From a virus, in the IMG/VR virus record IMGVR_UViG_3300040751_004835, positions 1 to 64,000 of that record: a stretch of DNA of 64,000 bases; one strand, 5' to 3'. The stretch's first letter is position 1. The number at the start of each line of letters is the position of its first letter. Positions 1 to 64,000 of this stretch are shown here, piece by piece. The notes under the pieces were generated by a model. The model was given only the letters and a program-made list of their open reading frames with translations. It did no database searches and was not told where the DNA came from. The translations under genes and the position numbers were made by a program.

Positions 1-2
1 AT

Positions 3-1952
3 GAGAGAAGACAGAGCGATGTCATTTATTATTCAGCTTATAACTATCTCTTGGAGAGGGAAGCAAATTTCCCAGGTCAGAACACCCAAAGGAGAGCACA
101 AGCTCTTAGACAATTTCAAAAGCTTCTGCAGGAAATTAATACTAACTCCCCTTGGTTTTTCCAGTCTATCGATGGTGTAGACCAGCTAGGGAAATTAACA
201 AGTCGTGGTGGATTTCAGGACGAAGATGGTTTGGATCAATTTAATCCGCAGAGAACCTCCGGAAGTACATTAACGGTTAATTGTTTGGAGTCTTTAAATC
301 TTAGAATATCTGCACTAGCCGACCTTTACAATCAAGCTACCTTTGATTATGACAATATGAGATATCTAGTTCCTAGAAATCTAAGAAAATTTACAATGTG
401 GATTTTCGTTACTGAAATTAGGAACTTCTTTAAAACTAGTAGACTTACAGCATCAAGTACAGCACTGACCGCTCTAGATGACTTGTCTTCTCTGTTAACT
501 ACAAATGCAAATCCGGGATCATCCGTGGTAGACCAGGGTAATGGACAATATAGTGTTGGCGGGTTTAATATGGGATCTGCAAACCCAACCCCGGGTGGAG
601 GTGGAATTGGAGGAGCATTTAAATCTTTTGTTAATAATGTTTTCCAGGGCTCTGGTCTACAGAACGATTTGCAGGCTTTTACTAACCAACAGGATCAAAG
701 CGGTATTAAGCCTGTCATGATTTATGAGTGCCAGCAGTGTGAATTTGACTTCAATGACAGCACACCGATTAAATCGACTATTGATATGGGGTCAAGTACA
801 GCGGATCCTGAAAAAAATGCTTTTAGGATCCACATAGGTAAAGTCAGAACTAAAAATCAATATCCTAATATTAGACAAGACAAAAAGCCTTTGGTATTAG
901 CAGATGGATGGGATCAGAATAGATCGAGTTATCAATTCCTAGGTGATGATACACTTTCTCTGGAAAGTCTATTAGGTCTAGGACAGCAAGCTTTAACCAA
1001 CGTGGTTTCTAATGCAGTATCAGATCTGGTAAATGAAGGAATTAACCAATTCATAGATCCAGCTTTAAGTGGGATAGACCAATCTCTTCTTGGAAACATC
1101 TATTCATTTAATCCATCCCAGCTGTCGAGGATGTCAAGTCAAAATGGCTCTTTTGGATTTAACAATTTAGAAAACTTCCTAAACGGAGCTGCTGAAACTG
1201 GCATTGATAACATATTTAAGGGTAATCTGCCAAACCCACAAACCATGGGTGAAGGTGGCCCTGTAGAGAGAGTTTATCCCCCAGTACCTCCTACTGATGT
1301 TTACGAAGGAGTGCCTGGTGGGGATCTTGGTGTGCCTGATAGAGTTTATCCCGGTGTTAAATCGGACGTTTATGAGAACGTTCCTGGTGAGGACTTAGGT
1401 GTACCCGATAGGATTTATCCAAGCGTTAGCGATGATGTATATGAGGGTGTTCCTGGTACCGATCTTGGTGTGCCTGATAGGGTTTACATAGATCCTTCCG
1501 GTGATGCTTATGACAATGTTCCAGGTTCGGATTTAGGTGTACCTGATCGGACTTATCCTGAGCCAGGTGGTGATGCTTATCCCAATGTTCCTGGATCTGA
1601 TCTCGGTGTCCCAGACAGAAACTATTCACCAAACATTAGTGATAATGATGTTTATACTGATTCCAATTTCACTACAGATACCCTTGGAAAATCTAAAGTA
1701 TACGGTGACACAACACAGGTTTCTTCTAGAGGTGAATTAAGATCTCCAGAGTCGACATTTACAGAGCCTCCAGGTAAGGTGTATGCTGATGTAAGGAAAA
1801 GACCAACATCTGGGGAAATTGGAAAGATATACCCGGTTACAAATGGTGATTTCATAATTGAAAGCCCCCTTAATTTGGGGAACTCTAAACCCGCTGATAA
1901 ATACAATGTAAGTCTGGGTGATTATAACCCTGACGAATACGAAGAGCAATAA
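3..1952 (+). CDS. Virion structural protein, probable baseplate/tail-tube-associated; 5' end outside window
   Basis: The frame is open to the window edge, so this is the C-terminal part of a longer protein; the first in-window start codon is a TTG at 51, but sense-looking codons continue upstream of it. The N-terminal part carries a conserved-looking block (YLVPRNLRKFTMWIFVTEIR) and later ECQQCEFDFNDSTPI, which reads like a folded tail or baseplate domain. The middle is Gly/Ser/Asn-rich. The last third is a low-complexity region built from five 23-24 aa repeats (1272-1619), followed by further degenerate VY motifs. It lies 12 nt before the gp5-like spike gene, so a baseplate hub or tail-tube-cap role is inferred from position; no family was recognised with certainty. 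Confidence 0.6.
   Translation, partial: ERRQSDVIYYSAYNYLLEREANFPGQNTQRRAQALRQFQKLLQEINTNSPWFFQSIDGVDQLGKLTSRGGFQDEDGLDQFNPQRTSGSTLTVNCLESLNLRISALADLYNQATFDYDNMRYLVPRNLRKFTMWIFVTEIRNFFKTSRLTASSTALTALDDLSSLLTTNANPGSSVVDQGNGQYSVGGFNMGSANPTPGGGGIGGAFKSFVNNVFQGSGLQNDLQAFTNQQDQSGIKPVMIYECQQCEFDFNDSTPIKSTIDMGSSTADPEKNAFRIHIGKVRTKNQYPNIRQDKKPLVLADGWDQNRSSYQFLGDDTLSLESLLGLGQQALTNVVSNAVSDLVNEGINQFIDPALSGIDQSLLGNIYSFNPSQLSRMSSQNGSFGFNNLENFLNGAAETGIDNIFKGNLPNPQTMGEGGPVERVYPPVPPTDVYEGVPGGDLGVPDRVYPGVKSDVYENVPGEDLGVPDRIYPSVSDDVYEGVPGTDLGVPDRVYIDPSGDAYDNVPGSDLGVPDRTYPEPGGDAYPNVPGSDLGVPDRNYSPNISDNDVYTDSNFTTDTLGKSKVYGDTTQVSSRGELRSPESTFTEPPGKVYADVRKRPTSGEIGKIYPVTNGDFIIESPLNLGNSKPADKYNVSLGDYNPDEYEEQ
1272..1619 (+). 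repeat. Five tandem 23-24 aa coding repeats
   Basis: One 24-aa unit followed by four 23-aa units (72 + 4 x 69 bp) within the preceding CDS. Each unit carries the core VPGxDLGVPDR preceded by DVYE/DAYx. The DNA copies differ at third positions while the protein core is kept, so the repeat is under protein-level selection rather than a recent duplication. A degenerate sixth unit (NYSPNISDNDVYTD) follows. Confidence 0.9.
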
Positions 1953-1964
1953 AATCAGTAATAA

Positions 1965-2639
1965 ATGCCTTATACTCCACCCAAAATCTATCTTGGTGAG
2001 ATTGTAGATATTAATGATCCAATAAAGGAGGGAAGAGCTAAAGTAAGGGTCTTTGGTCTTTTTGACGAACTTGAGGTAGAAGACATTCCTTGGGCAAGTC
2101 AGGTAAATGGTATTTCTTTTGGTGGTGATGGAAATGGTAGGCTTTCTGTCCCGAGGGTTGGATCTGTAGTAGCTGTTGAGTTTGATGGCCAGAATTATTA
2201 TAGAATGGTTTATTATGGGCAGTGGGAAAGTTCACCGGAAATGCTGGCTGAGATAAGTGATTCATATGAGGGTGCACATTCATTTGCATATGATACTGGA
2301 GCAGAACCTGGACCTCTAAAGATATTTTATACCCGTAAAAAAGGTATGAACTTTATACTTGGTGATGCTAAGGTTCAGCTAGATACACAAGACGGTGGGC
2401 AGCTTAGAATTGTTATTGAAATGGGTGATGACCAGATTAGGATGGAGAATAATAAAGTTATTGTGAACTCTAACAACATCGAGCTTGGTGAAGCAGCCAC
2501 CGAATCTGTAATCAAGGGAAATATATTCCAAACATATTTCAACAACCATACTCACTTGGGAAATTTAGGTGGACCTACCTCACCCCCGGTTATACCTTCA
2601 GATCCTACCCACCTTTCAAACATTTCAAAGACCAAGTAA
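1965..2639 (+). CDS. gp5/VgrG-type OB-fold baseplate spike protein
   Basis: The 224-aa product begins with an OB-fold typical of phage baseplate gpV/gp5 N-domains: YLGEIVDINDPIKEGRAKVRVFG, then IPWASQV, then PRVGSVVAVEFD, with YYGQWES closing the barrel (residues about 8-95). The C-terminal part has short hydrophobic repeats (LRIVIEMGDDQIRMENNKVIV) like the start of a gp5-type beta-helix, and ends with an HTH-rich tip segment (FQTYFNNHTHLGN) similar to phage spike ends. No lysozyme domain is present, unlike T4 gp5. It would form the central membrane-piercing spike below the tail tube. It sits 3 nt before the next baseplate gene. The family call is fairly secure; the exact T4 equivalence is inferred. 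Confidence 0.8.
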   Translation: MPYTPPKIYLGEIVDINDPIKEGRAKVRVFGLFDELEVEDIPWASQVNGISFGGDGNGRLSVPRVGSVVAVEFDGQNYYRMVYYGQWESSPEMLAEISDSYEGAHSFAYDTGAEPGPLKIFYTRKKGMNFILGDAKVQLDTQDGGQLRIVIEMGDDQIRMENNKVIVNSNNIELGEAATESVIKGNIFQTYFNNHTHLGNLGGPTSPPVIPSDPTHLSNISKTK

Positions 2640-2642
2640 TGG

Positions 2643-5450
2643 ATGGCTATTTTACCAGATAAAATAATACAGGATTACGAATTTGAGGCTTTCATTAAAA
2701 GAGTTAACGAAGGAGCTGAAAAAATTATTAGCGATCCCAAGTTTAAGTTAACGACTCCAGATTTACCTGGTTTATCTTTCCTGCTTAAACTCCAGATTAG
2801 GGTTTTTGAAAAATCTCTTGCAAGTTCTTTTGCACCCATTTTTATTGGAAAACAGGCATTGAGCGAAGGGTTTGGTGCACTTAAGGATGCTTTCAAAGCA
2901 ATCAAAACTTTATTTAATAATCCTCTACAATTTTTGCTTGACGAGGGAGTAAACTCAACATTGGAGGATTTCCCATTTCCACTGAGGCTTGAACTCGGAG
3001 GAAGCAATGTAGGATCCCTTGATTTGCCCCTTTCGGATGCTAGTGATCTTTCTGGTTATCGTACTTTTAATTATAACCCCTTATTTAATAGCTCATCCCT
3101 CCCTGGTGATGGCGAATACACTACCCCGCAATCTTCCATAGAGGATATTCGATCTATTTCTATAAGTAAAACCACTAATACTGATAGTGAGAACATTTTT
3201 CTATCTGGGATAAAGACTGGAGATCCCATTCAAATCTCGGATGGTGTAACGGTTGGTAATTATACAGTAAGTAGCATTCAGCAGCAAAGTAGCAACAATA
3301 GTGTTAATTTGGAACTAAATTTTATTTCAGCCTCTTTGCTTTCCGACACCTCAGCACAAACTTCTGTTCCTGGATTTGGGTTACCGAGCATAGGGTTTGA
3401 AAAATGCCAGCTGGCAGTAAGTAATTTTATAGATCCTAGTGGATCTCTAAAAATTCCTATATCTTCCCTAGGTGTTAATATACCTCTTCTAGGCGGACTT
3501 ACCTTTGTCATTGGTGATTTTAGCAAACTTAAAGATAGTTCACCGACTAAAAAATTTGTAGATCGGCTTTCACAAGAATCCGGTTTGGAATTTCAAGATG
3601 TGTTTGGCGGAATTTTATCTGGTAATTTTCCAAAAGTTGACTTTGCTAAAATACAAGAGGAGACTGAAGCTGGCATAGAGGGATCTGAAGATCAAAGTAA
3701 GGTCGATTTAATTACGGTTGCTAGATTCCTACAAATTGGTGTATCTAACCCGTGTTTCTTAATCACCGTAATATTGAATTATGTAAAGCTTCTCCTACTT
3801 CCCATTAAGGTGGTTGTTAATGTTCTAAAAGGTCTTGGTGATATGATCACAGGACCAATTAAGCTTATTAAAACCATTATTACTGGACTCACCAACCCAC
3901 TGAAACTTATTTGTGATCTTATTTCCCAAGCTTTTTTGGAAGTACTCAAGCCCTACATACAACCTTCTCTTACGGCTGCTAATATTACTTGGACGGAAGC
4001 ACTTGAGGATCCTAACGATTCAACACGTGGTTTAAGACCTCTTATATCCGATATGATATGTGGGAAGTTTAATAAAAGACTTAAGGACTATATCCCAAAT
4101 CAAAGTTTCTTTGACAATTTAAGCAATCAGCTATCCTCACTATATGGTGACTCACAGGAAGCCCTTGGACCTCAAATTCCATACGACCTGAGAATAGATG
4201 GTCTTCCACCTTCGGAGGGACAGGTTTCTGTGAATTCTGGAAACCCCTCTGATATTAGGAACTTTAAGGCTTCAACCTTTTCAAATACTGTTGAAAATGC
4301 AACTGGTCTTCTTGCAAGTCTTTCTCCAGGGGATGAATTTACATTTTCTTTCGATGATCAGAGTGGTAAGTATAGGGTTAGCACAAAGAGGTTTGTAACG
4401 GATAATGAATTTCCTTATTTTGAATTGGCAGTCCAGCCAGTTCCTGGTATATTAGAATCATCTTCATTGAGTAGTAATCTAGAGAAAGTTTTGGGTGGTT
4501 TAAATATTGACACACTAAAGGCACAACTTTCTATTACTAATCCTGATAAGGAGTTTTTGCTAATAGTTGAGAAATATCTTCCGATAAAGCTTGTTGCTAT
4601 TTGGGAAGCAATTAAAGGCATTATAGCAATTTTTGGGAGTCTTGCACAGCAGGTGCCTTCACTTTTACCCTCTGTTATAAGGGGTTTATTTAGTAGCGGA
4701 AATGACGGACAAAGCGAAGCTGAAATTTTGGCTGCAATAGAAAGCGGTGAATTTGACCAAACCTCAACAGCGATAGATTCTGCAATCGAGGTTACTAATT
4801 TGTTGTATGGCGGGGGAAGTGCTTATACTTACCGAAAGGGTCTCGTTTACCAAAGTACAAGAGGAGGCGGAAACGGTGGTAGTATTCGAGAAAGCAGGGA
4901 AGCATTAAATGATATTTTAAACAACAGCTCTTCCAATGTAGGTCCTGGGCTTGAAGATGTTTTTTATGATTTAGGGGCTTCTCTAACTGCTTCTGGAAAA
5001 CAACCTGTTGTATTTAAAAGTAAATTATCGACCCAAATCGGCAGAACCACAGTGTTTAATTATATGCTTAATAGATATAATTTTAATGGAAAACTGGTTT
5101 TTAAAAAATATGCACCAAGCAGATCTGATTTTTATTGGGGGGCTTATAGCTTGAATGACATAGGAAATACTGTGAAGGTCCTCACTGTGATTATGAGAAG
5201 ACTCCAGGGGGAGAAGTATTTTAGTACCAAAAATATAAATTTAGAAACAGCAACTCTAAAAGTGTATGTAAATAATGATACCGGTACTGGTAGAAAGCTT
5301 CTCTATAGTGGAAATTATTTAAATGCCCTCCGTAAGTATAAGTTTGAGGAGTATAACCTTAAGAAAAAGATTGATGCATACGATCTTAGAATCGTGATAA
5401 ACAGACAAATGGATCTTTTGGTAAACTATCTCCTCCCGTCTCTCAAATAA
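2643..5450 (+). CDS. Large virion protein with hydrophobic central segment, probable baseplate hub component
   Basis: 935 aa, not assigned to a family. The central part (about residues 360-450) is strongly hydrophobic (NPCFLITVILNYVKLLLLP, then repeated VLKGLGDMITGPIKLIKTII), and a second hydrophobic stretch lies near residue 645-690. These could be amphipathic helices that contact the host envelope or a tail chaperone-like core. The N-terminal 150 residues are mixed alpha/beta, and the C-terminal 150 residues are basic and Tyr-rich. An ATG at 2639 is in another frame; 2643 is the start of this frame, 3 nt after the spike gene stop, implying translational coupling. The position between the spike and gp25/gp6 genes points to the tail tip. 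Confidence 0.6.
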   Translation: MAILPDKIIQDYEFEAFIKRVNEGAEKIISDPKFKLTTPDLPGLSFLLKLQIRVFEKSLASSFAPIFIGKQALSEGFGALKDAFKAIKTLFNNPLQFLLDEGVNSTLEDFPFPLRLELGGSNVGSLDLPLSDASDLSGYRTFNYNPLFNSSSLPGDGEYTTPQSSIEDIRSISISKTTNTDSENIFLSGIKTGDPIQISDGVTVGNYTVSSIQQQSSNNSVNLELNFISASLLSDTSAQTSVPGFGLPSIGFEKCQLAVSNFIDPSGSLKIPISSLGVNIPLLGGLTFVIGDFSKLKDSSPTKKFVDRLSQESGLEFQDVFGGILSGNFPKVDFAKIQEETEAGIEGSEDQSKVDLITVARFLQIGVSNPCFLITVILNYVKLLLLPIKVVVNVLKGLGDMITGPIKLIKTIITGLTNPLKLICDLISQAFLEVLKPYIQPSLTAANITWTEALEDPNDSTRGLRPLISDMICGKFNKRLKDYIPNQSFFDNLSNQLSSLYGDSQEALGPQIPYDLRIDGLPPSEGQVSVNSGNPSDIRNFKASTFSNTVENATGLLASLSPGDEFTFSFDDQSGKYRVSTKRFVTDNEFPYFELAVQPVPGILESSSLSSNLEKVLGGLNIDTLKAQLSITNPDKEFLLIVEKYLPIKLVAIWEAIKGIIAIFGSLAQQVPSLLPSVIRGLFSSGNDGQSEAEILAAIESGEFDQTSTAIDSAIEVTNLLYGGGSAYTYRKGLVYQSTRGGGNGGSIRESREALNDILNNSSSNVGPGLEDVFYDLGASLTASGKQPVVFKSKLSTQIGRTTVFNYMLNRYNFNGKLVFKKYAPSRSDFYWGAYSLNDIGNTVKVLTVIMRRLQGEKYFSTKNINLETATLKVYVNNDTGTGRKLLYSGNYLNALRKYKFEEYNLKKKIDAYDLRIVINRQMDLLVNYLLPSLK

Positions 5451-5467
5451 AGCTAATGTACAGTGTG

Positions 5468-5475
5468 GATATATA
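5468..5475 (+). promoter_or_regulatory. Putative phage promoter element GATATATA
   Basis: GATATATA lies in a 55-bp intergenic gap and ends 30 nt before the S1-like gene start. The same octamer precedes many other transcription units in the window (8842, 22294, 41898, 42225, 50754, 54545, 55429, 61441 and, reversed, 59941). Confidence 0.55.
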
Positions 5476-5505
5476 CTGTAATTAACTTTCTAATTCAAAA
5501 AATAA

Positions 5506-6672
5506 ATGAACACGCCAGAAAACACAGATCAAATCCAAGAGGAATTTAACTGGAACATTCCTAACCGTAGAACAATCAACAGAGACATAGAGGTTTTTGA
5601 TGATTCAAAAGTTTATTGTAGGGAAGATTATGCACAGTCTCTCTACTACCAAATGGCTGAAAGCCTAAAGGGGGTAAACTCTTCTAAGGATTTGAAAACT
5701 GGAAATGCTTATGATAGCACCATTACCACTTTAACTGATAAGCATGCTATTGCACAAACTTATGAGGGACAATCGATTTACGTTGATTTAGTAAAAGAAA
5801 GAAAGGATGCAGATAAGCTTGGTATAACTGGAATTGACTTCGAGATTGGCTCTGAAATTCAGACCATTGTTAGAAATGTCAATGGAACTTATTATGGGTC
5901 CGTAATTGACTGCTTCATTGAAACAACTAAGCAAGAATTCTTTGAGCAAATTAAGAAGGAAACATTGGCTTACGAAGCAAGAATTGAGTCGATTAACAAT
6001 GGTGGTTATATTGTGGATGTGCAGGGAATTAAATGTTTCCTCCCAGGTTCGCTTGCAGCTGCTAATAAGATTACTAACTTTGAAGCTTATCTTGGCAAGA
6101 AAATCTACGTCATGATAGACGGGTATGTACAAAAGAAAGACATTTTTGTAGTTTCTTACAAGAAGTACCTGAACAAGATTATGGATGAAAAAATCCAAGA
6201 GCTTGATCTCACCAAAAAATATAAAGGGTACGTTACAGGAACCTCAAGCTTTGGAGTATTTGTTGAATGGGAAGACATCTACACAGGGCTAATACACAAA
6301 ACTGAATTTGACAACCAAAAGGTTGAAGGATTTACAGCAGGTGATGAGATAGAGTTTTATGTTAAGGAAGTTAAGGATGATAATAGGTTAACCCTAACTT
6401 TTGGCGAGCCTGTTGATAAGACCTTGAAAATTTATGATCTTAAAAAGGATCTTGAAGATGGATCTGCCCCAATTTCGAATGCTAAAGTAAAGCACAAAAG
6501 AAAGAACGGAGCTTTGGTTGAGTTACCAGAATTCGGTTTGATTGCAATGATTCCTCAGGGACGTTTAGGTAAAGATCATAAGGGACTTAAAACCGGAGAT
6601 CAAATCCTTGTAACTGTTTATGAGGTTGATTCGGTGATGGGAAAAATATTTGTAGAACCTCTCAATGAGTAA
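5506..6672 (+). CDS. Ribosomal protein S1-like, multiple S1 RNA-binding domains
   Basis: 388 aa with a string of S1-type OB domains. One spans about residues 145-225 (EARIESINNGGYIVDVQGIKC). A canonical one spans about 233-305 (YKGYVTGTSSFGVFVEW, GLIHKTE, then AGDEIEFYVKEVKDDNRLTLTF). A third spans about 323-387. The N-terminal region (FNWNIPNRRTINRD) has no obvious domain. Host bS1 recruits mRNA to the 30S subunit, and phage-borne bS1 homologues are known among large phages. It is preceded by a GATATATA element and sits inside the baseplate region, so it is probably made with the structural proteins. It could help translate leaders that lack a Shine-Dalgarno sequence, or compete with host S1. 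The S1 fold is secure; the ribosomal role is inferred. Confidence 0.85.
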   Translation: MNTPENTDQIQEEFNWNIPNRRTINRDIEVFDDSKVYCREDYAQSLYYQMAESLKGVNSSKDLKTGNAYDSTITTLTDKHAIAQTYEGQSIYVDLVKERKDADKLGITGIDFEIGSEIQTIVRNVNGTYYGSVIDCFIETTKQEFFEQIKKETLAYEARIESINNGGYIVDVQGIKCFLPGSLAAANKITNFEAYLGKKIYVMIDGYVQKKDIFVVSYKKYLNKIMDEKIQELDLTKKYKGYVTGTSSFGVFVEWEDIYTGLIHKTEFDNQKVEGFTAGDEIEFYVKEVKDDNRLTLTFGEPVDKTLKIYDLKKDLEDGSAPISNAKVKHKRKNGALVELPEFGLIAMIPQGRLGKDHKGLKTGDQILVTVYEVDSVMGKIFVEPLNE

Positions 6673-8059
6673 TACCCACTTTGACAAACGACAGTTACTT
6701 TCCTCTGCCTTATTAGGTTTTGAGTTTGAATTCTTCTCTGAGATGGTCAGAGGAAGGATAACTGAATCTTTGTCCAAACTTTTGGGTAAAAAGATAATCT
6801 TAACAAACAAGTATCATTCTAAAATACCAGTTAGTAGCGAGGTATTTAAGCTCGAGCCTGACTATTCTGGTGGTGGAAAAATGAATGAACTTGTAACCGG
6901 TCCTCTTCCATATGCTGAGGCTATACCAGTTTTGATTAAGGTTCTAAAATGGATTGATGAAAATGGATGGACCACTGATAAATGTGCATTCCAATTTTCT
7001 CTTAGCTTCGACAAATTTGATAGATCTATAAAAAGAATGGAGGAGCTTGATAGACTTCAATTCATTCTTGGTATTGATGAGGGCCTAATTTATTCTAAGT
7101 TCGGAAATAGAAAGAATAATGTTTACTCCAGATCTATTAAAAAGGTAGTTCCAAGAAACAGATTTTCTATTCTCGAGAATGTGTCTCACATAGATCCAAA
7201 ACTATTCAGGATACCTGATGAAAAATACTATGGTGCTAATTTTACAAAGGTTCCAAATGGGTACATTGAAATAAGATATCTTGGTGGCAAAGATTACCAG
7301 AAAAAGATCACAGCTATTCGTGATGTGATAGACTATGTGGTACTTTACACTTATGATATCCTTTCTGGTAGAAGAACATACACTAAGACCGACCTTGAAA
7401 ACCTTAAGTCAATGATGAAGGAATATTCTAAGGTTGTAAGGAGTTTTTCTGACCCGGAGGCTTTTTTCATGAATTTCCCTGACTTCCACCTTCTGGTTGA
7501 TCTAAAGGGTTATCTGGAAAACATCAAGACATACTTCCCTTATATAAGAGAGAAGGTCTTTGACATTATAGTGGAAGGAAATGTGAAGAATGGTTTCTTC
7601 AATTATGACACAACTAACGGAAGGTTCCAGCTTAAGGATGCTAAAATCAAAAGCGCTACATACTTAGATAATTTAGATCTTATTAACTGTAAGGTTAGAT
7701 CATCTAAACTTGATAATTGTAGGATATTCAGTTGTGATATTAGAAACAGCGAAATTTATAATTCCGAGGTTTTAAATGGAAACAAGATTTCTAAATCCAA
7801 AATCAAAGACACAAGCGCCGATTTTGGAAATAAGCTTATTGAGTGCTATATTGATTCCCCAGAAAAAATGGTTGATTGTGAAATCACTGGCGGCGTTTTA
7901 AGGAAGGGAGATATTGGAAGAAACGCCGAGGTAAGCAAAGAAACCGAAAAGGCCAAGGACTTTAATGAAATAAGGAAGGGAAGGTTTATTACAGACTCAA
8001 GGTTAAAGAATCTTAATGACCCTATTTCTAGGATGAAGTTTAAAAATCAGAACTACTAA
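6665..8059 (+). CDS. Amidoligase-family enzyme with C-terminal beta-helix repeats
   Basis: The first ~230 residues match the glutamine-synthetase-like amidoligase pattern: LLGFEFEF near residues 17-23 (the ExE strand), NELVTGPLP at about 74-82 (the E-hxx-P motif), CAFQFSLSFDK where the family has GxHVH, and YIEIRYLGG at about 200-208 (the EhR motif). These enzymes ligate carboxylates to amines in an ATP-dependent reaction. The usual His pair of the GxHVH motif is replaced by Gln/Ser here, so activity may be altered. Residues about 325-420 form pentapeptide/right-handed beta-helix-like repeats (LINCKVRSSKLDNCRIFSCD). The gene overlaps the S1-like gene by 8 nt and precedes a virion gene by 1 nt. 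It may be a virion-attached enzyme or a protein/cell-wall-modifying ligase. The fold call is moderate. Confidence 0.6.
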   Translation: MSNTHFDKRQLLSSALLGFEFEFFSEMVRGRITESLSKLLGKKIILTNKYHSKIPVSSEVFKLEPDYSGGGKMNELVTGPLPYAEAIPVLIKVLKWIDENGWTTDKCAFQFSLSFDKFDRSIKRMEELDRLQFILGIDEGLIYSKFGNRKNNVYSRSIKKVVPRNRFSILENVSHIDPKLFRIPDEKYYGANFTKVPNGYIEIRYLGGKDYQKKITAIRDVIDYVVLYTYDILSGRRTYTKTDLENLKSMMKEYSKVVRSFSDPEAFFMNFPDFHLLVDLKGYLENIKTYFPYIREKVFDIIVEGNVKNGFFNYDTTNGRFQLKDAKIKSATYLDNLDLINCKVRSSKLDNCRIFSCDIRNSEIYNSEVLNGNKISKSKIKDTSADFGNKLIECYIDSPEKMVDCEITGGVLRKGDIGRNAEVSKETEKAKDFNEIRKGRFITDSRLKNLNDPISRMKFKNQNY

Positions 8060-8060
8060 A

Positions 8061-8837
8061 ATGACGTTAGAAGAATTAGTACAGGAAATTAAAGATGACC
8101 TTTCAGCAAGCTGTTCGTTGCCTTATAACTTGAATGACGATGAGATTCATAGAATTATCAGAAGGGCAAAGTTGTACATGTACGACAACTACCAATATGC
8201 TGCTGAGGAGAGGGTTTTTGTTCTGGCTAACAATCTTTTTGCTCATGAGGAGTTTAGAAGAACTAGACAAATAAAGCTTCCTGAAAAGATAGTAAGCGTT
8301 TATGATGTCAGAGAAGTTAATGGAATGGGAATAGCAGGAACCCCGGATAGAGATTTCGGAGATTCTAAGTTATTAGGCTCTGAGCTTTTGCTTTCTCCAT
8401 TTACCGGAGACAACTTGGTTTATAGAACCGTTATGTACTCCTACTTTGATCTAGCACAAGCTTATCTGCTCCCAACTTTTGCTTTCAAGTTCAATAAGAA
8501 CAATAAAAAGCTAACTATCTTAGGACGTGATCCAAATAGATCTGGATCCGGCGGGGTAGGAACAGGATACAACCAAAACGGTATGGATGTTGCAGTTAGG
8601 TGCTTTATAGCTATTGATGACTACGAGCTTTATGACGACGAACTTTTTGTCAGGTACTGTTTGGCAAAGGCTAAAATTTCACTATCTAGAGTGTTAAGTG
8701 CATTCGATTATAACCTACCAGGAGGAGTCAGGGTAAACACTTCGGAATTAAGATCTGACGGCGAAAGAGAACTTCAAGAGGTAATGGATATGATCAACGG
8801 AGAGAACACTCCTTCTTATTTCTTACAGTGGAATTAA
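8061..8837 (+). CDS. Virion-associated protein of unknown function
   Basis: 258 aa, no recognised domain. The N-terminus (MTLEELVQEIKDDL) and the block DDEIHRIIRRAKLYMYDN are helical. The C-terminal DDELFVRYCLAKAKISLSRVL and GERELQEVMDMING form another helical module around a Gly-rich loop (RSGSGGVGTGYNQ). This layout is seen in small neck or baseplate adaptor proteins of myoviruses, but the assignment rests on position just before gp25. Confidence 0.6.
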   Translation: MTLEELVQEIKDDLSASCSLPYNLNDDEIHRIIRRAKLYMYDNYQYAAEERVFVLANNLFAHEEFRRTRQIKLPEKIVSVYDVREVNGMGIAGTPDRDFGDSKLLGSELLLSPFTGDNLVYRTVMYSYFDLAQAYLLPTFAFKFNKNNKKLTILGRDPNRSGSGGVGTGYNQNGMDVAVRCFIAIDDYELYDDELFVRYCLAKAKISLSRVLSAFDYNLPGGVRVNTSELRSDGERELQEVMDMINGENTPSYFLQWN

Positions 8838-8841
8838 TCTT

Positions 8842-8849
8842 GATATATA
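8842..8849 (+). promoter_or_regulatory. Putative phage promoter element GATATATA
   Basis: TTGATATATA lies between the stop at 8837 and the gp25-like start at 8869, leaving a 19-nt spacing. It probably starts the transcription unit covering gp25, gp6 and the following tail genes. Confidence 0.55.
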
Positions 8850-8868
8850 TGGGGAATTAAAATTTCCC

Positions 8869-9240
8869 ATGATAGAGATTTATAACCGAGATCCAGGAGA
8901 CCCTAATTACAAAGAAAATGTTGTTGAGATAACTCAACCCGTTGAAATTTGTGTGGGACAGCTTAAAATGCTGCTTCTTACAAATAAGGGTGAGGTATTG
9001 GGTGATCCCAAATTTGGAATAAATCTAGAGGAGCTGGTTTTCAGTTTAGAATTGTCTGAAACAACTCTTAGAGAGGAAATTGACAAGGGACTTAGATTCT
9101 ATGTTCCTCTCTTTGCACAAATTGGTGGCTATTTTGATTTGAAATTTTATCAAGGGACGGAGAGAGATATTTGCCTTTTGGATTTTTATATCCCAAGCTC
9201 TGGCAACGAAAGCCCTTTAATATCACTGAAAGTAAGTTAA
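8869..9240 (+). CDS. gp25-like baseplate wedge protein (GPW/gp25 family)
   Basis: 123 aa, the usual length of gp25/gpW-type baseplate proteins. The signature block is LKMLLLTNKGEVLGDPKFG followed by NLEELVF at about residues 33-57, with a C-terminal beta segment. In T4 gp25 clamps the wedge core with gp6 and primes sheath assembly. The next gene, 4 nt downstream, is the gp6-like wedge protein, matching the conserved gp25-gp6 order. Confidence 0.88.
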   Translation: MIEIYNRDPGDPNYKENVVEITQPVEICVGQLKMLLLTNKGEVLGDPKFGINLEELVFSLELSETTLREEIDKGLRFYVPLFAQIGGYFDLKFYQGTERDICLLDFYIPSSGNESPLISLKVS

Positions 9241-9244
9241 AAAG

Positions 9245-10975
9245 ATGGCCAATAACATTTTTAAGAAAAACAACATCCTTATTAAAGGTCTTTTAGGAGA
9301 TTCTTTTGAATTCCTTCAAAGAACATATAATCAGACGAGGAATGTTTTCACGGTTTCTTCTGCCTGGGGTCAGATCCTTTTTGTCCTTGAAAATTTATCT
9401 CAGCTAATTCTTTACTTCATAGAGGATTCCATCACAGAGCTAAACATGCAAGAAGCTACTAGGAATTATTCAATTAAGAGTTTAGCAAGGATTGCTGGTT
9501 ATGACCCGGTAAGGGGCATGTCAGCCCAAGGAGAAGCAGCAGTTGCCTGGAATTTAAGAGAGGATGATGCTGGTGGAGGAGCAGTTATCTTAAGTAACAA
9601 TCCTAAAATACAGAGTATACAAAATGGATTACCCTATACCCTAATTTTAAACTCCCCATCTGTTAAGGTACCACTTTCACGAGGGAATGCTTTTAATTTC
9701 AAAATTGTGCAGGGTTCTTTTTCTTCCTCAACATTTACTGGAACTGGACAATCGTTGCAGAGCTTTAACTTGCCATCTAAAGCTGGTGCTTACATAGATC
9801 AGTTTTATGTGAATGTATATGTTAATGGTAGCCCTTGGGAAAGGTATGAATCCTTATATGATATCCCGCTTGAGGGTGAAGGATATTTGGTCAAGAGTGG
9901 AATCAGTGAGGGTATAGATATTTATTTTGGAAATTCCAATTTTGGTAAAATCCCACAAGCTGGGAGCATTATTAGAGTTGAATATTTACAGACCTCTGGA
10001 TTCAGTGGGAATCTACAATCGAAAAAGGATACCAAACTCACATATCGTTTCCTCGATAGCGGAACAGACCTTTTTGGAAATAGCGTAAATCTAAATAATT
10101 ACCTTTCTATCGTTGGGGTACTTGATCCAAGCTTTGGAGCAGACCCAGAACCGATTGAACTAACAAGGATAGTAGCTCCTAAAACAAGTAGATCCTATGT
10201 TTTTGCAAACGCTGAAAATTATGAAATCTATTTGCAAAAGCTAAACATATTCTCACAAATACAGGCTTTTTCAACATTTGATGATGAATACCTGGATGAT
10301 GATAACGTAGTTTATATTTTCCTGGTTCCTGATGTAACTATTTCAATGACTTCAAACCAGGATTATTTTGACATCCCACAAACACAGTTTTTACTTACTA
10401 GATCCCAAAAGTTATCCCTATTGAATCTTATTGAAGATTCTGGAAGAATGATTGCTACTACCGTGGTGAAAATTTTGGATGCTGATATTAAAAGGTACAT
10501 TGGAAGTGTATCGATGTCGATCTTTGAGGGTTATGATCCAGAGGTTTTAAAGGATAAAGTTAGAGATAGAATATCTCAATACATGTTAAATCTTAAAAGA
10601 AGGGATAGAATACCAAAATCGGATATTATTGCTTTGATTGAGGGAATTGAGGGTGTTGATTCAGTTTCTTTCTTCTTTGTTGGTGAAGATAATGAAAAAT
10701 ACCACCGTACAGTAGATAACCTTTCTAATGCTTCTTCAGCTCAGCTAAATAGACAAATTGGTCTAGACGATTATGGTGATATTATTATAGGAAGGGGAGA
10801 GCTTATTCTCTTAAGAGGAGGATGGACTGATAGATATGGCACAGTCTACGAAGAAGGCATCGTAAGCGGTAAGCCCTCTGCTTTAAACATTGCTATTACT
10901 AGTATAAACCCAAGAAATTTCTTGAATAATCTGAATGCTCAGACTAAAGCAAAGTTAATGGAAAGTAACAGATAA
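9245..10975 (+). CDS. gp6/baseplate J-like wedge protein
   Basis: 576 aa. The N-terminus has SIKSLARIAGYDPVRGMSAQG, typical of gp6/baseplate J. The centre holds the conserved VKSGISEGIDIYFGN and GSIIRVEYLQTSGFSGNL (about residues 215-260), and the C-terminal third holds the DGYDPEVLKDKVRDRI-type helix (here EGYDPEVLKDKVRDRISQYM) and IALIEGIEGVDSV. gp6 dimers form the inner ring that ties baseplate wedges together. Start 9245 follows the gp25 stop by 4 nt and the next gene by 1 nt, so the set is one operon. Confidence 0.85.
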   Translation: MANNIFKKNNILIKGLLGDSFEFLQRTYNQTRNVFTVSSAWGQILFVLENLSQLILYFIEDSITELNMQEATRNYSIKSLARIAGYDPVRGMSAQGEAAVAWNLREDDAGGGAVILSNNPKIQSIQNGLPYTLILNSPSVKVPLSRGNAFNFKIVQGSFSSSTFTGTGQSLQSFNLPSKAGAYIDQFYVNVYVNGSPWERYESLYDIPLEGEGYLVKSGISEGIDIYFGNSNFGKIPQAGSIIRVEYLQTSGFSGNLQSKKDTKLTYRFLDSGTDLFGNSVNLNNYLSIVGVLDPSFGADPEPIELTRIVAPKTSRSYVFANAENYEIYLQKLNIFSQIQAFSTFDDEYLDDDNVVYIFLVPDVTISMTSNQDYFDIPQTQFLLTRSQKLSLLNLIEDSGRMIATTVVKILDADIKRYIGSVSMSIFEGYDPEVLKDKVRDRISQYMLNLKRRDRIPKSDIIALIEGIEGVDSVSFFFVGEDNEKYHRTVDNLSNASSAQLNRQIGLDDYGDIIIGRGELILLRGGWTDRYGTVYEEGIVSGKPSALNIAITSINPRNFLNNLNAQTKAKLMESNR

Positions 10976-10976
10976 T

Positions 10977-11510
10977 ATGACTAAGAGAAATTATTCACCG
11001 TTTTTACCTCCAGTAGAATCATCATATACTGTTAAGGGTTTAAAATTTAGAGTTTCTACTCCTGAGTTTGAAACCTCTGATGATCTTTATGCAAGCATTG
11101 ATAAGGCTCAGGAAAGAGCATATAACATTGGCTGCTCTGGATATAGAAAGGTCACAACAAGTGCTTTGGGTGCGCAACTTTATGGGCCTTGTTCAAGCCT
11201 TGATACATATGTTGCTATCACTAAGGACATTAAGCCAAATGCTATGGAGAGGAGATATTACCAATTTGATCCGACGGAAAATCTTTATGATATACGCAAT
11301 TCCATCAACGATGCTGATATTAAAGAGGGATTTGATTATAAGAACCAGATTTTTGAAAGAACTCTTTCTAATGTAATGTTTAGGGATCCTAGAAAAGTAG
11401 CTATTCTTGAGAATATGCAAAGAGTGGTTTTTGCTTTGATTGAGTCAGTAAAACAGATCAGAAACTTCTTTAACTATACAGTTCCTTTCAATAATAAAAG
11501 GGTATTCTAA
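10977..11510 (+). CDS. Baseplate-region protein of unknown function
   Basis: 177 aa, Tyr/Arg-rich, with blocks LYASIDKAQERAYNIGCSGYR and MFRDPRKVAILENMQRVVFA. No family recognised. It lies 1 nt after gp6 and 2 nt before the 1343-aa wedge-like protein, so it is probably a structural wedge component of this phage group. Confidence 0.6.
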   Translation: MTKRNYSPFLPPVESSYTVKGLKFRVSTPEFETSDDLYASIDKAQERAYNIGCSGYRKVTTSALGAQLYGPCSSLDTYVAITKDIKPNAMERRYYQFDPTENLYDIRNSINDADIKEGFDYKNQIFERTLSNVMFRDPRKVAILENMQRVVFALIESVKQIRNFFNYTVPFNNKRVF

Positions 11511-11512
11511 AA

Positions 11513-14500
11513 ATGGCGGATAGGCATTTAAAATTTTATAACAAACAAGGTAATCCTCTCAATTTTGAGTATGTTGGTGCAACCGCGGGTGTACCACTCA
11601 CGTATACTTTTAACTACGAGACATTTTCGGTTAACACAACCCCTGCTGCTGGTAACCTTTCCCTAATAAATCTATCAAGCAATGTACTTTATTTCAATGT
11701 CAAAGATTTAAATGGGTTTAATATTAGCAACTGGGCCACCACTGTTAATGAGAAGATACAAATGGGTGGAAAGGTCACTTTAAGACTTAGTATCCAACCA
11801 GCCAACCTAATTAATGCCTATATTGCTTCCACGTCTATATCTGGAGGCATAGTTACTGTTAATCTAAATGGTTATAACGGACCTACTGCTATATCCAATA
11901 GCAACCTGGCTTATTGCGAGACTATAGCACAAGATTTACCTGGTGGATACTTTAAAGGTAGTATCTTTTTTGAACCTGTGTCTGCTGGTCTATATGAAAA
12001 TGAACAAATCTTTGTTCTCCAGGAATTTAAGGACTCAACATCTGGACTTAACTTTGTTGGATTTCCACACACAGGAGCAACAGGTTCAAGCAATGAACCT
12101 CTTTGGAGATCTAGATGGGAGAACGATTCCTATGGTGATGTAGACGTTTCTAATATCATTTTCACATACAAAATTACTGAAAATGACCCGGATGTAGGTG
12201 GAGACCCAACAATTACAAACTATCAAAACATAGTTTTTCCTGTAGTTAAAAATGTCTCTGACGCTTACTCTGGTGGATATGTTTCTACTCCAGAAGCTGC
12301 TACTCCATCCCGTGCACTTCAAATAAATGTTGCAATCGGAGCACCAGATCAAGCAGCAGAAGTTTATGAGAGAAAGCTCATCATAGAGGATATTACATCA
12401 GGTACAGCCTCTAAAGTTGCTGAGATTGATTTCTACGGTCAGATCATTGGCTCTGATGAAAGATTGGATGTCTTAACAAGAAACCTGGGTAGAGCATTTA
12501 TAAACGAGGACTCTAGAATTCTTCGGAATCACGATCCAGAGGAACCTTTGCCTAATTATATAGAAATTAACGAGAAAAGAAAGGAACTCATGGTTGCCGG
12601 GGAAGAGATCTTCCCATATATTGGTAGTTATAAGGGACTAATAGGTGCTTTGAAATTCTTTGGCTATCAGGATCTAAGGATCAAAGAATACTGGTTGAAT
12701 TTAAATTATCAGAGGGTAAACCTTACTCCACTACAGGAAAATCAAATATTCCTAAATAATTACGCCAATACAAAAACGCCAAACCAAACCGTTTTAATTG
12801 CAGATGTTCTCGATAATGAGAATAGTGGAAAGTATAGATTAGAGCAAACGTATGGTCCAAATGCTGATGGGGAGTATGTACTGGATGTTTCCTCTGAAAA
12901 TACCCTTGTACCTTCAAGAACATATAAAAAGACAGCATTGTTCGGTCTTTATTACGATATAAACACAACATCTAGTAATGTTGACCCTTATGGATATCCG
13001 GTAACACCCGAGGCTTTCACTTTTACACAGGAGGAGGTTCTTCTGAAGCTGTTTGCTCTTAAGGAAAGATTGAAACAAAGTTATTTGCCATTAAACGCTA
13101 GAATAATCGACATTACTGGAGAGGGTGTTTACTATAACGTTTATAATTCAAAAGCCTGGACCGATACTTTAGAAAGGGATGAGATAGATTCGGGTAACAA
13201 CATTAGGTTTATTTCCAATCCGGATTTTGGGTTTCTTGAGGATTTAAGGGCCTTTGGGACGAGAACCGATCCTAAGTCAATTCAAGCTCCTATGAACTAC
13301 AACAACATCGTTGATATAGATGTTGAGGTTATAGGTCCTTCTGGTGATGCTTTTAGATTCTCAACCGGAAATGCTTTGAATCCAACCATCTCTATTCAAA
13401 GAGGAAAGCAATATGATTTCAATCTCATTTCTTCTGGATATGATTTATATTTTACCGCGGATGCTTCTCTGAGTCAAGTTGATCCGCTAGGAATATCTAA
13501 TAATGGAACAACTGGAGGCATCGTACAGATTGATGTCAATCCGCAAGCAACTGGACCTTACTATTATTACTCCACCGTCAATCCATCTAAGATGAATGGT
13601 GTTGTTAATATTGTTGATGCGCCAGTATCTGATTTTGGTAATTCAGTCAATCCGCTATATAATGGACAAAAATACACTGCTTCACAGAATCAAACCATAT
13701 TAACAGCTATCTCAAACTTCTATGATAAGAAGATGAACGGGGAGATTTTTAATCTGGGAGATAACATCGCAACTTCATTTCCTGTTGAGGATTGTGCTGT
13801 TGATATCGGAATGCCTGTTATCTTGGAACTTTTGCCCGATACCTGGGATTGGGACGAAATGGGAATGTCTTGGGATTCTTTGAATCTTCCATCTTTCCAG
13901 AGTCAAAATAGTGCTTTAACTTGGAGAACCATAGATTTTTCTGCCTATAATGAAATTGAATGGGTAATTAACAAATCTCAGACACAACCCGGTTCGGGTT
14001 ACAATTTCTCGCATAGAGGCTATGCAGTTGATTTCTATAAGTTGGCTCACTTCCTTCCATATAGTGGGGAATATGACGTAACCTGTTACCTGTATGATGC
14101 CTTTAATTTTAAGAATAGGAAAATTGTAAAGTCTTCGATAACTGTTTCTCCAAGGACTATATTAATTGATGGGTGGACGAGATACAGAGAGAATGAAAAG
14201 TATTCTTGGGACCTTACAATCCGAGACTGGGATAGTTATGATTCAATCTGGGAATATCCAGCAGAAGGTAAAACTAAAACTGAGCTCCAGAAGGAAATTC
14301 CAGAGGAGTTATTGGACTTTGCGATATATGGCAACAATGCCCTAGATGGACAAATATTACAAGTCGGAAGAAACGTTCCAGCTGTGGGTGCATCTGGTGA
14401 TTTCAGATTAAGCCAAAACATACTTTCGGTTTCTAAGATCTACTCTCTTTTAATTTCTGGCAGTCAGTATGGCTTTGCCAACGTCTTTACAACAGTTCCT

Positions 14501-15544
14501 CACAATTTTGTTGACGGAGCGGATGTTTTTATCACTGGTAGTATTGATGACTTGAATAAGTCTTGGAAGATATCGATTCCTGCGGGAGCAACTGGCTATT
14601 CTTTCCAAATACCTTATATCTTAGGAAACCAGGCAGGTGTAGGTGCAACTTCCGGACCGTCTTCTATTGCTGGAGGAACTGGATATTATGTTTTACCTTC
14701 CCTTTACCCGGATCAAAAGGTGACTGGTGGTGGTACTATCGCTGTATCTGTAAACGGTAGGGTAATTGGAGCAACAGCTTCGGGATCAAACCTGCAGTCT
14801 ACTGCAAATTCTATTATTCAGGAGATCAATAAAGTAGTAACACAACCGGATTACTATGCACAGACTTTTGAACCTACTGATAATCCAGTAACAATTAATA
14901 TTGTGGCTGATACCGAGAGTGGAAATATTGGAAATGGAGACACCTTAACAGTTTCGCTTACTGGTTCACTGAATCTAGTTTCTTCAGATTCCCAACTTTC
15001 TGGCGGTGCAACTGGTGGCTTCAGGTATGTTAATTGGGACGCGTCTTCTGGTACTAATCCGGTAGAGAATCTTAAATATTTTGGTACCAAGAATTTAAAA
15101 TGGCAAACATTTACACAATCCTCTTGGGACAATGCTTACGCTCATTCTTGGGACGATTTAGAATTTGAAAATGGATGGCTCGGTGGCTATGAAATACACA
15201 GTGCTAAAGTTGGAGATAATGTCAAAATAAGTACAGGTAGCGAATCTTTCCCATTCCCTGTTGGTGTTACTTTTGGACCTACCGGTGGTGGAACAGGTGC
15301 TTCTGCTTATTTGACTTTGGGTTCAGCTGCAAGTCAATTGAATGCTTCTTCAGACCCGAACATTACTAATTTCTACTATAGAGTTATACCAGAGACTGCA
15401 TCTGCAACTTTAACCACTGCAGGTCCTTCTTCTATTTCCCTATTCCCGTTTGCTGCTGTTGGTGGTAGTGGGGCAGTGCCAGCATCAGTGCCTGGTGCAC
15501 CACCTCCATTGGTTGTATCATTTACAGTAGCGACCGGACCATAA
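11513..15544 (+). CDS. Very large baseplate wedge-like structural protein
   Basis: 1343 aa. The segment around residues 350-400 (KRKELMVAGEEIFPYIGSYK, then GALKFFGYQDLRIKEYW) resembles a block seen in gp7-like wedge proteins of T4-like phages. The rest is beta-rich with many aromatic and Gly residues, including two WDSYDS/WDEMGMSWDSL Trp-Asp patches, and ends in a Gly/Ala/Pro-rich tail (VGGSGAVPASVPGAPPP). gp7 forms the outer wedge in T4. The position after gp25-gp6 supports this, but the equivalence is inferred. Confidence 0.6.
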   Translation: MADRHLKFYNKQGNPLNFEYVGATAGVPLTYTFNYETFSVNTTPAAGNLSLINLSSNVLYFNVKDLNGFNISNWATTVNEKIQMGGKVTLRLSIQPANLINAYIASTSISGGIVTVNLNGYNGPTAISNSNLAYCETIAQDLPGGYFKGSIFFEPVSAGLYENEQIFVLQEFKDSTSGLNFVGFPHTGATGSSNEPLWRSRWENDSYGDVDVSNIIFTYKITENDPDVGGDPTITNYQNIVFPVVKNVSDAYSGGYVSTPEAATPSRALQINVAIGAPDQAAEVYERKLIIEDITSGTASKVAEIDFYGQIIGSDERLDVLTRNLGRAFINEDSRILRNHDPEEPLPNYIEINEKRKELMVAGEEIFPYIGSYKGLIGALKFFGYQDLRIKEYWLNLNYQRVNLTPLQENQIFLNNYANTKTPNQTVLIADVLDNENSGKYRLEQTYGPNADGEYVLDVSSENTLVPSRTYKKTALFGLYYDINTTSSNVDPYGYPVTPEAFTFTQEEVLLKLFALKERLKQSYLPLNARIIDITGEGVYYNVYNSKAWTDTLERDEIDSGNNIRFISNPDFGFLEDLRAFGTRTDPKSIQAPMNYNNIVDIDVEVIGPSGDAFRFSTGNALNPTISIQRGKQYDFNLISSGYDLYFTADASLSQVDPLGISNNGTTGGIVQIDVNPQATGPYYYYSTVNPSKMNGVVNIVDAPVSDFGNSVNPLYNGQKYTASQNQTILTAISNFYDKKMNGEIFNLGDNIATSFPVEDCAVDIGMPVILELLPDTWDWDEMGMSWDSLNLPSFQSQNSALTWRTIDFSAYNEIEWVINKSQTQPGSGYNFSHRGYAVDFYKLAHFLPYSGEYDVTCYLYDAFNFKNRKIVKSSITVSPRTILIDGWTRYRENEKYSWDLTIRDWDSYDSIWEYPAEGKTKTELQKEIPEELLDFAIYGNNALDGQILQVGRNVPAVGASGDFRLSQNILSVSKIYSLLISGSQYGFANVFTTVPHNFVDGADVFITGSIDDLNKSWKISIPAGATGYSFQIPYILGNQAGVGATSGPSSIAGGTGYYVLPSLYPDQKVTGGGTIAVSVNGRVIGATASGSNLQSTANSIIQEINKVVTQPDYYAQTFEPTDNPVTINIVADTESGNIGNGDTLTVSLTGSLNLVSSDSQLSGGATGGFRYVNWDASSGTNPVENLKYFGTKNLKWQTFTQSSWDNAYAHSWDDLEFENGWLGGYEIHSAKVGDNVKISTGSESFPFPVGVTFGPTGGGTGASAYLTLGSAASQLNASSDPNITNFYYRVIPETASATLTTAGPSSISLFPFAAVGGSGAVPASVPGAPPPLVVSFTVATGP

Positions 15545-15556
15545 AAAATTACCGAT

Positions 15557-17182
15557 ATGTCTTCAACAATTCAAATATACGAAACACAGTCAGTTATTTT
15601 TACAGATACCACTTTTGGTGGATTACCTCCTTATGATAGAAGGTGGACTTTTAGTGGTGGCAACATTGCTTCTGCCACTGGAGCAACTGCCCAGGTAAGG
15701 TATAATATTCCTGGCCAATACACAGCTACCTTAACAGTAACTGATTTTAATAATGTTACAAATTCATTTACCTCCACCAACGGTATAGAAGTATTGACAG
15801 CTTCGGTAACTTCATCCTTTAGTGTTGCACCAAACCCAGTTCTGATGTCACAAGAAGCACAATTTACCAACACTTCCACTGGAGTACCAGAAGCACCTAC
15901 CTCTTATCAATGGGTTATAGGAGGATCTAACTATTCAACAAGTACTAACCCTACTCTAGAATACGATGATTGGAAACTCGTCCCTGGAGCTAATATAGCA
16001 GCTGCTCCTGGAGCAACTGTGCTTGTTTCTACGAGACTTGATGCCACAAGTTCTTTTGCCACTGATACTAGTTCTTCTTCAATAACAGTTACTAAAACCG
16101 GGGTACAAGAAAATAATTATATAAACAGGATTGGTCCAGCCCAACCTTATTCACAGGAAGGGGTTATCACAAGTACCGGAAGACAAACAGGTGTCTTTGG
16201 GTATCCTACTAATTCCTATGTTTTTAAGATTGACTTTTCTTCCGCAGCGAGTGGTCAATTTGTTACTGGATTTCACTCTACTCAAGAGGATGCTTACATA
16301 GAATGTACAGGTCTTAGTGGCAACCCACTTTTTGTAACCGCAGGTGTTTCGCGTGTTAGAGGTTATATTGTTGTGGAGGACTATTTTTATGCGAGCGGTG
16401 ATATAGAAATAATAACTGGACGCTACATATACCCTTCCCTACCTAACCTCGGAAGACCGAAACAACTCTACTTTGCAGACGATGGCCAATCTGGAAATAT
16501 TACTGATCTGGTTGCCAACGGAAATTATTCTCTATCCCTAATTGCAGATATCTTAAATAATGTTTATCCGCAGTTAAATTCAGCACAGAGTGATTATTGG
16601 TCTCCAAGATTTCCGATTACTAGCCGAAGTTCTGGGTTTAACCCTGTAGTTTATTCGCCACAATATTTCACGAATCTTGGATACACTGGTAATGCCTACG
16701 AGATTTATATAACTGTTAATGGCTCTTTTAATGCAACTTGTACTGTTAATGCTAATTCTGGGCAGGGAAATGAGCCTGGGTCGCTTAATTTCGAATATTA
16801 TGTAATGCAAGATGTTACAGGAAATGATGGGGTTGCTACACAGTTGAATGCTGCCATAAGTTCATCATCAATACCCGGTGGTACTGGTGCGATTGAATTT
16901 ACTGCAGTTAAAAACTATAATATTAATTCACTTGGAACCCCAGCTGATTATTATGGTTTAAAAATGGAGGTTAAAAGTGAGAGTATCGAAACTGTGCAAA
17001 TAAAAGATAACTCTGCTACACTAAATGCATCACTTTCTTTGAACTTAGCTCCATTTGCTTATTATTATACTGGTAGCTCAAGTGTTCTTTCTTGCTCTGG
17101 TATGCCACCTGATTTAACCTTACCTACAAACGATTACTTTGAGCTGGGTAAGCGAATAGTGTACGGAAATACCATATTCTAA
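15557..17182 (+). CDS. PKD-domain tail/baseplate surface protein
   Basis: 541 aa. Residues about 1-80 form a PKD/Ig-like domain (VIFTDTTFGGLPPYDRRWTF, then PGQYTATLTVTDFNN), and a second PKD-like strand set (QEAQFTNTSTG, SYQWVIGG) covers about 85-130. PKD domains are common in Bacteroidota surface proteins and phage fibres, where they act as spacer or binding modules. The remainder is beta-rich and unassigned. It lies 12 nt after the wedge-like gene and 21 nt before the propeller-containing gene. Confidence 0.65.
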   Translation: MSSTIQIYETQSVIFTDTTFGGLPPYDRRWTFSGGNIASATGATAQVRYNIPGQYTATLTVTDFNNVTNSFTSTNGIEVLTASVTSSFSVAPNPVLMSQEAQFTNTSTGVPEAPTSYQWVIGGSNYSTSTNPTLEYDDWKLVPGANIAAAPGATVLVSTRLDATSSFATDTSSSSITVTKTGVQENNYINRIGPAQPYSQEGVITSTGRQTGVFGYPTNSYVFKIDFSSAASGQFVTGFHSTQEDAYIECTGLSGNPLFVTAGVSRVRGYIVVEDYFYASGDIEIITGRYIYPSLPNLGRPKQLYFADDGQSGNITDLVANGNYSLSLIADILNNVYPQLNSAQSDYWSPRFPITSRSSGFNPVVYSPQYFTNLGYTGNAYEIYITVNGSFNATCTVNANSGQGNEPGSLNFEYYVMQDVTGNDGVATQLNAAISSSSIPGGTGAIEFTAVKNYNINSLGTPADYYGLKMEVKSESIETVQIKDNSATLNASLSLNLAPFAYYYTGSSSVLSCSGMPPDLTLPTNDYFELGKRIVYGNTIF

Positions 17183-17203
17183 AATTTTGATAAATAGAAA
17201 GCA

Positions 17204-20200
17204 ATGCCAACAACTTTTTTCTATATAAACACTGCAGCTCTTGATTCCTTTGGGGACGTTTGGGCTGTGGGGAGAGATCTTACCAAATACGATGGCGAAA
17301 ATTGGTCATACTATAATTACCAAAATTCGGTGGTTCCTAGCAATGATCCATACTTCTTGGATACTAGGTCAATCTCTATTGATAATGAAAACAGCAAATG
17401 GGTTGGGTGTGCAGTAACTGCTTCTTTATCTCAGGAATTAGTTTTTAAGGCTGCTGGAAGTCAGGCTGCTACTGGGGAAAGTTGGTCTTTAAGTCAATTT
17501 GGAAATTATTCTTCACAGTCTCCTAATTGGGAAGTACCTACTATTTACGCAAGTCCCTACACGGAGGAGGTTCTTGCTTTTATCTCACCCCTGAACGGAG
17601 GTTCTGGAACAGGCGGAACTGGAAACACCGGGGTGACTGGCGGATATCTTTGGAGGTATGATAAAGTGTCTGAGCAATGGAATGAGATAAGCCCAGGATA
17701 TACATGGCCTCACATTTATGAGATAACAGCTAAGGGTGAAGGTGGTAATACATTTGAGTATTATCTAAGCACAAATGACGGACTCCAAACTATCCCTCAG
17801 GGAAATCTTGATCCTATAACTTTGGATAATGGCGAGCTTGCAATTAAGCAGCTTTCTAAATACAATTCTATTACCTCTGGTATTGGCGGTGATATTGTGT
17901 ACGATGTTTCTTTTGATGAGGATGGAAACTATTGGGCTGGTACCGAGAATGGTATAACATATTGGGATGGTAAGAAATTCTATAATTGGAATATTGGATC
18001 CGGCGTAGGAGTAACTAAGGTAGTAGCCAGAAAGAATGGGCACGTCTTTTTTAGGATAGGAAATCCGTTTGATCAGCCTTCTACTTCAAATGGATTCTAT
18101 CATTTTAATGGGGATTCCTTCACCCATTTAACTTCTTCCAATACAAATCTGCCTGATAATAGGGTGATTGAATTAATGAAGGTTGAAGAAAAATCTCTAG
18201 CCGGAACAAGGAAGATTTATGAAGAGGATCTTTGGATTGTTGCTGGCAATAATATTTGCCTCTTTGATTATACCCTGCCTCACGTATACGGAACATCTAA
18301 GTATACAGGAACCACAGGATGGAATTTTGTTTATTATACACACACCACAGAGGGCGGAACTACTGATACTGCTAGACTTCCGAAAGCTGACAAATACACT
18401 TGGAAATACCCAACCTGGAGAGGATACGATAATGAATACCTAAAAAATCATCATCCTGGTTTGGATCCAAGAAACTTGTTTTTGGAAACCAATTTCAAAG
18501 ACATTGCAAGCGGTAAAGCGGGGGAACAACCCTATTGGAATAATGGGGAGATAATCCCTTACAGCGATGAAGAGCTTTCTAAACTTATAGCAGATTCTGA
18601 CTGGCTCACAGACACAACTACTTTTACAGTAACCTCTGCTAGTAAGTACCGTGATTATAACGTGGTAACCGGTTATTCAAGCGAAAACTCGATAAATTTT
18701 GGGGAGAAAAACAACCTTACCCCAAACTATACACTTCCCAATCCTAACCCAACGGACTCTTCTGGAGCAACTGCTGATGTTGGATTTGTTGCACTTTACT
18801 CTGATGGTGGTCAGATCAAAACTGTGGTCCCATTTAGAGGACATTCTACTAAGGTTTATAAAGCCCTTCCATCTGTTGATAATTCTTCAGTATTTGTTCT
18901 GGGAACTTTTAAAAGATACTTAGAGGCAGGCGAGTTTATCTACTCGAGCAAATACCCAGGAGCTGCTGATATGACTGTTACTGGAGCTACTGGACCAACT
19001 GGTGGACCTGTTGGATTTTCTAACATTGCCTCTCCTGGCTTAACCGCATCATATGACTATCCTTGGATATTGAACGCAGCAACAGGAGCCACTAGTGGCA
19101 TCTACTTGCCACAAACTTCAATACTTAGCGATACTGAGGCAATCTTCATGGCTGAAGTTGAGGTTGATCTCGGAAGTAAGGTTAGTTATGGAGATATTGA
19201 TTTTTCTGCTGGAGAAGTTGTTAAAAACCAGTTTTCTCTGAAGAATTTTAGATATTTCCCTGGTGCTAGTGGTTCTTTTGATCCAACTGGGGTAATTGAT
19301 GCATCTTATTCACCTCCATCTTTGATTGAAAATCTTGATTTATCTGTTACTGAAAACTCGGTAAGACTTATTTCAAACTATTCTGGTGGTTTAGCAACAC
19401 TTAAAGATGGTTGGTTTGATCTAAGTGATCTACCAAACTCACCTGAGTTTATCTTCTCCTCCAAAACTTCTGGAACATATGATAGAAGTGGTAGTGTGGT
19501 TGATATGAACTCGAGTCTTTCTATTAGAGGAGGATTTAACGTGGGACTTACCGGATCTTCAACCTCAAGTGTTGATGGTATTACATCTCTGGAAAATTCA
19601 TTGACATACCTTCTTACAGGTACTTCTACTCGTGACGTAACTGTTGGTAGCCTTTCTCTAACTCACCCGAATCCTGGCTATTCTTATCCGTACTTTGTTT
19701 TAAATGATTTCAATAATTTACCACTCTCTGGTGCCTTTATAAAAAATTCTGGTGGGACTGCTTCTGGGTATACAAATTGGTTCAATACAATCTCTGGATA
19801 TAGGTCTGAAGATACCTATTATGTAAACACCCTTTATACTGACACCCCAGTTCTTTCTCCAGCATCTAGAACTGCTTCTTTAAGTGGCATCGGGACATCT
19901 GGTGGTGTAAATGTTTTAACCCTTTTGATTAGACCTGGTGGTAACTATTCTCAGCTTTCAGCTTATGAGGTTCTTCCAACTAGCTATGGTAGTCCTTTCC
20001 TATCTTCTATAAGTGATCAAAGTGATGCTTTACCTGGGGGTGATCAATATTTAGCTCTGTATTATCAGAGGACAAGCGGTGTTACCGGTAGTGGTCATAA
20101 CATTATAAAGAGAAACGTAACTGGAACCTATGTAGACATTGCTTCAACTTTTGGACAAGGAAATACTGGGGACCAATCCCAGTTAAAATTCCACGTTGGT

Positions 20201-20866
20201 CCTAAGCTGGACGTATTCGTTGCCGGATCAAGCGCGGGAGTAACAGGTCCCTCCAACCTACCCTATAGTTCTGCTACAGGATCGTTCGTTTCATTCCTGG
20301 AAAGCTATAAGCCTGGTGTTGGTAAAGATATGGGTAATATTATTTCTAGAGCTGGTTCTGGAGCCTGGACTTGGGTCGATGTACACAACTCGGATTCAGA
20401 TCTTTTTGTTCCGATGCTTTCTACAGTATTCCTAAGTAATTACGATAGCAAAATTTTTGGTAAAAATTCCAACAGATGGAAGCTTACTAATGCTTTGTCT
20501 GGTGAGGTTCTTTTGGACATTAAAGACATACCATATTTCATTTACACCTTCTCAACTTCTGGATACTACTCTATACAAAATATTGTGGAAGATTGCAACG
20601 GCAACGTTTATGAGATTTCAAAACCTGCCTTTGTTAAAGTAGTGGACCAAACAGTTCCAGAAGCTGATGATCCTAATCCAGAGTTTGTGAATTCTGCTGA
20701 TTATGGATATAGAAAACCACCTAAGTATATGAGCGGATCTGAGTACAGGGAACTTTCAAAAGATCTTTCCGAAGAGCAAAAAAGGATTATGTTACAAAAC
20801 TTAGTTCCTTTCGGGTCTGCTTTGATTATACAGGACAATCCGGACGCTACTTTTGATCAATTCTAA
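17204..20866 (+). CDS. Large virion protein with propeller-like repeats
   Basis: 1220 aa. The N-terminal ~350 residues hold repeated propeller strands of the type found in two-component-regulator propellers: DSFGDVWAVGRDLTKYDGE, SIDNENSKWVG, SFDEDGNYWAGTENGITYWD, FYHFNGDSFTHL and EEDLWIVAGNNICLFD. The central part is Gly/Thr/Ser-rich with a GATGPTGGPVG insert near residue 595. The C-terminus (YRELSKDLSEEQKRIMLQNL) is helical and charged. The propeller would present a binding surface at the tail tip. A TTGATAAATA motif (17187-17196) precedes the start by 7 nt. It ends directly against the convergent phoH-like gene. Confidence 0.6.
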   Translation: MPTTFFYINTAALDSFGDVWAVGRDLTKYDGENWSYYNYQNSVVPSNDPYFLDTRSISIDNENSKWVGCAVTASLSQELVFKAAGSQAATGESWSLSQFGNYSSQSPNWEVPTIYASPYTEEVLAFISPLNGGSGTGGTGNTGVTGGYLWRYDKVSEQWNEISPGYTWPHIYEITAKGEGGNTFEYYLSTNDGLQTIPQGNLDPITLDNGELAIKQLSKYNSITSGIGGDIVYDVSFDEDGNYWAGTENGITYWDGKKFYNWNIGSGVGVTKVVARKNGHVFFRIGNPFDQPSTSNGFYHFNGDSFTHLTSSNTNLPDNRVIELMKVEEKSLAGTRKIYEEDLWIVAGNNICLFDYTLPHVYGTSKYTGTTGWNFVYYTHTTEGGTTDTARLPKADKYTWKYPTWRGYDNEYLKNHHPGLDPRNLFLETNFKDIASGKAGEQPYWNNGEIIPYSDEELSKLIADSDWLTDTTTFTVTSASKYRDYNVVTGYSSENSINFGEKNNLTPNYTLPNPNPTDSSGATADVGFVALYSDGGQIKTVVPFRGHSTKVYKALPSVDNSSVFVLGTFKRYLEAGEFIYSSKYPGAADMTVTGATGPTGGPVGFSNIASPGLTASYDYPWILNAATGATSGIYLPQTSILSDTEAIFMAEVEVDLGSKVSYGDIDFSAGEVVKNQFSLKNFRYFPGASGSFDPTGVIDASYSPPSLIENLDLSVTENSVRLISNYSGGLATLKDGWFDLSDLPNSPEFIFSSKTSGTYDRSGSVVDMNSSLSIRGGFNVGLTGSSTSSVDGITSLENSLTYLLTGTSTRDVTVGSLSLTHPNPGYSYPYFVLNDFNNLPLSGAFIKNSGGTASGYTNWFNTISGYRSEDTYYVNTLYTDTPVLSPASRTASLSGIGTSGGVNVLTLLIRPGGNYSQLSAYEVLPTSYGSPFLSSISDQSDALPGGDQYLALYYQRTSGVTGSGHNIIKRNVTGTYVDIASTFGQGNTGDQSQLKFHVGPKLDVFVAGSSAGVTGPSNLPYSSATGSFVSFLESYKPGVGKDMGNIISRAGSGAWTWVDVHNSDSDLFVPMLSTVFLSNYDSKIFGKNSNRWKLTNALSGEVLLDIKDIPYFIYTFSTSGYYSIQNIVEDCNGNVYEISKPAFVKVVDQTVPEADDPNPEFVNSADYGYRKPPKYMSGSEYRELSKDLSEEQKRIMLQNLVPFGSALIIQDNPDATFDQF

Positions 20867-21493
20867 TTAGAAAGAATATAGTAGGCTCAAAACCTCATCG
20901 ATAGAATCGTGTCTATGATTGTCCCTTAGAGCAATCGAGTATACGTATTGGGATCCCTTTAACTTCGGTACTTCGTGTATAGCTGAATCGTTATTGAACT
21001 TAAGATCAATTTGTTGACCGTCGCCACAAAGAATCATTGTAGAGTGTTTACCCAACCTTCCAAGAACCATACCTAATTGTTGTTTAGTCAGGTTTTGGAA
21101 TTCATCAACTATAACAATAGACCTTTCAAAAGTTCTTCCTCTGAAGTGTGTTAGTGAAACCAATTCAATGGTTTCATCTTTTTCCATCTTTTCTAAGTGG
21201 TCTGGTTTATTATAGACCTTTCTCATATTGGACCTAATGGGAACTAGCCAAGGTTCCATCTTTTCCTCAAGTGAACCTGGAAGAAATCCATTATCCTCGT
21301 TTGATACCGTAGGCCTGGTAATAACTATTTTTGCACATTGTTTTTTAAAAAACATGTCCAAAGCTATTTGCACTGCTAATAGTGTTTTTCCACTCCCTGC
21401 CTTTCCAGTAACAAAGTTAAACGGGTGAAGTAGAATTTGTGCTTTTGCCTGCTTTTGCTCTTCTGAGAGAGTTAGTGAGAATTTTTTGTCCAC
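20867..21493 (-). CDS. phoH: PhoH-like P-loop ATPase
   Basis: 208 aa, the usual length of phage PhoH. The Walker A is GKAGSGKTLLA at about residues 30-40, the Walker B is IVIVDEFQNLT near 127-137, and the sensor-like block ILCGDGQQID follows. PhoH proteins are P-loop NTPases related to helicase domain 1 and frequent in marine and large phages; their phage role is unsettled. It is encoded on the - strand downstream of the glycosyltransferase gene by 14 nt and ends tail-to-tail with the propeller gene. Confidence 0.9.
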   Translation of the reverse strand: MDKKFSLTLSEEQKQAKAQILLHPFNFVTGKAGSGKTLLAVQIALDMFFKKQCAKIVITRPTVSNEDNGFLPGSLEEKMEPWLVPIRSNMRKVYNKPDHLEKMEKDETIELVSLTHFRGRTFERSIVIVDEFQNLTKQQLGMVLGRLGKHSTMILCGDGQQIDLKFNNDSAIHEVPKLKGSQYVYSIALRDNHRHDSIDEVLSLLYSF

Positions 21494-21507
21494 TGAGTAA
21501 ATTTATT

Positions 21508-22269
21508 TTATTGATTGTATGTGATTTGCCAGCCGTAGTTTTCGACTAGATCTTTAAGCATTGGGCTTTTTAGGTGTTTAATTTGGTCGAATAGATTGTG
21601 CTCGTCGCTTCCATTTTTGAATTTTGCCGAACTTTTCTTTAGTTCATATCCGTGGTAATGGTTTGCAAAGAATGATAGCCATAAATCTTCGATAAACCAA
21701 TATTTTTCTGGGCACTTAAAAAGTTCATCCTCCCTGAATATATCCATATCGCAAACCATTCCTCCGGTTCCACAGTAATCAACAGAATCTCCACCAGAAA
21801 CGTTTATCCTATTGGCAGCACCGTAGTAGTTAAGTGTTTTAATTTTCCATGCCCATTGTGAAGATATCTGCTTTTTTGAGGATTCTTTTAAGAAGATGTC
21901 TAACGAATCTGCTTCGAATGTTTGATCGTCATCTATAAAGACACAAAAGTCTAAGCGGCTTTCCATGTCGAGTAGATGTTTTGCCAAAAAGAATCTCCCA
22001 AAACCGCCTATGTTTTCTTTGCTGTGTATTATACTGCAACTAAAATTTGCGTTTTCTGAAAGTATTTTCTGAAAGGATTCTGATTTTTCCTGATTGTTAT
22101 TCCATACAAATAGATGGAAGTTTTTGAAATTCTGATTGTTAAGCTGCTGAACGACTCTTAAAAACCCATCCTCCCTTTTCCAAGTACACATGATTACTGG
22201 TAGGATCTTTTCGCTAAGTGATGTAGTATTTGTATTGAGTTGAATTAGTTCCTTCTCTTCTATTAACAT
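21508..22269 (-). CDS. Family 2-like glycosyltransferase
   Basis: 253 aa with a GT-A fold. The N-terminal ILPVIMCTWKREDGFLRVV is the nucleotide-binding strand-loop, LFVWNNN follows, and CVFIDDDQTFEADSL carries the metal-binding DDD motif at about residue 122. ENIGGFGRFFLAKHLL resembles the N-x-G-G/R helix of GT2 enzymes. It probably transfers a sugar to DNA, protein or a host glycan; the acceptor is unknown. It shares a 66-bp divergent promoter region with the fibre gene at 22336. Confidence 0.8.
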   Translation of the reverse strand: MLIEEKELIQLNTNTTSLSEKILPVIMCTWKREDGFLRVVQQLNNQNFKNFHLFVWNNNQEKSESFQKILSENANFSCSIIHSKENIGGFGRFFLAKHLLDMESRLDFCVFIDDDQTFEADSLDIFLKESSKKQISSQWAWKIKTLNYYGAANRINVSGGDSVDYCGTGGMVCDMDIFREDELFKCPEKYWFIEDLWLSFFANHYHGYELKKSSAKFKNGSDEHNLFDQIKHLKSPMLKDLVENYGWQITYNQ

Positions 22270-22291
22270 GTTTTATGTCTTTGGAAATGGT

Positions 22292-22301
22292 TTGATATAT
22301 A
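22292..22301 (+). promoter_or_regulatory. Putative promoter TTGATATATA in divergent region
   Basis: The motif ends 34 nt before the fibre-like gene. The same short A/T box reads GAATATATA on the opposite strand, so it may also serve the divergent glycosyltransferase-phoH unit. Confidence 0.5.
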
Positions 22302-22335
22302 TTCAAAACTAAAGAAATCAAAATAATTACAAAAA

Positions 22336-23226
22336 ATGGCTACAGTAAATACTACTTCCATTCTTGGCTCTGATTCGATTTCTGCATCGAGAACAACTAT
22401 TAATTCAAATTTCCTTACCCTGGAGAATTGGATTAATAACTATAACACTGTTTTTGGTCTAGATACTGTCAACGGAATCATTAACCTATCGGGTGCTTCA
22501 ACAGGAAGAATTTCTGCTAAAACTGGAAAGTTCGATTCTATTATCGTACCAAGCGGGGGAACAGCTTTAGCTCAGATTAATTCGTCTGGTGCTGGATCTT
22601 TTACAACCGTTTCGACTACCAACTTAACAGGAAGCGGGACAATCAGCTTTGGTCCAGGAAGCACTTTAACACAAAGTGGAACCTCTACTTTTTCTGGAAC
22701 GACAACTTTAAGTGGATCTACCACATTAAATAACACAATGACCTTGGGTCCAGTTGGTAATTTTGCCTGTGGAAACACTGTTGGTGCTAGTGGAGCTACA
22801 GCGGGAACAACATTCCCTTCTTCCGCAACCGGTGGCGGTGGAGGTAGAGGAACTTCGTCTGGTAATCCTTATGTTATCACAGCTCAAGAAGATGTGATTT
22901 ATGCACAGTGTTCTTCCGGCTTCTATATGAGTGTTGGAACTGACGGAGCAACAGGAGCTAATTTACCTGCTGGTTTAAGAATTACCGTCGTAAACACAGA
23001 AACTTCTGCTGGTTCTATTAAAACCGGTGTCCAGGGATCAAACTATACCGGCTTTAATACAGCTAGTGGATATGGTCAATTCCCTTCTACTGGAATTACT
23101 GTTGATGCCAACAGACCTTATCAATCTTCTATTCAACTCCAATGGGAACCAAGGATCGGTAAGGATAGCGGTAGCCAAGAAGGATCTTGGGTAGTACTTG
23201 GATCTTCAAATATGTCTTTTGCATAA
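22336..23226 (+). CDS. Small tail fibre-like protein
   Basis: 296 aa. The N-terminal module (TTINSNFLTLENWI) resembles the N-termini of the two collagen-like fibres at 34620 and 36122 and is probably a common virion-attachment element. Residues about 95-145 are a Thr/Ser/Gly beta repeat (GSTLTQSGTSTFSGTTTLSG), typical of trimeric fibre shafts. The C-terminus (QSSIQLQWEPRIG, SWVVLGSSNMSFA) resembles fibre tip domains. It is the first gene of the second structural block. Confidence 0.65.
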   Translation: MATVNTTSILGSDSISASRTTINSNFLTLENWINNYNTVFGLDTVNGIINLSGASTGRISAKTGKFDSIIVPSGGTALAQINSSGAGSFTTVSTTNLTGSGTISFGPGSTLTQSGTSTFSGTTTLSGSTTLNNTMTLGPVGNFACGNTVGASGATAGTTFPSSATGGGGGRGTSSGNPYVITAQEDVIYAQCSSGFYMSVGTDGATGANLPAGLRITVVNTETSAGSIKTGVQGSNYTGFNTASGYGQFPSTGITVDANRPYQSSIQLQWEPRIGKDSGSQEGSWVVLGSSNMSFA

Positions 23227-23243
23227 TAAAAAAAATTAGATAA

Positions 23244-25454
23244 ATGGCAAAAACTCCATTTATAAGGCCTCTTCAAGTACAGGGTGGAACTTTCTACGCA
23301 TTTTCTTCTGCTGCTGAAGATCTGTCTTTTACGTTTAACAATTCGGTTGATAAGTTCAAGTTTTCAAAATTTGCTCTTCTTAACATCCCAGATATTAATT
23401 CTGGTGATCCCTTGGGCAATAGCATTAAGCTAAATGCTCCAGATAGTGCCTTTTTGGATTATGCAACAAGTGCTGGAAACATTATTACTGGTAATGCCAA
23501 TACTGATTTCTCACAAAGTTTCCAGAGCTACTGTTTGAATGTTGAAACTACAATCCTAAGTGGGGATGATTACGATCCCAGCCTAAAGCAAAATATTTCC
23601 GAAAGGGTATTTTTCAAATGGCTTAAGGAAGTAGGTGCTATAAGATACCAACCAGCATCCTCGGATCAGGTAGTTGCTACTCTAGATCAAAATACTGTTA
23701 TTACTATAAATGACTTACCTTCCACCCAGAAAAGGTATGTTGAAGGTGACCCCTCCGGAGGAACTGGATCATACGGATTAGCAGGTTCAACATACAATAG
23801 GGTAGTTCAGTATATTGGTAATCTTGATATTGTAAACTCCGTCAAGAACAACAACAACACTTATTCAGAAGTGTATGTTCACGTTCCGACTAAAGACGGT
23901 AACACACCAACGGTACTTTTTAAAAATTTAGTTGATTCAAATTATTATCCAGATTTCCAATGGACGAATAACCCAGCGGATCCTTTGGATAAAGAATATT
24001 TGACTGGGAGATCTTATGATGAATTAAATCCGAGCGGGTTAACCAATTTAGCTATCTTCGATGATGATGTTTTAGGTTCGCCGAGTGTTACGTTCTCTGA
24101 TACCACTGACGGATCAACAGGAAGCGGTAACTGGTATGCCCCTAGGGATACAGCAAACACATATTTCACTGATTCAACATTTGTTGATCCAACTTCTCTT
24201 ATTATTTCAAAATCTGTTTCTGGAGCAACAGCTGGTGTTGGATTTCAGAGATATGTAAGAACCAAATTAGATTCAATTGGAATCGATTTCGACCCGGATT
24301 CTTATAAACAGATTGTTGATGATGCATCAATTTCAACATTAGAGGAGTTCAACTCTACTTCTATCTCAGAGGATTTCGAGTTTAATGCGGTGCTTATCTA
24401 TTATGATGTCTATGACCCAGCAGATCCTACAAATTCAGCCACAAACCTTTATGGGGTTTTATTCCTGGATGATGTACAGACAACTGGAACTAATGTTTAT
24501 AGCATACCTAGATTCCAAAAGTACAAACCAAATATAGTTACCAAGTTAAATGGTAACTCTTACGGTCTGAAGCTAAATATCAAATTTGATGTTGACATCG
24601 ATCAGACTGGGGTTGAGCAGGCAATCAATGATTATTCCCCATTCTCTCTAACGATGTTTATGGATGCTGTGAATGTTTTACAAGATGCTTCAAGCACTCT
24701 TAACAATAACGCAGCAAGTTATATTGATCTGGAAAGAAGAGTCTCTGAGATGGAAAACTTGCTACTTACACAAGACACCTCTACAACATTGGATAGGAGA
24801 ATTACAAGCTTGGAAAGCTCCTATGCAGCTAACCAGGCCCTTTTCAACAACACCCAATCTGTAATGGGATTGATTACTCAAAATTATGAGTTAATCCGGG
24901 CTATTATCAATAATGAGACTTCAGTTGAGATCTCATACAATTTGGATACTATCAAGCAAGGTTCTGGAGTTATAGTAAATCGATCGGTACCTAACCAGGT
25001 TATTATCGAAAACAATAACCAGGAGTTTAACATCGGACCTAATAATGGAACAGTCACCTTACAAAATACCTCTTCTAACAGAATAGGTCTTAAAACCTTT
25101 GGTAACTATGTAAAGCACGTAAATAATGGTACTCCAATAACTCTTACCTCTGATCTAACGATAAGAATTGATGACTCTGTCGTTAACTGGAAGAAAGGAC
25201 AGGCTATGAAATTCAGCTTTGGGGACCAAATTATTCCTGGTGACTTCACCATCAATTTCTTAACTAATGCGGTTGGAAAATATCCAATTAGCAATCCTAG
25301 CGGGGTAGCTTATTCTAACTTGATAATTTCCCTGGTAGATTCTGATATTTCTTCCTATGAGTATATGCCAGTTATTGAGATCATTTGTATCGATAACGAG
25401 AATCTGATCTTCCAGGCTGATATAGTAGGAAAAAGCTTAACAAATAATGGATAA
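23244..25454 (+). CDS. Virion structural protein with central coiled coil
   Basis: 736 aa, no family recognised. The first ~470 residues are beta-rich with many Asp/Asn/Tyr. A heptad-rich coiled coil lies at about 480-560 (SYIDLERRVSEMENLLLTQD, then TTLDRRITSLESSYAANQAL), pointing to trimerisation. The C-terminal part is a compact beta domain. The ATG overlaps a TAGATAAATGG box, 18 nt after the fibre gene. Confidence 0.6.
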   Translation: MAKTPFIRPLQVQGGTFYAFSSAAEDLSFTFNNSVDKFKFSKFALLNIPDINSGDPLGNSIKLNAPDSAFLDYATSAGNIITGNANTDFSQSFQSYCLNVETTILSGDDYDPSLKQNISERVFFKWLKEVGAIRYQPASSDQVVATLDQNTVITINDLPSTQKRYVEGDPSGGTGSYGLAGSTYNRVVQYIGNLDIVNSVKNNNNTYSEVYVHVPTKDGNTPTVLFKNLVDSNYYPDFQWTNNPADPLDKEYLTGRSYDELNPSGLTNLAIFDDDVLGSPSVTFSDTTDGSTGSGNWYAPRDTANTYFTDSTFVDPTSLIISKSVSGATAGVGFQRYVRTKLDSIGIDFDPDSYKQIVDDASISTLEEFNSTSISEDFEFNAVLIYYDVYDPADPTNSATNLYGVLFLDDVQTTGTNVYSIPRFQKYKPNIVTKLNGNSYGLKLNIKFDVDIDQTGVEQAINDYSPFSLTMFMDAVNVLQDASSTLNNNAASYIDLERRVSEMENLLLTQDTSTTLDRRITSLESSYAANQALFNNTQSVMGLITQNYELIRAIINNETSVEISYNLDTIKQGSGVIVNRSVPNQVIIENNNQEFNIGPNNGTVTLQNTSSNRIGLKTFGNYVKHVNNGTPITLTSDLTIRIDDSVVNWKKGQAMKFSFGDQIIPGDFTINFLTNAVGKYPISNPSGVAYSNLIISLVDSDISSYEYMPVIEIICIDNENLIFQADIVGKSLTNNG

Positions 25455-25470
25455 AATTTTATAAACTAAA

Positions 25471-28400
25471 ATGGCATCAACACAAAATTCAATTAGTTCT
25501 CTAGTAGCTCAGTTTTTAAGACTGCAAAAAAATTCATTGGAGATAATTAACGGTCTAAATGAGGTAGCAACCTCTACAAATGAAAATGTGCAGATTGAGT
25601 TGCTAGACGAAAATGGTTTGCCATCTTTCGCAAGTATTCCTGCTTATGGATACTTAAGGAGTGAGATCGAGCGTCTCGATTCTAATATTCAGTCATTAGC
25701 AGGACTAGGTGATAACTTTGCTACCGTTAGAAATCCCGATGGTACATACAGCCAAGTTTATAAATCGCAGCCATTAAAGGACCCAACTCCACTGTCGAAC
25801 CTTCAGGTACCAAGTACATTCTCAACAAGGGATAATTGGTTCTTCGAAAGTTTTCTTAGCCCGTTGCTTTATGTTACAATAGATGTAACTGGACAAATAG
25901 CTGACGATGCTGATCGTGTAAGGGTTAAAAGAATTATTGCAAACACCAATACAGACGAGAAGAAGGCCTATTTTGATAACAACCTAAACGGAAGGAACGA
26001 TCTAACTGAACAAGGATTTATCAATGAACTTGATGATGCTGGGATAACCTATTTTGTTGATGAGGATAATATCGATCTTCCTTTGAGATCTATTAGAAAC
26101 AAAGGTTCGTTTGGTGTACTTTCTTTTTATGATGATGTAGTAACTATTACAGATGCTAATGGAAATCAAGTTGAAGAAACTAGAAGGAATTACAAACTTA
26201 ACACTGTCAACTACACAGACACAACATCTAATGTACAGAATGGAAGGACATTAGCGGTTGGAGATACGTTGTTAACTAATGACGGAACACGCTATTTGAT
26301 AACCTCTGTAAATATCCAGGAAACCTCTGTACAACTTAAAAGATCCTCTGGATACCAGCCAGTACAAATCGGAGACAATAATTTGACTCTTGAATCTTCT
26401 CAATTAAGTCCTAGAGTTATTGAGGTAAATGTAGGGTTTGACGAAAGACAGGGTATTTTCTTTAAAAAGATCGATGACAATTTTAATGTTATCGGTTCCT
26501 CTTGGTCAACGGGTATAGTGATTTATAGTAATCAACTTACTACAAACACTAATTCGGGAGTTCAAACATTAGAACAATTTTACCTAACCTCCGTTGCCGA
26601 TTTGGGTCAGATTTTCCTTGGCATGGCGAAGGAGAAAAAGATTAACGCAATAAATGGACTTGTGCCTGATAGTCCTTCTGTTGCTGCTACAAATTTTAGG
26701 GTTGTCCAGGTAAATACACAATTAACTGAAGGCACCGATGTACAAACCTTAAATGATAAGGTAGCTCTAAAATCTACTTTACAATCGGAGATTCAACAGA
26801 TTGATAATTCGATTAATCAGGCCAGGACAGATCTTAATTCTGTATCATCAACTAATGTTTTAGCAAACAATGTTACAAACATTTCTCAAACATCATTAAA
26901 TACACAGGCTTCAAGTTCTGCTCTTGCTTCGCTTAATTCTCTAACTCAACAGAGAGTCCAAAAGCAACAATTACTTTCATCGGTTGTGAATGATATTACA
27001 TCAATAGCAGAGACTAATCCTGCATTGACTGTGGAGCCAAAATATAGGGTAAGAGGTTTTTGGCCAATCCCACCTCCTAAATCAAGTACCGTGACTGGAG
27101 ATCAGAGTGTGATTCAGTTTATTATACAGTATAGGTACCTATCGGAAGCTGGAGCTTCTCCTGCAGTACAACAGATAGGTTACACTGACGAAAATGGGCA
27201 GGAAAAAACTGGGGCCTTTTCTAATTGGACTGAGATAAAATCAGAACTCAGAAAAAAAGTATATGATCAGAATACTGGTACCTACATTTGGGCTCCAGAG
27301 GACACTGATAATGCAGATGCTACCAACATCAATCAACTTGACATCCCAATCACTAAAGGTGAACGCGTTGAAATAAGAATTAAATCTGTTTCAGAAGCTG
27401 GATGGCCAGACAATCCACTAACATCGGATTTTTCTTCTCCCGTGGTGGTAACGTTCCCAGAGGATCTTTCAACACAAAGTACCACACAAAGTGTTAGTAC
27501 TAACCTTAAGGATGAAGCAATACTTGCAATTCAGGAGGATCTTAATGCTAAAGGGATTGATGGTCTTTTAAATCAGCAGGTACAGACCGCAGATAAAACC
27601 TACTACCTTGGAACCTCGTCTATTTTAAGCGGATATTATGATAGCTCTGGTAATCCTTTGGATCTTTTCCAAAAATTGAACGAGCTCCAGGATCAAATTA
27701 ATTCTCTGCAGGCTACAATTGGTAATGTTACTGGATCGCTAGAGGTTTACGTCGTTAGTGGATCAAATTCTCAGCTTGTTTCGAATGGATCAACAGTCAA
27801 TCTAAATGCTGGCTATTTTGATCAGATCTACCAGAACGCTTCAACCTCTGATGCAGGTAAGATAGCTTCAACTGTTTACGAGATCAAAATTATTAATACC
27901 TCTGCAGGTTTATTAGAACTTTCTTCCATACTACCTGGTGGGTTATCTACTCTTGCTGGTACAAGCTCTACTTATTCTTTACCGGATGGATATACAACTA
28001 ATTTAAGATATGGTGAAGTACCAATTTCAGTTACTTCTTTGAGTACCGCTGATATTATACCAACTGGATCAACTGGTGGTGCTAATAACGACTCATTCAA
28101 AGAATTTAGACAAGCACCACCATACGCTTCTGGTAATTCTAACAGTCAGTTTATCTACCCAAGGTGGAAGTCAGTAGGCTTTGATGCTCAGCTTTATAAT
28201 GTACCTGCATCTTTTTCTGCATCTTATGACTATACCGGGGATTCGAGTGGATTGCCAAGAAACGGAAGTCAGCTTTTGCCTTTTGATCCTACCGATTCTT
28301 CGGTTCCTACCGCATCAGGAACTGACGCAAATGTTTGGAATGGAACATTTTCTGGTGTGACCGGAAGTTATACTGGAAATGGAAATGGAACCCTAAGCGA

Positions 28401-29025
28401 ATTCTGTATTCATAAGAATCATCCAGATCTAACAACCGGGTTATCTTTCACAAATCTTGTGAAACCAAACTTCAGCGGGGGAGTGGTAGTTTACCCTTAT
28501 TTCAGGCAATCAGACTACTTCCATTTGGATACAACCGTTGTTAACAGCTTCCAGCAACTTGGATATCAGCAAGTTTCTGTAGATTTTGCCCAGGGTGCAA
28601 CTGCATCGAGAGAAGATGCCATGTACCCGAATAAGCTTGGGTTTACTGCTAATGACGAGTATTTGATTGGAAGGTACACGTGTGGATCTTACCTATTCTT
28701 AGGTCCACCAACAGCATCTACCATACAAGTTGAGGGATCAACACAGCTGGCCTCAAAATATGTCAAAAGTGGAGACAAAAATGCTATCAATATTCCTTTA
28801 ATATTCCAATTTAGAGCTAATGATAAATTAGGTTATATCGGCGGTTTTAGAGCGGATGGAAACCCAACAAACATAACATACACCAAAAAAGCTGGAATAG
28901 ATATACAGGTAAGAAACCAAAGTCCTTTCTCTTTTGATGTTGTTGTGACTGGAAAGTATAAAAATGATACACTCTCAGCTCCTAATTTTGCATCTATTGG
29001 ACAAAATATGGGAGGGGATTTTTAA
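25471..29025 (+). CDS. Large virion protein with coiled coils and an Fn3/Ig-like domain
   Basis: 1184 aa. An N-terminal helix (SLVAQFLRLQKNSLEIINGL) is followed by a beta-rich region. Heptad repeats lie near residues 425-510 (SEIQQIDNSINQARTDLNSV) and 730-750 (LFQKLNELQDQINSLQATIG). Between them (about 525-670) is an Ig/Fn3-like sandwich (YRVRGFWPIPPP, GERVEIRIKSVSEAGWPDN). The C-terminal part is Gly/Ser/Tyr-rich with a receptor-tip character. It is probably a long-fibre or baseplate-hub extension; no specific family. Confidence 0.6.
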   Translation: MASTQNSISSLVAQFLRLQKNSLEIINGLNEVATSTNENVQIELLDENGLPSFASIPAYGYLRSEIERLDSNIQSLAGLGDNFATVRNPDGTYSQVYKSQPLKDPTPLSNLQVPSTFSTRDNWFFESFLSPLLYVTIDVTGQIADDADRVRVKRIIANTNTDEKKAYFDNNLNGRNDLTEQGFINELDDAGITYFVDEDNIDLPLRSIRNKGSFGVLSFYDDVVTITDANGNQVEETRRNYKLNTVNYTDTTSNVQNGRTLAVGDTLLTNDGTRYLITSVNIQETSVQLKRSSGYQPVQIGDNNLTLESSQLSPRVIEVNVGFDERQGIFFKKIDDNFNVIGSSWSTGIVIYSNQLTTNTNSGVQTLEQFYLTSVADLGQIFLGMAKEKKINAINGLVPDSPSVAATNFRVVQVNTQLTEGTDVQTLNDKVALKSTLQSEIQQIDNSINQARTDLNSVSSTNVLANNVTNISQTSLNTQASSSALASLNSLTQQRVQKQQLLSSVVNDITSIAETNPALTVEPKYRVRGFWPIPPPKSSTVTGDQSVIQFIIQYRYLSEAGASPAVQQIGYTDENGQEKTGAFSNWTEIKSELRKKVYDQNTGTYIWAPEDTDNADATNINQLDIPITKGERVEIRIKSVSEAGWPDNPLTSDFSSPVVVTFPEDLSTQSTTQSVSTNLKDEAILAIQEDLNAKGIDGLLNQQVQTADKTYYLGTSSILSGYYDSSGNPLDLFQKLNELQDQINSLQATIGNVTGSLEVYVVSGSNSQLVSNGSTVNLNAGYFDQIYQNASTSDAGKIASTVYEIKIINTSAGLLELSSILPGGLSTLAGTSSTYSLPDGYTTNLRYGEVPISVTSLSTADIIPTGSTGGANNDSFKEFRQAPPYASGNSNSQFIYPRWKSVGFDAQLYNVPASFSASYDYTGDSSGLPRNGSQLLPFDPTDSSVPTASGTDANVWNGTFSGVTGSYTGNGNGTLSEFCIHKNHPDLTTGLSFTNLVKPNFSGGVVVYPYFRQSDYFHLDTTVVNSFQQLGYQQVSVDFAQGATASREDAMYPNKLGFTANDEYLIGRYTCGSYLFLGPPTASTIQVEGSTQLASKYVKSGDKNAINIPLIFQFRANDKLGYIGGFRADGNPTNITYTKKAGIDIQVRNQSPFSFDVVVTGKYKNDTLSAPNFASIGQNMGGDF

Positions 29026-29052
29026 TTACTAAATAAAGGAATAAAACTTTAG

Positions 29053-32000
29053 ATGGCTTCACCAAAATTATTTGATTACAATTCCTCTTTTGGACTTCTA
29101 AGAACAAACCCCAAATTAACGGGAAATGTAAAAGTTTCTTTGGATTCATCTGGTGGAGTTTGGCTAAACTCCTTTAATGCCAATCCAACGCTTAGTTCTG
29201 AGAGGTTTAAGAAGTTTCAAGTTACTGGAAAGGATTCTTATGCAACTGATATTTATAACTTTTTTGATAAGGGTGCTTTAGCTAATGATCTGATATTCCA
29301 AGTTGGTGAATTTACTGACGGGAGTTCCAAAGCCCAAGAGGACTTTGAATTTCAGTATGATTTTTTTTATGGAAGTGGAGCTTCTACCCTGATTGATAAA
29401 AATTATACTGAGAATTTCAGATATTTTCAGCCCCTTTGGTTGAGAAACGAGTTGCCTGAATTTTTTGTCATATTTAAAATACCAGAGCCATTAAGCTATC
29501 CATATACTACAAATGTAACTAGGATTAGGGAATCAATTAGTTATAAATTAATTCAAGATCCTGATTCAACGGAGACTTTTCAAATAGCATATGGTAAGGA
29601 CAACTCAGGTCTTGATATTTTATACAAGGCAAATCAAATCTTTGATGGAGTAAATCTTTACAGCACCTATCGTGTGGTTTCTGGTTCTGGAAAGGTCGTT
29701 GAAATGAACGAACTTAAGTTCCAAAATGATGTTGATGACGTCGAGGGATTTTTTAATTCTAAGATTCTACCCCATGCAAAAGTAATAGCAACATATGATT
29801 TAAGGTCTGAGACTAAGATTGGGCAGTACATCAGGGGTATTGTTAACAATAAAAATTACAAAAAATCCCCGATTGATTTCTCTTTCCAACAGAATACTTA
29901 CACATATTACAATGGAGTGAGCATTAAGGATGGTGTTTTTACAGAGAGGGGCGAGCTTCTATATGATTATTTGGTAAGCCCACAAGCATCTATCCAATCT
30001 GATTTTGAAAACTACGTTACTGACGGGTTTCAAAGAAATGGAGTTGTTTGTCCGAATGTGCTGAACATGGAATTTCTATTTAACGATCCAGATTCAGATT
30101 TATATACAATCAACAGATATTTTGGTTTTTATGTCTCCAAAAACGATCTTGGTGAGTTTTTCTTAAATGGCGATTATTTTTTCGATTTCAAGAATAGTCC
30201 AGACAATTTAAATTTACCAAAGCCGTCTAGAAATAATTTGGGGCATTATGAAGATAATAGACCAAATTTCCAAAGTAGCACTGGTGGAGTAAGATTGTAT
30301 TACGAGGGAGCCTCTGGGTGGATTCCCGGTTCGTATGATACCAATGTTAACGATCCACAGAAGCTTTATTACATCACAGATAAGAGCGACAATTTTTATT
30401 CTCTAAAAAGGTTTGAGAATTATAACAGAACTACTAAAACCTGGGAGAACAATACGCCAGGATATGCTACCTATGGTCCTTATGATAATGGTACCTTTGG
30501 AGTAACCGGAAATGTAAACCTTCCTACTGGATCCCTTGTAATAGGCAATAAGTCAATCAATCTACAGGCATTCACAGGATATGGTGATAAGATTGGGTCA
30601 ATCAAAGGGATTTTACCAGGTTCAAGGGGAAGAGCAAACATTGGAATTGAATTCTTAATAAACGAGCCATTAAACGGAGAGGTAGTCTTTAAGCTATTTT
30701 GGCCGAATGGAACAAGATCTGAATCCGCTGGAAGATATGATTTAATTAAAACTGGAGAATTTGGTGGAACCCTTGTAGGATGGAAAGCCGGATCATCTTA
30801 TAATATAGGGAACAATCATTATTTCAATGCAATTGACGGAAATACTAAACAGATAGCTTCTGCTTTTTGTGATTGCGTAAATTCAATAAGTGATGTGGTT
30901 TGGAATTCTGCTCCAAGCTCATCCACCTCGGTAATCAGAACCAAAGCTAGTGGTACAAAAGTTAATCGTGAGTATAGAGTTGTAATCTACGATGACTATG
31001 CAACATTTGAATCTGAATATGTTGGATTATGGAACAACACAAGCGGATATTCTACTGGTGATGTTGTTATGTCACAAAACAATTACTACAAAGCTAAAAT
31101 CAATATCTCGCCATCTACTCCAGGATCTCCTAATGCAGATCCAGCCATAGATACTACTAGCTGGGAAATTTATTCAACATTTTCTCAATCTGGGTTTGTT
31201 AAGATAGGCGGTGTTGATGCATCAACCCTCTCTGGTGCTGTATCATTTAGCGGCGGAACAGATTATGCACTTTCTAGAGTTTCTTTTGGATCCTCTGAGA
31301 AAGATAAGGTTGTTGTTGGTAATTATATTGAGGTCAAGAGTGGAACTGGTGTCACCGGTGGTGCATCAGCGATAGAAACCGTTACTCCGTATGTTGATGA
31401 TCCAATTTTTGATGTAAATGGAAAGGTAACTGGGTTTAATGGCTATGATGAATTACTTACCGCAAGTTTAAAAGACCAAAAGTCTGTTATTGATCTTGGT
31501 ACTAGCCAATCTTTTAATCTCTATGAAATGCCAAAGATTAAGACGGGAGTATTCTCTTTCTTTGATATCAAGGATTTTGATTTTGATTTTTGGTCTTCCT
31601 CCTACGGAGAAACCCCGACTCCCGAATTCCACCGATACTTTCAGTTGATATCCGAAGTAAATGGACAGATCAAATCTGGTGTTAAGTATATAGTCCAATC
31701 TGGAGAGATCTTAGTTGATAATGGAACTGGGAGTCAAAGGACCTTAACCACTGGTCAAGCTTTTATAGGAACTTCGGTAAGTTATTTCGAAGATATTGGC
31801 TTTAGTAATACTGGTGCTACCTCAATTGTTGTACCTGCAATATTTACACAATCTGGTTGGAAGGATGCTTCATCACTATATAAGGGGGTAAAAGCCGAGG
31901 AGAACCTCGATTCATTTGATGGATTTTTCGGAATTCAGTCGATTAACGAGACCCAAGCAATTTCTCAAGCTAACACCAAAGAATATATTTTTAATTACGG

Positions 32001-34575
32001 AAAGCTAGATACTGAATATGAGTACCTAGAGGAAAACTATACAGCTCCAAGAGCAAATAGATCTAAAATCGTTCCATTCATAAACAAGTGGGGCTATTTT
32101 GGAGGTACTGATGCAAGGGGTCATTCTTATAGATTAAATGCATCTCCTGCGTTTAGCCCAACTAACTTTTCTCCCAGCTTTGAAAAGGAAATTCCAGATC
32201 CAATGTATCTTACCCATGAATGGATGCTTTTGGAAGGAGTTCCTGAAGGATACCCTTCTGATGAAATAGAGGGGCAAAACAGCTATTTACCGAGCAAGAT
32301 AGACCTAAGCAAAATTAGGAGTGCAAATCCTGATGATGCTTTATATTTTTCTTCTTTCCTCACGGTTGAGCCAGCAGACTATTCTAGCCCTTATAATATT
32401 TCTGGAAACACAACAAAGGAGCTATTCACCCCATTTGTCTACAACAGGTCTACTGGATTTTATGATACTGTTTTTAGAGGGGCTAAGATATCGCTAAGAA
32501 GAAGGAGTACTGTTGCTAACCCTCAAAGTGCCCTTGAAAAATATGTTCCTAATTACAGAGGGTTTGAGGACTATAAATTTGCTTCAATCTTAAGGGTTGA
32601 AGTCGAGACAACCAATACCATTCAATCTCCTGTTAGTTATGAGATAATCGAAAACACCCAACAAAAGTGTGTTCTTTTTGTCTGTACAGTAGTTATCAAA
32701 GATTATCGAGCATTCCCTCTAGGATATACTGGTGGGACTGGTAGTAGTCCCTATTTAGATTATACACTGCTTTACAGTCTTAGTGATAAAAAGAGGGATT
32801 CTGGAGTAGGAACAACTGGGTCTACTGGAGCAACTGGATCTCCACTATATGAAATTGATGACATCAAACTTAGTGCTGCACTCGACTTGTCCATCTCTTC
32901 TAGTAGTTCAGTTACTGAATTTACTAATCCTGGTTTTATCTATACTATTCCAAATTCAGAATATGATACAGACTTAAGGGAAGAGATTAATACGATTTAT
33001 CCTGTTGGTGGAACTGGATCTCTATCCCCCACAGGTAAGGGAAGCTTCAGCGTTCCTGCTATTTCCTCAACTTACCCTTGGCCTATTGGAAGATCTAAAA
33101 ATTTAGCATCTTTTGGTCCAGTTGGTACTAATTATACATTTACAATACCTTTTGCATTTAGCTCTCCTGTTACTGTACCTGTTGGACCTAAAAGTGCTTA
33201 CCAAGGAAATCCAGTATTTCAGGTAGAGGGAGGTGAGAAATACTTTGATTTTATCATGAGGAGGATTTCTCTATCACAGATTTCTGATAGGGTAAATAAC
33301 GAAAGCCCCTTTATCAAATATCGAACATATTCTTGGGACGAAGAGACTCAAACTACCGAGGTACGAAATGATTACTTCCAATTCTATATGCAAAAGCCAA
33401 CTGCTCTTTTCCGAAGTAATGGGACATTCCCGGTAGCCGACTATTCAGGACCTCAGACTCTAGGTCAGAACCAACCTACCGGATATCAGATTAACGTGGG
33501 CTCAAATTATGCTGCAGACATTTTAAGATATGCTGGTAAATACGAGCCATTGTTCAAGAAGGTAATGAGGTATAAAAACGATAAAACGGATACCATTACC
33601 GGATTTACCTCAGCAGATTTGAGTTACCGTAATTGTACCTTTGCTCCAGAAAAATCTGAGTTTGGTAAGCTAAAAAATCTAAATTATAGTAAGGTTTCAC
33701 TGGGAAGAAACATTCTAGAGAAATCTGACAATTTACCCCTAGGTCCAGTTTATCCCCTAGTTGGTGAAACCCCTATTGCGAAAAAAGATTTTTCTGTATT
33801 TCTTTCTACTTGGGATCCTGGTTATTTCAATCTTTTCACATCTGCTACACAGAATTCGTCAGTTGCTGGTACTAGATCAATGAGGGAAAACAAGTCTTTC
33901 TTTGGATCTAAGATGATGCAAACCCCTTATACGATAACATCATATACATTTATCACTTTGGAGGTAAATAGGAATAGTGGAGAAACTGATATCCAGAAAA
34001 TTAACGCGGCAGCTACCAGGGCACTTCAGCAGATACAGAGTATTACCCCACAAACATCAAACACTGGTATAGGTCAGTTGGGAACAGTTCTTTCGAGTGT
34101 AGACTTACCAGCATTCGATGAAGGAATTTATCCAGATGTTGAGGTTTTCTGGCAAAAGGACACACAAACAAATAAGCTTTATGGGTCAATTAGGCTTGAT
34201 AGAATTTTAAGAAGATTCCTATTGAACTCTGGGATAAGCAAGGTATTCGTTGAAAATATAATTAGCGAATTTGGTGTTGGTGATCCTGAAAACATAAATG
34301 ACGATATCAAAACCTATATTGATAAAAACATAGTGCCTATCTATCAGGGGATAACCTTTGATCTCTTTGTTAAAAAGACCGGTACTGATTTAAGTGCTAC
34401 AGAGATACTACTCAGAGGTGATTTAGTAAGTCCAGATAGGATTAGATATTCGTATTATCAAGAACCAAACTATAAGCTTACAAAAAGAAATGCACTGTCA
34501 TACTCTTTTGAACTCCCAATGGAAAGCGGGAAAAACTACTCCACTACATTTACTTTCCAGATAGAAAAAATATAG
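29053..34575 (+). CDS. Giant virion protein with carbohydrate-binding-like module
   Basis: 1840 aa, the largest gene of the window. Around residues 656-700 is a CBM5/12 (chitin-binding type 3)-like motif: GLWNNTSGYSTGDVVMSQNN, YYKAKI and TTSWEIYS fit the W-x-Y-x-GD-x-V-x-YxA-x-W pattern of such modules. A collagen-like insert (GTTGSTGATGSP) lies near residue 1255. The N-terminal 350 residues are aromatic-rich alpha/beta, and the C-terminal 200 include VEVFWQKDTQTNKLYGSIRL and end in a beta-sandwich (SYSFELPMESGKNYSTTFTF). Its probable role is a tail-tip or side-fibre scaffold that binds host glycans. It is preceded by an AAATAAAGGA leader. Confidence 0.6.
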   Translation: MASPKLFDYNSSFGLLRTNPKLTGNVKVSLDSSGGVWLNSFNANPTLSSERFKKFQVTGKDSYATDIYNFFDKGALANDLIFQVGEFTDGSSKAQEDFEFQYDFFYGSGASTLIDKNYTENFRYFQPLWLRNELPEFFVIFKIPEPLSYPYTTNVTRIRESISYKLIQDPDSTETFQIAYGKDNSGLDILYKANQIFDGVNLYSTYRVVSGSGKVVEMNELKFQNDVDDVEGFFNSKILPHAKVIATYDLRSETKIGQYIRGIVNNKNYKKSPIDFSFQQNTYTYYNGVSIKDGVFTERGELLYDYLVSPQASIQSDFENYVTDGFQRNGVVCPNVLNMEFLFNDPDSDLYTINRYFGFYVSKNDLGEFFLNGDYFFDFKNSPDNLNLPKPSRNNLGHYEDNRPNFQSSTGGVRLYYEGASGWIPGSYDTNVNDPQKLYYITDKSDNFYSLKRFENYNRTTKTWENNTPGYATYGPYDNGTFGVTGNVNLPTGSLVIGNKSINLQAFTGYGDKIGSIKGILPGSRGRANIGIEFLINEPLNGEVVFKLFWPNGTRSESAGRYDLIKTGEFGGTLVGWKAGSSYNIGNNHYFNAIDGNTKQIASAFCDCVNSISDVVWNSAPSSSTSVIRTKASGTKVNREYRVVIYDDYATFESEYVGLWNNTSGYSTGDVVMSQNNYYKAKINISPSTPGSPNADPAIDTTSWEIYSTFSQSGFVKIGGVDASTLSGAVSFSGGTDYALSRVSFGSSEKDKVVVGNYIEVKSGTGVTGGASAIETVTPYVDDPIFDVNGKVTGFNGYDELLTASLKDQKSVIDLGTSQSFNLYEMPKIKTGVFSFFDIKDFDFDFWSSSYGETPTPEFHRYFQLISEVNGQIKSGVKYIVQSGEILVDNGTGSQRTLTTGQAFIGTSVSYFEDIGFSNTGATSIVVPAIFTQSGWKDASSLYKGVKAEENLDSFDGFFGIQSINETQAISQANTKEYIFNYGKLDTEYEYLEENYTAPRANRSKIVPFINKWGYFGGTDARGHSYRLNASPAFSPTNFSPSFEKEIPDPMYLTHEWMLLEGVPEGYPSDEIEGQNSYLPSKIDLSKIRSANPDDALYFSSFLTVEPADYSSPYNISGNTTKELFTPFVYNRSTGFYDTVFRGAKISLRRRSTVANPQSALEKYVPNYRGFEDYKFASILRVEVETTNTIQSPVSYEIIENTQQKCVLFVCTVVIKDYRAFPLGYTGGTGSSPYLDYTLLYSLSDKKRDSGVGTTGSTGATGSPLYEIDDIKLSAALDLSISSSSSVTEFTNPGFIYTIPNSEYDTDLREEINTIYPVGGTGSLSPTGKGSFSVPAISSTYPWPIGRSKNLASFGPVGTNYTFTIPFAFSSPVTVPVGPKSAYQGNPVFQVEGGEKYFDFIMRRISLSQISDRVNNESPFIKYRTYSWDEETQTTEVRNDYFQFYMQKPTALFRSNGTFPVADYSGPQTLGQNQPTGYQINVGSNYAADILRYAGKYEPLFKKVMRYKNDKTDTITGFTSADLSYRNCTFAPEKSEFGKLKNLNYSKVSLGRNILEKSDNLPLGPVYPLVGETPIAKKDFSVFLSTWDPGYFNLFTSATQNSSVAGTRSMRENKSFFGSKMMQTPYTITSYTFITLEVNRNSGETDIQKINAAATRALQQIQSITPQTSNTGIGQLGTVLSSVDLPAFDEGIYPDVEVFWQKDTQTNKLYGSIRLDRILRRFLLNSGISKVFVENIISEFGVGDPENINDDIKTYIDKNIVPIYQGITFDLFVKKTGTDLSATEILLRGDLVSPDRIRYSYYQEPNYKLTKRNALSYSFELPMESGKNYSTTFTFQIEKI

Positions 34576-34590
34576 GGATTAGAAGTTAAG

Positions 34591-34601
34591 GAATATATAA
34601 A
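34591..34601 (+). promoter_or_regulatory. Putative promoter variant GAATATATAAA
   Basis: It sits in a 44-bp gap and ends 18 nt before the collagen-like fibre start. It differs from the GATATATA box by one inserted A. Confidence 0.35.
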
Positions 34602-34619
34602 CAAAGATAAGAGAAGAAA

Positions 34620-36113
34620 ATGCCGAATCTGAACATAAAAGCTTTAAACGCCGGCGACAACCAGCAATCCATAAGGGAGAAAGTAAATTCTAACTTTGAT
34701 GCTATTGTAGCTTCTGGCGGTGGCCCTCAAGGACAACAGGGAGCCCAAGGAGAGCAAGGACCGATTGGACCTGCTGGTCCTAAGGGTGATCCTGGACAAG
34801 AAGGCTTAAGAGGTACTAAGTGGTTTGTTCAGGGAGCTGAGCCAACTGGGGGAGCTAGCGACCCAATAAGGGTTGGAGATTATTGGGTTCAGACTTTGGC
34901 TAACAACTCTATTTTTGAGTATACTAGTGCTGGCTGGGTTGATACTGGGCAAAACCTGAAAGCATCAGAGGTTTTTGAAGTAGTATCTGGAGTTTCTGGT
35001 CCAACTGGAAGTAAGGATGCTATTGTTATCAGCAGCCCCTTCCCTGAACTCAATACCCTTGTACTTAGCGATTCTGCTGCGGCAACTTCAACCATAAACC
35101 CGACTTATGCTAAGTTTCTGATTTCTTCAAACGGTAGCAACGACTATCCGATTATGGAGTTTTCTAAAACCAATGTAAGTGGAATTGGAACACCAGCAGA
35201 TTATAATAGACACCCACAGTTTAGATGGTTAGATCCCTCTGGTTCTAATTATGATCTATTATTCTCGGTTCCACAGGATGACCTTTCTATTACCTCAGGA
35301 GGAAGTATGCTTATACAGTCTACCTCATCAACACTGGATATATCTGGTAATGGTGGTCTGACCATGACTTCTGGTTCGAACATGAACGTGACCTCTACGG
35401 GTAATATGTCATTTTCGTCTGGGTCTTCACTAATGACTTTCTCATCTCAGAAATTTACACTTTCCAGTAGTTCATTAGCCCTCTCGGTTCCGTTGAATAT
35501 TACAGGAGTAACAAGTCAGTCCCCACTATTAAGCCTTCTTAGCTCTGGAAGTGGTGATACATTGAAAGTTCAATCTACATCCTCGTCTTCTTCTTACTAT
35601 CTTCTAAGGCTATTAAGTGCAAGCACAGAAAGATTTAGTGTTAGAAATGATGGTAAAGTAACATTCCAAAGACAAGTTAATGCTACTAATAATTCAAGCT
35701 CAACTGCATCATATAGTGCTAGTTTAAGTGGAACCCCTTGGGCATTTTGGTGTCATGGTCCTGCATCTGGTACCCAAAGTAGCGTTGTTAATGTTTATGA
35801 TTTTGGAGCTGGAAATAACATATATGCAAACTGGACAACTTCTTCGAACCGGGGTATACTTATCAATCATTCTAGTGGTTCCTCACTAACTTGGGAAAGC
35901 TGGCTTTCCAATAATGAATCAATCACCCTAAACTACTATGCAGTAAGCGGTAAGGAAATTGAGGGGATAGCATCCATGAACGGTGCACCACCTTCATCGG
36001 TAAGTGTTTTCTCAACATCTGCTTCTTATGTACAGGTTACTATAATGAAAGTTGGATCTACTGCGAAGTGTTATTGGTCTACATGTGCTGGAGAATGTGG
36101 AGTTTTATTCTAA
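34620..36113 (+). CDS. Tail fibre with collagen-like shaft (first paralogue)
   Basis: 497 aa. The N-terminal attachment module (SIREKVNSNFDAIVAS) is followed by Gly-X-Y triplets at about residues 35-65 (GPQGQQGAQGEQGPIGPAGP), a short Trp-rich link (GDYWVQTLANNS), then a Ser/Thr-rich beta shaft. The C-terminal ~120 residues form a distinct tip ending in CYWSTCAGECGVLF with three Cys. Collagen-like triplets in phages form triple helices in fibre shafts. The next gene is a paralogue, 8 nt downstream. Confidence 0.75.
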   Translation: MPNLNIKALNAGDNQQSIREKVNSNFDAIVASGGGPQGQQGAQGEQGPIGPAGPKGDPGQEGLRGTKWFVQGAEPTGGASDPIRVGDYWVQTLANNSIFEYTSAGWVDTGQNLKASEVFEVVSGVSGPTGSKDAIVISSPFPELNTLVLSDSAAATSTINPTYAKFLISSNGSNDYPIMEFSKTNVSGIGTPADYNRHPQFRWLDPSGSNYDLLFSVPQDDLSITSGGSMLIQSTSSTLDISGNGGLTMTSGSNMNVTSTGNMSFSSGSSLMTFSSQKFTLSSSSLALSVPLNITGVTSQSPLLSLLSSGSGDTLKVQSTSSSSSYYLLRLLSASTERFSVRNDGKVTFQRQVNATNNSSSTASYSASLSGTPWAFWCHGPASGTQSSVVNVYDFGAGNNIYANWTTSSNRGILINHSSGSSLTWESWLSNNESITLNYYAVSGKEIEGIASMNGAPPSSVSVFSTSASYVQVTIMKVGSTAKCYWSTCAGECGVLF

Positions 36114-36121
36114 TATAGGAG

Positions 36122-37705
36122 ATGGCAGATTTTAACACAAAATACATATTACCGGGAGATGACAAGGATACCATCATCAATAAGATAAATCACAACTTTT
36201 ATCAAGTATTTTTCAATGGTGTTGGTGAAAGGGGTCCTGTTGGCTACGTTGGTGCTACGGGTATTAGAGGTCAAGCTGGGAGAGATGGTGAAGCAGGTGC
36301 AACTGGCGAAAGAGCTGCTGATTGGTTTTTCTCCTCTACCGAACCAAGTGATTCTGAATCTCAAAATGGTGATATTTGGATTAACATAGGGGTTACTGGA
36401 GGCCAGCAGGTTTACGTTTATACCTCAGGATCTTGGGTCAATACTGGACAAACACTTCTTTCTTCCGGTGTATTCTCTACAATAACTGGTGTTTCCGGTC
36501 CTGGTAATTCCACTTCAAATAATGCCATTTACATTAATGGAAGTCAGGGAGATAAAACTTTTGTTTTATCAGATTCGGTTGGTGCAACATCGTCTATGAA
36601 CCCTAACCTTTCTAAGGTAATAGTTTCAACAGATACCTCTCAAACTTCTGATTTTCCTATAGTTGGTTTTGCAAAGACTTTTTTAACTCAGACTCCTGGT
36701 GGAATAGTTTCTATGAAGTGGTCCCAAACAGGAAGCTCTTATGACCATAAATGGAACTTTCCCGGAGAAACTAGAATCCAAAGTGGACTTTCTTCCACTT
36801 ATTCTGCCACGGGAGGAACGATGACACTTTCGGCTCCGAATCAGAATTTGAATGTTTCCTCTAGATCGACTGCTAGCTTTACTGCAGCAACGGGAGGTAC
36901 TGGTACTTTTTCTTTTTCAACTCCTGGAATTTTTAGTTTTTCCTCTAGTTATGCAAACTTATCTGCTTCATCTTTTGATGTAACTATAAGTAATCCTGGC
37001 TCAACTGGATATATTGCTGCTACTGTTTCTCCATATACTCCTTTGGCGTCTTTGTCTGGCTCAGGAAATGGTGTAAACATCACTGCAGCATCAGAAACTT
37101 CAGACGAATTGCTTCAGGTATTAAGTACGACGGGTAAGGACTTTATTAAATCTGAAAGGACAAATAGATTTTCCATCGGTGGAGCTAATGGAGCTACTGG
37201 TGCATATAAGGTCAAAGGTATAACTAATACCACCCAAAATCTCTTATCTGATGGAGTAGACTACTATGTAAATTGTGGAAATCCAACAAACGATGTTTGT
37301 GTCATTACTCCAGGTCCACTTTATTCAGGTAGTCCAAGTGCTAACGGAAAAGCTAACCGTGTCCTGCTGAATGTTGGTAGCAATTTTTCTTGGGCAGCGG
37401 GACTTTTAAATTCTGGTGAAAGCAGAACCTTCGATTTCTTTATGAATTCTTCAACATTTTCCTTTGGTGGAATAAGAGTGGTTAAATCCGGAATACCTGG
37501 TGTGGGCAAAGAATATATTAACGACAATACAGCAGGTGAAGATGGGTGTCAGCACATACGTTTAACTTTTTTCCCAGTAACACTCACTGCAAAATTCCAC
37601 TACGAGGCTTTTTCAGACGATCACTACGAGTGTGGCTGGGAAACTTATACCATAGCGGTAACGACAGCTGGTGGAGGCGGAGGCGGAGGCTTTTTAGGTC
37701 TCTAA
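36122..37705 (+). CDS. Tail fibre with collagen-like shaft (second paralogue)
   Basis: 527 aa. It shares with the preceding fibre the N-terminal module (TIINKINHNFYQVFFNG), the Gly-X-Y segment (GERGPVGYVGATGIRGQAGR), and the SGSWVNTGQTL link. The C-terminal tip is unrelated-looking, includes HIRLTFFPVTLTAKFHYEAF, and ends in a run of seven Gly then FLGL. Conserved stalks with divergent tips fit alternative receptor-binding fibres. Confidence 0.75.
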   Translation: MADFNTKYILPGDDKDTIINKINHNFYQVFFNGVGERGPVGYVGATGIRGQAGRDGEAGATGERAADWFFSSTEPSDSESQNGDIWINIGVTGGQQVYVYTSGSWVNTGQTLLSSGVFSTITGVSGPGNSTSNNAIYINGSQGDKTFVLSDSVGATSSMNPNLSKVIVSTDTSQTSDFPIVGFAKTFLTQTPGGIVSMKWSQTGSSYDHKWNFPGETRIQSGLSSTYSATGGTMTLSAPNQNLNVSSRSTASFTAATGGTGTFSFSTPGIFSFSSSYANLSASSFDVTISNPGSTGYIAATVSPYTPLASLSGSGNGVNITAASETSDELLQVLSTTGKDFIKSERTNRFSIGGANGATGAYKVKGITNTTQNLLSDGVDYYVNCGNPTNDVCVITPGPLYSGSPSANGKANRVLLNVGSNFSWAAGLLNSGESRTFDFFMNSSTFSFGGIRVVKSGIPGVGKEYINDNTAGEDGCQHIRLTFFPVTLTAKFHYEAFSDDHYECGWETYTIAVTTAGGGGGGGFLGL

Positions 37706-37730
37706 TAAGAAATTTTGTGATACATAAACT

Positions 37731-37740
37731 TAGATAAATA
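37731..37740 (+). promoter_or_regulatory. Putative promoter variant TAGATAAATA
   Basis: It ends 7 nt before the small coiled-coil gene. The same decamer recurs at 57038-57047 before another small gene, and TTGATAAATA lies before 17204. The core resembles the T4 late box TATAAATA. Confidence 0.35.
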
Positions 37741-37747
37741 TACAGTA

Positions 37748-37984
37748 ATGGAACTTACAAAGAAAGAGAAAAATAAAGCCAATTCATTGAAGGACCAGTT
37801 TTCCTCGGTTAGAGGTGAAATTGAATCAGTACAGGCTGAGATGGATCTGCTAACTCAGAAAGCTGGTACATTGATCAAGGAACTTGAAAATTTGAGGGAC
37901 CAAGAAGCACAGTTTATAACTGGACTTAAGAACAAATATGGTGAGGGAACACTCGATCCATTCAAACTAATCTATATGAAATGA
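37748..37984 (+). CDS. Small coiled-coil protein
   Basis: 78 aa, almost wholly heptad-forming (SVRGEIESVQAEMDLLTQKA), basic at the N-terminus. No family recognised. Its stop overlaps the start of the spanin-like gene by 4 nt (ATGA), so the two are translationally coupled and it may belong to the lysis module. Confidence 0.6.
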   Translation: MELTKKEKNKANSLKDQFSSVRGEIESVQAEMDLLTQKAGTLIKELENLRDQEAQFITGLKNKYGEGTLDPFKLIYMK

Positions 37985-38796
37985 CACCAATTGTTGGTAA
38001 AATATGGTCTTTAATTAACAGCAAGGTTGGACCTATAGTTGCTATAGTTGTCCTAGCTTTTTTGCTTTTAAGGCAGTGCAACGTTTCTCAAAATGCCAAA
38101 AGGGAGGCTGAAAGAAATATGAACAACCTTCTGGCAGAGCAGGATAGCGTAAGAGAAGTTACCTCAAAGCTTGGAAACGTTCTTGCGGAAAAATCTGCTT
38201 TCCAATTAAAATACAATGAACTTTCAGAGGAGCAAGAGGATCTGATTAAACAACTAGAATTAGCTAAAAATAAAAAGCCTGGAGTTGTTATTGAGACCCA
38301 AGTGGTTTATAGAGACACAACAATTATAGTACCTGTTGAAAATGAGATTGGCGATAGTTCTTCGACTTTGAAGTTTGCTTACAATCCAACTTTGCCAGGA
38401 AATAATAGATTAATGGTCAATGGCAAATTACCTTATACTACAAGTGATACCTTAATAAATGGGTTAGAAAGAACCTTGATTAACCCCGGTGTAGTTAATC
38501 TTACCATTGAGCAAAAGATAGATTTGGTAACTGGTTTATATAGAGATCCGAAAACAGATAGGCTATTTGTAAGAGCTTCCACTACCTTCCCAGGCATTTC
38601 GTTTAATGATATAAATGCTTTGGATATGGTCGATGACCCAGGTACACGAAAAGCACTGAGGGGAGCAAGAAAACCTTTTGGTATCGGTGTTAATGTAGGT
38701 TATGGTATGCTCCTTACAATGGATGGGTATCAAGCAGGGCCTATCATAGGAGTTGGCTTGCACTACTCACCAAAATTCCTGCAGTTTGGTAAATAA
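37981..38796 (+). CDS. Spanin-like membrane-anchored coiled-coil protein
   Basis: 271 aa. An N-terminal transmembrane helix (VGPIVAIVVLAFLLL, about residues 17-31) is followed by a long coiled coil (about 35-100) facing the periplasm, a beta-rich domain, and a C-terminal Gly/aromatic beta hairpin (FGIGVNVGYGMLL, GPIIGVGLHYSP). This order, inner-membrane anchor, periplasmic rod and outer-membrane-like beta tail, resembles single-protein spanin candidates of Bacteroidota phages. It would join inner and outer membranes for lysis. No lipobox is clear, although a Cys follows the TM helix. Alternative: a generic periplasmic virion or envelope protein. Confidence 0.5.
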   Translation: MTPIVGKIWSLINSKVGPIVAIVVLAFLLLRQCNVSQNAKREAERNMNNLLAEQDSVREVTSKLGNVLAEKSAFQLKYNELSEEQEDLIKQLELAKNKKPGVVIETQVVYRDTTIIVPVENEIGDSSSTLKFAYNPTLPGNNRLMVNGKLPYTTSDTLINGLERTLINPGVVNLTIEQKIDLVTGLYRDPKTDRLFVRASTTFPGISFNDINALDMVDDPGTRKALRGARKPFGIGVNVGYGMLLTMDGYQAGPIIGVGLHYSPKFLQFGK

Positions 38797-38807
38797 AGAA
38801 AGATAAA

Positions 38808-41303
38808 ATGGCATTTTCAAGCACATCAAAATACGTTCAGCTTACTCCTTACTTGGTAATGGAGTATAGATATGCAGATCAACCAAACCCAGAGGCATAT
38901 TTTGTCAACACCGGATCTCCATCAATTGGTTTTAATAAGTTGATCAATGGTGTGCTGGAAGATGATAACGGACAGCCTTCTAACGATGTACAGATAATGA
39001 ACCTCGACGAGGATCAATCTGTAACACAAAATACCCGTAATAATAGCGTTGTACAAACTAACCAAAATACGTTTATAACTCTTGATCCAGGACTTGTAGT
39101 ACCTTACAATGATTTTAATTCAGATCTTACAGATACTGCAGATCTCCCTATTACATTTCCTTCTAATATTCAAGTGATTTATGACTCTGTAAGGTATCAC
39201 ATTCTTGCTGGATATAACCTAAATAATATTGATGGTCTTGTTCTTCAGATTCAGTATCTTGATGTAAACGGATCTCATGTAACATTTTCGCAGATTAAAT
39301 TATCGAAGGGTTCTTCCCAGACTTACACATTGAGTCCAAATCCTCTGACGATTGGGTCTAATATTTTCGACAAATATTACGAAGTTAAGATACCAAGTCT
39401 CGTTGACATGAACAACAAGTACGGTGCAGCTACAGCTTCAAATAAGTCAAAAACTTTAGCTGGATTAACTAGTAAGAGCGGTCGGGGATATCAAACAGCA
39501 GCTCCGATAAGGATTAAAGCCTACGAGATTTTAAGTACAACAACCACCAATGGCTATGACACCTATGGCACGAATCTTCTGGCAGCTCTTTCTCTTGAGT
39601 CTACTGACCCATTTAAGAATATAGGTGCCTATATTGCACCGTCTGACCAGGGTGACTACTTTGAGTATTTTGCTACTGATGATGGTGGATTTCCGGAAGA
39701 TTTCATCCTCTTCCAAAATTCTATTGGAAATAGTTACTACCTAAATCATACTATTGAAACCCTTGAGCAAGTTGGAGGGGCACTGCTAAATACATCTAAT
39801 TTTAGTAATATCCAAACCACTGCCTATGATGTTCCGAACCTTTTAAGGCCTATTGTTAGATACCCACAGGTTGCTTCTTCTTTTACCTTGAGATACACCA
39901 TGACTCTGGTTAATAACAAAGATCAATCAAGGCTTATCAGAATTGCAACCTACACTTCTACTGATGTGAGTAGATATGGTGCTGAAATTCAGCCATTGCA
40001 ACTTCAGGTTCTTCCTCAGCAGCAAAAGATTTACAACAAGGTGGCTGGTAGCACAAACATATCGGTTCCAAGCAGCGGAATAACACCCAGTCAGATTACA
40101 AAATTTGCAAATGTTTTTGTTGACAGGACCTTAGTAAACACCTCACTTACCAATCTGGTTGTAAATGGGAGTACCTTGAGAGAAGACACCTCTAACCAAA
40201 CTACGGCTAGTGCAGCAATTTCTTACGGGGTTGGTCAAGCATACATTACTATTTCTCCTTTTGATAACTATTATAAGTTTACATTTTTCCAAAAGGCAAA
40301 TGACGGGACTACTAAAAATATAGATCTTTCCTCTTCTGGCGAATATTCAATGGTATTTGTTGACAACCAGAATAAGAAGGTTAGTGCTCCATCAATAGCT
40401 GATAATAATATTGCTAAACCTGCAAAGGGGGAACTAGCCTTTAAAATAGATGAAACCCTATCAACGCAAATATTGCAGTTTACCAATAAGAAGTTTTATA
40501 TTTCTAATAGGCCTAGGGTTGAAGCAAACACAGGTAATGATGGAAACGCTTCTGCTTTGAGCAACTTAAGATCACAAGTACAGTCTAGAACAACCTCTTT
40601 TAATAGATCTGTATCTGATATTTCTGTTTCTTCTCAAAACAACCAAGCAAAGATTGGAACTGCTAACATTTCAGCTAAATCCTCCTCGGTTTTATATTGG
40701 GGAAATTGGATATTAGAAGACGAGACTGCTCCACAAGTAAGTGTTGATACTGATCTACAAACCGGAACTATTTCTTCTGGTGAGGCTACGATTGGAAATA
40801 TTCTAGATCTCTTCCCAACACAAACAACCGGTCAATCCTCTTGGCAAGCATACGGGTCAACCTCTGGTAACAATCAGGCAAATACTCCACAATCTGCAAC
40901 GACAACAACTGGTGGATCCCAAACGAGTAATTTAAGTCCTGCAGAAATAAGGAGTTCTATAGCATCCGATGTCCAAGGTAAGATAGAATTGGAATGGTCG
41001 ACCAACGATATACTCGCTTACTATTTGGATCCTTCTGGTGTTGGGTATAAGCTTTACGGAGGTATTAGTAAAGGTGTATTTTATCAAGCAGTAAGTGGAA
41101 TATTCGATAACACTGCACTTGGTATCCTCTATAATTACGGGAACACTGGATTTGGAACCACCAATGGTGGAGCTGCAGCAAGCAACAATTCCAGCAATAA
41201 TGCATCCGGAAACGATAGTGGAAGTAGTACTGCTTCTACAAGTGGAACCTCTGGGGGATCACAAGGGCCAAAGGGTACTTTACCATCATTTATAACCGTG
41301 TAA
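38808..41303 (+). CDS. Large virion structural protein
   Basis: 831 aa. The N-terminal half is beta-rich with Tyr/Asn (VQLTPYLVMEYRYADQP). A possible sheath- or fibre-like sandwich covers about residues 100-420. The C-terminal ~150 residues are Ser/Thr/Gln/Asn-rich low complexity (NNSSNNASGNDSGSSTASTS), probably disordered. No family recognised. It is followed after 33 nt by the tail-tube-like gene. Confidence 0.6.
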   Translation: MAFSSTSKYVQLTPYLVMEYRYADQPNPEAYFVNTGSPSIGFNKLINGVLEDDNGQPSNDVQIMNLDEDQSVTQNTRNNSVVQTNQNTFITLDPGLVVPYNDFNSDLTDTADLPITFPSNIQVIYDSVRYHILAGYNLNNIDGLVLQIQYLDVNGSHVTFSQIKLSKGSSQTYTLSPNPLTIGSNIFDKYYEVKIPSLVDMNNKYGAATASNKSKTLAGLTSKSGRGYQTAAPIRIKAYEILSTTTTNGYDTYGTNLLAALSLESTDPFKNIGAYIAPSDQGDYFEYFATDDGGFPEDFILFQNSIGNSYYLNHTIETLEQVGGALLNTSNFSNIQTTAYDVPNLLRPIVRYPQVASSFTLRYTMTLVNNKDQSRLIRIATYTSTDVSRYGAEIQPLQLQVLPQQQKIYNKVAGSTNISVPSSGITPSQITKFANVFVDRTLVNTSLTNLVVNGSTLREDTSNQTTASAAISYGVGQAYITISPFDNYYKFTFFQKANDGTTKNIDLSSSGEYSMVFVDNQNKKVSAPSIADNNIAKPAKGELAFKIDETLSTQILQFTNKKFYISNRPRVEANTGNDGNASALSNLRSQVQSRTTSFNRSVSDISVSSQNNQAKIGTANISAKSSSVLYWGNWILEDETAPQVSVDTDLQTGTISSGEATIGNILDLFPTQTTGQSSWQAYGSTSGNNQANTPQSATTTTGGSQTSNLSPAEIRSSIASDVQGKIELEWSTNDILAYYLDPSGVGYKLYGGISKGVFYQAVSGIFDNTALGILYNYGNTGFGTTNGGAAASNNSSNNASGNDSGSSTASTSGTSGGSQGPKGTLPSFITV

Positions 41304-41336
41304 CCGTGTCTTAAGAAAATTAAAATAATTTTATAA

Positions 41337-41897
41337 ATGGCTATATTAAACGCAAGAGCAAATAGCTTTTATTTCGTATTTCCGAAAGGATTCTTTCCCG
41401 AGAAGGTCCATGAGAAGTATATTGACTACTTAAAAAAGCAGCCTACCCCATACGATACTCTAACTTCGTATATGAATAGCACTATACAAAGTGTGACATT
41501 TCCTTCGGTTAGTATGGATTTGTCTGAACAGGTTAGAAATTTAGGTAAGAGGATTAACTATCAGAGTGCAACACCGGTTCAGGATTTATTTAACAGGGAG
41601 TTCCAGGTTTCCTTTAGAATAGCAGAGGGGTTTGTAAATTACTTTATTATGCTAGAAACTGTTTTGGATTATCTGGATTTTAAGAATCCTGGTACATATA
41701 TTCAAAATTTGCCACTTAGGACTTTGGATAATGAGGGTAATATCCTGACAACAGTTATGTTCAAAGAAGTGACCCTAACATCTTTCTCCGAACTAAACTT
41801 GAACTATACACAAAACACTCCTTCTGTTTACACATTTAATGTTGGGTTCAAATGTAACTATTTGGGTCTCGATCTTGAAATTGGTAAGGAAAGGTAA
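41337..41897 (+). CDS. Tail tube-like (gp19-family) protein
   Basis: 186 aa, close to T4 gp19 length. It has the tube-fold pattern: an N-terminal strand (SFYFVFPKGFF), a central loop with STIQSVTFPSVSMD (the surface-loop segment common in tube proteins), then FQVSFRIAEGFVNYFIMLET and the paired strands VMFKEVTLTSFSELNLNY and VYTFNVGFKCNYLGLD. It may be the tube itself or a gp54-type tube initiator. It is the last structural gene of the block. Confidence 0.6.
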   Translation: MAILNARANSFYFVFPKGFFPEKVHEKYIDYLKKQPTPYDTLTSYMNSTIQSVTFPSVSMDLSEQVRNLGKRINYQSATPVQDLFNREFQVSFRIAEGFVNYFIMLETVLDYLDFKNPGTYIQNLPLRTLDNEGNILTTVMFKEVTLTSFSELNLNYTQNTPSVYTFNVGFKCNYLGLDLEIGKER

Positions 41898-41905
41898 GAT
41901 ATATA
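41898..41905 (+). promoter_or_regulatory. Putative phage promoter element GATATATA
   Basis: It abuts the preceding stop codon and ends 21 nt before the start at 41927. Confidence 0.5.
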
Positions 41906-41926
41906 AAATACAAAAAATACTAAGGT

Positions 41927-42172
41927 ATGAAGAAGTTCTCAGATTTAACCAAAATTAACGAAATGAAGTACGGTCAGCCAATGTACGGCGAGGATGACCT
42001 AAAGCAACATATGAAAGATCTTTTAGTCGCTGCATCTGGCAATGACCAGAGAGTGTTAAACGATATTGTTGATTGCTTAACTGATGATCAGATGAAAAAG
42101 TGCTATGACAAACTGATCAACGATTACAACTACACTGGAAAGAAAGGTGAGGTTGTAAAGCCTAATATGTAA
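41927..42172 (+). CDS. Small protein with candidate capsid-targeting N-terminus
   Basis: 81 aa. It begins MKKFSDLTKINE then MKYG: an F-x-x-(L/F) helix followed by I-N-E, which matches the T4-type prohead-protease cleavage pattern (L/I)-x-E. The rest is helical and acidic/basic mixed (VLNDIVDCLTDDQMKKCYDK). No family recognised. It has its own GATATATA box and is followed by a strong terminator, so it is a single-gene unit. An internal-capsid-protein role is inferred. Confidence 0.6.
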   Translation: MKKFSDLTKINEMKYGQPMYGEDDLKQHMKDLLVAASGNDQRVLNDIVDCLTDDQMKKCYDKLINDYNYTGKKGEVVKPNM

Positions 42173-42189
42173 ATCTAAATTCATTTAAT

Positions 42190-42220
42190 TAAAGCCTTCC
42201 TATTTAGGAGGGCTTTTTTG
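42190..42220 (+). terminator. Rho-independent terminator
   Basis: AAGCCTTCCT / AGGAGGGCTT form a hairpin with one G-T wobble and a short TTT/TATT loop, followed by a run of six T. It closes the transcription unit that ends at 42172. Confidence 0.85.
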
Positions 42221-42222
42221 TG

Positions 42223-42232
42223 TTGATATATA
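42223..42232 (+). promoter_or_regulatory. Putative promoter TTGATATATA
   Basis: It lies directly after a terminator and ends 25 nt before the TTG start at 42258. This placement, terminator, promoter, gene, is the best support that the motif is a promoter rather than a coding feature. Confidence 0.65.
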
Positions 42233-42257
42233 ACTTGTATTCTTAAACACGTTCATT

Positions 42258-42929
42258 TTGAAAACACTAGTCGGAATAGATTTTTCCCTCAATTCACCAG
42301 CATTTTGTATTTTAAGAGAAAACCAATTTACTTGGGGTTCCCTAACTAGGAGCGACCGGACTGCGGAATCCCTTAAGAAAAATACTAAAAAACCTTACTA
42401 TGTTTTATCTGAAGACAAAACGGAAGACTATGTTCTTATGTTTATGTCAAAGGATAAAATGCCAGAAGACTACTCGGAAAGGGAAAGAATAAAGATAGAT
42501 TATTTCCAGGAGCTCGTTGATGAATTTTGGTCTGAAATAGAAAATATCTGTGCAGGTGATGACATCATTGTAGCTATGGAAGGACTAAGTTTTGCCTCTA
42601 ATGGTAATGCTTTGATTGATATCTCTATGGCCACAGCTCTACTCCGTAAGAAGATAGTTGACCACACAGGTAGCGATAATTTCTACGTTTATTCGCCAAC
42701 TTCTATAAAGAAGTTCGCTTTTAAGGGAAATGCAAAAAAGCACGAACTTTATAATTCACTTCTTGATCGCAAATTTCCAGAAACTAATTTAGGGTCTTTC
42801 ACTAGTATTTTAGAAGAAAATAAGGACGAATGGATAACTCCCTCCGGTAATGTAAACAAGCCATTGGATGATATTATAGATTCGACCTGGATATGTTTAT
42901 TTTTATATGACTCAATCAAAGAAGGTTAA
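42258..42929 (+). CDS. RuvC-like (RNase H fold) resolvase/nuclease
   Basis: 223 aa. The RNase H fold appears from the first strand LVGIDFSLNSPAFCIL (catalytic Asp about residue 8), then VAMEGLSFASNGNALIDIS (catalytic Glu, about 106), the helix AKKHELYNSLL with Lys, and the C-terminal acidic pair PLDDIIDSTW near 206-213. This is the D-E-D-D pattern of phage RuvC-like Holliday-junction resolvases. The start is a TTG at 42258: no in-frame ATG lies upstream, and the first catalytic strand begins only four codons later. It overlaps the next gene by 23 nt and so heads the glycan-type operon. Confidence 0.75.
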   Translation: MKTLVGIDFSLNSPAFCILRENQFTWGSLTRSDRTAESLKKNTKKPYYVLSEDKTEDYVLMFMSKDKMPEDYSERERIKIDYFQELVDEFWSEIENICAGDDIIVAMEGLSFASNGNALIDISMATALLRKKIVDHTGSDNFYVYSPTSIKKFAFKGNAKKHELYNSLLDRKFPETNLGSFTSILEENKDEWITPSGNVNKPLDDIIDSTWICLFLYDSIKEG

Positions 42930-43638
42930 CATTCTTATTCCTCTCGGAGGTGCTGGAAGGAGATTCAGCGACGCTGGATACTTACAGATAAAGCCATTTA
43001 TAGACGTCAGCGGAGAAACGATGATTAGGTCTGTGATCAAAAACCTAAATCATCAAGATGCACACTTTGTATTTGTGATAAACGAGGAATATATTTCTCC
43101 CACAGAATTTGAATCCCATATATCAGACATGGGAATATCGTTTGAGGTTTTCTCAACCCCAACCCTAACACAAGGACCAGCTTCAACAGTTCTCTTTGCA
43201 AGTCAGTCGATTGATAACGATTTACCCCTTATTGTTGTTAACTGTGATCAGATTATTCTGGATTTCAATCTGGACTTCATTTTAGATTTTGCAAGAACTA
43301 CGGGGTGTGATGGATTGTTGGGATGTTTTCTTTCCTCTTCTAAAAAGAACAGCTATGTTAAGTTAGATCCAAACGGAGAGGTCTGTGATGTGAAGGAAAA
43401 AATTGTGATTTCCAACATTGCTACTAACGGGTTACATTTTTGGAAGCACGGCAAATACTTTGTAGAAAGTGCGGAACAAATGATAGCAGCAAACGATCGA
43501 TATAATAATGAGTTCTACGTTGCACCTACCTACAATTACATGATAAAAAGTGGAAAGAAAATATTGCCCTTCTTCTATAACCTTCACTTTCCGATAGGTA
43601 CCCCAGAGGACCTGGATAAATTTTTAAAGTTGGTTTAG
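42907..43638 (+). CDS. Sugar nucleotidyltransferase (NTP_transferase family)
   Basis: 243 aa, one Rossmann-like domain. ILIPLGGAGRRFSDAGYLQI then KPFIDV (about residues 9-34) is the nucleotide-binding GGxGxR...KP signature; VVNCDQIILDF near residue 112 carries the metal-binding Asp; FPIGTPEDLDKFL at the end is typical of this family. It is expected to activate a sugar phosphate or similar as an NDP derivative. It is short compared with GlmU or RmlA, like the small domain used in capsule loci. It overlaps the resolvase gene and is followed by a cupin gene after 3 nt. Confidence 0.85.
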   Translation: MTQSKKVNILIPLGGAGRRFSDAGYLQIKPFIDVSGETMIRSVIKNLNHQDAHFVFVINEEYISPTEFESHISDMGISFEVFSTPTLTQGPASTVLFASQSIDNDLPLIVVNCDQIILDFNLDFILDFARTTGCDGLLGCFLSSSKKNSYVKLDPNGEVCDVKEKIVISNIATNGLHFWKHGKYFVESAEQMIAANDRYNNEFYVAPTYNYMIKSGKKILPFFYNLHFPIGTPEDLDKFLKLV

Positions 43639-43641
43639 TTT

Positions 43642-43965
43642 ATGGAAGTTTATAGAATTGAAGATATGGAGGGAGGTTGGTATGCTGGAGATTTCTCCCC
43701 AGTAGCTTACCAAACTAGTGATTTTGAGATTTGTTATAAAAAGCACTTCAAGGGCGAAGAGTGGCCAAAACATTACCATAAGGAAGCGGATGAAATAAAC
43801 TTCCTCAGATCGGGTAAAATGATTATACAAGGACGGGAATTAAATTCGGGGGATGTGTTTATTCTAAGGAAAGATGAAATTGCTGACCCCGTATTTTTGG
43901 AAGACTGTGAAGTTTTTATAGTTAAGACCCCCTCGGTTCCTGGTGATAAATTTGTAATTGAATGA
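43642..43965 (+). CDS. Cupin-domain protein
   Basis: 107 aa, a single cupin barrel. Motif 1 is WPKHYHKEADEINFLRSGKM (H-x-H...E...G pattern), and motif 2 follows as ELNSGDVFILRKDEIADP. It may be a sugar isomerase/epimerase or a small metal-binding sensor. Its stop overlaps the RuBisCO-like start (ATGA), so the two are translationally coupled, and the cupin is likely to act on the same metabolite. Confidence 0.8.
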   Translation: MEVYRIEDMEGGWYAGDFSPVAYQTSDFEICYKKHFKGEEWPKHYHKEADEINFLRSGKMIIQGRELNSGDVFILRKDEIADPVFLEDCEVFIVKTPSVPGDKFVIE

Positions 43966-45197
43966 TAAGCATTTTTAAAAATAAGGCGGATTTCGATACA
44001 TCCCAGTATTTTATAGTCAAATACTTTTTGGAAGCTAAAACTTCTTTGAGAGAAGCTTCCTGGAATTTGGCTATAGGTCAAAGTATAGGTAACCCGAATA
44101 ATAGGAGCGAGTGGGAAACCGATGAGATGTTTGAAAATCACAGTTGCTTTATTCTTGCAAACGAAGAAGATCTTGCCCAACTAAAAGAGGGCGAGATCGA
44201 GATAGCTTTTCCTCTAGCAAATCTTAATTTGGAAGAAGACGGGATCTCTCAAATACTTTGTCATATAGCTGGTGGTCAGGTTGACATAGAGGAAGTAAGA
44301 CAATGTCATGTCTTGGACATTTCTTTGCCTGAGGATGCTGAGAGATCATTTTCTTTAAATCCGGCCTATGGTATTGATGGATGGAGGAAATTTAATGGTA
44401 TAAACCAAAGACCTTTCTTAGGTGGAATAGTTAAACCTAAGGTTGGTATGTCTCCCTCTGTTCTTCTCGAAGCTGTGAAGGAAATGGTTTATGGTGGTGT
44501 GAATTTCATCAAAGAGGATGAATTACTTGCTAACCCTTCCCACTGCCCTCTTGAAGAAAGAGTACCTTTGATTTCATCCTGGTTAAAAGAGAATGCGCCC
44601 AACGTAATTTATTGCTTTTGCATAAATGGTGATAGTCCATATGCCTTAGAAAGAGCAAAATTTGTAGCAGATAACGGTGGGAACGGAATACACATAAACG
44701 TGTGGAGTGGACTGGGAATTTATCGTGCTATTAGAAAGCAAAATCCAAATCTCTGGATACATTTCCAAAAGAGCGGAGATAAATTCTTTACTGACCGTAG
44801 GGCGCCAAACCACATTTACTGGCCGGTTTTGTGCAAGATCGCTGGATGGTCTGGAGTCGATTCGATCCATGCAGGAATGATCGGCGGTTATATGAGCCAA
44901 GATGAGCAGGAAATAAAAGATACCTTACAAACCCTTTGGAATTATAACATTGTTCCTGCTTTAAGCTGTGGTATGCATCCAGGGCTTGTTGAGTATATTA
45001 ATACAACAATAGGAAGCTTCGATTGGATGGCAAACGTTGGTGGTGCTATGCATGGACACCCTCAGGGGACTAGGACTGGTGCCTTGGCAATGAGACAGTC
45101 TATCGATGGAGATCACGATCAACCTGAATATAAAGCAGCAATAGAAAAATGGGGTAACAAATGTTTCTCTGAAGATCTAGACTATCGAATATTCTGA
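43962..45197 (+). CDS. RuBisCO-like protein (form IV-type), large-subunit fold
   Basis: 411 aa, full length for form IV/III proteins. RPFLGGIVKPKVGMSP gives K158 and K160 at the positions of K175 and K177. GGVNFIKEDE gives K184, D186 and E187, the positions of carbamylated K201 and metal ligands D203/E204. H303 (DSIHAG) matches H327; S335 (ALSCG) matches S379; NVGGAMHGHPQG holds the phosphate-binding glycines. But the HRAMH site reads HFQKSGD, so H294, R295 and H298 are Q, K and D; loop-6 K334 is Y310; and N123 is apparently Gly. Metal binding and enolisation look possible, carboxylation does not. Form IV enzymes include enolases, isomerases and decarboxylases of sugar phosphates. It sits between cupin and GDPD-like genes in a glycan-type operon. 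The fold is secure; the substrate is unknown. Confidence 0.88.
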   Translation: MISIFKNKADFDTSQYFIVKYFLEAKTSLREASWNLAIGQSIGNPNNRSEWETDEMFENHSCFILANEEDLAQLKEGEIEIAFPLANLNLEEDGISQILCHIAGGQVDIEEVRQCHVLDISLPEDAERSFSLNPAYGIDGWRKFNGINQRPFLGGIVKPKVGMSPSVLLEAVKEMVYGGVNFIKEDELLANPSHCPLEERVPLISSWLKENAPNVIYCFCINGDSPYALERAKFVADNGGNGIHINVWSGLGIYRAIRKQNPNLWIHFQKSGDKFFTDRRAPNHIYWPVLCKIAGWSGVDSIHAGMIGGYMSQDEQEIKDTLQTLWNYNIVPALSCGMHPGLVEYINTTIGSFDWMANVGGAMHGHPQGTRTGALAMRQSIDGDHDQPEYKAAIEKWGNKCFSEDLDYRIF

Positions 45198-45198
45198 T

Positions 45199-45633
45199 AT
45201 GAAGCTAATATCACATAGAGGTAATTTAAAAGGTCCAAATCCGGATAGAGAAAATACGATTGACTATATACAGGAAGCTCTTGATCTGGGGTATGATGTG
45301 GAGATCGACGTTTGGATCTCCGGAGCATCAATCTATTTGGGACACGATTCTCCAGAAACCAAAATACATCTTGCTTGGCTTTTAGAAAGAGGGGATAAGT
45401 TATGGATACATTGTAAAAACATATCAGCTATGGTTTATCTGAAGGAATATGGAGATCTCAATGTTTTTTGGCACGAAAACGACAAGGTAACCCTTACCTC
45501 TAAATCTTTCATTTGGGCTTTTCCTGGGATGCAACCAATTAGCAAAAGCATTGCGGTTTTACCTGAGATGTACGAGGAGAAAGTTGATAGTTGTTGTGGT
45601 GTATGTTCTGATTATATTGTGAATTATTCATGA
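45199..45633 (+). CDS. Short GDPD-like phosphodiesterase
   Basis: 144 aa, a truncated-looking TIM-barrel relative of glycerophosphodiester phosphodiesterases. ISHRGN (H6-R7 position) is the family start, RENTIDYI the next motif, DVEIDVW the metal-binding E-x-D, and YLGHDSPE the H-D. Length is well below the usual ~240 aa, but the four active-site motifs are present. It may cleave a phosphodiester bond in a glycan precursor. It starts 1 nt after the RuBisCO-like gene and overlaps the next gene by 4 nt. Confidence 0.7.
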   Translation: MKLISHRGNLKGPNPDRENTIDYIQEALDLGYDVEIDVWISGASIYLGHDSPETKIHLAWLLERGDKLWIHCKNISAMVYLKEYGDLNVFWHENDKVTLTSKSFIWAFPGMQPISKSIAVLPEMYEEKVDSCCGVCSDYIVNYS

Positions 45634-46412
45634 GGATTGCCTTACTACTTCCTGGTCAAATAAGGGAAGCTCAGGATTCCTTCCCGTTTATCAAGTCAGA
45701 AATTTTAGATAAGTACGATACTGATGTTTTCATATCAACCTGGAATCCTTCCGGTGAAATCAACCAGTCTCTTCATGCTGAAACTAAGGACCTAGTGGAT
45801 TCCTTAACTATTGACGATCTTATAAAGATGTATTCACCTAAGCATTTGAAGACTGACGATTTTGGTTCTGCTGCGATTAAAAGGTTTATTGACAGAGCTT
45901 GGTCGTATGAAAAGTTTGGTCCACAGACTGGTGAGATCAACCCAGTGTCTGTTTTTTTGATGTGGTATAAAATTAGACAAGCTTTCTCCCTGATGGAAGA
46001 ATATGAAATCCAGGTAGGTCAAAAGTACGATTGCGTCATCAAGGGAAGAATGGATATTAAGATCCACAATGAATTGAATTTAGGACGGGACTTGGATAAG
46101 ATCAACGTCCCTCCTGGGTTTGATTGGAAGGGTGGAGTAAATGATATATTGGCTTGGGGTGGCAGAGAATCAATGGAACATTACTGCAAAATGTTCGACT
46201 ATCTGGAGGAGTATATTATATCCGATATTTACTTCCACCCTGAAACTTTACTAAGATATCACATAGAAAGTTCTGAATTTGGTTTATCTAGGCCGTTTGT
46301 CAAAGTTTCACTCCGAGGTAAGAATGTTTGGGAGACCGAAGTATCAGAAAACGAAATAGATGAAAAAAGTTTTGGATATATAATGTCTAGGGGAAACATT
46401 TGGGACACTTAG
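45630..46412 (+). CDS. Glycosyltransferase-like protein of phage/capsule type
   Basis: 260 aa. The N-terminus MRIALLLPGQIREAQDSFPF and DTDVFISTWNP resembles a family of putative glycosyltransferases found in capsule and phage clusters. YDCVIKGRMDIKI is a plausible acidic metal site. It ends the operon that starts with the resolvase. The acceptor is unknown; the context suggests transfer of the product made by the upstream enzymes. Confidence 0.6.
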   Translation: MRIALLLPGQIREAQDSFPFIKSEILDKYDTDVFISTWNPSGEINQSLHAETKDLVDSLTIDDLIKMYSPKHLKTDDFGSAAIKRFIDRAWSYEKFGPQTGEINPVSVFLMWYKIRQAFSLMEEYEIQVGQKYDCVIKGRMDIKIHNELNLGRDLDKINVPPGFDWKGGVNDILAWGGRESMEHYCKMFDYLEEYIISDIYFHPETLLRYHIESSEFGLSRPFVKVSLRGKNVWETEVSENEIDEKSFGYIMSRGNIWDT

Positions 46413-46453
46413 AGATTAAATAAAGGATTTTAAAAAATAATTAAGAGAAAATC

Positions 46454-47407
46454 ATGAGTAATTTAGACATTTTTAATTTGGATGCGGAAGCATTCGTAAC
46501 GAAAGCAAAAAAGGAGAATTCAGAAGGAACAGAATTTTACAAACCATATCCGGAAAACGGAAAGGATGGAGTTTACAAATCGCTGATCCGTTTTCTTCCT
46601 AACCACGTCGATCCGACGAAATCAAAAATCCACAAGTACTACGTTTATCTAAACGATCCAACAACAGGTGATGGATTTCCAGTTGACTGTCCGTCAACGG
46701 TAGGAAAAAAATCGGTACTTAAGGATATGTTCTGGAAGCTGAAAAATTCACATTCAGCAGCAGACCAAGAATTATCAAGAAGTTTTTCTAGAAAGGAAGA
46801 CTACTACTCACTCATTCAAATCGTACAGGATAAACACAATCCTGAGCTTGAGGGAAAAATTATGATCTTCAAATTTGGACGTAAGCTGAATGATATGCTC
46901 GAAGCACAGCTCAAGCCTGAATATGGAGATTCTTGCAACCCTTACGACCTTTTCGAGGGTAAACTTTTCTCAGTACATACAAGAAAAGTTGGTGAGTGGA
47001 ACAACTACGATCTTTGCTCATTCGTTGGTGATAGAACCGCTATCGAGATCAACGGCAAGAAGATGGCTAAGAATCAGGATGACATGAATGCAATCATGGA
47101 ATACCTTAAAACAGGTCCTGATAACCTCACACAATTTGAATACAAGGATTGGGATCAAAATACTACCGACCGTGTGATGAATGTTATTAAGAATTCAGTT
47201 CCTGACGGAAGATTAGTTAATGAGGTTTTAGGAGGTGTAAACCAATCTTCTACTACAACTTCATCTTCTAGTTCAACGAACGATTTCTATAATGAAGCTT
47301 CTTCAACAAAGGTAGGATCCGAACCTGCAAAAGAGGATAAAGGCATCAGCCAACCTTCAGCACCAGAAACTTCATCGTCCCTAGACGACCTATACGCAGA
47401 TCTCTAA
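46454..47407 (+). CDS. gp32-like single-stranded DNA-binding protein
   Basis: 317 aa, close to T4 gp32. The N-terminal part has a Lys-rich, self-interaction-like stretch and FYKPYPENGKDGVYKSLIRF then LPNHVDP, typical of gp32-like OB folds. FKFGRKLNDMLEAQ and PYDLFEGKLFSVHT are conserved in the core. The C-terminus is Ser/Thr-rich and ends acidic (SSLDDLYADL), the usual site for recruiting partner proteins. A GATATATA box at 46375-46382 lies inside the preceding gene, 71 nt upstream, and may drive it. A strong terminator follows. Confidence 0.8.
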   Translation: MSNLDIFNLDAEAFVTKAKKENSEGTEFYKPYPENGKDGVYKSLIRFLPNHVDPTKSKIHKYYVYLNDPTTGDGFPVDCPSTVGKKSVLKDMFWKLKNSHSAADQELSRSFSRKEDYYSLIQIVQDKHNPELEGKIMIFKFGRKLNDMLEAQLKPEYGDSCNPYDLFEGKLFSVHTRKVGEWNNYDLCSFVGDRTAIEINGKKMAKNQDDMNAIMEYLKTGPDNLTQFEYKDWDQNTTDRVMNVIKNSVPDGRLVNEVLGGVNQSSTTTSSSSSTNDFYNEASSTKVGSEPAKEDKGISQPSAPETSSSLDDLYADL

Positions 47408-47420
47408 ATCTATCTTGAAT

Positions 47421-47460
47421 GGGGGCTTGGCAATGAGAATTGCTGCCCCCTTTCTTTTTT
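47421..47460 (+). terminator. Rho-independent terminator after SSB
   Basis: GGGGGC...GCCCCC with an inner GGCAAT/ATTGCT stem and a GAGA tetraloop, then TTTCTTTTTT. Confidence 0.9.
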
Positions 47461-47480
47461 AACTGTAAACTAGGATTAAT

Positions 47481-48542
47481 ATGGATTTGGGTAGAATTAG
47501 GGAACTTTTAGATGACATTTTAAGAAAAGAGTTTGCTGGAAATGCTGGCAAACAAAAGATATATGAGGCTGGTAATAGATTAAATATTTCTTGTCCATAT
47601 TGCGGAGATAGCTCAAATCCTCGTAAGAAGAGGGGAAATTTCTACGTTGACACACTCACATATAAATGCTACAATGGTGGTTGCGGGATTTATAAGGATG
47701 CTTTTTCGATGTTCAGGGATTTTCAGGTTGTATCAAAGCTTGACGGTGACGAAAAGAGGGATATCATTGACCTAATTAAGAAGGGTAAGGAAAAGAGACA
47801 AACCACTTATGGCGACGTAGACATTTCTTTGTTTTTCGATACTGATTTCAAATCCGTAGTTATTCCAAGGGAGAGATTCATGCAAGAAATGGGACTCCAG
47901 GAGGTTAAGGGCTCTAAGATGGAAAACTATTTGATACGTAGAAACCAGCAATCCGATGACAAGTTTGCCTGGGATCCTGAAACTGGTAAACTTTACCTTT
48001 TCAATCTATCCAAGGATAATGAGATACTTGGTTTACAATTTAGAAATATGGATTCCACATATGGTTCCAAATATTACACATATAAACTAAGTGGAATATG
48101 GGAAAAGCTTCTTAAGACGGACGATCAAAATTTGATAGAAGAGGCAAAAAAGATAGATCCAGTATCATTTGTTTTTAATGTGGGGCGGATTTCTTTTGAC
48201 CGAACCATCACAATCTTCGAGGGTCCAATGGATTCATGGCTCTGGAAAAATTCGGTTGCACTTTGCTCTATAGAAAACAAATTTCCGTTTGATGTTGAAA
48301 ATGTACAATACTGGTATGATTGGGATAATGCGGGAAGGCAGAAACACTCTGAACTCTTATCTGCTGGTAAAAAAGTGTTTAATTGGAAGAAGTTTTTAAC
48401 AGATCACGAACTTCCGATAAATAGGAAATGGGACTTAAATGACCTTGTAAATTTTCTTCGTGCGAAGAGAATAAAAATAAGGAGATTGGATAACTACTTT
48501 ACTGAGGAAATACTTGATTTATCCGATTTCATATATGCTTGA
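47481..48542 (+). CDS. DNA primase, DnaG/gp61-like
   Basis: 353 aa. An N-terminal zinc ribbon is seen as CPYCGD and CYNGGC (about residues 38-67). The TOPRIM-like region holds ITIFEGPMDSW near residue 249 and VQYWYDWDNAGRQ near 275, the metal-binding acidic motifs. The overall size matches T4 gp61, which makes RNA primers with the gp41 helicase. It follows the SSB terminator and begins a recombination/replication unit. Its last codons overlap the next small gene (ATG inside the end). Confidence 0.85.
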   Translation: MDLGRIRELLDDILRKEFAGNAGKQKIYEAGNRLNISCPYCGDSSNPRKKRGNFYVDTLTYKCYNGGCGIYKDAFSMFRDFQVVSKLDGDEKRDIIDLIKKGKEKRQTTYGDVDISLFFDTDFKSVVIPRERFMQEMGLQEVKGSKMENYLIRRNQQSDDKFAWDPETGKLYLFNLSKDNEILGLQFRNMDSTYGSKYYTYKLSGIWEKLLKTDDQNLIEEAKKIDPVSFVFNVGRISFDRTITIFEGPMDSWLWKNSVALCSIENKFPFDVENVQYWYDWDNAGRQKHSELLSAGKKVFNWKKFLTDHELPINRKWDLNDLVNFLRAKRIKIRRLDNYFTEEILDLSDFIYA

Positions 48543-48762
48543 GATGCCAACTATAGATCAAACCCAGGAATGGGAGGAGAGCTTAAATTCAGAAGAGGGG
48601 GACGTAAAATTTCCAGTATCTTTTCTTGATAGATTTAATGAAGAAGATATTAAGGTAGAGGCCTCCAATATTGATATAGGAACACCAAGACTCAAGAAAT
48701 CCTCAGTAAAGGAAATAAAGTTAGGCAAAAAGACTAAAAACAAAGGCAACGAATTATTCTAA
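48535..48762 (+). CDS. Small acidic protein of unknown function
   Basis: About 75 aa from ATG 48535, which overlaps the primase stop; ATG 48544 is an alternative. A longer frame upstream (48514) runs inside the primase and is rejected. The protein is acidic in the middle (EESLNSEEGDVKF) and basic at the end (KLGKKTKNKGNE). No family recognised. It is 1 nt before the UvsY-like gene. Confidence 0.55.
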   Translation: MLEMPTIDQTQEWEESLNSEEGDVKFPVSFLDRFNEEDIKVEASNIDIGTPRLKKSSVKEIKLGKKTKNKGNELF

Positions 48763-48763
48763 T

Positions 48764-49210
48764 ATGTCAGAGCAACAAAAAATTGATTATGGTAAGCTTT
48801 TTGAAACTGAAAGAGCTGAATGGAAAGAAAAAATCCAAGTAATATCACTGAGCTTAAAAAGCATTAGGACCGTTGCTGAAGCACAGGTAGAGTTGTTTTC
48901 TAATAGACAAATACTGTTAGAATATAGCTACAAACTAGCTCAGATTGTCAGCAAACTTGCTACAAAGGAAAGAAAGTTGAGGGCTTCAAAACTAAGAGAT
49001 TATACTGTAAACAGTGATGTGAGATATGGATCAAACGAGACCAAATTACTTATAGAGGGAGATGTTGCAGACGTTGTGGAAAAAATACAGCTAGTTGAGG
49101 GACACCGCAAATTCATCGACCAAACAATTCAGACTGTTGATCATATGCTCTATGGTATAAAATCTAGGATTGCGCTTGAAGAATATTTGAGGGCGAGCAC
49201 GATAAAATAA
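48764..49210 (+). CDS. uvsY: UvsY-like recombination mediator
   Basis: 148 aa, all helical, similar in length to T4 UvsY (137 aa). The central ATKERKLRASKLRDYTVNSD and the C-terminal QTVDHMLYGIKSRIALEEYL resemble the UvsY pattern of a basic helix, a linker and a helix ending in D-x-I-K-x-R. UvsY loads the UvsX recombinase onto gp32-coated DNA. It precedes the UvsW-like helicase by 9 nt, matching the linked recombination functions. The similarity is weak and partly contextual. Confidence 0.55.
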   Translation: MSEQQKIDYGKLFETERAEWKEKIQVISLSLKSIRTVAEAQVELFSNRQILLEYSYKLAQIVSKLATKERKLRASKLRDYTVNSDVRYGSNETKLLIEGDVADVVEKIQLVEGHRKFIDQTIQTVDHMLYGIKSRIALEEYLRASTIK

Positions 49211-49219
49211 AATAGGTGG

Positions 49220-50743
49220 ATGATTAAGTTTAATGTATCCGAAGATCAACAATGGCTAATACTCGCTCAATCTAATGATGAGATAGAAAAAAGGCAAATT
49301 GAGATCTCTCTAACCAAGAAAATACACAACTGGTATTTTCACCCATTGGTTAAGAAGAAGATCTGGGACGGTAATATTTGCTTTATAGAAAAGAAAGGTG
49401 CCTTTTGGAAGGTTCCTATTGGTCTCTGGAGGGAGGTCCTAGAAATAGGAAAAGAGTTTAATATAGAAATTGACATTGAGGGTCTTGATAAGATAATACT
49501 CAGTGACTTAACTCTGGAGGAATTCCAGGAATGGGTGGATGGATTTTTTGGCGACAAAGAAATTACCCCGCGTGATTATCAGGTTGAAGCTGCATGGAAA
49601 ATTGTAAAATACAGGTATTCGGTATCTGAGATTGCTACATCTTCTGGTAAGACCCTTATATCTTTCATGATTTTTGCTTTTCTTAAGCAGAGGGGACTTA
49701 TTAGAAAGTTCTTAATGATTGTACCAAACACTAACCTAGTCTTCCAAGGAAATGATGACTTTATAGACTATGGTATTGGTGAACTGGGGGTAAGAATTCA
49801 ACAAATCGGAGGGGGTAGTAAACTTAGAGATGGGTGTGACCTTATTATAGGTACTTTCCAATCATTGGTTAAGAAAGACGAAGATTTCTTTGAGGAGATT
49901 GATGCAGTTTTTGTTGACGAGGCTCATCACACCAACTCAATGTCTATTAAGAAGATTGTTGCTAAATGTATGCACAGTAAGTGGAGATTTGGTTTAACTG
50001 GGACTCTTACTAAAAGGGGATCAGCTGACCATTTAACCATACAGCAATTCTTGGGTCCTGTTGTCGTTGAAATTTCCCCAGATTTCCTTTTCAAAAATAA
50101 ACATGCAACACCAGTTCACATCAAGGTAGTACGGATGAATTGGCTGGATGATGAGATTAAGGGAAAGCTAGCAGATTTAAAAGCTAATTCACAAAATCTT
50201 GAGGGCAATGAACTTTATAACCTTGAAAGGAAGCTTGTAATAGAAAGTGAGAAGAGGCTTAACTATGTCGTTGAATTCATATCTAAAACATCTAAGAATT
50301 CCTTAGTGCTATTCCAATCCGTAAAAGACGAATACGGTAAGCAAATCTGGAATATGCTCAGAGAGATAACCAACGATAAAGAGGTATTTTATGTTGATGG
50401 TGATACCGACGAATCCCTCAGGGAGGAATATAAGTCTAGGATGGCCAATGGAGAAAATAAAATCTTGGTTGCAACCTATGGAACTTTCTCTACTGGTATC
50501 TCAATCAACAACCTTCACAACATTTTCTTAGTTGAATCTTATAAGAGCGAGGTCCTGATTAAGCAGAGCCTTGGTAGGGGGATGAGAAAAATGGATGGGA
50601 AGGATAAGGTTAATGTGATTGACTTTGTGGATGATTTTTCTTCCCCAAGATATAAGAATTACCTCCTCAAACACAGCGAAGCAAGGATCGAGATCTACAA
50701 GAACGAAAAGTTCAAGTACAAGATCTTTAATGTTAATCTCTAA
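49220..50743 (+). CDS. uvsW: UvsW-like superfamily 2 helicase
   Basis: 507 aa, very near T4 UvsW. An N-terminal ~115-residue module precedes the helicase core. The Q-like region is ITPRDYQVEAAW, the Walker A is IATSSGKTLISFM (about residues 138-148), the DEAH box is VFVDEAHHTNS (about 232-242), motif III is FGLTGTL, and motifs V/VI are ILVATYGTFSTGI and IKQSLGRGMRKMDG. UvsW remodels branched DNA and controls late replication modes. It ends a unit; a GATATATA box follows for the next genes. Confidence 0.9.
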   Translation: MIKFNVSEDQQWLILAQSNDEIEKRQIEISLTKKIHNWYFHPLVKKKIWDGNICFIEKKGAFWKVPIGLWREVLEIGKEFNIEIDIEGLDKIILSDLTLEEFQEWVDGFFGDKEITPRDYQVEAAWKIVKYRYSVSEIATSSGKTLISFMIFAFLKQRGLIRKFLMIVPNTNLVFQGNDDFIDYGIGELGVRIQQIGGGSKLRDGCDLIIGTFQSLVKKDEDFFEEIDAVFVDEAHHTNSMSIKKIVAKCMHSKWRFGLTGTLTKRGSADHLTIQQFLGPVVVEISPDFLFKNKHATPVHIKVVRMNWLDDEIKGKLADLKANSQNLEGNELYNLERKLVIESEKRLNYVVEFISKTSKNSLVLFQSVKDEYGKQIWNMLREITNDKEVFYVDGDTDESLREEYKSRMANGENKILVATYGTFSTGISINNLHNIFLVESYKSEVLIKQSLGRGMRKMDGKDKVNVIDFVDDFSSPRYKNYLLKHSEARIEIYKNEKFKYKIFNVNL

Positions 50744-50753
50744 TCATTTGTCC

Positions 50754-50761
50754 GATATATA
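50754..50761 (+). promoter_or_regulatory. Putative phage promoter element GATATATA
   Basis: The box lies in the gap after UvsW. It is 6 nt before ATG 50768 and 18 nt before ATG 50780; the second distance fits the spacing seen elsewhere and argues for the later start. Confidence 0.55.
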
Positions 50762-50779
50762 GGATAAATGAGGAAGATA

Positions 50780-51268
50780 ATGGATAACATAAAAGATTTT
50801 CAAAGTTTTCTCAACGAGAATGTTGAAAGAAGAGAACCATATTCTGCTACTGAGTGGATTAAGCAGAAAAGGAGAAGCATAGAGGCAGAAACCGGCGCTG
50901 AGAAAATCTATCAAATGACTTATGATGAAGGCGGGGCTTTACAGAGACTTGTAAGAGGCGCTGTAGAGGGACTGCAAAAATTGGGTCAGGGAATTGCTGA
51001 TCTATTTGATTCTGGTAAGGCAGCAAGCATGGATGTTGAGGATCTAAGTAAAAACAAAGACCAGGTGTTATCCAGATGGGGAGATTCAATTAAAGCCTCT
51101 GGAAAAAACAAAAGGGGTGAATATGAGACTTTCTATAGAGATGCTATCCGAAAGGGTAAGTCGACTTTTGGTAAAGACTTTGATATAAACAACCCACAAG
51201 GAAGAGATCAACAGCTTTACAAGGATTACGTCTTTTCTGCCACAGACTATTTTGATTTAGAAAAATGA
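50780..51268 (+). CDS. Putative encapsidated protein with T4-type targeting peptide
   Basis: About 162 aa from ATG 50780 (ATG 50768 adds four residues). It begins MDNIKDFQSFLNE then NVER: an F-x-x-F-L-x-E helix with a predicted cut after L-N-E. The rest is hydrophilic and contains a hydrophobic helix AVEGLQKLGQGIADLF. No family recognised. It overlaps the next gene by 4 nt (ATGA), and that gene also carries a targeting-like N-terminus. The late start is chosen because it puts the peptide at the very N-terminus and leaves room after the promoter box. Confidence 0.6.
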   Translation: MDNIKDFQSFLNENVERREPYSATEWIKQKRRSIEAETGAEKIYQMTYDEGGALQRLVRGAVEGLQKLGQGIADLFDSGKAASMDVEDLSKNKDQVLSRWGDSIKASGKNKRGEYETFYRDAIRKGKSTFGKDFDINNPQGRDQQLYKDYVFSATDYFDLEK

Positions 51269-52176
51269 GAAACGTGCTAAAATTTGGGGATTACGTTTCG
51301 TTATTTGAAGGCGGAGCGGCGATAAAAGAATCCAGAAGGATAAAGGAGAGTGAGGTTCCAAAAACTATGGAGTCTATCAAAGAAATCCTTTTCCCTTTGC
51401 TTGGTGGTGGTGAGGTAGACAAGGAATACCTTATCATTGGTAGCATCGGTAAGAAGAAAGATCAAAACGACACATCTGGAGATATTGACCTCGGAATAGA
51501 TAAAAAGTTTCTTTCGAAAAGATTAGGTGTTTCCGAGGATGATGTTCTTGGAGCTTTATATAAGAACCTTTCAGAGACACTACATAACAAACTTGGGTTT
51601 GTACCAGATATGAAATTAATGAGGGGAATCAACGTTCTTTCAATTGGCTGGCCTATAGAGGGTGATGCTGAAAATGGTATAGTTCAATTGGATCTAATTC
51701 CAATTTCTGATATGGACTGGGCTAAGTTTATTTTCTATTCCCCAGATTACAGAAAGAACGAAAGTAAATACAAATCAGCTCACAGAAACTGGCTTTTCCA
51801 AGCGATCCTTTCTTCTTTGAAGGAAGTGATATCTAAGGACGAGAATGACGAACTAGAAGATTTCTATTCTTATGCCCTAAGATTGAGCGACGGTATTTTC
51901 AAAAATAGAAAGTCCTTCAAAGGAGCTACAAAAAGACTCAAAAGTCCTAAAACAGTTAAAGGTGAAAGTACTTTGGTAACTAGGGATCCCGATGAGTTTG
52001 TTGAGATGATGTTTGGTAGCGGAATTAGAAAGGAAGATCTTAAATCTTTTGAGGATGCTTGGAAAATAGTTTCTTCACCAAACTTTGTCCATGCAGACAA
52101 GAAGGATGAGATCCGGGATGATCTAGAAAGGTACTTAATAAACGGAGGATTTGAAATCCCCACAGAGATCAAATAA
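51265..52176 (+). CDS. Nucleotidyltransferase-fold protein with targeting-like N-terminus
   Basis: 303 aa. The start MRNVLKFGDYVSLFE then GGAA resembles the other targeting peptides, with L-F-E before Gly-Gly. The core has the nucleotidyltransferase fold: IIGSIGKKKDQND near residue 52, SGDIDLGID (the D-x-D metal pair, about 70-78) and VQLDLIPISD (third Asp near 145). This family adds nucleotides to RNA, protein or small molecules; several toxin and antibiotic-modifying enzymes belong to it. The substrate is unknown. If packaged, it would be a candidate injected effector, as T4 Alt is. Confidence 0.65.
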   Translation: MRNVLKFGDYVSLFEGGAAIKESRRIKESEVPKTMESIKEILFPLLGGGEVDKEYLIIGSIGKKKDQNDTSGDIDLGIDKKFLSKRLGVSEDDVLGALYKNLSETLHNKLGFVPDMKLMRGINVLSIGWPIEGDAENGIVQLDLIPISDMDWAKFIFYSPDYRKNESKYKSAHRNWLFQAILSSLKEVISKDENDELEDFYSYALRLSDGIFKNRKSFKGATKRLKSPKTVKGESTLVTRDPDEFVEMMFGSGIRKEDLKSFEDAWKIVSSPNFVHADKKDEIRDDLERYLINGGFEIPTEIK

Positions 52177-52628
52177 TGGAATTTACTCAAAGACATAATG
52201 ATTTAATCTACGGAGCACTTGAGGTTTTTCTGGAAAAGGATTCTCCATCACTTGTAGCTAGGGAAGAAGATGGACTTATTTCTTTTTCCACTGTACTTGG
52301 TTTAAGTGGTGTAATCGAAAAAGAAGAAGATGGCAGCGCTAATGTATTTCTTGAGGGACAAAAGTACTATGAGATTGAGAAAGAAGTTTTTCATCTAATA
52401 GAGAATAGAAACGAAGCCCCCGAAGTTGAATCTTTATTGGAAGAGTTGGCTATAATACATCAGATGGAATTACAAGAAAGATCGAAAATTCTTATAGAAA
52501 CGATCATAAGAGGTTTAGCAAAACTTATAGCGGACCAAAAAGTAACTGTTGGAGTTGATATTCAACTTGGGCCTGTACTTATCAAGAACACAGATGACAT
52601 GGGGAACGTAAAAATTCTATTGAACTAA
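52176..52628 (+). CDS. Small acidic protein of unknown function
   Basis: 150 aa, acidic, two parts: an N-terminal beta-rich half (LIYGALEVFLEKDSPSLVAR) and a helical end (LIETIIRGLAKLIADQK). No family recognised. Its start overlaps the nucleotidyltransferase stop by 1 nt, so it may be its partner, and it lies 4 nt before the ligase fusion. Confidence 0.6.
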   Translation: MEFTQRHNDLIYGALEVFLEKDSPSLVAREEDGLISFSTVLGLSGVIEKEEDGSANVFLEGQKYYEIEKEVFHLIENRNEAPEVESLLEELAIIHQMELQERSKILIETIIRGLAKLIADQKVTVGVDIQLGPVLIKNTDDMGNVKILLN

Positions 52629-52632
52629 GAGG

Positions 52633-54546
52633 ATGGCGGGAATAAATCACTTATACGACATTTATAATAAGAAGGGATCTGATTTTGTTAATCAGCTTTT
52701 TAATCGTTATGTAACAATTAACGAAAAGATGGACGGTTCAGCCTTCTCTTTTGAGAGGGATAAGGAATCTGGTAATTTCCGTTTTTATAGGAGAGACCAA
52801 AGAAATCCTATAACTCTAGTAGATAGGACGCTCATGAAATATTATGAGAAGCCAATCCAGTATATCGAATCTCTTCCACCAAACATACTTGAAAAAATCC
52901 CCAGAGGATGGAGATTTGGACTTGAGTATTTTTCAAACACCAAACCCGTAGAGATTTCATATGATAGATTACCAAAGAATAATCTGATTCTCTCCTATAT
53001 CCACAAAATGGGTACTGGCGGTAAGATAGAAAGTACTATACAGGATAAGGAAGAATTGGATAATTGGGCAGATCTGATTGGAGTTGAAAGACCGCCAATC
53101 GTTTTCCAGGGGGTGTTGGACGAAGATCAGAAATCTGAGCTTATGGAGTTTTTGAACACGCCGTTCAAAGATCTTGTTGAAAGGTTCAAAACACAATCTT
53201 TTGTTAGGTTTGTTATTAAGACCTTAAACCCGGATTTAACTAAAACTGCTCTTAACGACGACCTAGATAAGGATGTCGAGGGTATAGTTTTTAGATTTGG
53301 AGAGCTCGATGGAGATAGTGATACTATATTAGCCAAAATGGTGGATCCTATATTCACTGAAATAGCTAAGCAAAAGTTTGCTGACAAAAAGAGTAAAAAG
53401 CCTTCGGATTTTCTTGGAATCACATTGCTTGATGTGATGAATTTCATTTTGGAAAAAGATCTTTCTGAATTTGAAGTTGAAGGTGAGTCTGAAGACGAGA
53501 GATACATTTCCTTTATGGGAGACGTATTTGTTAAATTCCTGGATGAATATGAGGAGAAGTATAAGGGTACTGATTTTGAGGAACCTGATTACTTGAAACG
53601 GGATGAATTCAGACTGAATAAGGAAAAGATTAAAGACAGAAGAGTTCTTAAATATGTTGAGAAGGATGACTCATTTGAGTCTTTATTTAAACTCATCCTT
53701 AATTCCTTTAGAAAGATAAAAACTAGAGCTGGAGGTATCATCACCTCTGGGATGAAAGATCAGATGAATCTTTTAATCAAGGATATCAAGGATTATATTA
53801 AAAAACCAGAGAAGAAAGTAAACGAATCAAGGTTTATTAGCTTTGGTGAATTCAGAAAGGAAAACTCTCCTTCGGTTGAATATCTACAGGAGGAAGACGA
53901 TTCAGATTCAAGTGATGATCCATTCTTCTCATACCAAGAATTTATTAGCAAACTAGAAACCATTGATAACGAGGAGATCCCGGCTGAGGTAGAAATGCTC
54001 AAGGAGAAAGATACGGAGGAAAGAAAACCAGTTAATGTCATAATGGGTAGATTCCAGCCTTTCCACCAGGGACATCTTAAGATGGCGAAGGATCTCATGG
54101 AGAAAAACGATCTCCCATCTTTTGTTGTTGTGGTTTATCCTGGACACAACAAGTCTGGAAAATCCCCATTTGATGAGGAGGCAATCAAAAGATATATGGA
54201 TGCAATAGTTGCTAATAACGAGGAGATTGAAGGATATGTCCTTGCTACAAGAGGTCTTCTTGGGTCTGCTATTGCAAGACTAATAGACATGGGATATGAC
54301 CCTAAGTTAATTGGTGCAGGCCCCGATCGAATAGACGACTACACTAAGCAGATAGACTATGTTAAGATGTCTGATATTAAGGACAAAATAAGTGATGACC
54401 TTGGTATTGTAGAAACACCAAGGGTAACGAGCGGTACTGAGGTTAGACAAGCTATGAAGGACCAAGACTTTTCTAAGTTCAAAAAGATGGTTCCAAAAGA
54501 GGTATCTAATCTTTACAACGACCTTATTACAAGCGTCAGGGACTGA
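52633..54546 (+). CDS. Ligase-NMN adenylyltransferase fusion
   Basis: 637 aa with two enzymes. Residues 1-240 are an ATP-dependent nucleic acid ligase core: motif I EKMDGS with nucleophile K32, FGLEYF (E98), DVEGIVFRF (E216) and LAKMVD (K235). Residues 470-610 are a nucleotidyltransferase of the NMN/cytidylyl type: MGRFQPFHQGHLKMA carries HxGH (H478-H481) and TSGTEVRQAM the terminal (S/T)-x-x-x-x-R motif. Between them is a helical linker with two targeting-like helices (FISFGEFRKE at 401-410, YQEFISKLE at 434-442). The ligase may seal RNA or DNA, while the other half may make NAD from NMN or activate another substrate. The assignment of each half is good; the joint function is inferred. Confidence 0.8.
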   Translation: MAGINHLYDIYNKKGSDFVNQLFNRYVTINEKMDGSAFSFERDKESGNFRFYRRDQRNPITLVDRTLMKYYEKPIQYIESLPPNILEKIPRGWRFGLEYFSNTKPVEISYDRLPKNNLILSYIHKMGTGGKIESTIQDKEELDNWADLIGVERPPIVFQGVLDEDQKSELMEFLNTPFKDLVERFKTQSFVRFVIKTLNPDLTKTALNDDLDKDVEGIVFRFGELDGDSDTILAKMVDPIFTEIAKQKFADKKSKKPSDFLGITLLDVMNFILEKDLSEFEVEGESEDERYISFMGDVFVKFLDEYEEKYKGTDFEEPDYLKRDEFRLNKEKIKDRRVLKYVEKDDSFESLFKLILNSFRKIKTRAGGIITSGMKDQMNLLIKDIKDYIKKPEKKVNESRFISFGEFRKENSPSVEYLQEEDDSDSSDDPFFSYQEFISKLETIDNEEIPAEVEMLKEKDTEERKPVNVIMGRFQPFHQGHLKMAKDLMEKNDLPSFVVVVYPGHNKSGKSPFDEEAIKRYMDAIVANNEEIEGYVLATRGLLGSAIARLIDMGYDPKLIGAGPDRIDDYTKQIDYVKMSDIKDKISDDLGIVETPRVTSGTEVRQAMKDQDFSKFKKMVPKEVSNLYNDLITSVRD

Positions 54547-54552
54547 TATATA
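54545..54552 (+). promoter_or_regulatory. Putative phage promoter element GATATATA
   Basis: It overlaps the end of the ligase fusion and ends 19 nt before the GTG start at 54572. A TATAAATA box (54559-54566, identical to the T4 late -10 consensus) also lies in this leader. Confidence 0.5.
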
Positions 54553-54571
54553 AAAAAATATAAATAAACCA

Positions 54572-55111
54572 GTGGAAAAAAGAATACAGAATTTCTCAGA
54601 CTTCCTAAAATCTAGCTCTGTCAACGAAGGAGATGGGTTTGGAACCTTCCCTTTTTTGCTAGTGAAGGATGGTGATATTTATAACTACCTTTTTCAATTA
54701 GAACTTGAGAATGGATCCCAAAAAGGATTTATGCTGGTAGTTGGTAAATATTCACAGTATGAGACAATGGAGGGACCTAAAAATTCCTATGCAATTCTCA
54801 ATGTAAATGAGATTGCCCCTGAAATCATAGAGGACATTGCTATTAAGAAATCAGAGATTCCTGACCTGAACGATGTTAAGTTCACTCTTAAAGATAACGA
54901 TTTAAGCAGATTCTTGGAGCAGGTATCCAAAGCTTTACTAAATTATCTTGAGAAAAATCCAAAAGTAATTCGTATATTTGACGAAATGCAGGATAATATG
55001 GATATTGAAAACTATGAAGAGATGGTAAAATCCGTTTTGCTTTCTTTCTTAGGGCCAGAATGGTCTATGCAAGAAGGATCCCACAAGGGAACGTTCATAA
55101 TCAGTAGATAA
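54572..55111 (+). CDS. Protein with candidate targeting N-terminus, function unknown
   Basis: 179 aa from a GTG start. It begins with VEKRIQNFSDFLKSSSVNE then GDGF, again an F-x-x-F-L helix with a later N-E before Gly. The GTG is chosen because the peptide begins directly there and a promoter box lies 19 nt upstream. The body is mixed alpha/beta with an acidic C-terminal third (IFDEMQDNMDIENYEEM). No family recognised. Confidence 0.6.
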   Translation: MEKRIQNFSDFLKSSSVNEGDGFGTFPFLLVKDGDIYNYLFQLELENGSQKGFMLVVGKYSQYETMEGPKNSYAILNVNEIAPEIIEDIAIKKSEIPDLNDVKFTLKDNDLSRFLEQVSKALLNYLEKNPKVIRIFDEMQDNMDIENYEEMVKSVLLSFLGPEWSMQEGSHKGTFIISR

Positions 55112-55140
55112 CCTAAATCGAAACATTTACTTTTAACAAT

Positions 55141-55150
55141 TATATAAATA
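55141..55150 (+). promoter_or_regulatory. Late-type promoter box TATATAAATA
   Basis: It ends 18 nt before the histone-like gene and includes TATAAATA, the T4 late promoter core. It differs from the GATATATA boxes, so it may be a second promoter class. Confidence 0.4.
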
Positions 55151-55168
55151 AGGAAAATTTAAACAATT

Positions 55169-55345
55169 ATGGAAAATTTCGATCGAATCAAAGAAGTTAT
55201 GGAAGCTGCAGAAGCTGACGTAGCAAAGTTTGTTGAAAAAGGCAATAAGGCAGCTGGAACAAGAGTTCGCCAAGCCATGCAAGAAGTTAAGAAGCTTGCT
55301 CAACAAGTAAGGTTGGATGTTCAAGAGGCAAAGAACAACGCTTAA
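55169..55345 (+). CDS. Bacteroidota-type histone H1-like protein
   Basis: 58 aa, too short for many gene finders. The sequence MENFDRIKEVMEA leads into FVEKGNKAAGTRVRQAMQEV and KKLAQQVRLDVQEAKNN. The core KGNKAAGTRxRxxxQExKxLAQ is characteristic of the H1/Hc1-like proteins of Bacteroidota. It would bind DNA nonspecifically: either to condense the genome in the capsid or to modify host chromatin. It has its own promoter box and a strong terminator, so it is a single-gene unit, probably highly expressed. Confidence 0.85.
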   Translation: MENFDRIKEVMEAAEADVAKFVEKGNKAAGTRVRQAMQEVKKLAQQVRLDVQEAKNNA

Positions 55346-55370
55346 GAAACCAAACTACAAACAGATATTA

Positions 55371-55395
55371 GGCAGCCCTTTCGGCTGCCTTTTCT
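55371..55395 (+). terminator. Rho-independent terminator after the H1-like gene
   Basis: GGCAGCC / GGCTGCC perfect 7-bp stem, CTTTC loop, then TTTTCT. Confidence 0.9.
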
Positions 55396-55428
55396 GTGTA
55401 GATCAGAATGGAATAAAACCGTCCAATC

Positions 55429-55436
55429 GATATATA
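55429..55436 (+). promoter_or_regulatory. Putative phage promoter element GATATATA
   Basis: TCGATATATA lies between the terminator and the start at 55456, with 19-nt spacing to the ATG. Confidence 0.6.
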
Positions 55437-55455
55437 AGAAGTAAATTTTATACAC

Positions 55456-55662
55456 ATGGGATATTACGTAGCAAAAGTTAGCTTTGAATCAACTGAAACC
55501 AAAAGAAATGGTGATCCAGTAATTCACAGATCTGAATTTCTAGTTGCAGCTGAGTCTGTGATTGAAGTTGAAACAAAAGTAGCAGAGTTCCTACAGGGAA
55601 CCACTGGATTCTTTGAAACCACACAGATTTCAAAATCCAAAATTGAAGCAGTTATAGAATAA
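55456..55662 (+). CDS. Small DUF4494-like protein
   Basis: 68 aa. YYVAKVSFESTE, then EFLVAAESVIEVETKVAEFL, and ending SKSKIEAVIE. The order of an N-terminal strand, a helix and a C-terminal strand resembles the Bacteroidota DUF4494 family, whose function is unknown. It overlaps the next gene by 1 nt (TAATG), the first of a run of small co-transcribed genes. Confidence 0.6.
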   Translation: MGYYVAKVSFESTETKRNGDPVIHRSEFLVAAESVIEVETKVAEFLQGTTGFFETTQISKSKIEAVIE

Positions 55663-56198
55663 TGGCAAATACCGGCAGTTACATTCCCCCACAATCACCC
55701 ATTGCTATCCAACCAGGAGACAAGGGATTTGAAATAGTTGGGAAGGGTTACAATAGATGGCTTTGGACATTCCCGGATTGGAAGAAGGGAAAGAAGAAGA
55801 TCATTAATCCTGCAGCCAACTGGGAATTGAATGCCAAGCCAATGAGTCCTGCGGAAATTAAAAAAAAGATGAAGGGACTTTACTTGCAAGAGGATTCTGA
55901 TGAAAGAATCGAAGGTGGTATTTCTTCTGGGAAGAATTTGAGGGATATTGCCATTATGCATACCTACGATGATTCTATGGACCACGTAGATCGTGATGCT
56001 ATCGAAAAAATGCTATCACATCTGGAGAAACAACTTCAAATGGGAATTGAGGTAGAAATGGAGCACACTGACGATAGAGACTTAGCTGCTGAAATAGCTA
56101 AAGATCACTTGGTTGAGGACCCAGATTACTACACAAAGCTTCAAAAAGTCGAGGAGGGGATGAGAATTATCATACCATTCGAAAAATATAAGATTTAG
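55662..56198 (+). CDS. DUF5661-like protein
   Basis: 178 aa. The C-terminal half (EKQLQMGIEVEMEHTDDRDL, IAKDHLVEDPDYYTKLQKVE) matches the phage DUF5661 motif (MGxxVEMEHT...IAxDHLxEDPxYYxxLxxxE). The N-terminal half is basic and Trp-rich (YNRWLWTFPDWKKGK). The His/Glu-rich motif could bind a metal. Function unknown; common in large phages and often virion-linked. Confidence 0.7.
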   Translation: MANTGSYIPPQSPIAIQPGDKGFEIVGKGYNRWLWTFPDWKKGKKKIINPAANWELNAKPMSPAEIKKKMKGLYLQEDSDERIEGGISSGKNLRDIAIMHTYDDSMDHVDRDAIEKMLSHLEKQLQMGIEVEMEHTDDRDLAAEIAKDHLVEDPDYYTKLQKVEEGMRIIIPFEKYKI

Positions 56199-56199
56199 C

Positions 56200-56637
56200 A
56201 TGCCATCAGTAAGTAAATCACAACAAGCAATTATGGGCCAAGCGTGGGCTCTAAGACAAAACGAGCTAAAGCTCAAGGACATCAATGCTAAATACAGAAA
56301 GGAGATTGAAAAGATTGCCTTTGGATATAAAGACAAAGATGGTAAGTTCATTGCACCTATGACTGACAAGGATCTCAAAAAGTTTGCAAAAACAAAATCT
56401 AAGGATTTACCAGAAAACGTTAAAGACGGGAAGCCTGTTAATGAAGGTGGATCCTCCCTTGGAGTTATCGATTCTAAAGATATGCCTTCTTTTACTCCTA
56501 AGATGAATTTTGGTGATGGAATCAAACCTATAATTCCCTATCTTAATCCAGATGCTAAGAAAGATAAAGCAGGCAAAAGGAACCTTGAGAATCTTAAGGA
56601 TTATAGGGACTGGATAAAGGAAAGAAAGAAGGGATGA
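56200..56637 (+). CDS. DUF3008-like basic protein
   Basis: 145 aa, Lys-rich. The start MPSVSKSQQAIMGQAWALRQ is the typical N-terminus of DUF3008-like phage proteins (MPxxSKxQQ). The middle is Gly/Asp-rich and the end is very basic (GKRNLENLKDYRDWIKERKK). It overlaps the next gene by 4 nt (ATGA). Confidence 0.6.
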   Translation: MPSVSKSQQAIMGQAWALRQNELKLKDINAKYRKEIEKIAFGYKDKDGKFIAPMTDKDLKKFAKTKSKDLPENVKDGKPVNEGGSSLGVIDSKDMPSFTPKMNFGDGIKPIIPYLNPDAKKDKAGKRNLENLKDYRDWIKERKKG

Positions 56638-57044
56638 TAAATCTTTTTGAATTTGATAAGTATGATCCTAAATCTGAGTATCTTGAGGATGAGAGGAGAA
56701 GCATAGATCTTGATAAGATAAGGAAGTCTGATGCATACAGAGATATCATAGATCTTGGTTTTTCTGACGAGACCTCTGAGCAACAAGAACTGAATAACAC
56801 CCTCAAATTCAAAAGAAAAAAGCAACCCGAGGTAAAAGGGTATGACGAGGTATTTTATACCATACACCCGACGGGAGTGGTTCGTAGATACAATCCAATT
56901 AAATCGGATGAAACCCCAGAGGGTCAAGGAAACACTATTAGGACTTATCCATCCCCGTTCAGGAATGGCAAAGAATATAAAAAGGCACTGAGGTACCTGT
57001 TTAATTATTTGCGGAGGAAGGAATTAAGAAAGGACTATAGATAA
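56634..57044 (+). CDS. Basic/charged protein of unknown function
   Basis: 136 aa, rich in Asp, Arg, Lys and Tyr, with YDEVFYTIHPTGVVRRYNPI in the middle and a basic C-terminus (KKALRYLFNYLRRKELRKDY). No family recognised. Its last codons overlap the promoter-like box for the next gene. Confidence 0.6.
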   Translation: MINLFEFDKYDPKSEYLEDERRSIDLDKIRKSDAYRDIIDLGFSDETSEQQELNNTLKFKRKKQPEVKGYDEVFYTIHPTGVVRRYNPIKSDETPEGQGNTIRTYPSPFRNGKEYKKALRYLFNYLRRKELRKDYR

Positions 57045-57047
57045 ATA
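57038..57047 (+). promoter_or_regulatory. Putative promoter variant TAGATAAATA
   Basis: It overlaps the preceding stop codon and is 24 nt before the start at 57072. Same decamer as at 37731-37740. Confidence 0.35.
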
Positions 57048-57071
57048 TAGAAACAATTTAAAGAACATAAA

Positions 57072-57299
57072 ATGGGATGTGGATGTAATAAGGGATCAAG
57101 AACTACGACAACAACTCAAACTACCAAGCAGTATGATGATTTGTCAGGAAAGCTTATACTTGATACCAGCGGTAACAAATTGCTTGTGATTTCTCCAATA
57201 TATGATGCTTACAAAGATATTGTTGGGTATACAGCTAAAGACGAGCAAGGTAATTCTCTTAGAATATTTGCCAAGAATGTTCAAAAAATATTAGATTAA
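57072..57299 (+). CDS. Small protein with N-terminal Cys pair
   Basis: 75 aa. It begins MGCGCNKGSRTTTTTQTT, a C-x-C pair followed by a Thr run, then a small beta domain (LILDTSGNKLLVISPIY, ending RIFAKNVQKIL). No family recognised. It is 2 nt before another Cys-rich protein. Confidence 0.6.
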   Translation: MGCGCNKGSRTTTTTQTTKQYDDLSGKLILDTSGNKLLVISPIYDAYKDIVGYTAKDEQGNSLRIFAKNVQKILD

Positions 57300-57301
57300 A
57301 A

Positions 57302-57793
57302 ATGGATTCAATGTATTATCCAACTGGAAATTCTACTAACGGACGAACTTTAGTTTGTTTGTGCTGTGAGGACGTTCCCGTAATGGAAGACCAAGAAACT
57401 CCAGATGCTATGGAACTTAAAATCAAGGAATGGTTGGACGAAAACGACTATTGTGTTGAAAAATGGCAAATGGACGAAGAAATGAAAAATTGTGGATGTG
57501 AAGGGTATGAGCTCCAAGAAATGGATGGAGGAGCACCTGCACCAGCTGGAGACGGCGGTGGAGCATTCGCTACTCTAGGCACTACTCAGGGAATGGGAAA
57601 TGTTGAAGCCCCTTCGTCAGGTGGTACCAATGCAGATTTTTATAACGGAGCGGTTGGATCTGGAGATAAGTTTCCTTCTCTTACTGTAGGAACCCCAGCA
57701 GCAAAAGGAGCTGGTAAAAAGAAGAAAAAGAAAGACCGTGTTATTAAAAGCTTTGATGATTTCAAGGAGATGATGAAGTCTTTGCAGAAATAA
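57302..57793 (+). CDS. Cys-rich protein with Gly/Ala-rich middle and FxxF C-terminus
   Basis: 163 aa. Three cysteine clusters (LVCLCCED, DYCVEKW, NCGCEGY) lie in the first 70 residues and may bind a metal. The middle is Gly/Ala/Pro-rich and disordered-looking. The end has a Lys run then RVIKSFDDFKEMMKSLQ, which resembles the targeting helices seen at N-termini elsewhere, here at the C-terminus. Function unknown. The terminator at 57818 ends the unit. Confidence 0.6.
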   Translation: MDSMYYPTGNSTNGRTLVCLCCEDVPVMEDQETPDAMELKIKEWLDENDYCVEKWQMDEEMKNCGCEGYELQEMDGGAPAPAGDGGGAFATLGTTQGMGNVEAPSSGGTNADFYNGAVGSGDKFPSLTVGTPAAKGAGKKKKKKDRVIKSFDDFKEMMKSLQK

Positions 57794-57817
57794 GACGAAA
57801 AGTCATATGAGATTGCT

Positions 57818-57849
57818 AAAAGGTGCCAAAAAGGCACCTTTTTCTTTGT
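57818..57849 (+). terminator. Rho-independent terminator
   Basis: AAAAGGTGCC / GGCACCTTTT stem with an AAAAA loop and TTTTTCTTTG tail. A longer frame for the next gene would run through it, which argues against that start. Confidence 0.85.
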
Positions 57850-57899
57850 TTTTTAGTATTGGAATAGGATTTGAACTATTGGTAGTAAAAAAACAAACT

Positions 57900-58256
57900 A
57901 TGAACAGAACAACTATCTACAGTCCTTTGGAAATGATGGAAAAGATTTTCGACAACACCAATCCGGTTATTCAAAGCCGCAATTACTTTGTTGATGAAAA
58001 GGATAGCGAGTATGTTTTAGAAATACCTGTTTCTGGGTTTTCTAAAAATGATATTTCGGTTGACGTTGAGGGAAATTTCTTAGTTATCACTGGTGAGGAT
58101 AACGAGTCGTATTGGACGGACGATTTTACAAGGAAGTTCAAGCTACCTAATGAAGCGGATGCTGATTCTATTAAAGCAAAAATTGAGGATGGTGTTTTAA
58201 AGGTTGCTATAGGTAAAAAGAAAGAATCCATGCCTAAGAAAATTAAAATCGCTTAA
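57900..58256 (+). CDS. Small heat-shock protein (Hsp20/alpha-crystallin)
   Basis: 118 aa from ATG 57900. The alpha-crystallin domain covers about residues 28-110 (YVLEIPVSGFSKNDISVDVE, FLVITGEDNE, IKAKIEDGVLKVAIGK) and ends in the I-x-I-like tail KKIKIA. Small heat-shock proteins hold unfolding proteins for refolding; phage versions may help assemble large tail proteins. An ATG at 57807 in the same frame is rejected because it would translate the terminator hairpin. A 13-bp inverted repeat follows the gene. Confidence 0.9.
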   Translation: MNRTTIYSPLEMMEKIFDNTNPVIQSRNYFVDEKDSEYVLEIPVSGFSKNDISVDVEGNFLVITGEDNESYWTDDFTRKFKLPNEADADSIKAKIEDGVLKVAIGKKKESMPKKIKIA

Positions 58257-58281
58257 TACCGAAATTTTTCTTACGTTTAGA

Positions 58282-58321
58282 AATAATAAAGCTCGATCAC
58301 TAAAGATTGAGCTTTATTATT
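58282..58321 (+). terminator. Inverted repeat, probable terminator
   Basis: AATAATAAAGCTC and GAGCTTTATTATT form a perfect 13-bp stem around a GATCACTAAAGATT loop, with short A/T flanks on both sides. It ends just before ATG 58322, so it may terminate Hsp20 transcription or sit in the leader of the next gene. Confidence 0.6.
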
Positions 58322-58534
58322 ATGTCGAGGGAAAAAGAAATATTTGAAAGATTCGCTAGAGAGATTGCACAGGAAATCCTGGAGAAGGAAAAGAATCCAG
58401 ATTACCAAATTATACTTGACCGTAGATCTGTAATAGATAAGCTTTCATCTATCATGGGTAAGGGTTATTCAGAAACAGCATCAGAGTTCGACAATAAGAT
58501 AAATGCATACCTCAAAAAGCTAAGGAATAGATAA
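58322..58534 (+). CDS. Small helical protein of unknown function
   Basis: 70 aa from ATG 58322; an upstream in-frame TTG (58307) lies within the inverted repeat and is rejected. Mainly helical and basic (EIFERFAREIAQEILEKEKN, DNKINAYLKKLRNR). It overlaps the next gene by 1 nt (TAATG), so it may partner the DNA glycosylase. Confidence 0.6.
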   Translation: MSREKEIFERFAREIAQEILEKEKNPDYQIILDRRSVIDKLSSIMGKGYSETASEFDNKINAYLKKLRNR

Positions 58535-58923
58535 TGGAAAGGCTGATTCAGGAAGACTATGTAGATAATCCATGGAAGATGACCGTGATCTGCATCCTCT
58601 TGAATCAAACAACCAATCAGCAAGTTAGAAAAATACTTAACCCTCTCTTTGATTTAATTGAATCTCCGGAGAAATGCTCTTCTCTAGATGTTAGCGAAAT
58701 CTATCCCATTATAAGAGGAACTGGTTTTGGGAATGTAAAAGCTAAAAGAATAGTCTCGATGAGCCAAAAGTGGATCGGGGGGTTTAAAAGCGTAGAAGAT
58801 TTGCCTGGGATTGGAAAATATGGTAAAGAATCCTGGGATATTTTTGTAAATCGCAAAACTGATTTTGTGCCCACTGATAAAAAGCTTAGGATGTATTTAG
58901 AGTCCCTTAATCACCTTGACTAA
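58534..58923 (+). CDS. HhH-GPD DNA glycosylase, MBD4-like
   Basis: 129 aa, a minimal helix-hairpin-helix glycosylase. PWKMTVICILLNQTTNQQV (about residues 13-31) matches the first helices of MBD4. The hairpin is DLPGIGKYGKESWDIF (about 89-104), and VPTDKKLRMYL carries the catalytic Asp D115. No iron-sulfur cluster Cys are present, as in MBD4. MBD4 excises thymine or uracil mispaired with guanine. In a phage this could repair deaminated bases or process modified DNA. Its end overlaps the convergent amidase gene by 27 nt. Confidence 0.8.
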   Translation: MERLIQEDYVDNPWKMTVICILLNQTTNQQVRKILNPLFDLIESPEKCSSLDVSEIYPIIRGTGFGNVKAKRIVSMSQKWIGGFKSVEDLPGIGKYGKESWDIFVNRKTDFVPTDKKLRMYLESLNHLD

Positions 58924-59592
58924 ATCTGGGTGTGGAGGACAGCTAAGTCTATCGATCCTTACATTGCTATGAGACCAAAGACCCTGTCCACCCATAAGTG
59001 CTTCTTCGGATAATTCAAATCCCCCGTAAACCCCAAATTTCTCGATTTCTTTTTTCAGCCCTCTTTTAAGGTTAATCTCATATTTTTCACTTAGCTCTAA
59101 TATAAGAGATTTAATGGATTTAATCTGAGCATCTGAGTAGCTGTGGAAATACCTTGTTCCCCTAAATGGTGATTCTAATTCGGTAACCTGGTTTTTGTTA
59201 ACCTTTATTTGTGTAGAAGTGTAGAAATCTCCATTTTCTGTTTTGGTCAGAGGACCGTAGTTGCAAATATCTATTCCTATGCTCTTTTGGTTTAGAAATG
59301 TATTATTCTTTGCTTTGATGAATAGATGGTGTGACCACATTGTTTCATCAAATGCTCTATAGATGACACCATCATATTTTTTGTCTCCTTTGCCGTCTGG
59401 TGATTGCCCACCGATAACAAAAGCGCTGGATGATCTAATTTTATTGGTTGAGTTTTTTCTATCCCTTCCCCAAGATTCTATTAACCAGTCGGGTCTGTAG
59501 TGACCACTGGAATCTCTTAGAAATATTGAATCCTTAGGGTGTGGTTGTTGATAGTATGCACTTTCAGAAAGTGGATAGTCAATATAGTCCAA
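58897..59592 (-). CDS. N-acetylmuramoyl-L-alanine amidase endolysin
   Basis: 231 aa on the - strand. The amidase 2/T7 lysozyme pattern is visible: SIFLRDSSGH (first strand), SSAFVIGG, HHLFIK, then KSIGIDICNYGPL, and LWSHSNVRIDRLSCPP for the last two zinc ligands (His, Cys). It cuts the amide between N-acetylmuramic acid and L-alanine. The first zinc-ligand His (IFVHCSA in T7) is replaced by Arg-Asp in this copy, which is unusual. It lies 11 nt after a candidate encapsidated gene and is convergent with the glycosylase. Confidence 0.7.
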   Translation of the reverse strand: MDYIDYPLSESAYYQQPHPKDSIFLRDSSGHYRPDWLIESWGRDRKNSTNKIRSSSAFVIGGQSPDGKGDKKYDGVIYRAFDETMWSHHLFIKAKNNTFLNQKSIGIDICNYGPLTKTENGDFYTSTQIKVNKNQVTELESPFRGTRYFHSYSDAQIKSIKSLILELSEKYEINLKRGLKKEIEKFGVYGGFELSEEALMGGQGLWSHSNVRIDRLSCPPHPDLVKVIKGL

Positions 59593-59603
59593 TTCTCTGA
59601 TAT

Positions 59604-59930
59604 TTATTTTTCTTCAGAGGTCTTGGCAGTTGGTGAAAGTTCTTCGTGTATTCTTTTCTTTAAATACTTTACCAGGTTTTTTGGAGCCTCGCCTCTTTTT
59701 ACCATTTCGGAAAATTCCTGTTCTTCAGCTAGAGTATCTAAATAGTTATAAAGATCTGTGCTTTGGAACATTGAATCAACTACCTGTGGGGTTTGCGTGT
59801 AAGCAGGTCTGTAGTTTCTAGAATTGACATTATCCTTGTACCATTCTCCCGGGACAACCACGCTTCCAGGTGCTGCTGAAATATAATATTCATTAAGGAA
59901 ATTCTCGAAACTTTTGATCCTGCTATCCAT
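59604..59930 (-). CDS. Putative encapsidated protein with targeting-like N-terminus
   Basis: 108 aa from ATG 59930. It begins MDSRIKSFENFLNE then YYIS, the clearest copy of the F-x-x-F-L-N-E motif with its predicted cleavage site. A TTG at 59966 in the same frame is rejected: its codons cross a GATATATA promoter box (59941-59948, - strand). The rest is hydrophilic and the end acidic/basic. It is the first gene of the - strand unit that also holds the amidase. Confidence 0.65.
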   Translation of the reverse strand: MDSRIKSFENFLNEYYISAAPGSVVVPGEWYKDNVNSRNYRPAYTQTPQVVDSMFQSTDLYNYLDTLAEEQEFSEMVKRGEAPKNLVKYLKKRIHEELSPTAKTSEEK

Positions 59931-59940
59931 AAGTATGTTG

Positions 59941-59948
59941 TATATATC
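59941..59948 (-). promoter_or_regulatory. Putative promoter GATATATA on the minus strand
   Basis: The + strand reads TATATATC, so the motif faces the - strand genes. It is 10 nt before ATG 59930. This is the only case seen on the - strand and shows that the motif is directional. Confidence 0.5.
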
Positions 59949-59990
59949 TTTTGAGATCCTCTCCAAAGATGTACTCTCAAATTTTATTCC

Positions 59991-61403
59991 ATGATTGTAG
60001 ATATTGAAAATAAAGGAACATATTTAAAGGTATCATCATACTCTGAAGATGGTGATTTAATTTTTGTTGATGTTCCAGTCCCGGAAGAAGAGAGATTTAT
60101 TTGGGAAAAGTGCTCACCCAATGATAGGAGAAAAGAAGCTGATTGGCATTCTTGGGATGGAATGCCTGTTAGAAAGGTCAACACTCAGAAGTATGACAAA
60201 TATAGGATGGTTCAGATTCTGGAAGAAGCTGATCCAGAGCTAACTAAGTCCCTTTGGGATTTCCAGATTCCAAAAAAATACTTTGTGGATATTGAGGTCG
60301 AGATGACCGACGAAATGGGGGATTCTTTGGATACTGCTAATGCTAAGAATAAAGTACTTTCGATCGGTATTGCAACCGATAGATGTAAGTCGATAATTCT
60401 AGGACTGGACCCACTTTCAGCTGAAGAACAAGCAGACATTTACAAAAAGACCAATGAGTACTTGGAGCCGATGGGAGATGAATGGTCTTTCAAGTACCAT
60501 CAGTTTGAGTCGGAGTATGATATGCTTTATACTTTCTTCAAGAAATTGGCTCCTAAAATGCCACTGATTACCGGATGGAACTGGTTTGGGTATGACTGGC
60601 CGTATCTGGTTAATCGTGCTAAGAGACTTGGTATCGACCCCAAGGTAATTTCACCAGCCAATTGGCTTATAGGTAAGAACAATCTTCCCATGCACTTACT
60701 AATGGTCGATTATCTTGAGATCTATAAAAAATGGGATCGAACAATTAAGATCAAGGAGAGCAATAGATTGGACTACGTAGCGGAAAAGGCTACAGGATTA
60801 AAGAAGATAGTATATGAAGGATCTTTGAGGGACCTTTACCAGTCTGACTTCCCTAAGTTTATTCTTTACAACGTAATTGACTGTGCTCTTGTCCACTATA
60901 TTGATGTGAAGCTAAAAACGCTGTTAACTTATTTTAAAATAGCCAACCTCAACCGTGTTGAAATCAGTAGGGCACTTTCTCCAGTGTGGGCGACTGAGGT
61001 TATGATGCTCAAAAAGTTCTTGGAGAGGAATCAGGTCTTTGTGAATGAGAGGAAGGAAGAAAGTCATGTCAAGTTTATTGGTGGATATGTGAAAGAGCCT
61101 ATCAAGGGACTACACGAATGGGTTGCTTGTTACGACTTTGCTTCACTATACCCAAACACGATTGTCCAATGGGGTATTTCTCCGGAGGTTTATAAGGGTA
61201 AACTTGGAAAAGATATATCTGAAGCCAAAGAGGGATGGGTGAAAACCTCTTCCACTGCTCTTTTTGGTGGGGATGATGAAAGTCCAATTCTGAAGACAAT
61301 AATTAAGGATCTGTACTCAAAAAGGAAAGCAACAAAAAAGAGAATGCTTGAGTTACAAATAGAAATTGACGGATTGGAGAAACAATTGAAAAAATTAACA
61401 TAG
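59991..61403 (+). CDS. DNA polymerase family B, N-terminal half only (split gene 43)
   Basis: 470 aa. The 3'-5' exonuclease motifs are present: ExoI FVDIEVEM, ExoII GWNWFGYDWPYL, ExoIII YNVIDCALV. Polymerase motif A is ACYDFASLYPNTIVQWG. The protein then ends with SKRKATKKRMLEL and a charged helix, before motif B (KxxxNSxYG) and motif C (YGDTDS), so the fingers-palm half is missing. T4-like polymerases are about 900 aa. Split gene 43 is known in Aeromonas phages. The partner is not in this window. The start ATG is 24 nt from the divergent TTG frame. Confidence 0.9.
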   Translation: MIVDIENKGTYLKVSSYSEDGDLIFVDVPVPEEERFIWEKCSPNDRRKEADWHSWDGMPVRKVNTQKYDKYRMVQILEEADPELTKSLWDFQIPKKYFVDIEVEMTDEMGDSLDTANAKNKVLSIGIATDRCKSIILGLDPLSAEEQADIYKKTNEYLEPMGDEWSFKYHQFESEYDMLYTFFKKLAPKMPLITGWNWFGYDWPYLVNRAKRLGIDPKVISPANWLIGKNNLPMHLLMVDYLEIYKKWDRTIKIKESNRLDYVAEKATGLKKIVYEGSLRDLYQSDFPKFILYNVIDCALVHYIDVKLKTLLTYFKIANLNRVEISRALSPVWATEVMMLKKFLERNQVFVNERKEESHVKFIGGYVKEPIKGLHEWVACYDFASLYPNTIVQWGISPEVYKGKLGKDISEAKEGWVKTSSTALFGGDDESPILKTIIKDLYSKRKATKKRMLELQIEIDGLEKQLKKLT

Positions 61404-61438
61404 AATTTTCCTAAAATCACCGCACTTTAGGGACCCAC

Positions 61439-61448
61439 TTGATATATA
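61439..61448 (+). promoter_or_regulatory. Putative promoter TTGATATATA
   Basis: It lies in the 97-bp gap after the polymerase half and ends 52 nt before the dUTPase start. The gap shows no other gene. Confidence 0.6.
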
Positions 61449-61500
61449 AAAAACCTAGAGACGGGAAGGGATTTTAAAAAACTATTGCAAACAAACAAAT

Positions 61501-61968
61501 ATGGCAAATACAGATAATCAATGTGCAGACCTACAGATCGAAAACCTTTATCCCGAATCTAAAGATACTCTAGGCGACATTCTAAATCTTCAGGCAGAAA
61601 CCCAGAAGAATGTTTATGGTTACAACTTCGACGAGATGTCTCTAAGAGACCTTATGGAGTTTTGGCACATGAACAATCACGCATTAATCGACGAGATCCA
61701 CGAGGCAACTGATGCTCTCGGTGGTATTAAAGACGGTAACGGAAACGCTATTTGGAAAAGGTGGAAAAGTGCATATACCACTTATTCAGACAAAAGCTTT
61801 TCTGACCTCTCTGAATCCGACAAAATGGAGTGCAAGTTTGAAATTGTAGACATGCTACATTTCTTTATGAACTATGCAGCCTCCATAGGAATGACCTCCC
61901 AGGAAATGTACAACATGTACATGAGTAAGAACGAGGAAAATCGTCGAAGACAGGCAAACAATTACTAA
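61501..61968 (+). CDS. Dimeric all-alpha dUTPase/NTP pyrophosphatase
   Basis: 155 aa. The motifs LMEFWHMNNHALIDEIHEAT (E65, E68) and KFEIVDMLHFFMNYAASIG (ExxD near residues 114-117) are those of dimeric dUTPases. They cleave dUTP to dUMP, keeping uracil out of DNA and feeding dTMP synthesis. It is followed by nrdB after 26 nt, forming a nucleotide-supply unit. Confidence 0.8.
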   Translation: MANTDNQCADLQIENLYPESKDTLGDILNLQAETQKNVYGYNFDEMSLRDLMEFWHMNNHALIDEIHEATDALGGIKDGNGNAIWKRWKSAYTTYSDKSFSDLSESDKMECKFEIVDMLHFFMNYAASIGMTSQEMYNMYMSKNEENRRRQANNY

Positions 61969-61994
61969 ACTAAAAAAAAACAAAGTATTAAATT

Positions 61995-62978
61995 ATGAAG
62001 GAGGACTATTCGCTACCGGAACCGATTTTACAAGAAAATCCTAACAGATTTGTTATATTTCCTATCCAACACCAGGAGATTTGGGAGATGTACAAAAACC
62101 AGGAAGCTTGTATCTGGACAGCAGAAGAAATTGACCTTTCGGCAGATATTGACGATTGGAGAAACAAGTTGAATGACAACGAAAGACACTTTATCAAGCA
62201 TGTGTTGGCATTCTTTGCTGCATCAGACGGTATTGTGAATGAGAACTTAGCTGAAAATTTTGTCAGGGAGGTGCAATACTCGGAAGCTAAATTCTTCTAC
62301 GGGTTCCAGATTATGATGGAGAACATCCATTCTGAGACCTACTCACTTCTGATTGATACCTATATTTCTGATCAAGCTGAGAAGAAAATGCTTTTCAATG
62401 CAATTGAAACTATCCCAGCAGTTAAGAAAAAAGCTGAATGGGCTTTAAAGTGGGTTGAATCTGAGCATTTCCAAGAGAGACTAGTTGCCTTCGCAGCAGT
62501 GGAGGGTATATTCTTCTCTGGTTCTTTCTGTTCAATCTTCTGGCTTAAAAAGCGTGGATTGATGCCTGGATTAAGCTTCTCAAACGAACTTATTTCAAGA
62601 GACGAAGGTATGCACTGTGACTTTGCAGTACTCCTACACAACAAATACCTAGCTAATAAGGTATCTGAGGAGAGAATCAAAGAAATCATTCTCAGTGCAC
62701 TGGAGATTGAAAAGGAATTTATTACTGAATCTTTGCCTGTTAAGCTAATCGGTATGAACCAAGATCTTATGAAACAATACTTAGAGTTTGTTGCTGACAG
62801 ATTGCTTGTAGATCTTGGATGTCCAAAGGTTTTCAATGCAGAAAACCCATTTGACTTTATGGCAAACATTTCTTTACAAGGTAAGACCAACTTCTTTGAA
62901 AAAAGAGTTGGAGAATACCAAAAAGCTGGAGTGAAAAATTCCTCCGAAAATGCGTTCGATATGGACGTAGACTTCTAA
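61995..62978 (+). CDS. nrdB: Ribonucleotide reductase class I small subunit NrdB
   Basis: 327 aa. The diiron ligands are visible: D47 (AEEIDLS), E109 and H112 (ENIHSETYS), a later Glu ([10 protein letters not shown]), and E/H in [11 protein letters not shown]. The radical Tyr is Y116 of HSETYS. It provides the tyrosyl radical for NrdA. Only 16 nt precede the NrdA start. Confidence 0.95.
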
Positions 62979-62994
62979 AAAAATAAAAGCAAGC

Positions 62995-64000
62995 ATGTAC
63001 GTAACTAAGAGAGACGGATCCAAAGAAGCGGTTAGATTCGATAAGATTTCTAATCGTGTAAAAAAGATGACTTATGGCCTGAACAACGACTTTGTTGATT
63101 GGATGGGCATTTCACAAAAAGTAATCGCGGGAATTTATGATGGAATTTCGACCGGGGAGTTAGATAATCTAGCTGCTGAAACCTCAGCATCACTTATTCC
63201 AAGTCACCCAGACCATTCAATTTTGGCAGCAAGAATTGCTATTTCTAGATTGCATAAGTCTACAAAGAAGAAATTTTCTGAAACGATTGAGGATTTATAT
63301 TCCTACATCGACCCAGAAACTAATAAGCCTGCAGGTCTTATTGGTGATGAAACCTACGAGGTAATAATGAAGAATAAGAAAAAATTTGATTCTGCCATTA
63401 TACATGATAGGGATTTCAACTTCGAATACTTTGGATTCAAAACGCTTGAAAAAAGTTACCTCCTTAAAATGCATGGAATGCCAGCAGAAACCCCACAACA
63501 TATGTACATGCGTGTTGCGGTAGGTATCTGGGGAGATGATATTAAAAATGCTCTCAAAACATATGAGCTTCTCTCAACTCATATGATGACACATGCAACT
63601 CCAACGCTATTTAATTCCGGTACTAAAAAACCACAGCTATCTTCCTGTTTCCTTTTAACTATGCAGGAAGATTCTATTCCTGGAATCTACAAGACTCTTT
63701 CTGATGTTGCTATGATTTCTCAGAATGCTGGTGGTATTGGTCTTGCTATCCACAACGTAAGATCAACCGGTTCTTATATCAGAGGTACAAACGGTAAATC
63801 AAACGGTATTGTACCTATGCTTAAAGTATTCAACGAAACTGCAAGATATGTTGACCAAGGTGGCGGTAAAAGAAAAGGATCTTTTGCTATCTACTTAGAG
63901 CCATGGCACGCTGATGTTGAAGATTTCTTAGATCTAAGAAAGAACACAGGTAAGGAAGAAAGAAGAGCTAGAGACCTGTTCCTTGCTCTTTGGGTTTCTG
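62995..64000 (+). CDS. nrdA: Ribonucleotide reductase class I large subunit NrdA, 3' end outside window
   Basis: About 335 codons are seen before the window ends. An N-terminal ATP-cone-like region begins [17 protein letters not shown]. The barrel has [20 protein letters not shown], whose Cys is the redox-active site, then [20 protein letters not shown] and [20 protein letters not shown]. The start ATG follows the NrdB stop by 16 nt. Confidence 0.95.

Follow-up and report, generated by a model that had tools for sequence, protein, structure and literature searches.

Amidoligases are common in bacteriophages, where they usually belong to non-structural operons together with GATase, ATP-grasp and AIG2 genes, so the occurrence of such an enzyme in a phage is not in itself new. 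Operons of this kind have been found in the phages tf, CW02 and phi14:2, and a shorter form with a GATase is present in Salgado. In the related enzyme glutamine synthetase (GS), the first histidine of a conserved motif is a metal ligand and the second touches the ATP phosphate. Two cultured phages, both jumbo phages, carry relatives of the protein described here: AUZ94978 of Agrobacterium phage Atu_ph07 and gp125 of Salicola phage SCTP-2, each annotated as hypothetical. AUZ94978 is 23% identical to our protein, carries an H-x-N motif (GFHINIG) and is covered by the family profile over the enzyme part only; the published account of the Atu_ph07 virion gives 131 proteins. A search of the available literature retrieved no paper that deals with this protein family or with phage-tail amidoligases.

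The window analysed here is a stretch of 64,000 nucleotides from a virus record of 91,374 bases (IMGVR_UViG_3300040751_004835). An open reading frame of 464 amino acids is located at 6665–8059 (+). Judged by profile comparisons and a predicted model, its product combines a GS-fold amidoligase of PF12224 (Amidoligase_2) type with a C-terminal pentapeptide-repeat β-helix. The enzyme domain occupies approximately residues 1–305 (6665–7579, +), and the right-handed β-helix spans 7592–7924 (+), ending in a conserved GGVLRKGDIG segment (7889–7918).

Searched by itself against Pfam, the window protein scores 19 bits for Amidoligase_2 (E 1.4e-3), below the cut-off of 22, and a single-sequence search yielded chance-level matches only in the PDB (phmmer) and zero matches in PHROGs. 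Relatives match PF12224 with E-values as good as 5.4e-7, and those of the same clade in G001–G003 clear the gathering cut-off, whereas the window protein does not. Profile–profile comparison (hhalign) with five known phage amidoligases, those of Salgado, CW02, tf, Atu_ph07 and phi14:2, returned 97% probability and an E-value of 7.7e-11, with motif-by-motif agreement. An AlphaFold2 model computed from an input of 54 rows has a mean pLDDT of 85.5 and a pTM of 0.79. The top PDB matches of this model in Foldseek are glutamine synthetases (E 6.4e-6), followed by γ-glutamylcysteine synthetase and pentapeptide proteins; global TM-scores against the PDB are low, as one may expect when the query has two domains. 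Among viral structures, a protein from an uncultured phage ranks first (TM 0.84); it is uncharacterised and shares the architecture of the window protein. Named phage amidoligases come next, at E 1.4e-14 and weaker. The initial annotation had proposed a GS-like amidoligase and had named a fold unlike glutamine synthetase as the finding that would overturn the proposal; the predicted model resembles glutamine synthetase and the proposal stands, borne out by the model with its Foldseek matches, by PF12224 in relatives and by the profile–profile match.

The conservation of the presumed active site is very high. An alignment of 137 distinct near-full-length relatives from phage contigs, duplicates removed, contains 32 columns with at least 99% identity, 30 of which lie within the enzyme domain. 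These near-fixed columns include G18, E20, E22, D66, S68, E75, E139, R149, Y154, K187, Y188, N192, E202 and R204. The GFEFEF motif (6716–6733, +), whose G18-x-E20-x-E22 would supply metal ligands, has G, E and E in all 135 sequences that cover it. In three further stretches the residues named are retained in 137 of 137: EPDYSGG...NELVTGPLP (6854–6910, +), with the presumed metal or substrate residues D66, S68 and E75; RKNNVYSRS (7109–7135, +), with R149 and Y154, the counterpart of RRxNxYC in known phage amidoligases; and KYYGANF...YIEIRYLGG (7223–7288, +), with N192, E202 and R204. The five known phage amidoligases have 11 invariant positions in common, seven of which (E, D, S, E, N, E, R) fall exactly on E22, D66, S68, E75, N192, E202 and R204. 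An eighth, an arginine, lands in the basic pair R149–K150, and an invariant histidine aligns to position 110; as for the last two, one glycine is substituted and one Asn lies beyond the aligned region. By this comparison, the histidine is the sole catalytic-motif residue missing from the clade of the window protein. Where dS could be estimated, dN/dS is ∼0.01–0.08 in the enzyme domain and 0.005–0.22 in the repeat domain, figures that are rough because dS is often saturated. As far as these ratios allow it to be read, the family is under purifying selection, and values this low (about 0.01–0.2) make decay unlikely.

The histidine motif is replaced by CAFQFS (6983–7000, +), with Q110 and S112 in the two key positions. 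Across the 137 relatives, positions 110/112 are Q/S in 69, Q/N in one and H/N in 67; sequences of the window's clade, with Q at 110, are referred to as Q-type and those of the other branches, with H-x-N, as H-type. The replacement of GxHVH that had been pointed out in the initial annotation is thus real, and the motifs quoted there occur as written: GFEFEF at residues 18–23, NELVTGPLP at 74–82, CAFQFS at 107–112 and YIEIRY at 200–205. A maximum-likelihood tree needs one H→Q change, and on this tree the Q-x-S of the window's clade is a derived state of single origin. Q110 is fixed across the 70 Q-type sequences. Q-x-N, intermediate between the two active-site states, is also found in a relative encoded at 1569–2834 of L252 (JAJFLM010000187.1), a short contig assigned to a Deltaproteobacteria MAG, and suggests that H→Q came before N→S. 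By analogy with glutamine synthetase, the glutamine could stand in for the first histidine. The GxHxH signature of GS-like amidoligases is absent from the window's clade, which is for that reason described here as a His-less divergent relative and not as a canonical member; it probably works like an amidoligase. One H→Q and N→S switch in an otherwise frozen GS-type site amounts to a natural experiment on which metal-site residues are exchangeable.

The C-terminal third had been described as right-handed β-helix repeats, a description that holds and can be refined to the pentapeptide-repeat (Rfr) type. Residues 330–383 show lag-5 periodicity (p = 2e-4 against shuffles), a relative matches PF13599 (Pentapeptide_4) at E 5.3e-6 while the window protein by itself falls under the cut-off, the family profile matches solved pentapeptide-repeat proteins in the PDB, and the AlphaFold2 model has short strands at five-residue intervals. 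The agreement for the two domains together goes well past what chance would give. G410 and R413 are nearly invariant in the 137-relative alignment. The β-helix probably serves in docking or in forming an oligomer. The idea that the GGVxRxG segment at the C-terminus is a shared module was rejected, as no meaningful match was found among other ORFs.

The family is large. Scans with single sequences and alignments recovered more than 500 relatives in IMG/VR, and in each of 15 phage records (242–735 kb) the family profile found a single full-length copy, a result that speaks to copy number and not to universality because the records were picked for carrying a relative; some of them probably represent the same phages, as duplicates or as fragments. 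The gene is present in all the 634–735 kb records. Weaker profile matches are those of Atu_ph07 (1e-22) and SCTP-2 (3.7e-12), and Lak-A1 has no copy by the same profile. Bacteroidetes hosts were predicted for the 634–735 kb phages by the authors who described them (PMC7162821). Assignment to a bacterial gene family was rejected: among 84,980 bacterial and archaeal genomes, only two small MAG contigs carry the gene and these are plausibly phage.

Taken as a whole, the reading that we favour, and that we consider probable, is that 6665–8059 encodes a catalytically competent ATP- and metal-dependent carboxylate–amine ligase from a tail/neck operon, with the β-helix docking a macromolecular substrate or holding an oligomer. 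Homology, the predicted fold and constraint point to ligase activity and to the use of ATP and metal. Divalent metals would be bound by the E20/E22/E75/E202 cluster and the carboxylate would be phosphorylated by ATP; attack of an amine on the activated carboxylate would then yield an amide, with the β-helix docking a protein or peptide substrate or keeping an oligomer together. In the window's clade, one metal-site His was exchanged for Gln and the Asn two residues on for Ser, the remaining site being kept. The gene would be expressed late. The leading candidates for the substrate are a protein of virion assembly and some part of the translation machinery.

Its neighbours bear on this choice. 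The placement of the gene in a tail operon, part of the initial annotation, is upheld by the genes downstream: a head–tail adaptor/neck gene follows directly (8061–8837, +; phrog_211, E 4.9e-10), and then come a gp25-like baseplate wedge (8869–9240, +; PF04965, E 1.6e-3; phrog_261, E 1.4e-3) and a gp6-like baseplate wedge (9245–10975, +; phrog_219, E 3.7e-27). A gp5-like OB hub protein is encoded at 1965–2639 (+; PF04717 and phrog_430). In loci with enough sequence, the neck gene follows the amidoligase in 66 of 66 Q-type loci versus 22 of 67 H-type loci. The enzyme might modify virion proteins, adding amino acids to neck or tail proteins or cross-linking them during assembly, a reading to which we give a rather low probability. 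It is favoured by the neck-gene synteny that two separate H-type groups (L147/L200–L228 and L194/L195) share with the Q clade, an arrangement implying that the tail-operon position may be ancestral, and by the relative in Atu_ph07, whose gene is two genes away from the portal gene and on the other strand. Against it, most H-type genes are away from tail genes, operon position alone does not name a substrate, and the bS1-like neighbour described below shows that the operon holds genes that are not obviously virion parts. The tail-operon position occurs on both sides of the family tree, and genes that stand alone belong mainly to one large branch; the tail-operon position may be ancestral, but is dispensable. 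Membership of the baseplate and cross-linking of the virion, as first suggested, are conjectural given that the gene stands alone outside the tail operon in that other large branch, and the idea of the enzyme as a baseplate part found no support. Modification of peptidoglycan or of host peptides, the other roles first put forward, is likewise conjectural. A fuller scheme, in which a single-copy amidoligase specific to giant phages modifies or cross-links neck and tail proteins in assembly, guided by the β-helix and using a Gln-based metal site, appears quite unlikely.

Upstream, the amidoligase start is overlapped by 8 bases by the end of a gene for a phage protein resembling ribosomal protein bS1 (5506–6672, +; PF00575, E 2.7e-16; PDB bS1, E 1.5e-11). 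Phage bS1 proteins are already known (PMC7162821, PMC13157829), and related copies of this tail-operon homologue occur in Lak and other giant phages. The bS1-like gene is adjacent in 50 of 55 Q-type loci and 17 of 61 H-type loci; with the neck-gene counts, this places most H-type relatives elsewhere. RimK is an ATP-grasp ligase that ligates an amino acid to S6. By analogy, the amidoligase could modify the translation apparatus, with a ribosomal protein or the bS1-like protein of the phage receiving an amino acid, which we regard as unlikely. This adjacency speaks for the proposal, as does a bS1 homologue in 13 of the 15 giant-phage records with a full-length ligase gene, but the two genes are distant in many giant phages (at 108 kb and at 316 kb in LR745206), Lak-A1 carries bS1 without the ligase, and co-occurrence is explicable by shared descent. 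An obligate partnership with bS1 was rejected, since Lak-A1 has the one without the other and the genes are unlinked in many genomes.

The metal-site His, kept by the known relatives compared and missing in the window's clade, counts against a working enzyme. A long branch (1.34 changes per column) leads to the Q clade, and its length would be compatible with an altered or lost chemistry as well. With the constant neck-gene neighbour of the window's clade (66 of 66 loci), these features lend something to a pseudoenzyme, a GS-fold scaffold in the neck or baseplate structure with the β-helix as a rod and catalysis gone with the His. Such a protein is nonetheless improbable: none of the glutamate ligands, R204, N192 and R149 varies among the 70 Q-type sequences, which is not how a decaying site behaves, a large branch carries the gene outside the tail operon, and Lak-A1 dispenses with it altogether. 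Least credible is a step of a classical phage amidoligase pathway, in which small molecules, nucleotide bases or the cell wall would be modified with the help of GATase, ATP-grasp and AIG2 partners. The shared superfamily and the precedents in tf, CW02, phi14:2 and Salgado speak for it, but the window protein differs in architecture and location, and the Pfam scan of 29 window proteins turned up none of the partner genes.

Other genes of the window deserve mention in their own right. A RuBisCO large-chain-like protein (43962–45197, +; PF00016, E 1.3e-32; PDB form III RuBisCO, E 8.6e-36) retains the KPK and NFIKEDE (K-x-D-E) motifs, and at least 90 relatives were counted in IMG/VR contigs and zero in 50,697 phage records; an NTP-transferase gene (42907–43638) lies close to it. 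In the ORFs at 41927, 50768, 51265 and 54572, the N-terminus carries a short stretch, for instance MKKFSDLTKINE, NIKDFQSFLNENVE or RIQNFSDFLKSSSVNE, that recalls T4 capsid-targeting sequences. The product of 52633–54546 (+) joins an RNA-ligase-like domain to a cytidylyltransferase-like domain at its C-terminus.

The amidoligase-like gene encodes a single-copy, strongly constrained, unannotated putative enzyme that the five largest phage genomes of the set share with hundreds of environmental phage contigs, and the substrate of the putative ligase would expose a modification step special to giant phages. Set beside the known systems, the window protein shares with Amidoligase_2 the fold and the motif order GxExE, D-x-S, E, RR/RK..NxY, N, E-x-R; it differs in lying just under the Pfam cut-off, in the His→Gln change of its clade, in the added β-helix and in having no partner genes among the 29 scanned. 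With glutamine synthetase (8fbp, 3o6x) it shares the catalytic-domain fold, at ∼12% identity and a global TM-score of 0.24 for the two-domain query, and with the histidine pair changed. The 462–735 kb huge phages LR756500–LR756504 and LR745206, whose records are without annotation, encode homologues that are 29–34% identical over ∼90% of the length and contain both domains, but carry the H-x-N motif; in the 634–735 kb genomes the gene is found outside the tail operon. MfpA, AlbG and Qnr are pentapeptide-repeat proteins with the same five-residue right-handed β-helix as the C-terminal third of the window protein, in which, unlike in those proteins, the helix is fused to a ligase domain.
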